From Monosporascus cannonballus (lineage: Eukaryota; Ascomycota; Sordariomycetes; Xylariales): DNA of 64,000 nucleotides. Shown here piece after piece: positions 1 through 64,000 of this stretch; position 1 is the first letter of the stretch; each line of letters opens with the position of its first letter. Both the position numbers and the translations under genes were made by a program. Under the pieces are notes generated by a model that ran no database searches, was not told the origin of the DNA, and was given only the letters and a program-made list of their open reading frames with translations. Location: positions 1 to 64,000 of the forward strand of contig QJNS01000729.1 in the NCBI GenBank assembly GCA_004154925.1. Direction: 5' to 3'.

Positions 1-93
<93 letters not shown>

Positions 94-121
94 CAATAAT
101 AACAATAATAATAATAATAAA
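1..121. repeat. (TAA)n microsatellite, cut by the window start
   Basis: An uninterrupted run of TAA triplets fills roughly the first 90 bases, followed by a slightly broken continuation with TGACAATAAT and AACAATAAT variants. The left end lies outside the window, so the true length is unknown. It is a simple repeat and not coding. Confidence 0.97.
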
Positions 122-609
122 TATTGCTTTATGGCGACATTGTTTAATATTAAATTTACTTTAGGCTTAAATAGTCAACTTTATTAAACAGTTGGAATAC
201 TAAGAATGTGCCGGCTTTAAAAGCGCATTTAAAAGAAGATGTAAAAGTGGAAGAAAGAGAAGTATAGAAAGAAAACCAAATACTGATCGAAAATTTATTA
301 CTCAATTGGTAAATAAAAAGAATGAAAACGCTGATTTGTATGAATCAATATAAGTAAAAAAAAATACTTGAAATAATTGTAGCTATTATATAAATCCTTG
401 GGGTATTTTAAATTCATACAATGAAAAAAAGGCAACATCAAAATAAACACATCTAATAATGTGCCAGTAAAGATTTTTAAAAAAGGATACCTACATTTAT
501 AACTAAGCGAATAAATTGGGTATAGTCAATTAAAATATAGTTAACGCATAAATAAATATTAGATTAATTTAGAAATAAATCGAAATATATATAACATAAA
601 AATGAATTA
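122..609. other. AT-rich spacer, no gene seen
   Basis: AT-rich sequence with stops in all frames. No RNA gene, inverted repeat or family motif could be recognised. It probably belongs to the same RIP-decayed repeat landscape as its neighbours. Confidence 0.6.
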
Positions 610-1740
610 AAAAGCCGCCAAAAAGAGCTAATTTATAGGTGTATATAACCTATACGATATATGTACAATCGGGTCCACTTAGTTTCCGAACACCCCTTTA
701 AATCATATATTAAATATTCAAAAATCAATATCTCAACAACTACAATAGCTATGAACAATCTGTTGGCTGTTTCATATACAGAATTTAGTACGTAATAGGG
801 CCGTATTTTTTTAAGCAAATGCAGCCGTTTAGGCATAGTCATGGCGAACTTGTAAAAAAGATAAAGCTCTAAATCCCGCCATTCTGCCTCAATGGCATAT
901 TTTATCTCCGCAGCAGAACGAAACCTATATTTTCGCTTACTCAATCGTAACTTTAAAATACGCCATATATTCTTTATTAAAGAAAGTCAGGGCTTTAGGG
1001 CGGCCATACGGCATAAATAATCCCCTAGGCCTTTTTGGTTATGATAGCAAGCTTCTAATGGTAATACCGAACGTTTTCCTTTTAAAATACGACTTCCGGG
1101 CCGTATTTAACCTTTATCCATTTTCGAAAGATTTGTAATACGAAATAATGGAAATATTTCGCGTTATAAGGAATATGTAGTAAGCGCCTGATTTTATGAT
1201 GGGATGGGTATTTTATTATTCTTTTTAAAAAATATTTGCCGAAAGTATTAATGGTTTAAACGTAAAGATATTTTGGCGGAGAAACGTTTATTAGATTTTA
1301 GCGTTGCTAATTCGAAATCCAGCGTCGGCATTGAGAAAAAAATAAGGTTTTGGCGGGATTTATCCGATTACATAAATAAAATTCTTTAGTATGTTCTAAA
1401 AGCGTCGTAATGGTATAACGTAGCTTTTAATCTTGAAATATATTGGAAAAGCATGAGCAAAAGGAAAAATAAGTTACCGTTAAGGCCGTTGCAGTTACAT
1501 TAACGTAAGCCGTTATCCTCTTTAATTTATCTGGTTTCGGCTTATTGGACTGGCTCTTTACCGACCTTGATTAGAACGTTTTTTAAAATAATTCCGTTGC
1601 TGCTAATAAAAATCCTTTAATAAGCGTTAGGCGTTAATAAGATTTTTAACAGGTGCCCAGGTATTTTCGGCGTTTGGAGAATTTTTCCATTTAACCAAAT
1701 ATTAGGCAAGTCGAATTTTTTTTCGTATCGAGGATTTTTT
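610..1740 (-). mobile_element. RIP-decayed Tc1/mariner-type DDE transposon
   Basis: On the minus strand, around 950-1010, one frame reads W-P-P-stop-S-P-D-F, the usual context just before the third catalytic acid of Tc1/mariner transposases. The following open stretch (944 down to 633, 103 codons) contains AIEAEWRDLELY and then MTMPKRLHLL, which resembles the transposase C-terminus (a Trp-containing helix followed by an 'SMP+R' motif). The frame upstream, up to about 1700, is broken by many TAA/TAG codons. Both inverted ends could not be paired, so the limits are approximate. It abuts the 3' part of gypsy element A, whose left LTR is missing, so one element may have truncated the other. Family-level call is good; activity is excluded. 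Confidence 0.7.
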
Positions 1741-1899
1741 TTTTTCAACTTATATGTAATTTTATATTTTATTTTTTACATTATTTTGTTCCGCATATAT
1801 TTTGATAGTATTTACTATTAACTTAAATAAGGAAATATGAAAAAATTAAATAGATATGAAAAAATTAAATAGAATTTAATTTTGTGTAGAAGTTCTATC

Positions 1900-4800
1900 C
1901 AATAAGTAATTATTTTCTGAAATTTTTTTACATAATTTTGTATGGACCGATATATTTGAAATCGAAATATTTGCTGGGTCTTTTTATTTAAATATTTTTG
2001 TAGCGAAATAAATTAATTTCTTCCCCTTAAAGGTTAATACTTTTAACCTTTTTTAATTATAATACTTGTTTGTTTGGTTACGAACGAATTTTAATTCTTG
2101 ATTTATTTTTTAGTATAATTATTCAAAATGTTTCGACGTAACTATTGTTTTACCGTTAATAAGTACGTTATATATGTTTTTGTAAGTGTTTGGTATAAAA
2201 CCGAAATTCGCATTTATTAAGGTTATTTTAATATTTTTATGGTAATTAGCATCATAAGTTAAATACATAATAAGTAGCTTTTAACGTACTTATTTTATTC
2301 GTAATTAATATAATATTTTATGGACGTTTTTAATATTTGATTTAACCGTTCTATTTGTCCGTCTGTTTAAAATTTGAATGCGCTGGATAATTTATGGTTT
2401 AAATCGATTTGTGCTATAAGGGTTTGCCCACGCTGGGAAATAAACGTAATTCCTTTATCGGAAATGATTTTGCATGATAATTTGTATATATTAACGAGGT
2501 TTTTCAGGGAAATATATGCCATTTATTCGGTATTTGTATTTTCTTGATAAGGTAAAAAATAGGAAAACGTTGTAAATCTTTTAATTCTTACGAAAATACT
2601 GTCGTAATATATTTTTGTTATTGGATATTCGGATAAAGGAAGTTTAGTAATAAAATCCATAATAACCAAATCCCATAATTTCTTTAAGATTGGTAATTGT
2701 TGTAATTTTCCGTAAGGGTTAAGGAAGTTTAGTAATAAAATCCATAATAACCAAATCCCATAATTTCTTTAAGATTGGTAATTGTTGTAATTTTCCGTAA
2801 GGGTTATTTCGTTATATTTTGGCGTTATTTTAAAGGTTATATTATTGTTGTATCTTTTATATTATTGTTTTTAATTAATTTAAAATAATCAATTCGTTAA
2901 ATTCGTTTTATGATTTTGTAAATCCATGGACATTTATATAGGTAATATTCATATATTTTGCCTATTAAATTTATTTCATATTCTTTTAAAATCCGTAACA
3001 TTTTTTAAAAAATGATCGTTATATTTTTATTTTTATTTTTTGATATATATTGTATGGTATAGCCCGTATTGTTACAATTTAATATAGGCGTAAACATCCT
3101 GTCAAGGTAATATCGAAAATTATATATTTAATTTTAACCCAAGTTTTTTCGAAATTTAATTGGTTGTTTTAGGTATTTTGCGTTGTCGATTTTAACCTTT
3201 TTTTGTAAATAATAATGAAGTTAAAGTTCGTTTTTTTTACGTATTATAATTGTTATTCGGTAAGTTATTTAGTCGTAATAAAACGGATAAGATTTTAATA
3301 ATCCGTATAAATCTCAACGCAATAGAGATTTCCTTAACAAATGCTTAAATTTTCGAAAAGTTGTAATAATGGCCATAAATTTTGTTTTCGGAATAACGTA
3401 ACTAAGTTTGGTTCTTTCTAATTTATACGAAAAGAATATAATAGAACATAATTTATTTTCATTATTTCGTTATTCAATTATTACGTTTAACATATAATGC
3501 GAAACATCGGTTTTAAAGTTAACCGGACGTATTAAATCGTATATAATTAATATTAACTTATTAATAATTGTACCTTTATTTTCTCGGAAAACTTTTTGTT
3601 TGTTATATTTAACTTTTCTGTTGTCGTAATAAAGTTAATTAGGAGTATAATAATTTTACTAAAATTTCGGATAAATTTTCTGTAATAATTGATAAATCCG
3701 AAAAATATGTATATCTTTTTAACAGTTGTTAACGTTTATTGTTTTATAATTGTAACGAATTTCTTTCCATTTACTTTAATATATTTTGGGATAATAATAT
3801 ATTTTACGTATATTAAATTTTATTTATATACTTAATTTTGTATTGCATTAATTAATAATTTGGCGTTTTATAAAGCTGAAATACCTTTACGAATGTATTT
3901 TACATATACCTTTTCCGTTTCCGAGTAAATGAGAATATCGTCGAGGTATTTTCGTAATATATGATTTATTATTCGTTAAAATATTATTAGTACGTTTATA
4001 AGTCTTACTAGTATAACCAAGTTCGTAAATAATTATATTTCATTTTGAAGGTTTTTCCCATTTATATCCTTTTTTAAGTTTAATAATATTATACCTATTT
4101 TTAAAATTTAATGTTATGAATCATTGAGTTTTATAGAATTGGTTTTTTAATTTTAGTAATTAAAGGTATTAATGTTTGATCCTTAACAATAATATGGTTT
4201 AGTTATCTGTAATCGATTAGAAATCGTAATTTGCTATTTTTTTAAAATACGAAAATATCCGGTACCTTACGGGTAATATCGAAAATCGAATCTATTTTTG
4301 GAACCGATTTTCTAGGTATTTTTTATAAAAAAAAGCGTAATTTCTTCCGCTAAAATTGTAAATGGGGTAAAACTTCGTAAATAAATGTTTTTTTAGGATT
4401 ATCTTATAATCCAATTCCTTATATTTTGGTAATTTCGTATTAAGTTTCTTTTTGAGAAACTGCTTATATCGGTAGTATTATGGTATTATATTAACTAGAT
4501 TTTTTAGTTTTTGGGGCCCCCGTTTTAAATTATTATTTAATTATTTAAATTTTGCTTTAATGGTAATAACGATATGTTATATTGTTTCCTAGTATTTAAT
4601 TTCCTTTTTATATTTTATTCATTTAAGTAATAAGATATTTGTCGTATCTTTATGCTTACGTTGTCGTTATGTCCAATCGAATATTAAAATCTTGTGTTTT
4701 TTTTGTAATTTTGCTTGTCGACAGGTTATAAAACGAATTTTACTTAGCCAGTCCTTCCGTCGATTAAAACCTTGTACTAGTACTAGTATATATATGGTTT

Positions 4801-6000
4801 TTTTTAAATTATATGGTAATTCCTAAGTAAAACAATATCGAAATTAACCGTTTAGTATCGTCTTCATATAAAAATCTTAAGGTAATTAATTTCGCGAAAA
4901 AAAATATTATCGTAAACGAAATCTAAATTATCGGCATTTATAATTATATAAGATTTTGACTTATATTTCCATAATAACTTAATCTTACTAATAATATCCG
5001 GTATAATATAATTTCCGCCCGAAACTTCGTAAATTACTATTACAATATATTAACATGTTCAAATTCGTATATTCAAAATAATAAAGTTATTAACGTCTTT
5101 TATTGTCGCGTTTAAAGTTTTTTAGGAAATCTTTCTGAACTTTTTAATGATCCTTATTTTATTGCTTTTTTATAAATAACCTTTTTTAAATTTTTTGAAT
5201 TTATCGAACTTTGTTTGTAGTTTTTCGTATAATACGTTATGTTATTATATTTGTGGTTTTTGGTGGCGTATTTACGCTTTAAGTCATATTAATTTCTTTT
5301 CCTTAATTCATAACTTTTTGCCTTATGAAGTGAATTATTTTTCCGTATGCTACATAACGTCCTATTAGGCCTTTTATGATTTATCGTTTTCCTAATAAGT
5401 AAATTGTCCAAATTTTTTAAAGTTTATTTTTTTTACCGCGTCTATAATAAATATTAATTGGAAATAAAAATCCGTAATAAGCTTTTAGTAATATTTCTTT
5501 ATTATATACTGGATTAACTTGTTTTCGGACTGGTAATTATATTAATTATAATAATGAAAACGATTTTTTCGTAGTATTTTTTGGCCAAATTTATAAAGTT
5601 ATTCGTTTGTTAATATCGTTTTATAAGGTAATAATTCGAAAATATCCATATTACAGTTTATATATTTTATTATTTCTGGTTTTATTCAAATCGTGAAATC
5701 CTTTTTTACATACATGTACGATTCGTTGATAAACAGATTTTTTTTCAATGGTTATATACTAAATATTTTTGTCATTTATAATATATTGCATGTACTTTGC
5801 CATAGCGATGAAGCATTCCGTAATAAATGTTTTTTTTATTTATTCTTAATATTTCTTTAACCATTTTCAAAGCGTATTATTATTTCCGGACATTTTCTAA
5901 GTCAATTTCTGGGCCTTTCGTATTCGGCCTCAGATTTTTTGTCATGGTAATCCTTATTCGTACTAGGCCTAAATTATATTAATAACCTTGGTATTATTCT
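1900..6000 (-). pseudogene. pol relic of gypsy element A (protease, RT, RNase H, integrase)
   Basis: The frame for reverse transcriptase is recognisable at about 3950-3850, where the YLDD box and the downstream 'ETEK...V+YIRKG' segment are undamaged. The integrase catalytic core is recognisable at 2675-2638 and again in the tandem copy at 2760-2723. The remainder is interrupted by many stops and frameshifts. In the intact family this polyprotein reverse-transcribes and integrates the element. Here it is dead. Confidence 0.8.
2636..2805. repeat. Perfect 85-bp tandem duplication inside the integrase relic
   Basis: Bases 2636-2720 and 2721-2805 read identically, beginning AAGGAAGTTTAGTAATAAAA and ending TTCCGTAAGGGTT. 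The unit covers the integrase core. As the two copies are identical while the surrounding DNA is heavily mutated, the duplication probably happened after the RIP episode, or is an assembly error. Confidence 0.95.
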
Positions 6001-6049
6001 TTTAGTTATTTTTAGGCTGTTTTCCCGTTATATGCACTTAATTATTTTA

Positions 6050-6700
6050 TCGTAGCCTTTTGGATTTTCTCAAAATACTTTGGTAATAATCTATTTTGCC
6101 ATAATTATAGTACTCAACCTGGTTTTTATTTTTACGTTAAACCGTTCCGAATTGTATAAATCCTGACGCCGTACTATGGGATGTAAATGGTATATTAGTT
6201 TTTTTTCCCTTAGTTAATTCAATAACTTTCTTATTTTGGAATATTTTAGCTTTTTTTTCCCAATGTCGCTTGTGCAATTTCTTGTTAATTTTAACAATTT
6301 TAAAAATATATCGATTTAAGGCTTTAGATTTTAAAAACTTTATAATTTTGTCCTTGACGTTATTTTTCAATCCTTTATAAAACATGTTAATATAAGTATT
6401 TCCGTGGTCGTCGTTCTATTCTGCTTTCGCCATGAGGTTTTTAAATATTATTGCATATTTCGAAACTGGTCTTTTTTAACGTAACTGGAAAATCTGTTAT
6501 ATTGCCGTACCTGTTTCGTTGGGGTGTTCGAAATTAACTATTTTTTTATTTTCGAAATTAATACAATTACGAAAAAACTTTCGGATAAATATTTTTTGTC
6601 GGCCTTTGCTTCAGATAATCTTTTATAGTAAATTTAAACTAATCAAAGTGCTTCCTGTTAGAAAACCTGTAACGGCGAAAATCTTATCTGCCGGTTCTTA
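6050..6700 (-). pseudogene. gag relic of gypsy element A
   Basis: An open stretch from 6385 to 6137 begins MFYKGLKNNVKDKIIKFLK and continues with YIFKIVKINKKLHKRH. This is the pattern of the retrotransposon gag domain of chromovirus-type gypsy elements ('FY.GL...VKD.l.k', then 'YI..i.kId.rl..R'). Downstream, around 6115-6080, a frame reads EYYNYGKIDYYQSIL, a CCHC zinc knuckle in which Cys and His have become Tyr. It would have encoded the particle-forming RNA-binding protein. It is decayed and non-functional. Confidence 0.75.
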
Positions 6701-6972
6701 GAATCCCTAGAACTCTAGGTATATTTTTACTTAAAAAGAGAAATTTTGTATATAACCTTTTATATTATAAAGTTTGGGTTTTCTAACATTAAACTTTAAT
6801 ATATATGTTTGTGTTACACCTAATGCCAAATACTGCATTTAAGCCTTTAACTCCTGGATTTTATATCGGAATTATGTTGCTTTTAAAAAAGTGGTTTTTT
6901 TATCCGCTAGTTAATATAATAATTAAGGGCATTACTTCAAGTTTAGCGGTACTACTAAATAAAAGTTTATAC

Positions 6973-7335
6973 TGTATAACGGCTGTTTAATTTAACGAAT
7001 TATTAAATTTAAGTCGTACGGGTTTATATTACCAGAAATATCGTAAGATTCTGAAGAACAAGTGCAATAATTAATTACGTTTCGTAGTATCAAAAATATT
7101 TTCGGTGACGATATTTTATTACAAATTAAGGTTATTTAAATTATGAAAATAACGAATATATATATGGTTTCTTTAGTATTTATTAATTATTCCTAATTAC
7201 GTTACCTACAGTAATCATGATCTCTGGGGATTACGGACGTATCAGTGATTACTTGTTACGTAACTTACAGGGTGGGTCGTATTATCCTTGTCGTTGCGAC
7301 CGTTTTCGCGGGCATGGGCTTGTCAGGTCGTAACA
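6973..7335 (-). repeat. LTR of gypsy element A (5' LTR in element sense)
   Basis: On the plus strand the segment runs from TGTATAACGGCTG to AGGTCGTAACA. It is therefore a TG...CA-bounded LTR in minus orientation, 363 bp. Its start (as CGGCT...AATTATTAAA...TCGTACGGG) matches the ends of the LTRs at 27,203, 33,294 and 33,919. Its other end (TGTTACGACCT on the minus strand) matches the start of the LTR at 16,439. No partner LTR remains on the left side. Confidence 0.8.
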
Positions 7336-7740
7336 CTGGTCCATTATATATACATATACGTCCAATTACATAATACGACCAAAAACGACTTCCGAAAAAA
7401 CCGTACCTATAGACGGGCCGGATGAAACAAACCGTATACGAATCGTAACAATACGTTAATAAATTAATTACGTACACCATAATTTTGATTGGTTCTATAA
7501 CACCTCTAACCAGTTCCAAATTGTCGCCGACATTGAAAAGAAGCCCCAGTTCCCAAATGGTCCGCATACTGGGTTGCCGGCCCAGAACACGTCGTCTTAA
7601 GCTGGATTCGACCCAGCCGTCTTTTGCAAACTGTTGTTTACCCAGATAGACAGCAAGCGAAACTAGACGCCCAGGCTTACTACCGATAAGCCAACGGGAT
7701 AAGTTTTTGTTTCAGAATATTTGACTTGTAACAAATCAAT
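7336..7740. other. GC-richer unassigned patch beside LTR A
   Basis: This stretch has clearly higher GC than its surroundings and retains many CA and TG dinucleotides, so it escaped much of the RIP. A 100-codon open frame on the minus strand (7567-7265) runs on into the LTR and has no recognisable motif. It may be internal or leader sequence of another retroelement, or single-copy DNA captured between repeats. Confidence 0.4.
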
Positions 7741-10700
7741 ATATTTCACTACTAATATAAAGGGTTTTAAAAATATGTACGTTAAACGAGAAATATAATT
7801 TTAAAAGTAGTATTAATATTAAAATGGTATTTTCAATTTATATCTTTAAAATTATCATAATAAGGTATTATTGTTAATTTATCATTTACAATGAATTTTT
7901 AATGCCGGTTTTCAACATTTACAGATTTTATCTGTTAAATTAAATACGTATAAATAATTTTATAACGTTTAGAGATATATTGTGTTTTAGTGAACGAAAA
8001 TGCTTTTAATATTATTTTCGTTATTATGTTACATATATTATTATATCCGAAAAGCCGAATGTATGAAAATTATTTTTATAATTTAAAGTTGTTCATTTAT
8101 ATTAAATATTATTATCATAAATATCCATAGTATACTGTAAAATTATATTTAGTAAGCTTATTGAACATAGTTATACAGAGTTATAAAACAGAAATCAAGT
8201 ACGAACAGCGAGTAGAACAATATGGAAGGAAAATGCGGAACCGAAATCGAAAATATAAGGAATAGAAAAGATAATAAAAGGAAAATAAACGATAAAGTTT
8301 TATATTGATGCAATACCTTATTCACAGCTTAATATTAAATTAATTTAATACGGTATATTTACACTGTATTAGGTAAATTATTTTAATAAGAAGTCTTAAA
8401 GTTTAAAAAAGTATATATATATATATTTGTTTGTTTTAGAACCACTTTAAAAACATTTTGTGGATTCTAGGTTTTTTGTAATTACGAATTAAATACATAT
8501 AATTAACCTCCCTTAGCTCACTAACTTATTAAAGTAGTTTCAATCGGTTAATTAATTCATTATAATAATTTTATTTAAGCTTTTAACTAATGACAAACTA
8601 CAAATTATAATTTATAGCTAAACTGTTAGTTATTTAATTCCAGCCTTAATACTATCGTAGAAAGGTTAATTCGTATACGAAATCACTAATATTTGTTATT
8701 AAGTGAATGAATTTTATATGTTAATATAACCACTACGTAATAGTGTAGTTAACAAGTCATAATCGTATTATATTTTAAGGGGAATTTGTTTATTAATATC
8801 GAATAAATAATGTTTATATGCGGTATTACAACTAATTTTAATAGTTATTGCGAGAAAGTTAATTATAACATTTATTGTGTTTTAATAAAGTTATTTAGCT
8901 ATTTTATAATGGATTGAAAATTTGCAAATTTCGATTCATACAAATAACAAACGTTTTGTACACCAGTGAACAATTTATATAGAGATATAACAAACAATTA
9001 ATAACTAACAATTGTTAATTTTATAAGGTTTAAAGGTAAAAATAATATGAACTTGAAAGTTTTCGTTAACGTAATTGTACAGGAAGGCACTTTTAATATT
9101 TTAGCTCTGACATTTAGGTAATAATCCGATATTATTTTGTATACGTAGTCTTAATTACGAAAGAGAAATATTTTAACAAATAATACTACTTAAAAAGTAA
9201 AATTATATGTTTTCGTTCCTGGAATAATAACATTCTTTTTATTACATTTGCAAACAATAATTACTATGATATTTAAACATTTAAATCCTGTAATGTATTT
9301 ACAGCGTAATACTATAAAAAGGATAACAATGAAATCTATATAACGGTAGAAAATAAAATGGTACAGTTATAAATAAATTTTAGTTTACTGAATTCATATT
9401 AGACGTTAATTTTTAGTATTATATATTTCGACTAACAGTTAGCATAGTTAATATCTTTACGCATTAAATTATGTATAAAAGCTTTATTTAAAGTTTACAT
9501 TATTTACTCTACGCCAATTTATTTGATACTTATAATCAAGTAATATATACAGTGTTTCTTTAACATAAAGTAGTAAGATATTAAGATTAAGTGAAATTGA
9601 TATAAATACGTAATGAATTAAACTGTCGAGTAAATTACGTCGACATCTTCTTAACAGCTTTTTGGTCCGTCTTCACTTACTTAATTCATAACTTTTCCTA
9701 TAATTTATTATTTACAACTATCGATAATTATTTTACACAAGACTAGGTCGATCAAGATATTCGTAATTATTATATTTTAATATTTTTTTAGGATACATTT
9801 ACATTGCATTTTTTTTCAGTTGTTAACTTTTTACATTTATTCTGTATCGTTTCTTAGTATTTCAAATGATATATTTATATACATTTGTATTTTTTATAAT
9901 ATATAAATCGTGAAATCGAAATTAGGGAAAACATATATATACTATTAGAAATCCTATATTTATCGTTACGAAAGTTTTTGGTGTAATTACTTTTAGTTGC
10001 TAAAATATAATATAACGGATTAATTTAGAAAGACGATAATAAAATATTCTAAAAATTCTAAATATTTCCGTAAATTGTAACACGTTTATACGAACTGTGT
10101 GATTTTAACTTTTATTACGGTACAATTCCGTTTTGTTTTAATAAATAGTTTTTACAAATATACAACAAGCAAATTAAATTAGTTCATATACGTTTTTATA
10201 ATTTATTAACATAAAACATAATGCCGGCGAACCCTTTAGCGTCAAAGCTGTTAACTCCTGCAAATATAATTTCCTTATAATTTTAATATACAAAAATGGG
10301 ATTATTATAAGATTATAACTCCAAAACATCAAACGTTTTACGTTCGATCTTTTTAATCTTCGAAGTTTAAAGCATTACTTATTTTTTCCTCGTTATTTAT
10401 ATTTTCGCAACAACTTTTTTTTAAAAAAAATATCGATATTTATATTCTCATTCCACTTAATTATTCCAATTAAACTTTTTAAAATTATCATATATATTTG
10501 CTGAAAATTCATTGTATTGATATACTGTTCGATCAGGGTTAACGTTGTAAATATTTAACTTTTATAATTAATGTTTAATTGCTTAAAGGTCACCAATACA
10601 TCGTACATATTAATAAAAAAATCGACTATGTGAAATAATAAATAATGAATCGGAAGGTTTTGCTAAATAAACGATTTCAAAATATTAAACAATAGTTCAA

Positions 10701-11820
10701 ATGAACTAAAGCGTAATGAAACGAATGAATATAAAATTTAAATGGGAATTAAGATACTCTAATAAGTTGGCACCAGTATTCGAAAATATATATATATTTC
10801 AAAAATGGAGATACTAAACATTTCCGTTGATATTTCGGAATTTTTCGCATTCATAATATAAATATCGTCAATGTTTTTGGGTTTATTCACATTATTTCCT
10901 TTTAATTCATATATCTCCATCGATTTGTGCGAAGGTTAACTGTTATTAATTTTACATTTAATATCTTTATTATTAATTGCAATTCTAAAATAATCTTATT
11001 CATTGAGACTAGCAAATTTCAAATAACACTTTTGAATAAAGCTGACACGAAATGTTGACCCACTAAAGAGAAAATGTTTCAATATTTAATTAGTCCGCTT
11101 TTCGTTTTAATAAATTATATTTAAAAAATTAAACATGTTTTTTTTTCGCAAGAAAGATTATTAGCTCTATAATCTTATTTGTTCTTTTATTTCCTTTATT
11201 AAATAATTTTTTTCGTTAATTTTATCGCCGTTTGTTTCAATTTTAATCACTGTAATTTATCTGTAAATATATTCTTAACAGCGATAGCGTTAAATTTTAA
11301 TTGTTTCGGATTTATATTTAGTAATGGAAATAATATCGTGAGAAATAGTGATAATAAAAATTAAAATTGCGAAAATATCGAGATAGACTAATAAATCGAA
11401 AACCACAAATTTCCTTAAATATAAAAATTAGCCAAAAAAGTTAATCGAAAATTTAATTACGTTAAATATTAAATATTACGATATAGGTTTTTTTTAAAAA
11501 AAATCTTAAGTTAGAGATATTTTTATTTATTATAATAAAACAAAACTTATATATTATATTTACTTTATCAAGAACACATGAAAAAAGTTAATTAAATATT
11601 TTATTTCCGTTCCTAAAATTTGTTTTTACAAAAATTAACATAGATATTATAATTTCCTTTAATATTGATAAATATCTTTATAAGTTTTGTTTGGAAAATA
11701 AATAAAAGGTTTATTTATATTATAACGCTTAAAAATACTTGTTAAAGTTAATTCGTATTCATAATTAGTTGTGAAAAGGTTATTTTTAGAAACTTAGTAG
11801 TTCTTTGTTTATTTATATTC
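7741..11820. other. AT-rich RIP-like DNA, no gene seen
   Basis: About 4 kb of AT-rich sequence with stops in all frames and no transposase, RT or RNA-gene motif that I can recognise. Small less-decayed spots occur (for example 10,222-10,265, with CCGGCGAACC), but they are too short to classify. Confidence 0.6.
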
Positions 11821-12240
11821 TGTTTTATAAGCCATAGCGTTTTGGGAAACGTTATCTCCGCTTTACAGAAATGACGGAAGGTCCTAACGGTATTTTACAT
11901 GTTATCTGCCTTTTAACCAAAAAATAAGACATCCTTATTTTTGGTCACTTTTTGGCTCAGCGACGATCGATAAGCCTTTGGAAACCGTTATCTTGAGATG
12001 GGAGGGCCGCGGAAGAAATGGTTTTCGCCACCTTAATGCCTTGCGTCAAAAACACGGTTTTTCTAAAATTAACTTTTTTCTTTTTTGGTCTGGCCGTTGC
12101 TGGCAAAGTAGCTAAGATAAAGAGGTTGGAAATTTATTAGGTATACGGTAAGGCGTAAAAAGCGCGGCGGGATTAACGAAACAGGATAGAAAACAATTAA
12201 AAGGCAAGTGAAAATCAAAGGAAGATTAGATAATAAGCAT
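11821..12240. other. GC-richer patch with an imperfect direct repeat
   Basis: The patch contains two related segments about 137 bp apart: TTTGGGAAACGTTATCTCCG near 11,841 and TTTGGAAACCGTTATCTTGA near 11,977. No coding frame of note is present. It may be the end of a DNA transposon, but inverted termini were not found. Confidence 0.4.
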
Positions 12241-14559
12241 CGTCTTTGCAGTAATTATAGTGTTTATTTGCTGCTTCATCGAATTTAAATTTTCGGTTTT
12301 AATTTTTAAAATTTTGTCAATTCATTCATTTACATTAATAGAAATTTTTATCGTTTATTAGTTGCCAGTTTTACCATATTTGATTAAGCAAAATCTTAAA
12401 GAGAATAATACGTGTTTTTTTCGATATTATGGCCCTTTTTTTACCCGTTATTAAAATATTAATTTATTTTTAATATTAGCCAAGTTATTTCCAAAAAGTT
12501 CAGCTTTTTTTTAAAAAAAAACATATTGCGATCCACTTCGTAGAAGGAAGATAAAATTTCGTTAATATTATTTATGATATTTATGATACGGACATATTTT
12601 TTGTTAATTTCCCTTTTTTGTTAATTTCCCGGGCGAAATTAATCGGAATGTTTAATAAAGTAAATGGGAAACAAGTAATCGTTTTGAACTTTTCGCAAAA
12701 AACGGTTTTCGACATATAAAAACAATAATCTTCTCCGTAAAATCTTTATCCAGTTATTTTTTCTTTCGAAATTAAGGTGTTAATTAAATATTGTCTAAAT
12801 TTTGTTGATATGATAAATGTAATTGACCGGTTTAATTTTATTCTTTGTGTAATAAGTACCCGTAAGTTATGGCTTTTCTCGGTCGGTATGCTAGAATATT
12901 TATTTTTACCGATATAAAAATGTTTTCGATAAAAACGTTTTCGATTTCCCTATTAAAAAGGATTTTTAATTTGTTATACAACGTTTATAAATTTTGCGTT
13001 TTTGTTTTAGTCGATTCGCCGGAAATTAAGAACGCTTAATAAGTAAGGTGCGGTTTTTAAAAACCTTTTTTTAGCGAATTTATTTTCGTTTCCGAATGCC
13101 GATACGAAACGAAAGGCTTCCGTATTTTTCATGTTGGCGGCTTTTTTGGTTATTTTGTCTTTAAATAAGAACGTGAAACTTCAATTACGTTTTTTAACGT
13201 TAAAGTTTCGTCGTTGTCGTTTTTTATTATCGTTATCCATATTTCCGATATATGCCGTTTTATTAAGTCGATGTTAAAAAATACTACCGCAGTTATTTCC
13301 AAATAACATGGGATACTAAGAAGGAATATATTTAATTTATACGTTTTCGAATTTCTGCAAATTCGTATAGTTTTTAGTATTTCGGCTTTTAGTTTCCATA
13401 GATTTAATAAAGATATTATTGAGAACCATTTATTTTCGTCACGCTTTTAAAACAGTTTTTGTGAAATTATATAAATAATTTAATAAAGGTTTATTGCGGA
13501 AGTTTTTTAAGCGGTTAAATATGATAAGAAATATTTAACCAACTATAGCAGTTAAATTATAAACGAAATAGGTGAACCCTAAGTACATTATATTAAAAAT
13601 TTAAACACTTATTGGTAACAAAAATAAAATTATAGTTGTTTTGTACTATTAATCCATTTAAGCGTTAGTTGTAAATCTTTTGGGCGTATGAACGATAAAG
13701 GATTTTGTTATTATTGTATTCAACGGCAGTTTTTAAAGCATAAAATTTAATTTAATAAGGTATTTTCCGTTTTTCGTTGGCTTATTATATTCGTTTATTA
13801 TAATGTGGAATAATTTTCCATAATGAAAGTTTTTTCGCGAAACTTTGGGTAAAGTTTATTATTACCAAATAATAAATTTTATAATAAATTTGAATCGAAA
13901 TAGGATGAAATTAAATATAATTATATAATACATTAAACGCGGTTATAATAAATACATTTTGGATAAACATTAAGATAAAAAAAGAAAAATTATAAAGTTA
14001 TAAAAAATTAAAGATAAAAAGTAAAAAACGAAAATAATTTGTACGGACCGGAAAAATAAGGATGTAAATTATATTGAGACAATTAAAGATTTAAAATATT
14101 AAGTACTAATTTTTTAAATATTATTAAAATTCTTTTCAGGATAACTTGTCTATCGATTTATAGAGTATTTCGTTTTTTATTCCAATATTGAGGATAATGT
14201 TAACGGGTTTTGAATTAGTTATATATGAACTGTCGTTACTGTTAGATTCTTGAATTAAATACGGTTTTTAAAAACGTTACTTTTTTTCGAAAAATATATA
14301 GTTACGGTTATATTTTCACAGAAATTTGCGGTAAATTCTATAAAGAATTTCCCAAAAAATGAGGTGTTATATTTAGTTTCGTATTTGTTTCATATTAGGT
14401 ATTTCAGAATAAGCCGTTTTTTTGCGTATATTAGTTTGCGTGAACGTAAAAACTTTATTTTGAATAAAACTTATTTATTGTTCTTATTATGGACAAATGT
14501 ACGTTCTGCTTACAGTTCACATTTAAATTACGAATTGGTGTCTCGTAATACAGGGAATA
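12241..14559. other. Decayed repeat DNA, class not resolved
   Basis: AT-rich sequence with long stop-broken frames on the minus strand (about 13,300-12,500) rich in Lys/Arg/Phe, which suggests a former transposase or retroelement frame. I could not match it to a family motif. A short duplicated segment (TTTTGTTAATTTCCC, twice) lies near 12,600-12,630. A 66-codon plus-strand frame at 14,364-14,564 shows no recognisable domain. Confidence 0.4.
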
Positions 14560-16340
14560 AATAATATAGTACGGAAATAATTTAGTATATTTTTAAGTAT
14601 TTTGGTATGGTAAATTCATCACCCAGATTACCGATTTCTTTACCATTATTTTCGTAGAACTTTGCCCAATAATGGGTATTTTCTGTAAAAACGGAAAAGC
14701 ATTTCATTATTTATAACAAATTATAATAAGTTAGATTTTGTACTGTATTTAAATTTCCAACCCGTGACTGCAAAGTCGATAATATGTTTTGTTTTATCTT
14801 AATATAACGTTTGTACTATTTCGAAATTATCAAACATTTTGAATATTTCCAAAATCTTTCATACTGATATAAGTTTAACATTATATATTTCTGTAAATAT
14901 TAGGAATAAAACCAAAATTTACGTTTTTGACATAGTTTTAATATTTGGCTAATAAATAATAATATGCGTTAATTAAACACCAAGTAACTTTTTAACTTAA
15001 TTATGTTGTTCGTAATTAATATACTATCGTAGGTAGGTTTCCAATACTTGGTTTAATTGTATTAATAAAGTTGCACCTGTTTTCAAAGTCCAATGCCGTA
15101 AACAATTTAATTCCGTAAAAATGGCCTTTTACTTCAGTAATTACAGCTAATGATATTCAAATTTTGACGGTAATATTGTTTCAATATATATGATGAAGTA
15201 TAAGCCGTAATTTCCTACGTTTTCCCAGTGAAGAATGTTGAAGTACTTTGCAATTAACTTTAAAAGTTAAATTTATTGTTTTTATAACCGATTTTCAAGT
15301 ATTTTTTAAAAGTACGTGATTCGTTTTTATTTATAAACAAGTTAAAACCTAATTAATCAGTTTTTTTTAAAAGGTTTCCCTATAATTTTATTCTTTATGT
15401 TTTAATAATTTCCCATTAAATTTTCAGGGCAATTAATGTTCGTATTTGTGGTATTATTATAATATATTAATCAATTCTTTTTTAGTTTTCGACTTGTTAT
15501 TTTAAACCCTTAGTTCATTACCTAAATTTTCCTTTAATAATAGTAAAAATTCGTTGTAATTTTAAAATATGTAATTTCCGTTTATATTTTGGTTTTTAGG
15601 TACTAATGTACTTATTCTATCTTTATACACATGTTTATCTCTTTTTGAATCCAATATTAAAATGTTCTTTTTTTTATTAACGAAGTAAAAAAAATTTTTA
15701 CTTAGTCAATCCGTAAATTGATTAAGGGGTTGTATTAATCCAACCCTAGTCTTCTTTAAATTATATTGTAATCTATCAATAACAGTATATGAAAATTATT
15801 TCTTTCATATAAATTTTAAATATAAAACCGAAAATAAGAAATTTTGCGGATAATCTTTGAATTCTTAGCAACGCATATTTAACTATCGGTACTTTTTGCA
15901 ATGTAAGCGTTTTTTTATTTCTATAGCAATATAGACTTATTAACCATATTTAGTGTAATATAATATCTGCTTAACGCTCAGGAATTTATTATTACGGTAT
16001 ACGAACATATTTTAATTTATATGTTTAAAACCTTTAGTAAAAGTTTCTTTTGCTTTTTAGGGGGGTTCGTTATTTTACCGCTTTTTATGAGTAATTTTCG
16101 TTTATTAACTTTTTTCTTCAATTTATTAAATGTTTTTATGTTCTTTTTTGAAATATAGTTCGTTTCTTTTTATTTTTTTGTCGGTATATTCAAACTTTAA
16201 GTTGAAATGCATAACTTTTATTTCATCGTAATATATAAATTTATTTAGCGAATTTTCCTATATATGGTATGATGTTTTTATTTCATGACGTTAATATTGT
16301 TTTTTATAGAGTTTAATTAAAAATTCAAATTTTTCTATTA
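14560..16340 (-). mobile_element. Gypsy fragment D, internally deleted
   Basis: Minus-strand relic related to A and C. Bases about 14,900-15,060 match the integrase 3' part of A (about 2200-2350), including a shared block CGTAATTAATATA. Only about 200 bp further on (15,285-15,345) the sequence already matches the RT start region of A (about 4300) and C (about 30,640). Some 2 kb of pol is therefore missing between these points. On the right it stops just before the LTR of element E at 16,439, so E may have truncated it. Confidence 0.6.
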
Positions 16341-16438
16341 GACCAAATTCCAATCTATTAATAAGCCTTTAAATGAATAAAGTTTGGAAACTTAAATCTG
16401 TTTATTTATATATAGTCCTGGGTTTTCACATGGAAACT

Positions 16439-16834
16439 GTTACGACCTGGCAAGGTGCGGCCTTAGAAAACGGTCGTAACAGGGATTTGCAAGCTAAATG
16501 GGTTAAGTTACGTAATAGCTTAATAAGATCGATCATAACGCTTTTAAAGCTAGATTCGACGAGATCGATCGTAAAGTTTTTAAAGCCAGATTTAATAAAA
16601 TTGGTCGTAAGGCTTTTAAAGGTAAATTTAACAAAAATAATAAATTATAATATATAAATATATTTATTCCCATAATTTAAATAATATTAATATGTAAGAA
16701 TATTTTGTTACTTAAAACATGTTTCGTGCTACGAAATGTAATTAATTATTATATTTATTATTTAAAACATTACGATATTAACATAACTCCGTATTATTTA
16801 GGCTTAATAATTAGTTAAGCCTTTAGCCCTTACG
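16439..16834 (+). repeat. 5' LTR of element E
   Basis: Starts TGTTACGACCTGG and ends near TTTAGCCCTTACGTA, matching the start of the LTR of A and the ends of the LTRs of B and C. The first 43 bases form a hairpin: TGTTACGACC at 16,439-16,448 is perfectly complementary to GGTCGTAACA at 16,472-16,481. The U3 part also holds three 36-bp tandem repeats. Confidence 0.75.
16526..16633. repeat. Three 36-bp tandem repeats in the U3 of LTR E
   Basis: Units at 16,526-16,561, 16,562-16,597 and 16,598-16,633 share the pattern AGATCGATCGTAA..CTTTTAAAG..AGATTTAA with about 70-80% identity by eye. They cause the 12-residue periodicity of the 94-codon open frame 16,373-16,657, which I do not regard as a gene. 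Repeats at this place in an LTR could be promoter or enhancer elements; that is inference. Confidence 0.85.
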
Positions 16835-16999
16835 TATTGTAAGTTCTTATTTAATAATACCGTTAAACCTTAAGTAATCCCTTTTTAATTAAAATATTAA
16901 TTAATATTTATTGTAGTTTTTGTTCAAAATTAAGAAATTCGAGAAATAAGTTTAGCAGTTTCTAAACCAGGTAACTGTTATTTTAATTTGCATTATCGT

Positions 17000-17760
17000 A
17001 TTAGGGTGTAAGGTTAAGAAATTTTAATTTTAAGATGGGAAAGGAAATATTTAAAGTTTGTTTATTTATGTATAAATATATTTTTGTTTTTAAAATCTAA
17101 ACGGGTCGGTAGATAGAATTTTAGTTATAATAATTTTCCTTACGGGAGATATTTTGGATTAGTTCGAACTGGTTATAAGGGATTACTTGGAAAACGTTAA
17201 GGCCGATTAGGAAAAAGTTGTTAAGGCTTTTTTTGTCGATTATGTGAATTTTAAGGAAAATTTAAAGATTAATTTTAAGAATCCGGACGAAAAGCAGACG
17301 GCGATATAACAGATTTTGCGATTATATCAGAAAAGAACCTGTTTTAAAGTACGTTATTAGTGTTAAGAACTTCATAATTAAAATAAAGTAAATCCATAAT
17401 AAAGGTAATAACTTAATCGACATGTTGTATAAAGGATTAAAAGATAACGTTAAAAATATTATTATGAAATTTTTAAAAGCTAAAACATTAAATCGGTATA
17501 TTACCGGAGCTATTAAAATTAATAACAGATTATTTAAAAGCAGTATAGAAAAAAGGGGATAATATATTTTACGATATAAAGGATAATCTGCCAATTAAGC
17601 AAAAAAACGCGATAAATTATTTATATCCTATAGCATACTGCTAGGACCTATGGAATTTAAAACGATTTAGCGTAAAAACAAAAGCTAAATTAAGTATTAT
17701 AATTGTGGTAAAATAGGATATTACTAAAGTATTTACAAGAAACCTCGATAATAAGGCTGT
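17000..17760 (+). pseudogene. gag relic of element E with zinc knuckle
   Basis: A plus-strand frame around 17,170-17,330 reads RDYLENV, then FVDYVNFKENLK and KNPDEKQTAI, typical of the gypsy gag domain ('F.d...F...L...F.dpdE..TA'). At 17,695-17,736 a frame reads YYNCGKIGYY, a stop, and SIY: a CX2CX4HX4C zinc knuckle in which two Cys and the His are now Tyr and one Cys survives. This is a textbook RIP footprint. The protein would have packaged element RNA. Confidence 0.8.
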
Positions 17761-19230
17761 TGGACCCTTGTTCCGGAAGAACAACCAATTGGTTTAAACG
17801 GTAAACTATTCGAGAAAAATAACCAAAATATTAATATAATTTGAGCTTAATACGAATAAAACCCATAATGATAAAAGGTTCGATACAGAATACGAAAAGT
17901 TAAATGCTTAACTTAAAAGGTATTAAAGAAATAACAAAACGCCTTAAAGGAATAGTTTTAAAAAATTGGGAATAGATAAAGGCGGTTTGGCTTAAAGTTC
18001 TAAACGGATACGGTAAAATATACGCCGTATATTATGAACCACGAAAATATTTAGTATATCACCAATGGAAAAAGTCCACATATTAACATATTATATATAT
18101 ATACAAGGAAAAGTTTGATTTTTTAACTAAACCGGGGAAAATAAAAGGGAAAAACGATAATATGAATATTTTCAAATTTTTGCCGTATAAAATGATATCG
18201 ATAAACGAAGAGTTTTTTATAGAATTACCCAAAAGGAAAGTAATATCCGTAAAAAAACCTTTTTGGCATTTATACTAATACAATTATTAATATAAAAACA
18301 AATAATTTAGCATATTGTAGAAAGATATTAATAAACGGTTATGGCGGACCTTTATTTTCAATTGGTTTTAAATATAAACTCTGAAGAAAAAAAGGTATTA
18401 AAGCCGAAACTCGTATTTTTATCCGTGACATATAAAAAGGTAATAACGACATAATATAATATGATGTTATATAATAAATAAGCAAATCGGTTATTTAGTA
18501 AGAAAAAAAGATTAAAACGATATTAAAAACACTTAATGTAATTTAAAGTACAAATGCGCCGATAAGAATAACGAATACAATAATTTAACGCGTTATAGGA
18601 AGATATATAAATAGAAATTAACGAATTCGAAAACGAGTTAAAAGAAAACGGTTGCTTCTAAGAGAACAGTAAAATAATAAAATTTAAAAAAGGTTTAAAG
18701 GTAACGAAAAAAAACCTTTTAATAATTTTATTACTTTGAAAATACGTATCGACGCATATTAATATATCGCAATAATAAATTGCTGAATTTTAGACAGTAA
18801 TTGTATTGTACACAATATTTTTAATAAATTTAAATTATTATGGAAATATAAATTTCAACTGTATATAATTCTAACCACCGAAAATTAAGATTTCGCGCAC
18901 GACGAAAAAAAATAGACATTCAAGTATTTCGATATTTTTATTGGAAAATAGCGATATAATTTTAGGATATTTGTGTATATTCCAGTGCGGAATTTTGATT
19001 AACGGAAAATTTAATTAAATAAAATTGGTTTTATACTTTTTTAAGGGATAAAAAAATCTTAACATTCGATTAACAATAACGACAAATGTAAATATAACGA
19101 TATTATATGTACTTTATTACCTAAAAGGATAAATTATAAAGAAAAATAGGTATTACTAATATAACATATTTTTATTATTATAAAATAAGGTTTAAGTAAT
19201 TAAAACCATTTCAAATTAACAACGCTAAAC

Positions 19231-19957
19231 GTCAGAAAGTTTAATTAATATATTATTATAAATATTCCTGTTGTAAATGTTGATAGTTCCCTTTAAAAAT
19301 AATAAGATTTTTCTATTGCTTTTTTTGTCAGCGGAGTTGCTAAAACGGCTTGCAAGCAGTTTTTAATATTTTGGTAGTTACTAATCGCTGTAGTTGTAAT
19401 CAGAGTACTAACTTACCACCCCGTATATAAAAGATAAAATAAATAATATAAAAATAAACAAAGATTTTGTGAGCACATAACATGAAACTCTGAGTTACAA
19501 AATTAAAAATAAATACTCTTATATAAAAAAATTAGTGGCCAATATTAACTGCAAGCTAATTAGGTACAATTAAATTTTAATCAAATACTAACTGACTACT
19601 GTAATTTTACTCAGGCTATTAGCTAACTACAAACTACAAGCTGTAGTTTGATATTAAACCATTAATAACTAATTAATAACCCTGCTTGTCGACAACGCCC
19701 AAACATACATCCAAAAAAATTCGAATGGGTTCAATTTTCAATGTAAATTGTAACAATAATATAAAAAGTTATTTGCTATTAAAATAAATAATAAAAGTAA
19801 TTTTCGCATCCGTTATTGCCGACTTACAAGCAGAAATAATAAAAAACAAATAATTTTTTCTTAATTTCTTTAAAAAAAATATATAATACATATTTTTAGT
19901 TTTAATAAAAAGTTATTTATAAAATAAACCTTTCCTGTTCGAAGATACTGGATATAC
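19231..19957. other. AT-rich spacer with short GC-richer spots
   Basis: No gene is visible. The stretch 19,310-19,430 is less decayed and contains GTAGTTGTAATCAGAGTACT. A second segment at 19,600-19,700 has short self-complementary pieces (ACTACAAACTACAAGCTGTAGTTTG). These could be ends of a small DNA transposon but no pair of termini could be assigned. Confidence 0.45.
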
Positions 19958-20070
19958 TAGAGTGGGGGCGCAAAAGTCTCGGTAAACTCCGTTTTTCCAT
20001 ACAAACTCGTAGATTTCCGCCTTAAATATTTCCACAACTTTGTATTATATGAATAATATTTAACACACTG

Positions 20071-20108
<38 letters not shown>

Positions 20109-20723
20109 CATAATATAATAACGACCTTGCATTTATATAAAACTAGGTCAATAAATTAAAACAATTCCTTAAACGTAATATAATATTTGACCACAAAATA
20201 TAAATTTGAATATAAATAAACTTAAGAAAAACTCTTATTTTAATAATACACCTAAAATAAGATGTTGAATATTTTTATTTAAATTTTATATATCCGTGAT
20301 GCTATTTATTTTGCTTAAGAAAATTTTGCATAAATCTAAGCGAAAATTTAAGCTTATATATTTAACCGAATATATATTATGTACTTATACCGTCGACTTA
20401 TGTTAAAAAGTATATGGTTTTAAATGAAATTCTGATTTTTCTAATTTATTTTATAAAAGCTAAACGTAAAATATTATGTTATAATATCGCCCACGAAAAT
20501 TTTAAAATTTAATTACGTTAATAAATATTAGGTATATAATATGTAATTATCGGAGAACTCATATATTAAAGTTATAATTATTCATAGAATCATAGGGTAA
20601 TAGGTGGTTCAAATTATATATGAATCTAACTAACAAATATAAAGTTATTTATAAATAAAGTTAAAAGGTGCTAGTGAAGAGTGCACAAACTGGAGACTAA
20701 ACCGAGACTTTTGCACCCCGACT
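19958..20723. mobile_element. Non-autonomous DNA element with terminal inverted repeats
   Basis: The left end at 19,961 reads AGTGGGGGCGCAAAAGTCTC followed by GGTAAACTCC. The right end, read on the minus strand from 20,722, is AGTCGGGGTGCAAAAGTCTC followed by GGTTTAGTCTCC. Inverted repeats of about 30 bp therefore bound roughly 760 bp with no coding capacity. A TA precedes the left end (19,958-19,959), as expected for Tc1/mariner-type insertion, but a matching TA on the right is not clear. The interior is AT-rich and contains a (TA)n run. Likely a MITE or deletion derivative. Confidence 0.7.
20074..20106. repeat. (TA)n microsatellite
   Basis: An uninterrupted run of TA dinucleotides of about 33 bp inside the small inverted-repeat element. 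Confidence 0.95.
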
Positions 20724-20881
20724 GTGTCTATCGTGCAACTTATATCGTAAAATGATTTCTGTGTATTTAACTCAGCCTGGAAATTATGGCATAAACCCAA
20801 ATATATCTTACATAAAATAAGCCTTTACGTAGTTTCCAAAATAATAGAAAACGAAAAACTAGATAATAAGTAAGTAAAAAA

Positions 20882-21302
20882 TGTTATGACCTTACGGGTT
20901 TAGCTGTTACAAGGACAGTCGGGTTCTCTTAGGGCGTAATCCCGATCAAAGCCGAGGGTTACGTAACTGGCCTAAAAGGCTCAGTTTAGCTTATTAACCA
21001 AGGAGCCTTAAGCCTATCGAGCCTTAAGGTAGGTAACTTAAGATAACTTAAAGGGATTTAACGAATAAAAAAAACCTTAAACTAATGCAAACGGCTTAAG
21101 TTAAAAATAAGATATATATGTTCATTAATTCTATAATTTGAATAATATTATTTTGTAATATAAATTCGGTATTTAAAATATTTTTGGTATTGGGAAACGT
21201 AATTGTAATCATTTTATTACTTAGATTCCCCGTAATATTCCCCCTAATATAAACTCGCATAACTTAAATTTAATATTTCGTTAAATATTTAAGCAGTATA
21301 CA
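20882..21302 (+). repeat. 5' LTR of element B
   Basis: Starts TGTTATGACCTTACGGGTTT and ends near TTTAAGCAGTATACA. The first 180 bp are less decayed than the rest and match 27,034-27,202. The second half matches 33,675-33,919, including GGGATTTAACGAATAAA and ATATATATGTTC. Confidence 0.8.
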
Positions 21303-21439
21303 TTGCAAGTTTTTGTTTAATAATAATGTCGGACTTTAAGCAATATATCCTTTGAATTAAAACATCCATTAATACTTCAGTAATTTTTGGTATTATATAA
21401 TTTAAGACCAGAATTAAAAGTTCGAAAAATATGTTTAGC

Positions 21440-22170
21440 AATTTGCAAACCAGGTAATAATTATCTTAATTCGTATTATTACGTTAAGGTATAAAACTAA
21501 GAAACCTTAACCTTACGATAAAAAAGAAACGTTTAAAGTTTTTTAACGTAAGTACGAATGTATTTTCGTTTTCAAGATTTGAAAGGATCCGTAAATCGGC
21601 TTTTCGTTATGGCGGTTTTCCTGATAGGAAACGTTTTGAATTGATTTAAACCAGTTATAAGGGATTATTTGGAGAATATTAAAACCGATTAGGAGAAAAT
21701 TACCAAGGTTTTTTTTTACGATTATGTGAACTTTAAGGAAAAGTTACAGGCTAATTTCGAAAACCTATATAAAAAGCGAACGGCGATATAATAAATTTTG
21801 CAGTTATAATAAAAAAGTATTTATTTCGAAGTATCCTATGACTTTTAAAATCTTACAGTTAAAGAAAAATAAACCGATAACGAAAACGCTAGTTTAATCT
21901 ACATATTTTATAACGGATTACAAAATAACGTTAAAGATAAAATTATTAAGATTTTGAAACTTAAGACGTTGGATTAATATATTACAAAAATTGTTGAAAT
22001 TAATAATAACTTGCATAAACGCTGCATTGAAAAAAAGAAATATATTATTTAAATTATATAGAACCGCGCTAAAACCGATAGAATTTGGGACGGTTTAACT
22101 TAAGCATAAAAGTTAAGTATTATAATTATGGTAAAATGGGATATTATCGAAATATTTATAAAAAGCTTTA
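21440..22170 (+). pseudogene. gag relic of element B with zinc knuckle
   Basis: Collinear with the gag relic of E: GATTATTTGGAGAATATTAA at about 21,663 corresponds to E 17,183, and the segment FYNGLQNNVKDKIIKILKL can be read near 21,907-21,963. At 22,118-22,159 the zinc knuckle reads YYNYGKMGYYRNIY followed by KKL; all three Cys and the His are now Tyr. Dead structural-protein gene. Confidence 0.8.
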
Positions 22171-22199
22171 ACGATAAGGCAGTTACACCCTTATTCTGG

Positions 22200-25100
22200 A
22201 AGGATAATTATTTGGCCCAAATAGGAAGTAATTCGATAAAAACAAAAAAAAAGTATTAACATAATTCGGGCCTAATACGAATAAAGGCTACTATAATAAG
22301 AAGTTCGATACGAAATGCAAAAAGCCAAAAGAAAACTGGCTTAAAAAGCATTTAAACGATGATAAAACGTCTTGAAAAAATAGCTAAAATATTATTAAAA
22401 ATTTATAAAACTTACTTGCTTTAAAGTTCTAAGCCGATATACCAAAATATACGCCGTATCTTGTAAACGACGGGAATATTTAGTACATAATAACATGGTT
22501 TATTTATTAACGAATTATACGTATATGTAAAAGAGGATTCGATTTTCCTAATTAAACCGGCAATAATAAGGTGGATAAGTAATAATATCGATATTTCCGA
22601 ATTATTACCTTTTAAAACGATATCGATAAACGAACCATTTTAAAAAGTGAGCGAAAAGGAAAATAATATTTGCAGGAAAAGCCTTTTTGCTTCTAAATTT
22701 GGTATAACTATTAATCCGTAAAAAGGTTAATTTAGTATACCCTAGAAGAATATTATGAAAGAGATATTCCGGATTGTTATTTTTAATTAATATTTATTAT
22801 TAAATCCGAAAAAAACATTATTAAGGGCGATATTTGTACTTTTATTCGAAAGATATAAAATGGTAATTACGATATTACATAATAAAATATTGCATAATAA
22901 ATGAACGAATTATTTATTTAATAAACAATGAAACTACGACACATTTAAAAGTAATTCAAAAATTTAAAGGCGACATGAGGAGATAAAAATAATAAATACA
23001 GCAACTTAATACGCTATATATGGAAATATAAGTACGATATATTAAATTCGAATAAAAATTAAAACAAAATGGTTACTTATAAGAAAACCGTAAAATAACG
23101 AAAGTTAAAGGAATTAAATTTTTTTTTCAAAAGTTGAAAACGTAACGATACGAACTGTTAATAAGCGTATTACTTTAAAAGTGTGAATTGGAATATATTA
23201 ATATACCGTAATACTAAATTGCGGAGCTTTAGGCGGAAATTATATTTTACTAGATATTACTAGTAAGTTCAAATTATTATGGAAATTTTAGTTGAAATCT
23301 TATGGCGTTATATATGCCGAAAGTTAAGATTACGCTTACGGTAACGGAAAAATTAAATACGAAATTAATTATTTTCAAAATTTAATTTACGTACGATTCC
23401 GGATAATAATTTTTAACATCGTTTTATTTAGGAATTAACATTCAATTTTAAGAAATTTATGGATGTATGCATATAAGACTTTATAAAACAATTAATTAAA
23501 TAAAGTTCGTTTTGTAATTTTTCACAAAAGAAAATTCTGAAAAAAATTAATATTCAATCCGAAATGGTGACGAATATAAACATAAAATACGATAGATATT
23601 TCATTACCTAAAGAAATAAAGCAGCAAAAAAAGTTAAAAAAATAACATATTATTATTTTTATTAAAACGAAATTTTAGAAAAGTAAATAAGGCTTTATAA
23701 TAAAAGGCCGAAAGGCCCAAGAAGATAGATATTGTGTTACTATAATATTATAAATATAAGCAGTTTTTTAGACAAAAATATGAATACAAAATTATCCAAA
23801 TATAACGAATAAAATTATGAAATAATTAAGAAAGGCATATTTACGAAATTTTGCCTTATTTATAATCTTAACGGAAATAAGGTGCGAGATTTATAAATGA
23901 ATTTAGATAAACCCTTTTACCGTTAAAAATCCAATAATATTGCCTTTAACCATTAAAATCAAGAGCCTATTTTATAACGTTTAATAATTTATAATATTTA
24001 CCTTTAAAAGGAAATATAAGGTTATTAAAAACTAAAAAAATACGAATAAAAATAACGTTTAAAATACAAATTATTTGAATAATTGGTTGCGGTAATAATA
24101 TTTACAAACGTATTAATAACTTCTTAAGAGATAGTAAATTATACATTACGAAAATATATTAACGGCTTTATCGTATATTACTTGGACAGTAGTTTCGTTT
24201 AGTTAACCCCCCCAAAAAATATAAATTATATTTTTAAATGTTTTCATGTTTCAGAAAACATTTAATTACTAATTAAGACAAAAAAGGGTTAATTTCACCA
24301 ATACGAAATAAAATACTTAGGATATATTATCACTTTAGCATATATTGAAATAAACGTTAAAAGATCGTTATAAATGTAAAATAGCAAATATTAATTACAA
24401 TTAGACAAGACAAATATTTCCTAGAGTTAATAATTACGATTAAACGTTTATCCCAAATTTTAACAAAATTATTATAGTTTTAATTAATTTTATTAAAGAA
24501 ACTTTAAATAAATGTTATAAACTTTAGACTCATGTTACATATTTAAGAATACGATTATTAACTAATTAATATTAATTATATATCATTTAGTACGTTTTAT
24601 GGAATTAAAAACCGATATTTCGGATTATACGTTAAACGCAACAATCAGATAAAGGGATAATTAAGGCAAATTATATATTATCATAGTTTTTTCGCATAAA
24701 TTAAATGGAAATGAATTTAATTACGTTATTCCAAATAAGGTATTTTTGGTTATTACTATTGTTTTTTACGAATTTAGATATTTCCCTAAAGAAAATATTT
24801 TAAGGTTTATACGGATTATCAAAATCTTATCCGTTTTATTATAATTAAAAAACTTACGGAATAATAATTATGATATGTATGCATAAGAAATAACGAATTT
24901 CGATATCGTTATTATTTATGAAAGGAAAAACTTAAAAATTACAACGTTAATATCTTAAGTAAACGAGCAGATTTCCCCAAAAAATTATTTAAAATTACAT
25001 ATATAAAATTCGAAATTGCTTCCAAAGAAATTTCTATTGAGGCCAAATTTCAACAATACGGGTTACCTTATATAACATATATTAAGAAATTAAAATATAT

Positions 25101-26800
25101 AACGACGATTTAGTAACAAAAGTTAAATACATCATAGATTTTATAAAAGTATTAGATAAACTTAATACGATATATATATAAATATGTATTATACAAATAT
25201 TTAGGGATTTACAAGATCTTAAAACTATTTCAACGTATTTGCTTTTTTGGAATAAATATAATAATTTAGAAAATACGATATTAATATAACTTGTATAATA
25301 AAGCCAAAATACAACGATATAAATTTTACCAAAAATTGTCATCATTACTGGTGTTATAGAAACAATGGAATTGGATTTATATAAATTTTGTTATTAAACT
25401 TTTTTTGGCCCGAAACGTTAATAATAAAAATGTTTTACGATACTGTTTTCCAATTCTTAATAATTTTATAAAGTTGTCTTATTTTTTACCTGATTAAAAT
25501 TTTCTAAATACGAAATAATTTTTTCCTGAAAATATATATTAGATGTACGCATTATTACGTAAAATTGTTTCCGATAAAGGAATTACGTCTACTTTAAGTT
25601 TTTACAAAACCTTTATAATATATATCGGTTAAAAGCATAAATTATCTAATATAATAAAGGTTATATAAATGGAAAAGTAAAATAATTCAATTAAATATTA
25701 AGATATATTTCCACTATTATATGAATTACAAATATAATGATGAATTTAAAAATTTTCGTATCGCCTAACTGACTGATAATAAGAATTCTTATAAAACGAC
25801 TTAAATTGTTTTAATAAATATAAATATTTATTTTATTTTATAAATTTATTAGGAAACGTTTAAAAAGTTTGAAAATATCAAAATAGCATTTACGTCCAAA
25901 TGATTTAAATAATTATACCAGAAAATGAAAATAGAATTAAAATTTGTATATAACTAAATTAATAAATATTATAACCAAAAAAAGAGTTTAAAAAAGTTTT
26001 TTCCCAGAAATAATTAATTTCGTTTCACAGAATATTTACCCGAAAATGCCTAGTAAAATTTTCGATTTTATATATATCGGTTAATAAAAAATTGTTAAGA
26101 AAATCTTAAAAAACAATTTCCAGTTAAAACATTTATTCAAAGTTTAATTTTATCCCGTTTTTCATATTTGCTTGCTTAAGTTAATATCAGATATTATTAA
26201 GGTCTAGATAAAATAACACGATATGTTGATAAAAAACGAAATAGTATACGAAATAAAGAAAGTTTTAGATATACGAAAATAACGGACTTACCTAATATTT
26301 GATTAAATAGAAAAATTATCCAAATTCTGAAAATATCTAGGAATTCTCAAAAATCTTCTAAACGCTTAATATTGATTAAAAAAACCCTTTATTAATAAAC
26401 ACGAACGTATTTTAATTAATAGATTTAATACTGAATTAATCAACCGGGTTTACAGCTTAAATTAACATAGCCGCAGTAACCGTAGCTTTTAACCATTGTT
26501 ACTTTTATTTCAAGCATTCGAACTTTTTTATAGTTTCTGCATTTTAAATACATTAACGAAATATTTCAATATTATAGTTATGAAAAGTTTTTTCTTGTTT
26601 TTGCAAACGGTTTAAGCGGCCAAATAGTTCGTTTAAGCGTTACTGAATTTTTAGTGGTTTGTTTTTCGACTATTCGTTCCTTTAGTTCTAAATGGTTTTT
26701 TGGCAATAAGTTTCTGATATTCGAATTCGGAAGGACCAAAAGGGTTATAAGGATTACCGTATTCAATATAATTCGTATATTTTTAGAATTATAACAAAAT
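22200..26800 (+). pseudogene. pol relic of element B
   Basis: Domain order can be followed on the plus strand. The RT active-site region is near 24,150-24,210 (INGFIVYYLD). RNase H starts at about 24,599 with FMELKTDISDYTLNATI, the 'LETDAS' motif of this family. A segment near 24,710-24,790 corresponds to the 'NY..hdKEllai' region. The integrase core is near 25,567-25,620 (VSDKGITSTLSFYKTF) and is followed by the 'HPQTDGQTER'-type region at about 25,655. All are broken by stops. Minus-strand open frames at 25,345-25,082 and 26,766-26,578 are chance frames over this region. Confidence 0.8.
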
Positions 26801-27033
26801 TTATAACACTTGTTTTTAAATTTACAGCGAAAATAAGAAAAGTATAACGATATAATAAAATTAAACCGTTCGATACGTTTTAAAAGAATTAAAGTATTAA
26901 TACGTTTACGAAAAGGGGATTTTTTTAATACAATCTGATAATAATAAATATGAAGAAAAAAGTCGCTTATTAAATTTAATAAACAAATCCATTTTTAAGC
27001 GCAAAGACTTTTTTTAAAAAAAAACCGAAGTCG

Positions 27034-27202
27034 TAATATAACTTTACGGGTTTGGCTGTTATAAAGACGATTAAGCTTTTTTTGAAACGTAATTTCGATT
27101 AAATCCGAAAATCACGTAATTAGCTTAAAAGATTTAATTTAGCTTATTATCTAAGGAACTTTAAGTTTACCGGACTTTAAGATGGTTTAAGTTGGCTTGA
27201 AG
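27034..27202 (+). repeat. 3' LTR of element B, left part
   Basis: Reads TAATATAACTTTACGGGTTTGGCTGTTA, matching the 5' LTR start TGTTATGACCTTACGGGTTTAGCTGTTA with RIP-type differences. It ends at ...TTGAAG, where element C is inserted. The last five bases, TGAAG (27,198-27,202), are the left copy of the target duplication. Confidence 0.82.
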
Positions 27203-27613
27203 TGTAACGGCTAAGGGTTTAACCAATTATTAAACCTAAGTCGTAAGGGTTTATATTGGCAGAAATATCATAGGATTTTGAATAATGAATACAATAATTA
27301 GTTAAGTTTCGTAATATTAAGGATGTTTTAAATAACGAATTATTATTATAAACTGGCGTTGTTTAGATTATGAAAACAATAAATATATATATCTTTTTTT
27401 GCTTAAAGTACTCAAAGTACGTAAACTTTTAAAAAGCTTTAATTTTTTAATTTTTTAATTTTTCAATTTTTCAATTTTTAGTATAGTTTAAAAATATAAA
27501 GCACTAAGATTTTTAAAAACTTGAAATTTATTATGTATTTAAGTTTTGTATCGGGTTCAAATCTTTTTTACCTGGGCCGTTTTTAGGCCCGTTAAATTAA
27601 TTAAATTATTAAA
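27203..27613 (-). repeat. LTR of element C (3' LTR in element sense)
   Basis: Plus-strand start TGTAACGGCTAAGGGTTTAA, end near GTTAAATTAATTAAATTATT. It aligns with 33,294-33,674 along its whole length, including the shared blocks TTTAAAAAGCTT and ACC..GGCCGT/ACC..AACCGT near the end. It contains a local (AATTTTTT)n-like run at about 27,439-27,480 that is absent from the other LTR. Confidence 0.8.
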
Positions 27614-30600
27614 AAATTGTTTTAAAAAGTAATTCCTTCAAAAACTTTACAAGTTCCTTTTGTTTTTCATTTATTGTATCGCATTATATTTTAAAAAAAC
27701 TCGTTTACGTAAATGTAATAAACATTTTTCAAACCGAAGCATCTATGTAGCTTTTATTATGCCTTTTTATTTTTGTTATTAAAAAAAGAAATATAAGGTT
27801 TTTCTGTGTTTTGAAAACTGCACGTAATATGTTTATTATAATAATTTTTGCGACTTTTTGGGTCGTTTCAAACTAAATATTAAAAAAATTAATAAAAACA
27901 AAATAGGTTCCAAAGGCGTTTCGTATTGCCGTTAATAAACTGGAACGGTTTTTTTTTAAAAAACTAATAGCGAATTTTTAATTGCCGGAGTATAAAATTG
28001 TTTCGTAATAATATTAAAAATGCCCCAATAATAAAGAAATTTAAGCGTTTTAAACGAAAATAAAAACTGTTAACGGCCGAAATAACTACATTAATACCGG
28101 CCGTAACCTTTTCCGATTACATTAACCTTAATATTATTAATTAGTTAATTATTAACTTGAAAAATTTATAAAACGGGTTTAGCGTTATACATGGGAATTC
28201 TTTTTAATAAACTCTAAATATTTATAAGACTTTTTCCACGTATTTAAGTATTTTCGGAATTTACATGATTTTTTATTTAATTAGGTATTAAATAAGTTCG
28301 TTTTAATTTTATATAGGGTTTCGTTTTTTGTTTTTGTGTTATGTTATTCTGTGTAAACTTTGACAATATTTATTAATTTAAAAATAGAAAATGGAAAATG
28401 GAATAAAATTTAACGCTTACCAAAACTCTTTTTATTTATTAAATATTTTTGAAATTTCTGACATAAATTTATATAGATTAATATATTTAAAATACAATGT
28501 ATTCACAAATCTTTCTATTTAAATTTTTTATAACAAAATTAATTAGGTTTAACTGTCAGAAAATTAAATTTTGAGGTCTTTTTAGTTATAATATTTACTT
28601 TTATAATTCCACCAGAATTCTATTCCTGTTTTTATTGTTACTAAAATTAATTAAATTCTTTTAATATTTTTGTACCAATTAAAAATATAAGTTAATTTTT
28701 TAATAAGTAGTTTTTTAGCTTATATATTCTATTCGTAGTTAATATAATATTTTAAATAGGTGTTGAGTATCTAATTTGCCATTTCGTTTATTTATTTATG
28801 TTTCATGTTCGCATATTAAATAACAAATTATTTAAATTAATATATATAATAAATAATTACCAATCTTTTAAAATGAAAGTAAATTTGCTGGGAAATAATT
28901 TGGTATAATAATACCTACGCACTAAACATATTTTTAATATATATATATATATATATATGTGCCGTTCATTCGGTATTCGTATTTTTTAATATTGTAAAAA
29001 AATAAAAGAATTTCGTAAATCGACTAACGATAATAAAAATGCCACTGTAATATATTTTTGTTGCTGAATTTTCGGATAACGAAGATTCCACCATAAAATT
29101 TATAATAATTAAATCCCATAATTTTTAATGATTAATAATAATTATTATTTCGTGTAAGATATATATTATGATACCTTAGTTTTATGGCAAGAATTATGTT
29201 GTTAAACTTTTTAAAAATTTTAATTTTTATTTTGGGAAAATATTGAGGTCGTTAAAATCGGTTAAAGCCGTTATAAATCATTATATATATAAAAAAGTAT
29301 TATTCGTACATGTAGTTTATTAACTTTATTTAACTTTTTTCAGAATTTATTAATATATGTTTTGGTAAATTATCATTTCTTGGGGTATTTTTTAATATAT
29401 GTTATATGGAATAACTCGTATTATTGCATTTTGATGCAAATACAGATATTGTTAAAAAATTAATATCGAAAAGTATATAATAAATTTTAATTAATCTTTT
29501 TGGAAATCCAGTCCTTTACTTAAGTTATTTTTTTGGTTATTTTTAGGCTTTTTTTATATATAATAATAAAATCGAAATTGGTTATTCTTTACGTATCGCA
29601 ATTATGGGTTTCCAAAATTTTATATCGTAACAAAATAAATAAAGTTTTAATAATTCGTATAAATATTAATTTAATTAATTTTTAAAAAGTTTTTACTTAT
29701 TTAAAATGACATCATTAAATTCGGTTCTTTTGAATTTATATAAAAAAGCAATACGGTATAACTTGTCTTAATTATTCCGTTATCCGATTATTTTATTTAG
29801 TTTGTAACCAGAAATATCGATTTTTAATTTAAGAAACATATTTTAAACCGTATATAATTAAGGTTAATTCATAAATAAAATTTTTCCAATTTTTAAATGT
29901 TTTTTTATTCACAACGTTTAACGAAATTCTAATTTCATGAAATTCATTAGAAAGATAATAATTTTGTTGAAAATTCCAATAAATTTCTTCTAATAATTAG
30001 TACGTATAAAAAATACCTGTTTCTTGAAAGATTATCAAGAACGTTGATTATTTTATGATTAAAACGATATTTTGGGGGTTTATTTAGATATACTTTAGGA
30101 TAATAATATATATTAATTACTTTATTTCTTATTTATAAATTGGTTTTTTTAGTGTTAATTTATCACTTGGCGTTATGTAAAACGCTACAAATCTTATAAA
30201 TATATCTATATATATATATTTGGATTTCGAATAAATAAGATTATCGGTAAGGTAACATATAACAAAGACGTGAAGATACTTTTATAATTTATAAGTTATT
30301 ATTCGTTACAAAATTATTGTTATATCGGTAAATCTTATGAACGTAATTAAATGTAAATAATTCGTATTTCGTTAGAGAAGTTCATTTTTATTTATATATT
30401 CTTTAATTTTAATAAACTTTGATTTATTTTTAAAATCGAACTTTATAAATTATTTGATTTTAGTGCATCGGGTTTCTATTTCCGTATTTAACGGTAATAA
30501 TATTTAATTTTTAACAGTAATATCGTTTAATTAATAATAATTAAACATGAGTTGTAATTTCTATTTTTATTTTCACGTACCAAAAATATGCATTATTTTG

Positions 30601-33293
30601 TAGGTATTTTAAAAGCTTAAATTTATCGTTTTTGTAACCGATTCTTTTAAATACTTTTTTTAAAAAACGCGTAATTCGTTTCCGTTAAAGTTATAAATGG
30701 AGTAAATTTTAATAAATAAACTTTTCTTTGAGATTATTTCGTAATTTTCTTCGTTATATTTTATTAATTTTATATTGAATTCTTTTGAAAAAGCTGTTTG
30801 TAATTGTAATATTACAATATATTCATTAATAATCTTTAATTTTTTCAGTTATTGACTTAAATCGTTCTTTAACTACCTAAATTTTGTTGTTAGAATAATA
30901 ATAATACGTTATAATTTTTTTCGTATGCCCTTTTTTAGTATCGTATTTTTGTACCTAGATTCGTCGTTATTTCTGCTTAAATTTTATTAAATTTTATTAA
31001 TTTTTTATTCTTTATTATTTTTTTCAAATGTGTTTATTAATAAGACATGAAACGAATTTTATCTTGCTAGCTTTCTAGTTAATTAAAGCTTTATATTAAT
31101 ATATCCATCATAATTTTAAAATTATAATGTAATTTTTAAATAAAACGATATCAAAATCCAATCTTTAGTATCGTCCTTAAAAAAAATCTTAAGGTAATTA
31201 ATTTTGCATTAGAGTTTCTTTTTATCGTAAGTAAAATTTTAACTTTGGGTATATATTGTTATATACGGTTTCAATTGAATTTTCTTAACAATATTTAGTA
31301 TAATATTATTCCCGTTTAAAATATTGTAATTTACTATTACGGTATATTAATACCTTTTAATTCGTATATCCGGAATAATAAAGTTATTAACGGTTTTTAT
31401 CTTCATGTTTAAAGACTTTTTTGGCAATTCTTTTAACCCTTTTTTAAATTTTATTATTTTGTGCTTTTTTAAAAGTAACTTTTTAAAAAACTCTTTTAGA
31501 ATTCGTCAAATTCTATTTATATTTCTTTCGTATAATGTTTTAAATTATTATATTTGTCGTTCCTGTCGGCAAATTTGGCCTTTAAGTTATATTAATTCTT
31601 TTTAATTTTGTTATATTTGTTTATTCAATAACTGATTCGTTTATTTATTATATACTATCCCATTATATCGGATCGTCATTATTTTCCTAAATGTTTAAGA
31701 TAAAAATAGCAATTTGCCCCTTAATATTTTTAAAGGTTTATAATAAATGCTAACTGAAAATACAAGTTCGTAATAGTTTTCTAGCAGTATTTTTTTACAG
31801 TATACTGAATTAATCTTTTTAGGGACTAATAATTACACGAATTGCAATAGAAAAAAGAGTTTTCTTACGGGTATCGCATTTTTTAGTTAGTTTATTCCAT
31901 AAGGTTATTTTTTTGTTAATACCGTCTTAAAGGTTAATAATTCCAAAATATCGATATTAACATTTATTTATATTATTATTTCCGGGTTAATTAGTGAAAT
32001 TGGATTTTGTTTTAGATATACGTATAATGCGTTAATAGATAATTTTCGTATTCGTTATATATTATGTATTTTTCGTTGTCCATTATATACGGTATATATT
32101 TTACCGTATCGATTTGCGAATTTATAATAACCAGTTTTTATTTATTTTTCATATTTTTAGTCAATATTTCAGTACATTTTATTTTCTCTTAAACGTTTTC
32201 CTGGCTAAATTTTTAGCCTTTTGTATTTCGCGTCGAATGTTTCGTCATAATAACCTTTATTCGTATTAAATCCGAATTATATTAATATTTTGCTTATTTT
32301 AGTCGAATAATTTCCCGTTTGGGCCAATTAGTCATTCTTTTAGAATAGGAGTTTAATTGCCTTGTTGTCGAAGTTTTTTATAAGTATTTCGGTAATATTT
32401 TGTTTTATTATACTTGTAATATTTAATTTGTTTTTTTGTTTTCACGTTGGTCCATTTCGAATTCCATAGGTTTTAACGTTATGTTATAGAATATAAATAA
32501 TATATTACTTTTTTCCTAGTTAGCCGATTAACTTTTATACTTTAGAATATATTGTGTTTCATATAGTATTTATATAACGTATTATTAATTTCAAGTATGT
32601 TTATAACACATGGATTTAAAGTTTAAAGTTTTAAATTTGCAATATTTCTATGTTTACGGTTATCTTTTCTGTGTTTCTAAAATAATTCGATAAAATTATT
32701 CTCTTTGTTGTCTGTCCATCTTATTTGAACCATGGAGCTTTTGAAATCAATAATATACTTTAAAGCAGGTTTTTTGGTTATAACCGTAAGATTTGCTATG
32801 CCGCCGTTTACTTTTATCCGCGTTTTCGAAATTAATTTTTAAATTTCCTTTAAAGTTCGCATAAGTGGAAAAACAAAATTGGTAATTTTTTCTTAATTAG
32901 CCGTAACGTTATGTAGATTATTTCTTATTACCAATTTAAATTAATCTAGAATGTTTTCTGTTAAAATAACTGCGATAACAAAAATTTTATTCACGGCTTT
33001 GTTCAATTTTTAAAAGCGGAAATATATTCGTACTTAGATAAGAAAAATTTAAACGCTTTTTTTTCCGTCGTAAGGTTAGGGTTTTTTGGCCTTATATCTT
33101 AATACCATAATACAAATCAAGATAACCGTTATTTGGTTTATAGATTTCTAAATTTATATCTTAAGCTCCTTAAATTTGGCCTAAAATTACGCAGTAATAA
33201 ACGGTGCTTAAATATTAATCGACATTTTGATTAAGAGGTTATTATTTAAATTTAACCGTATTCTTAAACCAAAGCTTATAACGTACAACGGCT
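27614..33293 (-). pseudogene. gag-pol relic of element C
   Basis: The minus-strand order is gag (about 33,000-32,350), protease and RT (about 32,000-29,900), RNase H (about 29,900-29,400) and integrase (about 29,400-28,000). The zinc knuckle reads YYKYNKTKYYRNTYKKL, again with Tyr in place of Cys and His. The sequence is collinear with A: for example C 28,690-28,770 matches A 2,240-2,340, and C 30,640 matches A 4,300. A plus-strand open frame at 31,405-31,605 is a chance antisense frame. Confidence 0.8.
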
Positions 33294-33674
33294 AAAGGTT
33301 TAACTAATTATTAAACTTAAATCGTACGGATTTATACTAATAAGAACATCGTAATATTTTAAATAATAAATATAATAATTGATTATGTTTCGTAGCACTA
33401 GGAATATTTCAAATAATGAATTATTATTGCAAATTACTTTTATTTAAATTATAGAAATAACGAACATATATATCGTACTTTTGGCCTAAAGTATTTAAAA
33501 TATTTAACCCCTTAAGCTTTCTAAGTTTCTTAATCCCTTTTTACAGTTTAAAAAGCTTAAGATGCCAAGACCTTTAAAAATCTTGAGCTTATTATACAAT
33601 TAGTTCCTGTGTCGAGTATAGTTCTTTCTTACCCCAACCGTCTCTACTCTCGCTAAGCTAGTTAGATCATAATA
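33294..33674 (-). repeat. LTR of element C (5' LTR in element sense)
   Basis: Plus-strand start TACAACGGCTAAAGGTTTAA, end GTTAGATCATAATA, so in element sense it starts TATTATGATC (TG changed to TA). The last 60 bp (TTCTTACCCCAACCGTCTC) are less decayed than the partner LTR, so the two LTRs diverged mainly by RIP. Confidence 0.8.
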
Positions 33675-33919
33675 TAAAGGGATTTAACGAATAAAATAAT
33701 TTTAAGCCAGCGTAATCGGCTTAAGTCCAAAGTAAAATATATATGTTCGCTAATTTTACAATGAAAATAACATTAATTTGTAATGCGATTTGATTACTTA
33801 AATATCTCTAATATTACGAAACATAATTATGTTTTATTAATTAAATTCCTAAAATATTCCTGTTAACGTAAATACGTACGACTTAGGTTTAATAATTGGT
33901 TAAACCCCTAGCCGTTATA
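33675..33919 (+). repeat. 3' LTR of element B, right part
   Basis: Resumes with TAAAGGGATTTAACGAATAA and ends with CCCCTAGCCGTTATA. Together with 27,034-27,202 it rebuilds the order of the 5' LTR of B. Its end is the inverse of the starting sequence of LTR C, which is why 33,294-33,919 looks like a long inverted repeat at first sight. Confidence 0.82.
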
Positions 33920-33998
33920 TAAAGGTTTAATATTTTTTCAAAAAAATACTTTTTAAAACCGCTAGCATAAATAAAATTGTTTTAATAATAAAGAATAT

Positions 33999-34122
33999 TG
34001 TCACAGTCCCAAGTGGTACCTAGTAGGTATATAGAGCAGAACAAGGCGGTCAGTGCTCGAGCTGACAACGCTCCACTTTTAGTGGTGTAATGGCTAGACT
34101 CTTGTTCTTCGATGCCGTAACA
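33999..34122. mobile_element. 124-bp solo LTR with perfect 5-bp target duplication
   Basis: The segment starts TGTCACAGTCCCAAGTGG and ends GATGCCGTAACA, so it has TG...CA ends. It is flanked on both sides by AATAT (33,994-33,998 and 34,123-34,127). It has no coding capacity and is GC-normal, with CA and TG dinucleotides intact. A short LTR left by recombination of a small (TRIM-like) or a copia-type retrotransposon fits. Orientation cannot be decided: TGTTACGGCATCG on the minus strand is an equally good LTR start. Confidence 0.75.
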
Positions 34123-34221
34123 AATATAAATTATAAAAATACCAGTATACATATATTCGTATTCCTTTCTTTATGCTTTATATAATTGCCAGCTTATCGT
34201 GCAAAATAATTATCAAAAACA

Positions 34222-34807
34222 GTGTCAGAATACAGCTCCGTGCAGCCAGATAGGGCTAGGGCAGGACCTTATATAAATCCTGATAAAAACATGTCCAGCA
34301 ACAATCGCTGATACAATTCAGGTATCAATTGTTAGCTTCACTGAGCCACGAACCTTAATTGATGCGCTATGGCGCGTGAGGGAGGGCGTTACAGTTGCCC
34401 ACGACCTTGGCCAGAACTGGCGTCGTTTTGGGCGGTACGCCTTACGATATACCATTAATACTCGGAAACAGCTGGGTACTGCCCTCACTGGGCCGCAGGG
34501 AGGACATAGCTTGAACCGCTGGAAACAGCGACACGTCCATGGACATGACTTGTGAGATGGGTTCTACTTCATTATAGAGTAAGATAGTTAGTTAGCTAGC
34601 TACACCTAGCCTAGCACGCCCAAATGCCCCAAGGGAGGCTATGGGAGAGCCGCTACGCGGCCTTCCCCCGGCGTTAAATACTACAAACAAACAAACAAAC
34701 CCTAATTGACAATTGTATCAGCGACTGTTGCTGGACATGTTTTTATCAGGATTTATATAAGGTCCTGTCCTAGCCCTATCTGGCTGCACGGAGCTGTATT
34801 CTTACAC
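34222..34807. mobile_element. 586-bp element with 97-bp terminal inverted repeats
   Basis: Bases 34,222-34,318 and the reverse complement of 34,711-34,807 agree at 94 of 97 positions. They begin GTGTCAGAATACAGC and GTGTAAGAATACAGC and include CCGTGCAGCCAGATAGGGCT. The three differences are C/A, G/A and A/G. The interior is GC-normal and non-coding. No clear target duplication is visible at the outer ends. Likely a MITE (non-autonomous DNA transposon) that has not undergone RIP. Confidence 0.85.
34319..34710 (+). repeat. Interior of the inverted-repeat element, with a LINE-like (ACAA)n tail
   Basis: The interior contains GTTAGTTAGCTAGCTA, then CCTTCCCCCGGCGTTAAATA immediately followed by an (ACAA)n run at 34,683-34,700. 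A GC-rich end followed by a short A-rich tandem tail is how many fungal Tad-type LINEs finish, so a 5'-truncated LINE copy may sit inside the element. No reverse-transcriptase frame is present; the call rests on the tail only. Confidence 0.4.
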
Positions 34808-35295
34808 ATATCTTTAATAATTTGCTGTTATTAAATGCAATAATTTCTTACGTTCTATTTCATTATTTCCATCGTAACCGCTAATATAACCTTATAATTA
34901 GATTTAATAATTAGTGTATAAAACCACCTGTTATATTTTGTTTTTTAAAGCGAAATATACAACTGCTAGTAAAAACTGTATATCGGGAGCTGCATTTAAT
35001 TAACTTACTTTTTATAAAGCAACTAAGAAAGAAAATAAATAAAATATTTTGTTTAAAAACACATGTTATAATATGAAAATTAAAATGCTATTCGAAACTA
35101 TATCAATTAATTATAAAATAGGAATATAATTTTTGACGTTGTATTACGTCTAGTAAAATCTTAGAGACAGTAACCGCACTTAACAAGGGCGATTTATTAA
35201 TATAAAGCGCCGGAAAAGGTTAACGTTCTTCTAGATAATCCTTAAACCTTTTTGGGTGCCCTTTTTCGTCATATTATTTAATGACGGATTACTGC
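34808..35295. other. AT-rich spacer
   Basis: Moderately AT-rich, with no gene, inverted repeat or RNA motif recognised. From about 35,180 the GC content rises to that of the island. Confidence 0.6.
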
Positions 35296-35800
35296 CTATT
35301 GATTAAGATTGTGTAGCCAACGAGTCTTCTTTGTAGCTACTAAAAGATTCGTTACTTTAGATGCCGGTACGAGCGAAAGAAAAGGAAGGAATTTAAGCGA
35401 AAAAATTGATAGCTTCTCTTTGATTAAGCATGTCCTCCCTATTGCAGGGACCTTTACTAATCTTCTCTCCCTATCGAAGTGCGTGAGCTCGGGGACTCTA
35501 AGGCTTGCTGCTGACCCGTCTCTGCCCCGTTGCAATAGTTGCCGTGATCCCCATAGAGCTTCTAGGAGTGCTAACAAGAAGCCGAGTACGCAGCCCTAGT
35601 TGCAGACACAAAATTGGAATAGTTGCTGATATGGCAGCCGAAGGGTTTCGGACTCGCAGACCGAATATTATGGGAAAGACATACCAGGCGCCTTCCTCCC
35701 ACGTCTTGGGCGAAATGATAAGGCCACCTTTGTGTCCAGCAGCGGAGAGATGGGAATCTGATAATACAAGCAAGCCGAAGGATAACCCTCTTTTATAAAA
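35296..35800. other. GC-normal stretch with overlapping open frames, not assigned
   Basis: Open frames of 91-97 codons overlap on both strands (minus 35,773-35,498 and 35,577-35,296; plus 35,309-35,599 and 35,505-35,798). None shows a domain, signal peptide or convincing splice set. They cannot all be genes, and most must be chance frames in GC-normal DNA. This could be a broken gene, or single-copy DNA downstream of the esterase. Confidence 0.4.
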
Positions 35801-36155
35801 TGGATGATAAAAGCCTATCTTAATTCGGACAGTAGTAAGAAAAGGTGTACGTTCGGAATATATATAATCACAGGGATGATACGGTACATACCTGGCTGGG
35901 TGTTTAGAGATGGCTCAACTATAGACCAGAACCTGGTTACTTATATAGGTGCTTGAGGTGACAAGCGACAGATATAGTGGTGTATTATTATATACATGTA
36001 CTCTCCCAATTGCTTGAAAAACATGTGGCGGCAAAATGGGGGTGATCCGGAGCCCTCCTTAACCATCATTGCCTCTTGACCCATGCCATTATCTTGTCCT
36101 GTACCCAAATACCCAGCATGCCCCTTATGGAAGCTCTTCGTCTCTTTCATAGACC
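35801..36155 (-). other. Downstream region (3' flank) of the esterase gene
   Basis: Lies just beyond the esterase stop codon on the minus strand and probably holds its 3' UTR and transcript end. A 69-codon frame (36,150-35,941) follows the stop directly and has no recognisable motif. AT-rich pieces near 35,980 (TATTATTATATACATG) could serve in 3' end formation, but no firm signal can be assigned. Confidence 0.4.
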
Positions 36156-37665
36156 CTAGGCTGTCGTCTTGATTCCTTCACTGGGCAAAAAGCCACGGAT
36201 CTTCTTCCTACGACACTTGGGGGGGACCGTAGCGTTGTCTGTCTCGAAAATATTCAACGGAAATGCATCGGCTATCGCCTGGTAACCAGCAACGTTAGGG
36301 TGCAAATGATCTCCCCCATCATATTCAGCTGCCAGAACGGTCGGATCCGAGGCGTCGGCTACGATGCTTGCGAAGTCGATCACCGCGTCGAAGCTACCTT
36401 CTCCACCGCCCAGTATCCACTGGTTGACCATCTGCCTCGTCTGTTCTCTAGTGGGGTCACTGTAGGCCTGGCCTTCGCCACTGAACGGCATGGTGGTTGC
36501 CGCGAAAACCCTCAATCCGGCCGCCTTCGCGTCACTGGCGATCGTCTTGAATGCCGAGATGAGACCATTCCCGATTTGCTCCTGCGTAGCCGGGTCGGTT
36601 GACGCCACACCTATGTCGTTCACCCCCTCAAAAATGAGGGCATACTTGACGCCGGCGGTTTCTAGGAGGTCACGTTGGTAACGCTGCATAAGGGGTGGGC
36701 CTAGACCTCCTGTGAGCACAGCGTTACCGCCCGCCGCTTGGTTGCACACGGCGATGTCCGTGAGACCGTTTTCCTGCATTTTGGCGAGTAAAAGATCGGG
36801 CCAACTGAGAAATCTGTAAGTAACGCAACTGGAAAACAGGTACTAGGTAGGGATCGGTACCGGTTGTTCGCATTATTGTCGCTGCCACGGCCGTCTGTGA
36901 TGCTGTCGCCGAGAATCACCAGAGCTGATGTCGTCTGGGGCGCCCAAGCCTCTACCGCCGATAGGAAATACCAATGTACCACGCTGGCCTCCGTGATTGA
37001 CGACTCATTCAGATAATTGCCCTGCTGCATCCATGACGTCGTCCGGCTGCCTGGATGTCCGGTAACACTCGTTCCCGACTGACCCACTTCGAAGTACAGG
37101 TTCACAGTGATCATTGACCGCGGGCTAACCTTGAAGTCGATCGGGTCCGTGTAAACTACTTCTCCCATGGGGACAGTGACCGATGGAGAGCCATTGAACG
37201 TAAGGCCCATCAGTGTCTCAGTATCTATGTCACCGACGCCGGCTTGTCCCCCAGTGGGCAGCGCAATGGAAGCGGCGGTGATGGGGAGCTCGCTCCCCCC
37301 GAACGTGTTAGATATCTGTAAGCGGATCCTATCCGTGCCTATTGACATATGGAGCGTCTGGCGGAGTGTTGCATCTTGGAACACGGACGTGCTCGTCTAT
37401 GGCCATGTTAGGGATCGATCTTGCACTTTTACGAGAACGCACGACGTACGAATGGCTCTGGTGGCAGATTGTGCGGCTCAACAAGCTGTGGCATCGACGT
37501 CCATGTTGCTACCCAGTGGAAATTCCCAGTTTCATTTCCTGCGCGTTTCCCCGAGGAACCTGCTGAAACAGCGCTGGTATATGGCGAGAGCGCTAGCCAG
37601 ATAACCAGGGCTGAAATACTGAAGCTGAAGCGTCTCAGCTCAGGGATAAACGATAGAACGGACAT
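36156..37665 (-). CDS. Secreted SGNH/GDSL-family esterase, three exons, intact
   Basis: Exons 37,665-37,450, 37,396-36,861 and 36,804-36,156 join in frame to 466 codons plus stop. A signal peptide is visible: N-terminal region to residue 14, hydrophobic core about 15-30 (ISALVIWLAL), probable cleavage after AVSA (35). The SGNH catalytic blocks are complete: GDSITDGRG with the nucleophile Ser237, NQAAGGN (272-278) with the oxyanion Gly, EGVNDIG with Asn313, and DHLHPN with Asp416 and His419. The N-terminal part WVATWTSMPQLVEP and later DATLRQTLH and GHPGSRTTSW are typical of the extracellular XynE-like branch of SGNH hydrolases, which tend to deacylate polysaccharide or lipid esters. The substrate is not determinable here; a plant-cell-wall acetyl esterase is inference. 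At first glance the gene looks frameshifted near 36,830, but that is an intron. It is the only clearly intact protein gene in the window. The start ATG has A at -3. Confidence 0.93.
36805..36860 (-). other. Intron 2 of the esterase gene (56 nt, phase 2)
   Basis: On the minus strand it starts GTACCG and ends TTTCTCAG. Removal restores NANNR-WPDLLLAKMQ, the expected continuation after the GDS block. An earlier AG (TTACAG) would break the frame, so the second AG is used. Confidence 0.88.
37397..37449 (-). other. Intron 1 of the esterase gene (53 nt, phase 0)
   Basis: On the minus strand the intron starts GTACGT and ends CATAG, with a branch-site match CCCTAAC 13 nt before the end. Removal joins ...LPPEPF to TSTSVFQDATLRQTLH and keeps the family consensus in frame. 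Short introns with a CTAAC branch site are typical of filamentous ascomycetes. Confidence 0.9.
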
Positions 37666-37727
37666 TTTCCAGGTGACTTACAGTTAGAGAAGCGCCAAGA
37701 GGCGGCAATAGAAGCTGCACCATGGCT

Positions 37728-37740
37728 TGTATATATCTAG
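37728..37740 (-). promoter_or_regulatory. TATA-like box upstream of the esterase start
   Basis: On the minus strand GATATATACAAG lies about 65-70 nt before the ATG at 37,665. It is the best TATA-like match in the GC-normal upstream DNA. A GTAAGT also lies 12-17 nt before the ATG, so a 5' UTR intron is possible. Neither can be confirmed without transcript data. Confidence 0.4.
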
Positions 37741-38450
37741 CTTATCCTTGCTGAAGCGATTGAGAATGAGAAGCACGGAAGGAAGGCTTCCGCGGCTGGC
37801 TATATTACCGTGCAACCGGAACAATATAGGATCCGTTAAGCCGGGACGACCAGACAAAACCGTGGCAGGAACGCACGGAAAGGGAATGGTGCATCTTGGA
37901 TAAGTTGTGAGTAGGCGATCTAGATGGGACCTAACCAGTACGGCTGCCGATTCCGGATGCAACACTCCAAGCATGGCCCCACCACGCTCCGGGAGTACTG
38001 ATATACAATAGCGAGAGCTCGTTCATCGCCAGGTGCCGGGAAGCGCTGGACTGGCGGTCCGACGACCCCTGGCCTTTGAGTCCATCTGCGTGCCGAGGCT
38101 TGGCAGCGACTGATAGCGCTAGACGGCTCCAGGGCAGGCGCTGTAGGCTGCGCACCAGCGATTTGAAAAGCTTGGCCATCTGGCACTCGGACGACGGCAA
38201 CGTTCTGCAGATTAGACGGCCACCAGTTGGGGCCGTCGAAAGGGAGGCGCTGCACCCGACGCAAGTGAGGGGTGGTTCGAGCTGCCGCGTAGACGTAGCT
38301 GATGGGTGGAAGGACCCAGAGGCCATGATACGTCCCGACTCCCATGCAAGTATCGAATCCTACGCAGCACCTGTGCATGAAGGTGGAGTGGCCAGGCGCA
38401 GTGCTGGACCAGCTGTGCTTATTTCCGAGTGGATGAGATCCGAATCCTAA
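37741..38450. other. GC-normal region with unassigned open frames
   Basis: Overlapping frames of 124-152 codons occur on both strands (minus 38,378-37,920 and 38,326-37,931; plus 38,076-38,450). None has a recognisable domain. The composition matches the esterase gene and shows no RIP-type damage. It might be a diverged or broken gene, or the long promoter of the esterase. Confidence 0.35.
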
Positions 38451-39300
38451 GGTGTTACATGAGAACCTAGCTATTCGCTATAGTTGCATGGACTTTGTTC
38501 TGCGTAGTAGAATTGACCCTTGAGATAACTTAGGCCGACACCGCAGCTGGCTACCAAATTGACGATGGCGGATTATTAGGGACTAGTCCATAAGACGCCC
38601 ACGGCTGGAAGGGCTGGCTTTCTACCAGGGCACCTTCCTTCGTGATGTTGGTTTCGCTTAGCGCACCCTTCCCTCCGGTATCCCGGGTGCTCTCCGACGT
38701 CAAAGCCGGGCCTTTGCGCCGGACTTGGTGCCCCTTTAATAGAAAGTGCCCCGAATCAAAACGTATCGCTGCCAATATTGCTATGCGAGCTCCTTTAACT
38801 GCAGGAAGTTATCCCGGACGCTCCCACATCAGCAATACTGCTCTTGCTCCCAACAACCGCTCTTTGAGGGTTCGCACAACGAAGCCTACCTAATCAATAG
38901 ATTGAGGTCCAATTATGAAAGAACTTCCAACTCACCTCGGATGTGAGCTGAAGATAGCTAGGCTCTGCTTGGCAAAGGCCTCTATTAAAGCTTGAAGTGC
39001 GAGTGACGCGCTAGTAAATCTTGAGGCCATTGCGACCCCCTGCGTTGGAGGGAATTGCTTGTTGCAACGCTATCCACCTGAATATTCGGTATCCCACTTC
39101 GGATGTATTGTGTCAACTTCACCTCTTCAGGAACACCTTGGCCCCCCACGAGCCAGCCCACCTAGAAGCGGCCCTTCATACTGCACAGCAGGGTACTTAG
39201 ACTCTCTTTCGGCAGCGATAGGAGAATCGTTGGGCTATCCAGCGATTGGAATCTGCTTACTGGAATTCACAGGCTCGGCTGGTCTTACCTAAACCATGAA
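38451..39300. other. GC-normal region, no recognisable gene
   Basis: Open frames are short (66-83 codons) and overlap. A plus-strand stretch at 38,760-38,850 reads YRCQYCYASSF and then LPHQQYCSCS, Cys-rich and vaguely zinc-finger-like, but the frame is closed by stops just upstream and lacks a clear CX2C...HX3-4H pattern. I do not assign a gene. Confidence 0.35.
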
Positions 39301-39304
39301 GCAT

Positions 39305-39620
39305 AACTGGTTACGGCTACGGCCAATAGCGTGGAGAGATGCTTGGTCCCTGTGTCCCGTTGCGGTTGCGGCCAAGACTTGGAAATGACTCGGGGGGCTT
39401 TGCGAGTAAAACCGTCTGTGGCTACGCCTATGACTTGAACAAGCTCCAAGGCCATCGCCCCAGGTCGAATCCGTCTACGGCTACGGCCGTAGGTTTGGAT
39501 AGATTTGGAGCGGCATTTAAGGGAGTCAACCCGGTCTGCGGCTACGGCCCAGCCATGGAAAGCTTGACTTTCAGGGGCTACGGTCCTGTCACCGGGTGCG
39601 TGTTACACTGCCTGTAGTGG
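39305..39620. repeat. Cluster of imperfect 50-60-bp repeats with a GGCTACGG core
   Basis: Five units start near 39,309, 39,358, 39,412, 39,471 and 39,531. Each begins with a variant of CGTCTACGGCTACGGCC and is followed by a TTGGA-like segment (GACTTGGAAAT, GACTTGAACAA, GTTTGGATAG, CATGGAAAGC). A further core is at 39,571 (GGGGCTACGG) and a weaker one at 39,770 (CACGGCTAC). The spacing grows from about 50 to 61 bp. Plus-strand open frames in this region follow the repeats and are probably not genes. Confidence 0.6.
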
Positions 39621-40013
39621 CGAATGTTTTTCATCGCGTTCTCCAGTTCACTGGGGACGCGAAGAAGAGCGAGAGTCCACAATGGTCTCAGCTTACTCAA
39701 GACCGCACAAGCTAACGGATTGAGAAGCAATGCTTATACTTGTGGGTGATTTCCATGCGAGTGAAGCTGTTCACGGCTACAACTAAAGGGGCTTGGAAAT
39801 CCTCAGTGCCAACGAATCACGACAGTTTTTCCTGGCAGGCCCCGCCGTCTTGCCGGTATCCAATCACAGGAAATTCTGGCGTGTTCCGATCCCATCCTAG
39901 CGTTTACCTTCGGGCTACCCCGCCTCTAGCTGGGCCCCCAAAGAAAAGCTTTGAATATATGGACCCCGAGGAAGAAAGCAAATCAACCCACCGTCTCTAG
40001 ACAGCACGCAGAG
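39621..40013. other. GC-normal spacer before the tRNA
   Basis: An 86-codon plus-strand frame (39,740-40,000) has no recognisable domain. Otherwise nothing specific is seen. It forms the 5' flank of the tRNA gene. Confidence 0.45.
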
Positions 40014-40149
40014 GCCCGGTTAGCTCAATTGGCTAGAGCATTGGAGAAAGGAGACCCTCCCTATACCATATAAGCTATGTACTAACATCTTAGCAGCTTT
40101 TACGAAGTAGAAAATCCAAAGGTTGCGGGTTCGAGTCCCGCATCGGGCG
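40014..40149 (+). tRNA. tRNA-Lys(UUU)-like gene with an 11-nt intron and a 51-nt extra insertion
   Basis: The acceptor stem GCCCGGT pairs with ATCGGGC (40,142-40,148). The D arm is GCTC...GAGC. The anticodon stem TTGGA (40,041-40,045) pairs with TCCAA (40,115-40,119). The T arm is GCGGG-TTCGAGT-CCCGC. A box TAGCTCAATTGG and B box GGTTCGAGTCC are intact. A normal loop CTTTTAA with anticodon TTT is obtained from CTTTTA (40,097-40,102) plus A40,114, leaving CGAAGTAGAAA (40,103-40,113) as a canonical 37/38 intron. However, 51 nt (40,046-40,096) are inserted between positions 31 and 32, where nuclear tRNA introns are not expected. Unless removed by an unusual route, this would make the gene a pseudogene. 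Confidence 0.8.
40046..40096 (+). other. 51-nt insertion in the anticodon stem-loop of the tRNA gene
   Basis: The insertion starts GAAAGGAGACCCTCC, which can fold as a GGAG/CTCC hairpin, and ends TACTAACATCTTAGCAG. The end resembles the 3' part of a spliceosomal intron (perfect TACTAAC branch box, CAG end), but there is no GT donor at the start. Its origin is unknown. Confidence 0.7.
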
Positions 40150-43100
40150 GCTTTCCGGCGTAGTTTCTTTTTGCATTTTGCTGGTATTGGCTTAAGTGGA
40201 GAATGTCGAACGTTTCTGGATCGTCAAATCAGACTCTCAATGTCATCTCAATGTGTTTCTATTTTCTTTCGCATTTATGTTGCTGTTCTTTAACTGTTTG
40301 TACATCAATATCTATATATACTTTCGTAGACATAATACTTCGAATCGTACGTCTACCGGGGATCCTAAGTACTTAGAGTTTTAGTAAACAAATGCCCTTG
40401 AGCAGCGAAACAGTGTAAGAATAACAGGGCCGACTGGTATATCCCCTATAAGAAATAATAGGGGCACCTTATTACCGTTTGCCTTATCGCGATCAGTACC
40501 CCATTTTGAGAGTTATGGCGCCTGCGGCGTAGCAGCCGTAGCCATAGCTATAGGTTTTGATTAAGAAATAACTGTTAAATGTTCAATATATTAAATAAAC
40601 CCTTTTAAGACCTTTATTTATAAGAATACAAAAATTTTCAAAATAAAACCCAATAATAAGTTATGATTTTTCTAGCCCATTTTATACATTTTTATACAAA
40701 TTTTATAAATATAACTTTAATTTAATATTACTTATATTACAATCACCAGACGTTAATTTAAAATTAAAATTGGTATTTTTTTTTTACATATGTTTAGTTT
40801 GAATTAAGGTCGAATTAATATTATTAGGTTTAAAAAATAACTGAATATTTCGTTTTATGTATATTAAATTTTATAATCTTATTTCCACTAATATAATAAT
40901 AATATATCTTTACGAATGATAATAATAAAATATAAAGCTTAAAATTATTTATAATAAATTTAAAAACATATATTTTTTCTAATCAGCTTTATATGCATAT
41001 AAAATTTAAATATTTATAATATATATTTCAAATTTTCGAATATATAAGTTTTCGAAACGAAATATGTAATTTTGTATAATAATGTTTTTAGTATTTTGTC
41101 TATGAAAATATAATTAACTTATATATTAATGTTATATATACGGCCGATAACCTTATAAAAACTTTCCGTCGTTATTTTATTCTCCTTATATTAAACGTTA
41201 TTTTTAACGAATAAAGCTGAAGTTTATAAAAAACCTAAGATTAATATAATATATATTTTAGATTTTCTCCAAAACATATTTTTTCGTTATTAAAATAAAT
41301 TTTAGAAAGATTTTACTTATTTAAGCCTTTTTTTATAACCCATATAATTATTATTCAATTTATATTATTAATTAAACTGGCGCTAAAATATCAAATCTTT
41401 ATATCAGTAATTTTATATTGTATTTCTATTTTAATATCCGTAAATACGAAAAAAACTTGAAATACAAATATTCGATTATAAACTCGCCGGATAATATAAT
41501 TAAATAATTTTTTGTTTTATATAAAAGTTAAATAAGTAATTTTAAGTGATCATGTTAAATTTTCTTTTAGAATAACGGTATCATTTGATTATTATTAATA
41601 AAACATGTTTATTATTGAAGTTCAAAAGACTTTAGGTCTAAATATATTAATATTCGCATTCTGCGTTTTATTAATATATATTAATTTACTTATATAACAA
41701 CCGTTAATAATTGTATAAAAGATATAAAATTTGGCGACATTCGTTAAATTGACAACTTAACTAATTATAATTACAAAGCGGATATCCGGCGATTAATATT
41801 AATTATGGCGGAATCGCTTTGATAATTTTTCTTATACTTAAATATTATAGTTTATTTTAACAGCAATTATATTTTTTAATTAAATAATATATCTGAATTC
41901 ATAATATTTCTTAAATTTAACTTAATAATATACATTTTATTATTTACATTATTATTTATATTAATAATACTGCGAAAATTGAAAATATCTGCATTTACTT
42001 AATTAAAACTATATTAAACGAGATAAATTTATCGATAGTTCTTTAAAAAATTAAAGTTTTAGAATTTTAAAATGTTTTACAAATAAAAATTTATGATAAA
42101 TATTTGATGGACCAGCTCGCAATTATAATCGATTGAAAAGAATTAATTCTAAATAAGTTGTATTATTTATATTTCATTAAATATTTTATAAATACATCAC
42201 TAAATTTTTAAATATAAAAATATAAAATTGTTTAAAAAAAGCCTAGCCTCGGTAAATCAAAAAATTATATTATTTATTAAAATAGAAAATTCATAGTAAC
42301 AATTATAATTCATATTTTATCACATATACTCCCGATCAAAACAAAATAAATATCGAATCGCAATCTTATTTTTCCGCCAGTTAAAATATTATCCATATTA
42401 TTCTTAAAGTTTTGAAATAAAATAGTATTATTTTACATTACCAAACGAAACCAAGTGTTTAATAATACGTATTATTTTTCGATAAATATAAATTTATTGT
42501 AAATTTAATATATTTGAAAAAAAATTAAAGTTGCTACGTTGAAAAGAAATCGTAGTAACATTATTGATATTAAAATGTATTATAATATATATATTCCTAA
42601 TCTTTTCCATTTAGCGAAACTCGTTAATTCGAAAATAGTACCATTAAAATAACTAAAAGCCGGGTTTATAAAAGCGTCTATTTGAGTAATAATTAAGTCT
42701 TTATATCAACAACGAGCAAACGAATTTTTTTTAATACGGTTATTTTCGTTTAACGATAAAATAGTAAAATAAGTATTTAGTTTATTAAATTTAATTGGTT
42801 TTTGTTTAAGAAATTCTCGAATAAATTAAACGAAATGAAGTTCTGCACTTAATTTAGAACAGAATTTAATTAAATCAAATAATTCTCGATTTTAATAAAT
42901 AATGATATAAAAATGTTTCGAAAAGCCGTTTATTTTTTGCATTATGTACAGTATTTTTAAAAAAAATTTATTTTCAATTTTATAAAAATATAAGTAATGT
43001 TTTAAAAATAACGAAATTCGTTTAATTTGAAATAACGGTGCCATATTTTAATATCGTAAACAAATTTACACAGATTACGGGTTATTATTATAAATTCGAT

Positions 43101-43384
43101 AAACATCGAAAAAAAGTATAAAAATGCCGTAAATTATATTTAGTTTTATTTAGAATATATTATATATACTTTTTCGGTTTATATTAGCAATGAAGAATTT
43201 CACGATAATATCTATAATTTGAATGTGTATTAAGTATATAAATTTAATATTTTTTCGATGTTTAATTGTAGTTTTAATTGTAATAATCCTTAAATTTATA
43301 TTTATAATTTAGGACGTATTAGATAACTTTATGTAGGAATTTGTTTAGATCTTTTTATTTGTAATATTAAAAGTTTTCAGCCGT
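40150..43384. other. Island edge, then AT-rich DNA without genes
   Basis: Up to about 40,560 the sequence is GC-normal. It includes a hairpin around 40,443-40,463 (CCCCTAT...ATAGGGG) and a copy of the GGCTACGG motif in reverse (GTAGCAGCCGTAGCCATAGC near 40,529). A 62-codon frame at 40,196-40,384 has no recognisable motif. From 40,560 to 43,384 the DNA is strongly AT-rich, with no gene or element motif recognised. Confidence 0.55.
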
Positions 43385-43676
43385 GGTATCCCTTATTCCA
43401 AATCATAAGAACCAATACGCATAATATGAGACAAATATAAAGAAACGAATTAACAAATAACAAACATAAACTAAGTACATAAGGACACCAAAGACCCCAA
43501 TATCCCATAATATACAGTAAGATAAACCCAGATATTAATTTCATATTTACATAATAGCTATATAAATTATGTTATTAACTTAATTATTTTAGATAATAAT
43601 ATTAACTTAGGTATTAAGGCTTAATAACTTAAAATCAGTTCTCGATTTTATTGTACCAGATATACTTAAAGCGGCT

Positions 43677-43684
43677 ATAAATAG
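43677..43684 (+). promoter_or_regulatory. TATA box upstream of the Rep relic
   Basis: TATAAATA lies about 70-170 bp before the recognisable start of the Rep frame, in a locally less decayed context (GCGGCTATAAATAGCTAGCC). It is plausible as the complementary-sense promoter of the ancestral virus. In AT-rich DNA a chance match cannot be excluded. Confidence 0.4.
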
Positions 43685-43751
43685 CTAGCCCTTTAATAAA
43701 TAACCAAAGAACTTTTTCGACCTCGAAGCAAGAATTGCTAATACCGCATAA

Positions 43752-44642
43752 ACCATACCAAATATACGAAAGAATTTTCCAAAGCTAGTTTTAAAAGATT
43801 TACTTGCCGATAATACGGGCCGATTTAGATTAACGGCTAAATCCGTTTTTCTTACATACCCAAAATGCTACCTGGATTTATAAGAATTTATTGCAGGAAT
43901 TAATAAATTTAACTTTTAATAATATTACGTTATCCGTAAAGAATATAAAAACGGCACCCCTTATTTTTACGTAATCGGAAAATGGGTATAAAAAAATTTA
44001 AAAAACCCTTATTACTTTAATATTAAGGGATTTTATTTTAATATTACCAGAATATACAATAAATTAGCGGCTTGGCATTATTTTTATAAAAGCAAAAAAC
44101 GTTTAACTTATATCGGCGGCAATATGACAAAATTAAGGTTATTAAAAAAAATTAAAGAAAATTTTTGGTCGGCAGCAACGATAATTATTAATAAGGACGA
44201 GTTCGTATTCCGTTTTAAATTAAACGTATTTAAAATTTTGATATTTAATTACGGCAATATACGTTCCTATATAGACAACTATTTTAAACTTCCGGTACCA
44301 ATATATACCTTATCTAAATTTGATAGAATATGGGACCTATTAAAAAAGGTTTCCGATTAGGTTAAAAAAAACCTAAAAAATCCACTAGGTAAACATTTTG
44401 CCTGTCGCCGCTGCGGCTTTACGGAGGGGATACCCCTTTTACCCTTTTTCTTTCGAGACCGGCAGCTCGAAGGCGTTAGTCCATAAAGACGCATTTTTTT
44501 GCATAACAAATATTTAATTAGGGGCTTTCCCGTTTTCCGATTACATAAATACATTTTGAATAAAATAATCCCTTTATTCCGAGGCCTTTTTTTTTCGTTT
44601 TTCGGAAAGACCCCCTTTTCCGGGGAAAGTTATATATATTAA
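43752..44642 (+). pseudogene. Relic of a CRESS-DNA virus replication-initiation protein (Rep, HUH nuclease domain)
   Basis: One frame stays in register for about 297 codons with only a handful of stops, mostly TAA/TAG as CAA or TGG decay would give. Rolling-circle motif I is visible as VFLTYPKC (43,845-43,868). The metal-binding motif II position reads P-Y-F-Y (43,959-43,970), with Tyr where HUH nucleases have His. A GRS-like segment IKGFYFNI follows (about 44,016-44,040). Motif III reads HYFYK (44,076-44,090), keeping the catalytic Tyr and the Lys. The frame continues with FWSAATIIINKDEF and further segments resembling the Rep central domain, including the 78-codon open stretch 44,124-44,360. 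A Walker-A helicase motif could not be found after 44,360, so the helicase is missing, unrecognisable or replaced. In the virus, Rep nicks the origin and starts rolling-circle replication. This copy is inactive. Confidence 0.8.
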
Positions 44643-45344
44643 TTGGAATTTACATAAATAAATAGGGTTATAGTAATTTATTTACGGTTTTACGATAAGC
44701 AAATTAATTAAATTAATATAATTTAATTAAAATCCCTTTATATATACGGAAATACCTATACATATAAAATAATATAAGTACGTTTATTAGGATTATATAT
44801 ATATATAATAGGAAAATAAGATGTTATTTTTATGTTATTTTTATATAATTAATATATAATAATAAACGACATATTTTTATACGATAAATAAAGGCTAAAA
44901 TTTTATAAATAAATATTCGGCTATTAATAAAGTTTTTCCGTTATAAATAAGTACGTACGAAAAATATATTTTCTTAATTAGGGATTATTATATATATATT
45001 TAATTAACGAAAATTTACGTTTATATATAAAGGTAAATAAAAAATGGATAAAAAGAAATTATATTTTTGTGGAGGTAAAAAAGTTTTTGCTGGTGGAAAT
45101 AAAAAAAGTAAAAATATTTGATAATAAGACGGAAACATTAAATTTATTTTTAGAAAATATAAAAAACGATAATAATTATTAATATTAAATATTTGATTTT
45201 TTCTAATAAAATATAACCCGAATATTTTTAAATTTTATTGCAGGTAAAATATGCTTAATAACCCGATTTAAAATAATAATAAAAGTTTTTAATTAACCCG
45301 ATTACTAATTCGATAAAATATTAAACCCAAAAAAAAACCCGAAA
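44643..45344. other. AT-rich spacer between the two convergent viral frames
   Basis: About 700 bp with no clear frame. A short plus-strand stretch after an ATG at 45,043 is Lys/Gly-rich and closes quickly. By position it corresponds to the short intergenic region of an ambisense CRESS genome, or to an inserted or deleted helicase segment that can no longer be read. Confidence 0.4.
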
Positions 45345-46559
45345 TTAAAAGCCCGAACGTTTATACGTTAATGGCTTATTTTTATTATTAGAATTAATTT
45401 CCATAATAAATAAATTAAATAACCGAAATATACGTTTTATAAAAAAAACGAAAATATAAACCATAATAAGGAAATAAATATTAAAATTAAATTTAATATC
45501 TTTCGTAATCCGCAAAAAATTATTTACGTTATTTTTAAATTTTAATTTCCGTAATATCCGAATATAAATATTAAAAAGCCGATTTTCCAAACTGTTAATA
45601 TTATAAATAAAACGTTTATTATAAATCTTATCGATAAAAACGCGTTTTTTTGCTTTACGTCGAATAAGTTAATAAATAGGAACTTTAAGTTTTACCGGTT
45701 CCAAAATAATATTATCGCCAAGTAAAAATTTACAGGCGCAAATATCCGTAACCCTTATAGGACCAAAAAAACGCCCAACAAATTCGGGTAACTGCAAATA
45801 ACCCGGAGAACCGGGAATAAAAATATTGTTATTAGGCTTATTATAGGCCCGAATAGCTAAAATACGCAGAATATAATTGCGCGATACGATAATATCAAAA
45901 TTTAACCGAATACTATTAATAATAATAATTTGCGTAATCCGATTATTAAATCGATAAACCTTATTATTAGGAATCAAAAAAACAAAATTAAAATTTTCCG
46001 TATAAATAATAAACGTATACCGAATTTTATCAAATTATTCCATAATTTTTTAACATAATAATTGGTAAAAGCGATTTTCCGCATAGTACGCATAAAGCGA
46101 TAAGATACGTACGGATAATTAAAATAATAGCGGTAACCGCCAGAAAACCCTTTAGACATAATAGCGCGGGAAATGATAATAAGGTTACCGATCGTAATCG
46201 TCGTAAAATTAATTAGAAAACTGGTATTAAAAAATAAAAATTTTACGTTTTTTTCTAATTAAATTACGTAAACGAAACGAAGGATAAAGGAAAAAATTTT
46301 TAGAAAAAGAAAAAGGCGGATAACGATAATCGAAAGAATAAGGATCATAAGGTAACGATCTTTTAGTATAATCAGGACCCTAAACTTTATAATTAGCAGT
46401 ATATTAATATTACGGAGAAAAAAAATTAACTAAAATACGTTAATACCGACGCGTATAACCAGAATAACGAATAATACCGTACTAACGATTAGGATAAAAC
46501 CTGGGACAATAACGGCAATAGCGGCGATAAGGATAATAAAGATAACGATAACGGAACAT
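45345..46559 (-). pseudogene. Convergent 405-codon frame, candidate capsid gene of the CRESS element
   Basis: A single minus-strand frame runs from an ATG at 46,559 to a stop at 45,345. It is interrupted by about a dozen in-frame stops but shows no frameshift. It begins MFRYRYLYYPYRRYCRYCPR, a very basic Tyr/Arg-rich N-terminus like those of many CRESS-virus capsid proteins. Open sub-stretches at 45,977-45,669 (with IFIPGSPGYLQLPEFVGRFF) and 45,590-45,345 lie in the same frame; the 46,159-45,974 open stretch is in another frame and is a shadow. The core did not match a capsid family that I recognise, so the call rests on length, N-terminal composition and the convergent position opposite Rep. 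An unrelated transposon gene is the alternative. Confidence 0.45.
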
Positions 46560-46832
46560 GGTATTAAGAAAAGTTTTAAAAAAATTTAAAAAGATAAAGA
46601 AAAAAAAAGATTAAGTAAAGAAAGAAAGAATAAAAATGTGAATAAAATAAGTGGTGCTAATGCGCTGGAATACGAGATTTAACGTATATGCTAAGATTAA
46701 ACTAAGAAATATTAAACCCGAAAAAGCAAACTAAATTTGAATACGAAATTTGGCGTATACATTAATACCGGAAAAGCCTATATCCGATATAAGGACATTA
46801 ACGCTAAAAAAGTCTTACAATTCCAATTAGTA

Positions 46833-46920
46833 GGACACCAAAACAAAACCGGAATCCTAGATATCCGATTGGTGCATACCCTAGTAAAACACCAAAACAC
46901 CACGGCTGTAATATTAGCGT
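46833..46920. promoter_or_regulatory. Origin-like region: CACCAA boxes and TAATATTAG nonamer
   Basis: CACCAA occurs at 46,836-46,841 and 46,890-46,895, and in inverse (TTGGTG) at 46,869-46,874. A related box lies at the other end of the element at 43,486-43,491. The nonamer TAATATTAG (46,909-46,917) is flanked by a short imperfect stem (ACGGCT/AGCGT). Iterated Rep-binding boxes beside a TAATATTA-type nonamer are features of geminivirus/genomovirus origins. The match is suggestive, not proven, in AT-rich DNA. Confidence 0.4.
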
Positions 46921-46922
46921 AA

Positions 46923-49900
46923 AATGTTTTTCTCTTTTAAATAATTTCGCTCGGTTTTCTTTACCGTATTTATATTTGTATAGTTCGTTGGTTTTGGTAT
47001 TATTACCGAAATTGCAGATATTACTAAAACGTAATAATACGTAATGTGGCGTTATTAACAATATATTCGTAAACAAAACCGAAATAAAACTTTTTTATCC
47101 AGATTAAAAAATTACGCGTTAAAAATAAATAGCATTTATTTGATAATAATAATAATAAGTTAAAATATAATTACGATATTAAGTTAGAAAGCAAAAAACG
47201 TAATACGGTCAATTTTAATTAAGGACGATAATAAAAATCGTACTTGATATCGGCGTAGCGTTATAATGATAAAACGCAAGAATTATTAATATTTCTTTGA
47301 TATTATTTATAATTATTAATATATTATTTATATATTAAATATAGTATTTTATTAATTTCAGATATATTAAGTTATATTCATTATCTTAATTCGTCGCAAT
47401 CCGGATTAGGTATATATTATATTAAATATATAATAAAAATTTAAATTCAAATAATTAATGAACCTTTATGTTACGTATTTCTAACTATAAGTTGTTATAC
47501 TTATAAGTAAATTAATATGTTAATTTATAATTTCGGACTCTGAATTTTGGAGACAAATTTGTAATTTTTTAGTTTTCTTTTTTTCTTCGAATTTGTCGTA
47601 ATTATTTTTAACATATTTTTATTTTTTTAATCTTTAAGATACCTTACTTCAGATTAAGTAACTAGGGTAAAAATTTAATTATCTAGATAAATAAATAATA
47701 AGAATAGGTTTCGCGAATATTAAAAAGGTTATTTGTTCGTTACGCATATAGTTATTTTAGTATTCGGTTTTTTAAATAGTATTTTAGAATTTCTTAGAAC
47801 TATATTTTAATTTTATTGTTGTAAATTTAATAATTTACGTTATTGATTTTAAACTGGGGATATATATAATATTTATTATTTTTAGAAAATAAGTTATTCG
47901 TAATTTTAATCAGAGTTTTCCGGGATTAACTATTTATTTTATTATATTGTTAACGAGAATTTTGTAACTTAATTTTTTTTTCTTCAATTTTGGTAAAGTT
48001 TTATATAAATAATTTATTTTTAAATGTTTCGAACTAAGGAGTATCGGTTTTGCTTTTCGAGGTATATGATATAAAAAGGTACGAATCTTTTTCTTAATAT
48101 TACGTTTTTTTCGCTAAGTTATTTAAACTTATAACTAGTTATTAGAAATCTTTTATATTAAAAGCGCATATAAATATAATAATAATAAACGGTTATTCCG
48201 AATAATTACTAAACTTTTAACGTTAATACTGAATATACAAAGCTCTTTAAAAATGTAATTTTTATATATCATTATTCGTTCGATATCCGTATACTCGAAA
48301 ATACGAGAAAAGATTCGTATAATATTATAAAAATAACGTCTATATAATATTCATTACACAATATATTACAGTTTAGCTTTCTTAATTAAGATATCCAAGT
48401 GTTTATATCTTTACTATTATTTATATTATATAAATTATGGTTGGATAAAATTTTCGAAAACGGAGAGCGGCTAAAATTATTTATTAATTAAAAAAATATA
48501 CATTGGTTAATGTCATAATGTAAACAACATTTAATTTTCGCATTTTATATATCGTTAATTTTATTATTATCTTTCGGTGAAGTAAAAAAGAAAAAAATAA
48601 ATATATTATATAGTACCTTTCTTAGATTTTAAGTTAATTTATAAAATTATTAGTATATGCAAATAAGGTTTTGAATAACATTTAATAAACTAGATATATA
48701 TATCAAATGCGACCTTAGATAAATAAATATTATTTAAATATATTTATTAATGAAATATACCTTAAAATATATAGATATCGAGATCTAAACTACCCTTTCT
48801 CGTATATATTAATAAAATGCGTTTTTAAAAAAGTTTATAATATTTGAATTTTATTAAATTATTAAATATCTTATCAAATGTTGACTTTATTAACTAGAAC
48901 AACATTTATTAAAATAATATATATAGTTGGAAATAAAATAGCCGAAATAGAATTATAATAAATATAATTCGCATCGAAATTTCATTAAGTGGCGCGCTAG
49001 CTTTTAAATATATATTAATTTTTATTATATTATAACATATTATTAAAATATAATTATTGTATTGTATTTTATTAAATAACGGTTTTAGTATTATTGAAAT
49101 TAGGAAATATTAATTATATATAATTAAGTCAATAAACCTAAAAAATAGAACACAATATAAATTTATTAATATAATTCCAGTCACTTTCAAAGCTAGAATA
49201 TATAAATAAATTCATTATATCAAAAGGCAATCGGATATATTATTAATATTAAGAAGAGATATATAAAAATATATTATATATAAATAAAATCTATAAATTA
49301 TTAAAGTTATATAAGTTATTAAATGTTTAAAAAACGTTACTTTGAAGATTCAGTAATAATATATAAACTTTTAAATAATTATATAAAAATTATAAAATAT
49401 AATATTTTTATTATAAATGCCTTGATATAATTATTATTACATATTTAAATATATTTCAGTATAATGCTAAACATCTGTTTGTTTTTAATATATAAAATTA
49501 TATAACTTATAAATACAGAACGGATAATGAAATTATAATATATATTTATTATATTTTACGATTAATTAAAAACATATTTTGAAGGATATATTAAAAATGA
49601 AGTAAAATATGTCACCTAATAATATATTATTACAAAAGTTACAAAATCTCAATTATCCGGTAAAATTTATTTTATTTAATAATAATATTTTACAAAATAA
49701 TATACTGGTAAGAAATAACTTATTTTAAAACAATAACAAATTTTCGAAATATAATTTCGTTTCGAAAATAATTTCAAAAACGAATAATAAAATTCAAATA
49801 TAAAAAATAAGCAATATTGATATTAAGCTAATTTAAAATAAAATAAAGTTTGTAACGTAATTTTATTTAAACTAATTTCTTTTTAATTCAATAATATTTG

Positions 49901-52639
49901 ATTATATCGAACGTAAAAGGTAGTTCTGGAAAATATATATTATATGTAGTTAATTTCAAATAACACGCATATATTATTAAATCGTATTAATATGAAAAAG
50001 ATTGATACATATATTTTATATTTTCTTGTTAATCTAAATATATATAAATTAAGATACGTGCAGAATTAATATAGAGTTATAAATTTGATAATATTATAAA
50101 GAGTTTATATGATAAAACGGGTTTATTATATAAATTATAATATTTATATAAATATTATTTATTAATAATATATTTTAAAATATTATACGTAATACTAACC
50201 AGTGAAATTAAATTTATATTGTATCATATTATATTAAAGTTATATATTGTTTAATATAAATGTTACATATTGTATATTTATTTTATATTATAAATACTAT
50301 AATTTATCAGTTTCGGCAGATAATAAATATATCAATTATATATAATTACGTAGCAAAAAGTATTTACGCGTAATTTGAAACAAGAGTTTAAACGTAATTA
50401 TTATCTTTAAAGCGAATATTATTTTAGAACTCCAGAACGTAAAAAGTATCAATAATATATAAATTATATTAATATAGTAAAATATAAAATAAAAACATAT
50501 TTCTTGAAAGTAAAACTTACAAGGTTTAATTAATAAGTTAATTATATATTAGTTTTAAAAATCAATTTAAAATTTTATATTATACTTAATTATAAACATT
50601 ATAATATTTTATTTTATTTTCTAAACAAATATTTAAACAAAATTGAATAATTAAAATTCGATAATCTATAAGTTTTACTTCTTAGATCGGTTTTGCTAAT
50701 AATTATATTAATATTAAAATTGCTTTATAAATATTATATCGCTTATAAAAAACTTCAAATACAACAGAAATATTAAACAAATATTAATTATTCATTTTCG
50801 ATTAGTAAATTCTTATATCGGTTATTCGATAATAAAAAGCGATAAAAAATGAATTAATTAAGATTATCTATCAAGTTAAAAATAATTCAAACTATAAAAA
50901 TATAATCTATTTTCATAAATAAAATATTACAATTATTCGAAATTAAATTATCTTTAACAAATTTGCAACAAATAATTTTTCGAGTAATTAGATTAAAGTT
51001 TTTCAAACTTCATTTTCATTTTTATCGTAATTAATTTAACAAATTTCTTTATGTTATTATAACAAGTACAGGATTATAAAAATAAATTAATTTAATTTTT
51101 ATAACGTTACGATTTATTGCTGAAATATTTTCGCATTTTCAATTGTTGCTTTTTTAATATGAAATAAATATTAGTTCAAAAGCTAATATTTCCGAAATGA
51201 AAAATAAATGTATTCGAAAATTTTATTTCCAAAATACCGAATAACGTAACGTTTATTTTGTAAAAATACGTAAGAGATATGAAGTTTACGTTATAAGAAA
51301 ATACGATACTTAATACAAAAAGTTGCCAAAAAACAAATATTAACGTTATATGTATTATTTATCGACCGGCGAAATTTATTAACAAATTATAAATTATAAT
51401 ATTAGTCTTTTTAATTTAACAATTTGCATCTTTTTTTTGGCTTTTATTCCAAATATACTTAATATTAAAATTAAATGAATAAATATTTCATTTCATCTTA
51501 TAAAATTTAATGTTTCATTTTAATAAAATTTTATAATCGCAATTAAAAGAATTACTGTTATAAAAATTCATATATTTGTATTAATCTTTGAAATTAATTA
51601 ACGTTATTATATTTTGTAATATACAAAAAAGATAAAAATTTTAATTTTTGAAAAATAATAATAAACTTTTAATATATAAAAATCATTATCTATTAATTGT
51701 TAATTATTATTTTAATAACGTTTAAATATTTATTATCTCATAAAATATTTTTCGTACTAAAAATATATCTGACTTTTTAACTATCTAATAAAAATTAATT
51801 TATTAATTTCAATTAAAATTCTTTTAGTTAAAAAATAGCGCAAGTACATTATAATTTTGCATTAAACTTATTTTACTTATAAATTATGCACTAAATCAAT
51901 TTTATTACCCGATAACGTATTATCAATAAATAATAATAAAAGGTTTTGGTGAAAAAACTTTATTTATTAATATGTTTTAATTAAACTTTTACACTATTTC
52001 TTTTATTTATCGTAATTAAATATTTAAAACCCATATTATTTATAATAAAATCATATTCGGCGCCAATTAAACGAAAATATATTTATTCTATAAATTCGAC
52101 AAATTTGGATTTCTAGGAAAGAAATTCGATTGAGATGTTTTCGGAAATTTTATATATATTAAACGATTTTATTACAAACGATTTATACCGGACGTATAAC
52201 TAGTATAAAAATAATATAAATATACAAATATCATATATATCTATAATAAACGGTTCGAAAAAATAGTATTTTGACAATTCTTAATATAATTACTTTATTT
52301 AACTTAAAAATCAATGTTTCGTTTTTAAAATTACTTATATTCTATGCGTTTCCGTTATATTACACAATTAATAAATACGGATAAATAAAGAATAAATTAT
52401 TAACCATTTAATCGTATTAATTAATTATTGTATTTTAAATAATTTATATTTTCCGACGATAAATAATTCTATTCGCAGTTTTATAAATAAAATAAAACCG
52501 TGTTTAAATTAATATGTTTAAATATTTTTAAAAACTTTTCTTTTTTTATAAAAATTCGCAATAAACGTTATAAGTATCGTCGATAATACTTTTGTTTTCG
52601 TTAATTATATTTAACGAAATCGATATAAGGGAATAGATA
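46923..52639. other. AT-rich DNA without recognisable features
   Basis: About 5.7 kb of strongly AT-rich sequence. No frame longer than chance, no LTR, inverted repeat or RNA gene could be recognised. A slightly less decayed stretch at 47,100-47,290 (GATATCGGCGTAGCG) directly follows the viral element and could belong to it. Confidence 0.6.
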
Positions 52640-52800
52640 TATAAGCGAGGTGATAGCCGAGCAGTCGCAGACCATTCCAACAAGTAGGTGTATTAACAGA
52701 CTTTTATGTGGGTTGTATGTATATTCGCCTAGATATAGGATTTTGTAATTGTTCTAAGCAAGTAGGTCGGCGATTAGTCGCCGACATTTAGCCGTACCTT
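52640..52800. other. Small GC-normal patch with a perfect hairpin
   Basis: The patch contains GATAGCCGAGCAGTCGCAGACC and ends with a hairpin: GTCGGCGA (52,766-52,773) pairs perfectly with TCGCCGAC (52,778-52,785) across the loop TTAG. It retains CA and TG dinucleotides, unlike its surroundings. The sequence recalls a tRNA D arm but lacks a T arm and acceptor stem. Its nature is unknown; a structured RNA or transposon end is possible. Confidence 0.5.
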
Positions 52801-54170
52801 TCGTGTTCTTTTATTTCCTTATAATCGAACGGTAATTATTATAGAATATACGTTAAAATTTGAAAAAACTAAATATTTTGAATTTATTACATTTATAAAA
52901 CATATTAAAATAATAAAATACAATCTAAATATTACTAATTATAAATTATTTAAAATATTAAATTATATTAAATGTTATTCGAACGTTTGAAAAATATAGT
53001 TTATTTTATAATATTAATTAGGTTAAATTTAAAATTATTTTAACCTTTTTTAAAAATTATATAATTATAATGATAGTGAAAATTAGTGAAAATATCTTGT
53101 ATAATAATTTATTTTAGAATATTATTTTACGAATATAATATTAAATATTACAAATATAGTATTTAAATCACATATTATTTTATTATGTTTAAATATAAAA
53201 TTCAATTTACTTTAATTGAAATTACATAATTACAAAAACATCAACATAAATGCTTTAACTTTTTATTAATAGATTTATATTTTTATATAACGTAATATAA
53301 CTTGCTTAAATGTTTAAAATTTTTAATATGTCGATAGTATTCTGTAAAAAACCTAAAAATAATAAACACTTACTTAGTAAATATGAAAAACAACTACCGT
53401 TTTTTGAAACTTATTATGATTATAATAATTAAAATTATAAAAAGATATAAAAATATCCGAAATATGATTTTTACAAAACCGTTAGAATTTCCTTTTCGTT
53501 TTATATAACTATTCGTTTTTTAAATATAAATATCTTTATATAATGATATATTGTGTCAATTATAATGTATATTATTTTGTTTTATATTAGTAACTTTGGT
53601 AGTAAATATCAAAATTTAATTCTTTTTACAAAAATTATAAAATCTCCATATAATATATTTTAAAAGTTTCGTATAACAACATATTAATTAATAGATTTTA
53701 TTAAAATTTAATAATATTTATACATTTTTATTTATAATATATATCTATATATTTAATGTACAAAATAAAAATGTAATTTGAATAATTAAAATAAGTATAG
53801 AGTTATTGTTATACGATATTTAATTATAAATATAAGTTGTAAATATTATATTAGTTCGCCTATACTATTATTATAATATTATCGTACGTTTACGTATAAT
53901 GTATGTTAATAGATTTCCATTGTAAAATTCAAAACATTAAATTTATCGTATTTTAGAAAAAAGAAATAATATGGTAACCGGATTAAACTTTAGTGAATAA
54001 ATCTATTGAAGTTTAAAAATAGCAACTAAATTTTAAATTAAATTAAATGAATATCAATAATAAGCTATAATTAGAGTATTTATATATATCTATATATATT
54101 TATAAAAACGTATTATTATTAAATTATTATTGGTTTTCGTTTTCTTTAAAAAAATAACCATACAAAACGG
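52801..54170. other. AT-rich DNA without recognisable features
   Basis: Strongly AT-rich, stops in all frames, no motif recognised. Confidence 0.6.
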
Positions 54171-54560
54171 ACTTTTTTTTTGCAACTTGAACTTAAGCTT
54201 GGCTGGTTCGTTACCGGGTTGTGGGATTTGATTGCTTAATATTTAGCGTTATAGAGCGGTACTTAAATAACTTTGAAGAAATTGAGAAAACGAGCCAAAA
54301 AGGCCTGAGCTAGCTAAGATAAATTATCATATCTAATAATTTTTCGATTACGTTTTCGATTGCCGGGGTCTTATTCGTAAAAGTTAAAATTAAAAAAGTA
54401 AATAAATTTCGAATACCCCGAATTTTCGATACAAAAATTAACGCGGCAAAAGGTTTTTCGCTACGAACGCTAAAAAAAACAACGATAATCTTTCCGCTTC
54501 GGAACGGCGGCTTACAAAGATTTATCGGCCGTTGATAGGCCAAAAAGTAGCGAAAAGACC
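54171..54560 (-). other. Less decayed patch with a 77-codon frame
   Basis: The minus-strand frame 54,543-54,310 begins MAYQRPINLCKPPFRSG and continues with FSVRSEKPFAALIF. The composition is more protein-like than that of chance frames in AT-rich DNA, but I do not recognise a domain. It could be the remnant of a retroelement or host gene frame. Confidence 0.3.
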
Positions 54561-54820
54561 GTGAAAAAAAAATAAAAGCGTCTCGTTTTTTTTTCCGATA
54601 ATAGGTATATATATTTTTTTTAAAAAAACCTTCTTTTCGATTTTTTATTGAAATATAACGTTTTATAACGTCTTACAACGTCTTCATGTAAAAAACCAGA
54701 ATCATGTATAAATAGATAAACTTAGACTTCCAAAACCTATTTCTTTTCAAGGTTTATTCATGGATTAGGATTTGCTCTGACTATTAATATATTAAACTCT
54801 TAACAAATACTTCTTAATTA
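54561..54820. other. AT-rich spacer
   Basis: No gene. A short repeat of the form ACGTTTTATAACGTCTTACAACGTCTT lies at about 54,658-54,683. Confidence 0.5.
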
Positions 54821-54824
54821 AATG

Positions 54825-54871
54825 TTATAGCGGCAGCTAGAACGGCTACCCCGTAGCCGCAGCTATAAGTT
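54825..54871. repeat. Palindromic GTAGCCG hairpin
   Basis: CGGCTAC (54,839-54,845) and GTAGCCG pair around a CCC loop. Outside them TTATAGC and GCTATAA also pair, giving an imperfect hairpin of about 45 bp. The core GGCTAC/GTAGCC is the same as in the repeat cluster at 39,305-39,620 and at 40,529. It may be a much reduced inverted-repeat element. Confidence 0.55.
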
Positions 54872-57800
54872 ATACAGTAAAGTCCTTATTACAATAATGT
54901 AATATACTTTATAATATAGTAATAAAAACCTTAAACGGTAAATATTTCAAATTCTTCTAATTTTAACATGGTTTTCAACGCAAAGTTATATGATAAAACT
55001 ATAATAAGCAACTAAAATTAAAGACAACAACTTCAATTTATGGTTTATTTCTCAACACTTTTAATTTATTTATGCACTTTTATGTTTTATTATAATTTAA
55101 TAACACGCTTAAAAGTTTTCGAACTTTTACTTACAAATTTCCTGATTATTTCTTACTACTATAGCGTTTTATTAAATTTTTGTTATAATATAATATTTAT
55201 ATATATTTTCTTATCTATTTTTCGTCCTAAAAAATTACCTCATAAGTTTAGTATTATAGGCATTGTAATAAAACCGAATAGTTTTTAGTGTTTTCTTGCT
55301 TATGAAAATAATAATCCGGTTTACATTATTTATCTCTTCATAATTATAATATATAGCGGTGTATATTTTGGAAAACTTTAAACATTTTCTTATGCAATAT
55401 TAATAATTGAAATAAATATTTAAATATTTAACGTACTAATATTAACTATAACAAAAATATTATTAACTATAATAGATATATTATCAACAAAATATTTAAA
55501 CTTTTATATCACTTTTAAAATCGTTTTAATAAAGGAATTTTATAACATATAATAGTGTACTTGACGAATATAAATTTAATGTCTTTATAAAATATATTTA
55601 TTTACATTTAAATAATATTATATTATGTACTAAACGAGCTTAATAACATAAAATTTGATAGTACTATAAGTTTAATAATGGGAATTTTATTAAAAAAACG
55701 CGACAGTGATTTTTTTTAAATCATTTGGAACACCGAGAAATTCATTTATTATTAATGTACGTATAAATACATACATATTTTTAAAAAAGAACAGTTTAAA
55801 ATTTTTTTTAAAAAAAACCACATATATCTAACAATTAAGCCTAGAGTATGTAGAACGATTAGGAAAATATATTCGTACTAATAGATAAAATAAATTTATA
55901 ATACAGAAAATGCCGCATCGATATTAAAACTGTATATTATTAATATGGGCATTTAATAATATATATCGTATTTAGTACATATAAATAAATATTCAAGATT
56001 AAAATTTTAAGTAGAACTATAATTTAATTTTAAACTATTTCGAAATATTGTTAAAAAATTTCATATATAAAGTATATTTTAAACGATAAACGTTGCTTTC
56101 TGAAACGCCATCTTTTATTTTCATTATTAAATATATATTACGAAACTTAATACCTAAATATTAATAATTTCATCGTTTAATATTGTTATCCATTTCTTTA
56201 TTCTTTTGTATTTACTTTTCTTTATTATGTTAGTATTTTCTATTACTCTCAAAATACAAATTACCTCTTAAATTTCTATAGTTTTAATTGCTAAGATTTT
56301 AGATTTTTTATATAAAGGGTCTACTTATTTGAACATATCTACAATAATATAAATAAATCCATATAAAAACTTTATTAAAGACTTTAAGCTATTAGTTACT
56401 ATATTAAAATAATACTAATACGTATAATTTTATATCTCGAATAGCTTTTATAGTGCTAAGTAATAAAAAAAATTAACATTAAACCGTGGCCTTTTTCTTT
56501 TAATAACGCTTTTTTAACCTTTAATTAACCAATATAATGTTTTATTTCTTAGTTTACAGCTTCGAAATCGATTACGGCCTTTATTTTACGTTAATATAAA
56601 ATTTATTTTATTTCGAAGTTATAAAATTCCTTTCGGTTTTCAAACTCGTTCAGTATCGATTAAGACTCGAAGCTGATAATTAATGCATTTATATAAATAA
56701 CGACTAGTAACGATCGAAACGGCTGAGCTAGAGTTATAGCTGAGGAATTAGTATAGTATCTACTTATAAAACGTCGGAAGCGGCAACATAGTACTTTTAT
56801 ATCTCTAAGCAATCCTAAGACTGCTAATAGAATGTTCTAGGTAGAAAAAATGTTAGATATAAAAATTAGAAAAATTAGCACTACAAAAAAGCTACTTATT
56901 AAGGTTTATAATTAGTTACGAATAGTTAAACTACAGATTACATATTGTTGTTATTAGTTAGTTAGCAGCCTAAATAAAACCTACTATATATAGGTAATTT
57001 TATAGTTATTATTAGTAATTAATTTTTTAAAAATAAAATTGCTTATAACTATAACTTTTTTAGAAATTTAGTTGTGTTATTTTCGCAACCTTTAAATAGT
57101 AAACTACATAAATGTTAATATATGTTGTAATTAGTTAGTAGCCTGGCTAAAACTATATTAAATAGTTAGTAATGTAACAAATAATTATAAATTACAATAT
57201 TAACTCCGATAATTATTATTCAACGAGATTTTAAACAAGTAATGTATTTATAAAGTTATTTAAGTATTAAATAGTTTTGGTTTATTTATATCGGCTTTTT
57301 TTAACTTGTAACGTTTCGAACAGATTTTATTTTACAAATAACTTTTTCCAAAAATAAAATAGCGTGTATTAAATAAAGTTACATAATAGAATGCTTATAA
57401 ATAGAAATTTTAAATAATAAGTAAAGGAATTTAGTATTAATTTGAAATTTAAATTTTTGAAAACCAGTTTTAAATATAAAAAATGAAATATAAAAGTTTT
57501 TTAAATATATTATTAGTAATCAATAAAGTGGGACTAAGTGTTACGCTTATATTTAATTTCCGGTAATTATAATATTCGAGTTTTATAGATATATTAAAAT
57601 TGGTTTTTTGGTTATAAATTTAACTTTTTAAACATTAATATTATTTAATATATTTTTAATATTTTAAGTATTAGTGTTTAATATTATAAATATAACCAAA
57701 TTAAACATATTTTTCTATAGTTTTTTTAATATTGTAATATTATTTAATTTTTATATTAATTAAATTAAAACCTTTCGACATTAATTTTAATAATTTTTCA

Positions 57801-58783
57801 TAAAAGAAAATTACGTTTAATAAATTACCGAAATAATGTTCCATTTTTCGTTTATTATATAAAGGAAATAACGCTTTAATTCCAGCTGCGAATAATTATA
57901 ATAAAAGTGATAAAAATGTAAAAACGTATATTAAACTTTATAAAATAAAAATAATAAAAATAATTATTAATAACGAAATAATTCTGAAATATTATATATT
58001 TTAAAAGTAAATAAAAATAAATATTTTTAAAATTTTATTTATAATTAAAAAATTAATTCATTTCGAAATATTACGTATTTTAATTATTAATATTTTAAAT
58101 TAAAAATATAATATAATAATTAATAAAATTAAAAATTAAATAATTAACATTAAATAATATATAAATTTATTATAAGTATATTAAATTAAGATTAATTATT
58201 AAAATTAATTTATTAAAATTATAATTATAAATATGTAATATTAATTATAAATTTATGTAAACTTTATATTAACTAAAATTAAAGTAACGAATATATAATT
58301 ATCAATATATATTATATAATATATTTTAATAATAAAATATATTTAAATAAAATACAGATATTAAAATTTTCTAATTATTTGAAAATTAAAATAAAAATAA
58401 TAAATAATATTAATTTTCTATTTAAATAATAAATTCAAATTATTGAAATATATTATTTTAAAAATATTATTAATATTAAAGCATTAAAAAATCAAAAATT
58501 TATATCTATTTTTCGAAATTATGATAAATTACGATATTAATTTTTAAAAAGAATTTTAAAATTATGCATAATAAAATAAAAATAAAAATTATATTAATTT
58601 ATAATTTAATAATATTATCATCATAATTATTAACAATACAATTTTATTAATATTAAATGAAAATAAGTTAAATAATGAGAAATATGAATTATTTATATTT
58701 TTTTCTTTTTAATTTGATACATTAATTATAAATCTTTTTAAAACATTATATTAAAAACATTTAAATATTAAAAATCTAACGTA
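54872..58783. other. AT-rich DNA; one less decayed stretch at 56,480-57,200
   Basis: No gene is recognised. Between 56,480 and 56,830 the sequence is somewhat richer in GC. Two related direct segments follow: GTTGTTATTAGTTAGTTAGC near 56,946 and GTTGTAATTAGTTAGTAGCC near 57,124. This suggests a decayed small transposon, perhaps hAT-like, but no pair of inverted ends was found. The 82-codon frame at 55,040-55,288 is a low-complexity chance frame. Confidence 0.45.
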
Positions 58784-60625
58784 TTATATAAATTCGCGAC
58801 ATAAACAAGTTCGCGATTCGTTTTTTAGCACGTTGTAATAAGAAAATTAATTTAATTAATCATAATATATTAAATTAATTTAAATTTATCAGATTCCTTA
58901 TTGCTTGTCGTTTTTATATTCTTTTTGCAAATACGCGTATGATGTCCCGGCTTGCCGTAAACGTTATACTTCCGTTTTTTCGGCTAAGCCCTTTTGCAAT
59001 AATTACTTTTAGCCGTTATTAATTGTGATTATTTATAATTCTTTTTCGTAATTATGAAAGTTTGTAATTTTTATAATAAATATGCTTTGTTCTTAAAGCC
59101 GTTTATTTTTAATTCTTCAGCATTTATTAAGGATATAATTCATTTTGCGCAAATAACCGTTTTTTTCTCCAAAAAACAATTTTATACAAAAGCATTAAAT
59201 TACTTTTTATTAAAAAATTAACCGATTTAATTATTTTTGTTAACGAATTACCTTAGTAATTTTTAATTTTTCTTTTCAAATAATGCTTTTATGAAATTTC
59301 TTTGATAATATTTTAAGAGAATTTACAGGTAAGAAAATAATGGAATTAATAAAATTATACAGCGAAAAAATCGATATAAGTATAACTGGAACTTTTAATT
59401 CGAAAAACACGCGGCAAGGATTAAATTAAATCTGTTTTTACGAATCCGGATATAATATTATTAGTCGTTATAGCAATTTTAAATTGTTACGAAAGTCGGC
59501 GATAAAATCTTTTTTAATAATATAAGTAGCGTGCCGCCGTATAAAATTTTCGATATAAAGCGAATACGCCCGTTTTAATGCGGAAAAATAAAATACGTCG
59601 AAATATTAAAGCCGATAAGAAAAATAAGTAAATATATAAAATTTAGTAGTATTATTAATTTAATAAAATTTTTCGAATTCGATCGAATAATAACTTTCGT
59701 AATTATCGAAGATAAAAAATATTTCAAATTTTTAGTACGCGTTTAATAAGTTTATTAAAATGCTTAATTTATTTTAAATCCAGTTTATTTATTATCCAGC
59801 CGTTTTCGTTTATAGCAAACCTCCAGTCGGATGGAAATGGGTTATCGGCAAATTAATAAAAAAAGTGATTTTTCTCGATAAGGATAATAAATGGGGTTAA
59901 AGCTCAGCCTTAAAAATTAACGGCTTATATTACCGTAAATTATTCCGAATTCTTTTGCTAAGTTTATCGAAATTTTCCACGTTTTTTAACGTTAATAATA
60001 ATTATGTTTATTATTGTAAAAAATTTTATTAAAATTGTTATTTTGTCGAAATTAGAAATATCCTTTTTTACGATATTATATTTTATAATTATAATTCGGA
60101 TAAATTTAAATTATTTTTAAAATATTTCTAGATTTTGACATAACTATTTTTGGGTAATTTAGTTTTTTATTTAAGTATATTTCGAATTTTTTGGGTAATT
60201 TAATAAAATTAATATTTAATTAAGCTTAACGTATTCCGTAACGCGTTACGTAAATAATAAATTCGCTATATTTTTAAGGTATTAACGCCGGACAAAAAAT
60301 GCTTACGTATTTAAATTAAAGATCCGTTCGACGCTCGATATTTTTTGGTCGTCGTTAATTTTCGCAAATTAGTAATATTATCGGCCCGGGCGCGTTTACC
60401 GTTGTATTGGGCTTTTAAGGTTATTTTAATAATATCGTATATCGTATTACGCTTTTTATAACTAAGTTTCGGAGTGCGTTTTTTCGTTTTAACGGATAAA
60501 TTTATTTTTATTTCTTTGAAAAATATTTTATATTATTAATATTAAATAATATATATTGTAAGTTAATAACTAGAATGTAAACAAAAAACAAATTACGAAC
60601 TTGTTTACCTTACGAACTTATATAA
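58784..60625 (-). mobile_element. Fot1/pogo-type transposon copy 1, RIP-decayed
   Basis: Inverted ends are visible: TTCGCGACATAAACAAGTTC at 58,793 and, on the minus strand from 60,616, TTCGTAAGGTAAACAAGTTC, followed by related GCGATTCGTTTTTT/GTAATTTGTTTTTT. The transposase frame runs on the minus strand from about 60,500 to 59,000. An N-terminal helix-turn-helix region is near 60,480-60,330 (IKITLKAQYNGKRARADN). A middle part contains INENGWIINKLDLK (about 59,815-59,770), and the catalytic Asp region reads FIFDNYESYYSIEFE (about 59,710-59,665), with Tyr where the family has His. Stops are frequent. Length and domain order fit a full-length element that was decayed in place. Confidence 0.8.
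59000..60500 (-). pseudogene. DDE transposase relic of Fot1/pogo copy 1
   Basis: The frame is broken by many stops, but the motif order of pogo/Fot1 transposases can be followed: helix-turn-helix, 'ENGW..NkL.L.W..HF' and 'DGHeSH' (here DNYESYY). The protein would cut and paste the element at TA sites. It is inactive. Confidence 0.75.
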
Positions 60626-61260
60626 GACGTTATATATAATTAAAAATTATATTATTTTAAATATAAACTTTTTAAAATAAAAACAATATGAATAATTCAT
60701 AATACGAAATATTAAAATATTAAGATATTTTATATAATATAATATTAAAATAATATTTGACATATTTTTAAGGTTTTTCATTACATTAATATTAATCTTT
60801 AATATATGTGTATGTCTTAATTAATTATATATATATAGTTTTCAATATTTAATATATAATTATAATTAAATTTAAATAATATATTTATAAAGTTTTTAAT
60901 TTAGTAAAATATATTATTTGTATAATTATAACCTTTAATAATATTAATATTATTTTAAATTATATTATAATGTATTATTACATAAAAATAGGTTTCTAAT
61001 TATATTTTAAATATATATATTTATATAAAATATGTAAAATATATTATAATATATACCTTAATTATATAATTTAATTTAAAATTCCTTTATAAATATATTT
61101 ATTACATTAAACCATTTACTTAAAACATAATGCATTTAATATAATGTTTAAATTATCCTTTAATTATTAATATATTTTAAATTCTTAAAAATATTAGATA
61201 AATATTTATTATTAAAATTATAAATATAATAATAATATAATTAATAATTTATATAACGTA
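60626..61260. other. AT-rich spacer between the two Fot1-type copies
   Basis: Extremely AT-rich, no feature recognised. Confidence 0.6.
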
Positions 61261-63090
61261 CTATATACGTTCGCGATTTCAACAAACTTGCAATTCGTTT
61301 TTTAATAAGTCGTAATACCAAATTTAAATAAATTCATTATAATATATTAAATTAATTCAAATTAATCGGATTCTTTATTACTGGTCGCCTTTATATCCTT
61401 TTCGCAAATATGCGCATTATATTTCGGCTTGTCGTAGACGCCATATTTCCGTTTTTTTGCCTAAGCCCTTTTGCGACAATTACTTTTAGCCGTTATTAAT
61501 TACGATTATTTATTATTACATTTTTTATAAGTATAAAAATTTAGTCTTCCTTTATATTAAATATTTTTGAAGCCATTTATATTTAATTTTTCGGCGTTTA
61601 TTAAGGATATAATTCGTTTTGCGCAAATAACCGGGTTTTTTCTTTTAAAAAGCAATTTTATATAAAAATATTACTTTATTTTTATTAAAAAATTAATCGA
61701 TTTAACCGTTTTTATTAACAAGTTACCTTAATAATTTCTAATTTTTCTTTGTAAATATCGTTCTCGTCGAATCGCTTTAATAATATTTTTACGGATTTTT
61801 ATAGATGGGAAAATAACAGAATTAATAGAAATAAGCGGCGAAATAATCGGTATAAATATAACTGGAATTTCTAATTCGAAAAAAACGCGATAAGAATCGA
61901 ATAAAACATATTCCGCTTTTGCGAATCCGGATTTAATATTATCGGTTGTTATAATAACTTTAAACGCGTTAGAGAAGCCGGCAATAAAATCTTCTTTAGC
62001 AATATGGGTAACGTGCTGCCGTATAAAACTTTCGATATAAAACGAATACGCGCGTTTTAATACGGAAAAACATAATAGGTCGAAAAGTTAAAGCCGATAA
62101 AAAAATGGGCAGATATATAAAACGTAATAATGCTGTTATTGGCGTAATAATTTTCGAATCCGATTAAATAATAACTTTTATAACCGTCGAGAGCAAAAAG
62201 ACGTTTCAAATTTTTGGCATACGTTTTAATATATTTATCTAAATATTTAATTTATTTTAAATTTAGTTTATTTATTTTTAAGCTATTTTAGCTTATAATA
62301 TATTTTTATTTTGGCAAAAATAAAGTATCAGCGAATTAATAAAAAAAGTGGTTTTTCTTAATAAAGATCATAAATGGAAATAAAGCCCAGCTTTAAAAAT
62401 TAACGGCTTATATTACCGTAAACTAATCTCGATTTCCTTACTGGGCTTATCGAATTTTTTACGCCTTTTAGCCCTAATAATAACTATGTTTACTATTATA
62501 AAAAACCTTATTAAAAATTCCGTTTCGTCGAAATTATAAATATCTTTTTTTACGATATCGTATTTTGTAATTATAATCCGAATAAGTTTAAACTATTTCC
62601 GAAATATTTCTAAATTTTTATAAAAAACTTTTTAATAATTTATTTTTCGATTTAAACGTATTTTGAATTTTTTTACCGTTTACTAAAATTAGATGTCTAA
62701 TTAACCACGATATATCCCGTAACGCGTTGTATAAATAACAAATTCGCTATATCTTTAACATATTAACGCCGGACAGAAAACGTACGCGTATTTAGGTTAA
62801 GGATCTGTTCGACAATGGATTTTTTTTCCATCGGCGTCAGTTTTCGTAAATTAGAGATAATATTGGCTCGGGCGCGTTTATCGTGGTATTGGGCTTTTAA
62901 GGTGGTTTTAACGATATTATATATGATATTAAGTTTTTTACAACTAAGTTTCGAAATACATTTTTTCGCCTAAACCGCTAATTTCATGCTAGTTTTTTTT
63001 ATGAAATATTCCATATTATTGGTATTAAATAATATATATTTAAAGTTGGTAATTACAATATGAATAAAAAATCAGTCGCGAGCTTATATA
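61261..63090 (-). mobile_element. Fot1/pogo-type transposon copy 2, RIP-decayed
   Basis: Same orientation and order as copy 1, about 1.83 kb. The left end reads CTATATACGTTCGCGATTTC, followed by ACTTGCAATTCGTTTTTTAA, matching copy 1. The right end (AGTCGCGAGCTTATATAGG) is shorter and only partly complementary, so the right inverted repeat is damaged. The transposase frame shows LFALDGYKSYYLIGFENYY at about 62,200-62,145, corresponding to the catalytic Asp region of copy 1. Some segments of copy 2 are better kept than in copy 1 and vice versa, as expected from independent RIP of two copies. Confidence 0.8.
61400..62950 (-). pseudogene. DDE transposase relic of Fot1/pogo copy 2
   Basis: Collinear with copy 1 throughout: GCCTAAGCCCTTTTGCGACA at about 61,460 corresponds to GCTAAGCCCTTTTGCAATA at 58,983, and GGGCGCGTTTATCGTGGTA at about 62,868 corresponds to GGGCGCGTTTACCGTTGTA at 60,388. 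Interrupted by stops; inactive. Confidence 0.75.
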
Positions 63091-64000
63091 GGATATTATA
63101 ATAAATATTATATTTAATATTTTAGAATGCCACAATTGATTTATAATATTTATTTTTAAAATATATTATATTATTATTCTTATAACCGGATTTTGAAGTT
63201 AACTATTAATGTTTTATAAATATCTTATTTTTTAATTAATGTCGACTTAAATGGCTAATATATTTAATTAACGGCAAATTTCGATTTTAATAAATCTTAT
63301 ATCTGCTAGCTAATTTGATAAAGCCCAAAAATTAAGCTTTAAATAGTAAATCTTAAAAATAAACCTTTAAGATAAACTTTTAATATCTATAAAAAGCTTT
63401 ACAAACTTTTGCCCTTTTTACGGCTTTAATATCAAATATTAACTACTAAAAAAGTTAAAAACTTTAATCTTAATCATTTTATGATAACTTTTTAACTTAT
63501 TATCAATTAAAACATTATATTAAAAATTTCCGAATATATAATGTCAGTAATTCGTTTTATTGAAGTCCTTTGTATATTATATTATGTATAACCAAAAACT
63601 TTATAAAATTATAAAGCAAACACAAATAGTGAACAATTTAGCCAATTTAAAACTTTATCTTAAAAAATCAATAACGTTTTTTAATGTTTAAATACGATTT
63701 AATAGACGACAATAACGGCAATCGATTTTTATAAAAACTTACGCCAAATAATATTGAAATTATAGAGATATTATTAGCGAAATTAAAATAGAAAAATAAT
63801 AATGAACTTAAGAATTTCGATATTTAATTTTAAAATGAATGAACCTAGATGATTACGAATATTAAGTTGCTCGGCCGTTTTAACGTCAAAAAATCTTTAA
63901 AACTCGGATAAAAATCGACGTTGATAAAAGCGGGACAGAGTCGCCAAAAAGTATTAAAAAAACAACCAGTTTAATAAAGTCTAGAAATTAGGCTAATAAT
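63091..64000. other. AT-rich DNA to the window end
   Basis: No gene recognised. The last 150 bp (from about 63,850) are less AT-rich (CTCGGCCGTTTTAACGTC, GCGGGACAGAGTCGCC) and may be the start of a further decayed element that continues beyond the window. Confidence 0.5.

What the first reader, a model, noticed from the sequence alone, without database searches (positions are those of the whole stretch)
43752..44642. RIP-decayed endogenous Rep of a CRESS-DNA (geminivirus/genomovirus-like) virus
Seen: one plus-strand frame of about 297 codons with rolling-circle motif I (VFLTYPKC), a motif II site reading Y-F-Y, a GRS-like segment (IKGFYFNI) and motif III (HYFYK), in the correct order and spacing. 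Known: these motifs define HUH-type Rep proteins of CRESS-DNA viruses; the GRS between motifs II and III is typical of geminiviruses and genomoviruses. Inferred: a viral genome entered the fungal nucleus, was recognised as a repeat and mutated by RIP, which explains Tyr in place of His and the TAA stops. RIP normally needs two copies, so a second copy should exist or have existed.
Basis: partly seen in the sequence, partly recalled or inferred. Interest (0 to 1): 0.9.

Follow-up and report, generated by a model that had tools for sequence, protein, structure and literature searches.

The report
Virus-derived jumping gene in fungus
A fungal genome holds about thirty decayed copies of a small element with a virus-type replication gene, and the copies sit where host DNA resembles the element's own replication-start signal, which suggests how such viruses can turn into jumping genes.

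Summary
The frame lies inside a 3,556-bp repeat (window 43361-46916) found at about 33 places in this 88.8-Mb fungal genome and altered by RIP-like C-to-T change. Copies keep a coding signature for a geminivirus-type Rep on the plus strand and an unidentified ORF2 on the minus strand. A profile of 12 natural Rep pieces matched six PDB sequences at E<=10, all Reps (best 0.0045); Pfam alone is no better than chance. Both ends carry GTAATATTA, the reverse complement of the geminivirus nonanucleotide TAATATTAC (exact in 21 of 25 left and 9 of 17 right ends scored), with inverted arms inside: a CRESS-type circle opened at its origin. At three of four host sites tried, empty relatives hold one 9-base stretch like it (exact in 2 of 20; 33 of 34 differences are transitions) where filled sites hold two. 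Best explanation: a CRESS-DNA-virus-derived element, transposon or repeatedly endogenised mycovirus, inserted by Rep at host copies of its nick sequence, later silenced by RIP. Rep's action is inferred; no helicase motif was found. The nearest known element, in black truffle, is described with transposase ORFs and no target duplication.

The parts
43361..43369 (-). Left copy of the 9-mer (GTAATATTA on +, TAATATTAC on -); host-derived under the nick model
   Evidence: exact in 21 of 25 left ends scored (30 loci tried); empty-site alignments
43378..43387 (+). Left arm CAGCCGTGGT of the origin stem, inverted to the right arm
43660..44390 (+). Rep coding region (decayed): catalytic and central domains, no helicase motif seen
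   Evidence: third-position transversion excess; PDB profile match; no Walker A pattern in 30 loci
43845..43868 (+). Rolling-circle motif I, VFLTYPKC
   Evidence: profile A2 against PDB
43962..43970 (+). Motif II position, Y-F-Y here; His survives at one or other position in single other copies
44022..44045 (+). GRS-like segment IKGFYFNI
   Evidence: identification by eye
44076..44090 (+). Motif III HYFYK (Y and K invariant in the 11 aligned pieces)
44394..44737 (.). Subfamily-specific spacer, largely without coding signature; a different stretch of about 260 bases stands here in the second subfamily
44561..45310 (+). Weaker plus-strand coding signature in Rep phase; ORF of unknown nature ending at a stop near 45182
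   Evidence: no Pfam family above chance
45311..46258 (-). ORF2, minus strand, about 300 codons, broken by stops and an indel; in the place of a capsid gene but not identified
   Evidence: no Pfam match; PDB no relevant match
46828..46899 (+). Two 18-base direct repeats TAGTAGGACACCAAAACA / TAGTAAAACACCAAAACA (46828-46845, 46882-46899), candidate Rep-binding iterons
   Evidence: role inferred
46897..46908 (+). Right arm ACACCACGGCTG of the origin stem
46908..46916 (-). Right copy of the 9-mer (TAATATTAC on -)
   Evidence: exact in 9 of 17 right ends scored (22 stretches tried); 4 more read ATAATATTA

Best explanation
The frame is the Rep gene of a CRESS-DNA-virus-derived element (3,556 bp, about 33 places). 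Shown: the unit begins and ends at the origin nonanucleotide; its ends carry the two arms of an origin-like stem; Rep lies complementary-sense and a second coding region virion-sense, as in geminiviruses; copies diverged under coding constraint and then decayed by RIP-like change; at three host sites empty relatives hold one 9-base stretch where filled sites hold two. Inferred: Rep cut a circular or displaced single-stranded copy at TAATATT^AC, cut a host copy of the same or nearly the same sequence, and joined the ends, so that each insertion duplicated the 9-mer. RIP then silenced the family. This covers both a transposon and a virus that endogenised many times; the two are not separated here.
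For: Copies: 37 DNA matches and 52 protein-piece matches in the own genome. Rep: profile of 12 natural N-terminal pieces against 177,635 PDB sequences, 6 hits at E<=10, 6 of 6 Rep proteins, best E 0.0045. Coding constraint. Ends: of 25 left ends scored, 21 exact and 4 with A for the first G (2 of these with a further change); TAATATT in 24 of 25; right ends 9 of 17 exact. Background: 14 occurrences of the 9-mer on both strands of the 64-kb window, the element's own two included, 1.1e-4 per site per strand. Empty sites: 14 relatives of the L011 host site, 3 of the window's own, 3 of the L012 site, each with a single 9-base stretch at the junction; 33 of the 34 differences from GTAATATTA are transitions, as RIP makes. 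Independent hits on one site: L002 (first spacer type) and L011, L014 (second type) share both flanks. RIP-like change.
Against: Only 2 of 20 empty relatives carry the exact 9-mer; those of the window's own site differ from it at 2, 4 and 5 of 9 positions, so that the target was exact at insertion is inferred. No Walker A pattern in the plus frames of 30 loci, although CRESS Reps normally carry a helicase (recalled). Central Rep pieces found nothing relevant in PDB, the protein collection (23 candidates, 0 hits) or IMG/VR. Pfam is no support by itself: 3 of 18 Rep-frame pieces matched a Gemini family (E 0.034, 0.061, 0.1, all under the cut-off), while the 71-aa piece with motifs I and II matched unrelated families at E 0.022 and 0.024 and no Gemini family. 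The PDB match covers about 30 residues round motif I. The A-tract after motif II varies in length, so motif II and the GRS-like segment do not share a frame in every copy. ORF2 is unidentified. No joined origin was found (up to 3 mismatches; a decayed one could be missed).
Confidence: 0.7

Rival explanations
1. Virus-only version of the best explanation: an exogenous CRESS mycovirus population integrated many times, each time linearised at its origin, and the integrated copies never moved on their own.
For: Virus-like ambisense layout and origin; divergence under coding constraint, which an exogenous virus explains equally well; two subfamilies.
Against: About 33 places with the same ends and no joined origin found; no relative found in IMG/VR in four scans. 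Not excluded.
Confidence: 0.3
2. Ordinary DNA transposon that captured a rep gene; a DDE transposase cut a 9-bp stagger (as Mutator-like elements do, recalled).
For: 9-bp duplication and short inverted ends; the truffle element is described with two transposase ORFs (PMC3198968, section 8).
Against: The duplicated sequence is nearly fixed: 21 of 25 left ends exact GTAATATTA. No transposase family among the matches of 34 pieces scanned with Pfam, but pieces are short and decayed.
Confidence: 0.1
3. Tyrosine-recombinase element of Crypton type (recalled): a circle recombines with an identical short host sequence, leaving direct repeats.
For: Would also duplicate a fixed short site (recalled); the repeats at both ends are the same 9-mer.
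Against: No recombinase family among the matches of 34 pieces; the repeat is the viral origin sequence inside an origin-like stem.
Confidence: 0.03
4. Passive amplification: one dead viral insertion was copied along with host DNA.
For: Copies lie in repeat-rich DNA; L002, L011 and L014 share both flanks.
Against: Of 276 pairs of left flanks only 11 score above the best of 2,000 shuffles, of 105 right pairs only 6; the three sharing both flanks carry different spacer types; third-position transversion excess means divergence under coding constraint.
Confidence: 0.04

Closest known systems
Geminivirus-like transposon of Tuber melanosporum (Liu et al. 2011, PMC3198968; section 8 read, passages)
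   Same: Geminivirus-type Rep with stops in a multi-copy fungal element (42 Rep genes or remnants there), inverted termini
   Different: There: over 95% identity between copies, 37-bp inverted repeats, no obvious target duplication, two transposase ORFs. Here: 65-84% identity to the window copy, RIP-like decay, ends equal to the opened replication origin, 9-bp duplication, no transposase seen
Endogenous geminiviral sequences of plants (yam EGV, PMC5014472; survey, PMC7758297; passages only)
   Same: Rep and TAATATTAC hairpin in a nuclear genome; the yam authors suggest Rep-mediated expansion
   Different: A yam copy is described as a partial tandem repeat; the words 'target site' and 'target site duplication' do not occur in the two main texts. 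Here single units at 9-mer sites
AAV Rep-directed integration at AAVS1 and TrwC relaxase integration at oriT-like sites (review PMC5714925, passages)
   Same: HUH enzyme directing integration to host sequences resembling its own nick site
   Different: AAV inserts at some distance from the nick, often as concatemers; here insertion is at the 9-mer, one unit at a time
IS91 and Helitrons (PMC5714925 passages; Helitron details recalled)
   Same: Rolling-circle HUH transposition: one strand displaced and joined to a target
   Different: Other transposase families, not geminivirus-type Rep; here a duplicated 9-mer and a two-gene ambisense layout

Membership tests
CRESS-DNA (geminivirus-type) Rep | Motif I (F-L-T-Y-P type) with matching neighbourhood | tested here: met
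   6 of 6 PDB hits are Reps. Pfam alone was at chance level (Gemini_AL1 E 0.034; unrelated families at 0.022)
CRESS-DNA (geminivirus-type) Rep | Motif II H-x-H | tested here: inconclusive
   Window Y-F-Y; second His in L012, first in L022; I saw no copy with both
CRESS-DNA (geminivirus-type) Rep | Motif III Y-x-x-K after a GRS-like segment | tested here: met
   Y and K invariant in 11 aligned natural pieces; GRS judged by eye; no profile match
CRESS-DNA (geminivirus-type) Rep | Superfamily 3 helicase with Walker A | tested here: not met
   no Walker A pattern in the plus frames of 30 decayed loci; decay could have removed it
Geminivirus/genomovirus-like replicon | Hairpin origin with nonanucleotide TAATATTAC | tested here: met
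   split over the two ends; the joined form was not found in the assembly
Geminivirus/genomovirus-like replicon | Rep complementary-sense, capsid virion-sense, divergent from the origin | tested here: inconclusive
   Orientation fits; ORF2 not identified as capsid
Truffle-type geminivirus-like transposon (PMC3198968) | Transposase ORFs, 37-bp inverted repeats, no target duplication | tested here: not met
   No transposase family matched, arms of 10-12 bases, 9-bp duplication
Geminiviridae or Genomoviridae proper | Placement in a Rep phylogeny | not tested
   Needs a whole Rep; step referred

The most novel reading that the evidence does not exclude
A class of eukaryotic transposon in which a geminivirus-type Rep is itself the transposase: it opens the replicon at TAATATT^AC and inserts one unit exactly into host copies of that nonanucleotide, leaving a 9-bp origin-sequence duplication. 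RIP of host repeats may have made the targets: some empty relatives read GTGGTATTA or GTGGCATTA, and C-to-T and G-to-A changes lead from these to GTAATATTA. The genome's defence would then have fed the parasite.
Probability: 0.45. Interest if true: 0.88.

Novelty: new variant of a known kind. Interest (0 to 1): 0.78.

Why it matters
How circular single-stranded DNA viruses enter eukaryotic chromosomes, and whether their Reps can act as transposases, is to my knowledge an open question; many endogenous copies are too broken to show the junction. Here many junctions, and empty counterparts of three of them, can be read in one genome, and they point to cutting and joining at the viral nick sequence. 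That makes Rep-directed integration testable with oligonucleotides, and gives a marker (a duplicated nonanucleotide) to look for in other genomes.

Tried and rejected
Searched without result: central Rep pieces in PDB, the protein collection and IMG/VR (one search gave one unrelated chain at E 0.11), N-terminal pieces in IMG/VR, ORF2 pieces in Pfam, PDB and IMG/VR (one search gave one unrelated chain at E 0.18). Pieces of the plus-strand ORF after the spacer and of the spacer itself gave only chance-level Pfam matches (DUF365 at E 0.04 and 0.12 on two copies of the same piece, others weaker). Pfam PF00799 against the whole genome gave nothing, but neither did the control genomes, so it shows nothing. 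Two AlphaFold models of natural pieces were useless (mean pLDDT 47 and 49) and were not taken to fold search. A first boundary search with permissive scoring matched AT-rich DNA everywhere and was discarded. Two flank scripts used a wrong window or failed and were redone (searches then 30, 87 then 89). Rfam found nothing in 43000-47200. The empty-site search with L010 flanks showed no spanning site among its 42 rows. A gene in the GC-rich island matched SGNH hydrolases whose best named sources are filamentous ascomycetes, so I take the host to be one; the species is not known. Changes after my own check: Pfam is now told as chance-level, the exactness of empty sites is counted, and the odds of the best explanation (0.72 to 0.70) and of the novel case (0.50 to 0.45) were lowered for that.

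Full report
1. What is there. The frame 43752-44642 exists with the motifs named, in order, and has six internal stops. A search of the window's own genome (88.8 Mb, 618 contigs, unnamed) with 43600-44650 gave 37 matches, and the 122-aa natural piece 43992-44357 gave 52. Counting split matches once, this is 32 places (30 listed loci, the window's included, plus C100 and C163; a 57-base C70 match left out) and one more (C606:176407; a weak C135 match left out): about 33. The tool says such counts are lower bounds.

2. The unit. Pairwise comparison put sharp ends near 43352-43361 and 46916-46928, and aligned junctions put them at the base. The unit is 43361-46916, 3,556 bp. Two subfamilies differ in the spacer 44394-44737.

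3. Coding. Transversions, which RIP does not make, were counted against the window copy over the aligned copies (mean depth 21.8; loci L002, L007, L011 and L018 were replaced by longer overlapping ones, and stretches of one copy fetched in two pieces overlap by up to some 270 bases). They concentrate at the third position of the Rep frame over 43661-44410 (chi-square 67 to 93), show nothing over 44411-44710 (1.1), reappear in the same phase over 44561-45310 (25, 27, 7.5 and 40 in successive windows), move to another phase over 45311-46060 (47 to 95) and to a third pattern up to about 46360 (28 and 18). Phase does not tell the strand; the assignment of 45311-46258 to the minus strand rests on its long natural open frames. 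So the copies diverged while genes were under constraint, and decayed later.

4. Rep identity, by pieces. In Pfam, 18 Rep-frame pieces were scanned (5, 2 of 9, 10, 1 of 10). Gemini_AL1 came at E 0.034 and 0.1 and Gemini_AL1_M at 0.061, all under the cut-off of 24 bits; unrelated families came as low as 0.022. Pfam is therefore no evidence by itself. The profile of 12 N-terminal pieces matched six PDB sequences at E<=10, all Rep proteins: 1l2m (0.0045), 7kik, 6we0, 6we1, 6q1m, 7vg8 (0.84). The three other profiles (A1, A3, A4) matched no Rep. Motif II is Y-F-Y in the window; L012 has F-H-V and L022 P-H-F. Y and K of motif III are invariant in 11 pieces. No Walker A pattern was found in 30 loci.

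5. The ends are the origin. Of 30 loci, 25 left ends could be scored: 21 read GTAATATTA, two ATAATATTA, one ATAATATGA, one ATAATATTC; the base before is variable (13 T, 7 A, 4 C, 1 G). The five not scored are L020, L022, L026, L029 and L030; of these one search shows GCAATATTA in L020, ATAATATTA in L030 and a more changed end in L026. Of 22 right-end stretches tried (the window and L061-L081), 17 could be scored: 9 exact, 4 ATAATATTA, 4 otherwise changed; L062, L066, L069, L070 and L076 could not. GTAATATTA is the reverse complement of TAATATTAC, which a passage of PMC5014472 gives as the usual geminivirus nonanucleotide. The arms CAGCCGTGGT (43378-43387) and ACCACGGCTG (46899-46908) are perfect inverted repeats in the window, longer by two bases in many other copies. 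Read on the minus strand, the order is TAATATTAC, ORF2 virion-sense, Rep complementary-sense, TAATATTAC. The nick point TAATATT^AC is recalled knowledge.

6. Empty sites. Joined flanks of L011 found spanning relatives of a host repeat (40 of 2,612 candidates scored). Fourteen were read; each has one 9-base stretch at the junction: 8 ATAATATTA, 1 GTAATATTA, 5 others. Three relatives were read for the window's own site (ATAATGTCG, ATAATGTTA, ATAACGTCG) and three for the L012 site (GTAATACTA, ATAATACTA, GTAATATTA). In one search a row without the 9-mer needs a gap of exactly nine bases. In all, 2 of 20 are exact, and 33 of 34 differences from GTAATATTA are transitions. The L010 flanks gave no spanning site, so three of four host sites tried gave empty counterparts. 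L002, L011 and L014 sit at one site of one host repeat but have different spacer types, and L006, L007 and L012 share left flanks of another (scores 126, 114 and 86 against a shuffle maximum of 75), again with both spacer types: independent insertions at the same sequence. L006 has a left flank of one host repeat and a right flank of the other, which may be recombination between copies.

7. RIP. The element has TpA/ApT 1.12 and (CpA+TpG)/(ApC+GpT) 0.57, against 0.83 and 1.20 at 36001-40000; C/T variation is highest at CpA (0.67) and CpT (0.64), then CpC (0.48), lowest at CpG (0.40). This is RIP-like, with a CpT share that classical RIP does not stress (recalled).

8. Reading. The simplest account is a replicon of CRESS type whose Rep cut and joined at its own nick sequence in host DNA. 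That the left 9-mer is exact in 21 of 25 copies with mostly unrelated flanks speaks for choice of target; that most empty relatives are no longer, or never were, exact leaves room for a looser target whose sequence was overwritten by the element's. Virus and transposon cannot be separated here. Papers: listings; in these open-access searches I found no description of a nonanucleotide target duplication by a fungal Rep element. PMC3198968 (section 8 and passages) and PMC5014472, PMC7758297 and PMC5714925 (passages) were seen; no paper was read whole.

Noticed in passing
C108:75730-82589 and C163:44868-51564 (rows): Two copies of the element are each in two pieces 6.7-6.9 kb apart, broken at neighbouring but not identical points of the Rep region; perhaps insertions of one large transposon family. 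The intervals were not read through.
   Followed up: no
L010 right flank (C21:141321-141522) and rows: A GC-richer repeat of about 140 bases, up to 93% identical between places, 40 of 619 candidates scored: it looks young and little decayed amid RIP-decayed DNA.
   Followed up: no
window 44394-44500: GC-richer stretch inside the AT-rich element, present in one subfamily only; possibly an inserted or exchanged piece.
   Followed up: partly
window 36156-37384: Minus-strand gene in GC-rich DNA; 36159-36779 matches SGNH hydrolase/esterase proteins, best 73% identity.
   Followed up: partly
L006 (C207): Left flank belongs to one host repeat, right flank to another: possible ectopic recombination between two copies of the element.
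   Followed up: partly
window 43990-43996 and the same place in other copies: The length of this A-tract between motif II and the GRS-like segment differs between copies, which changes the frame.
   Followed up: partly
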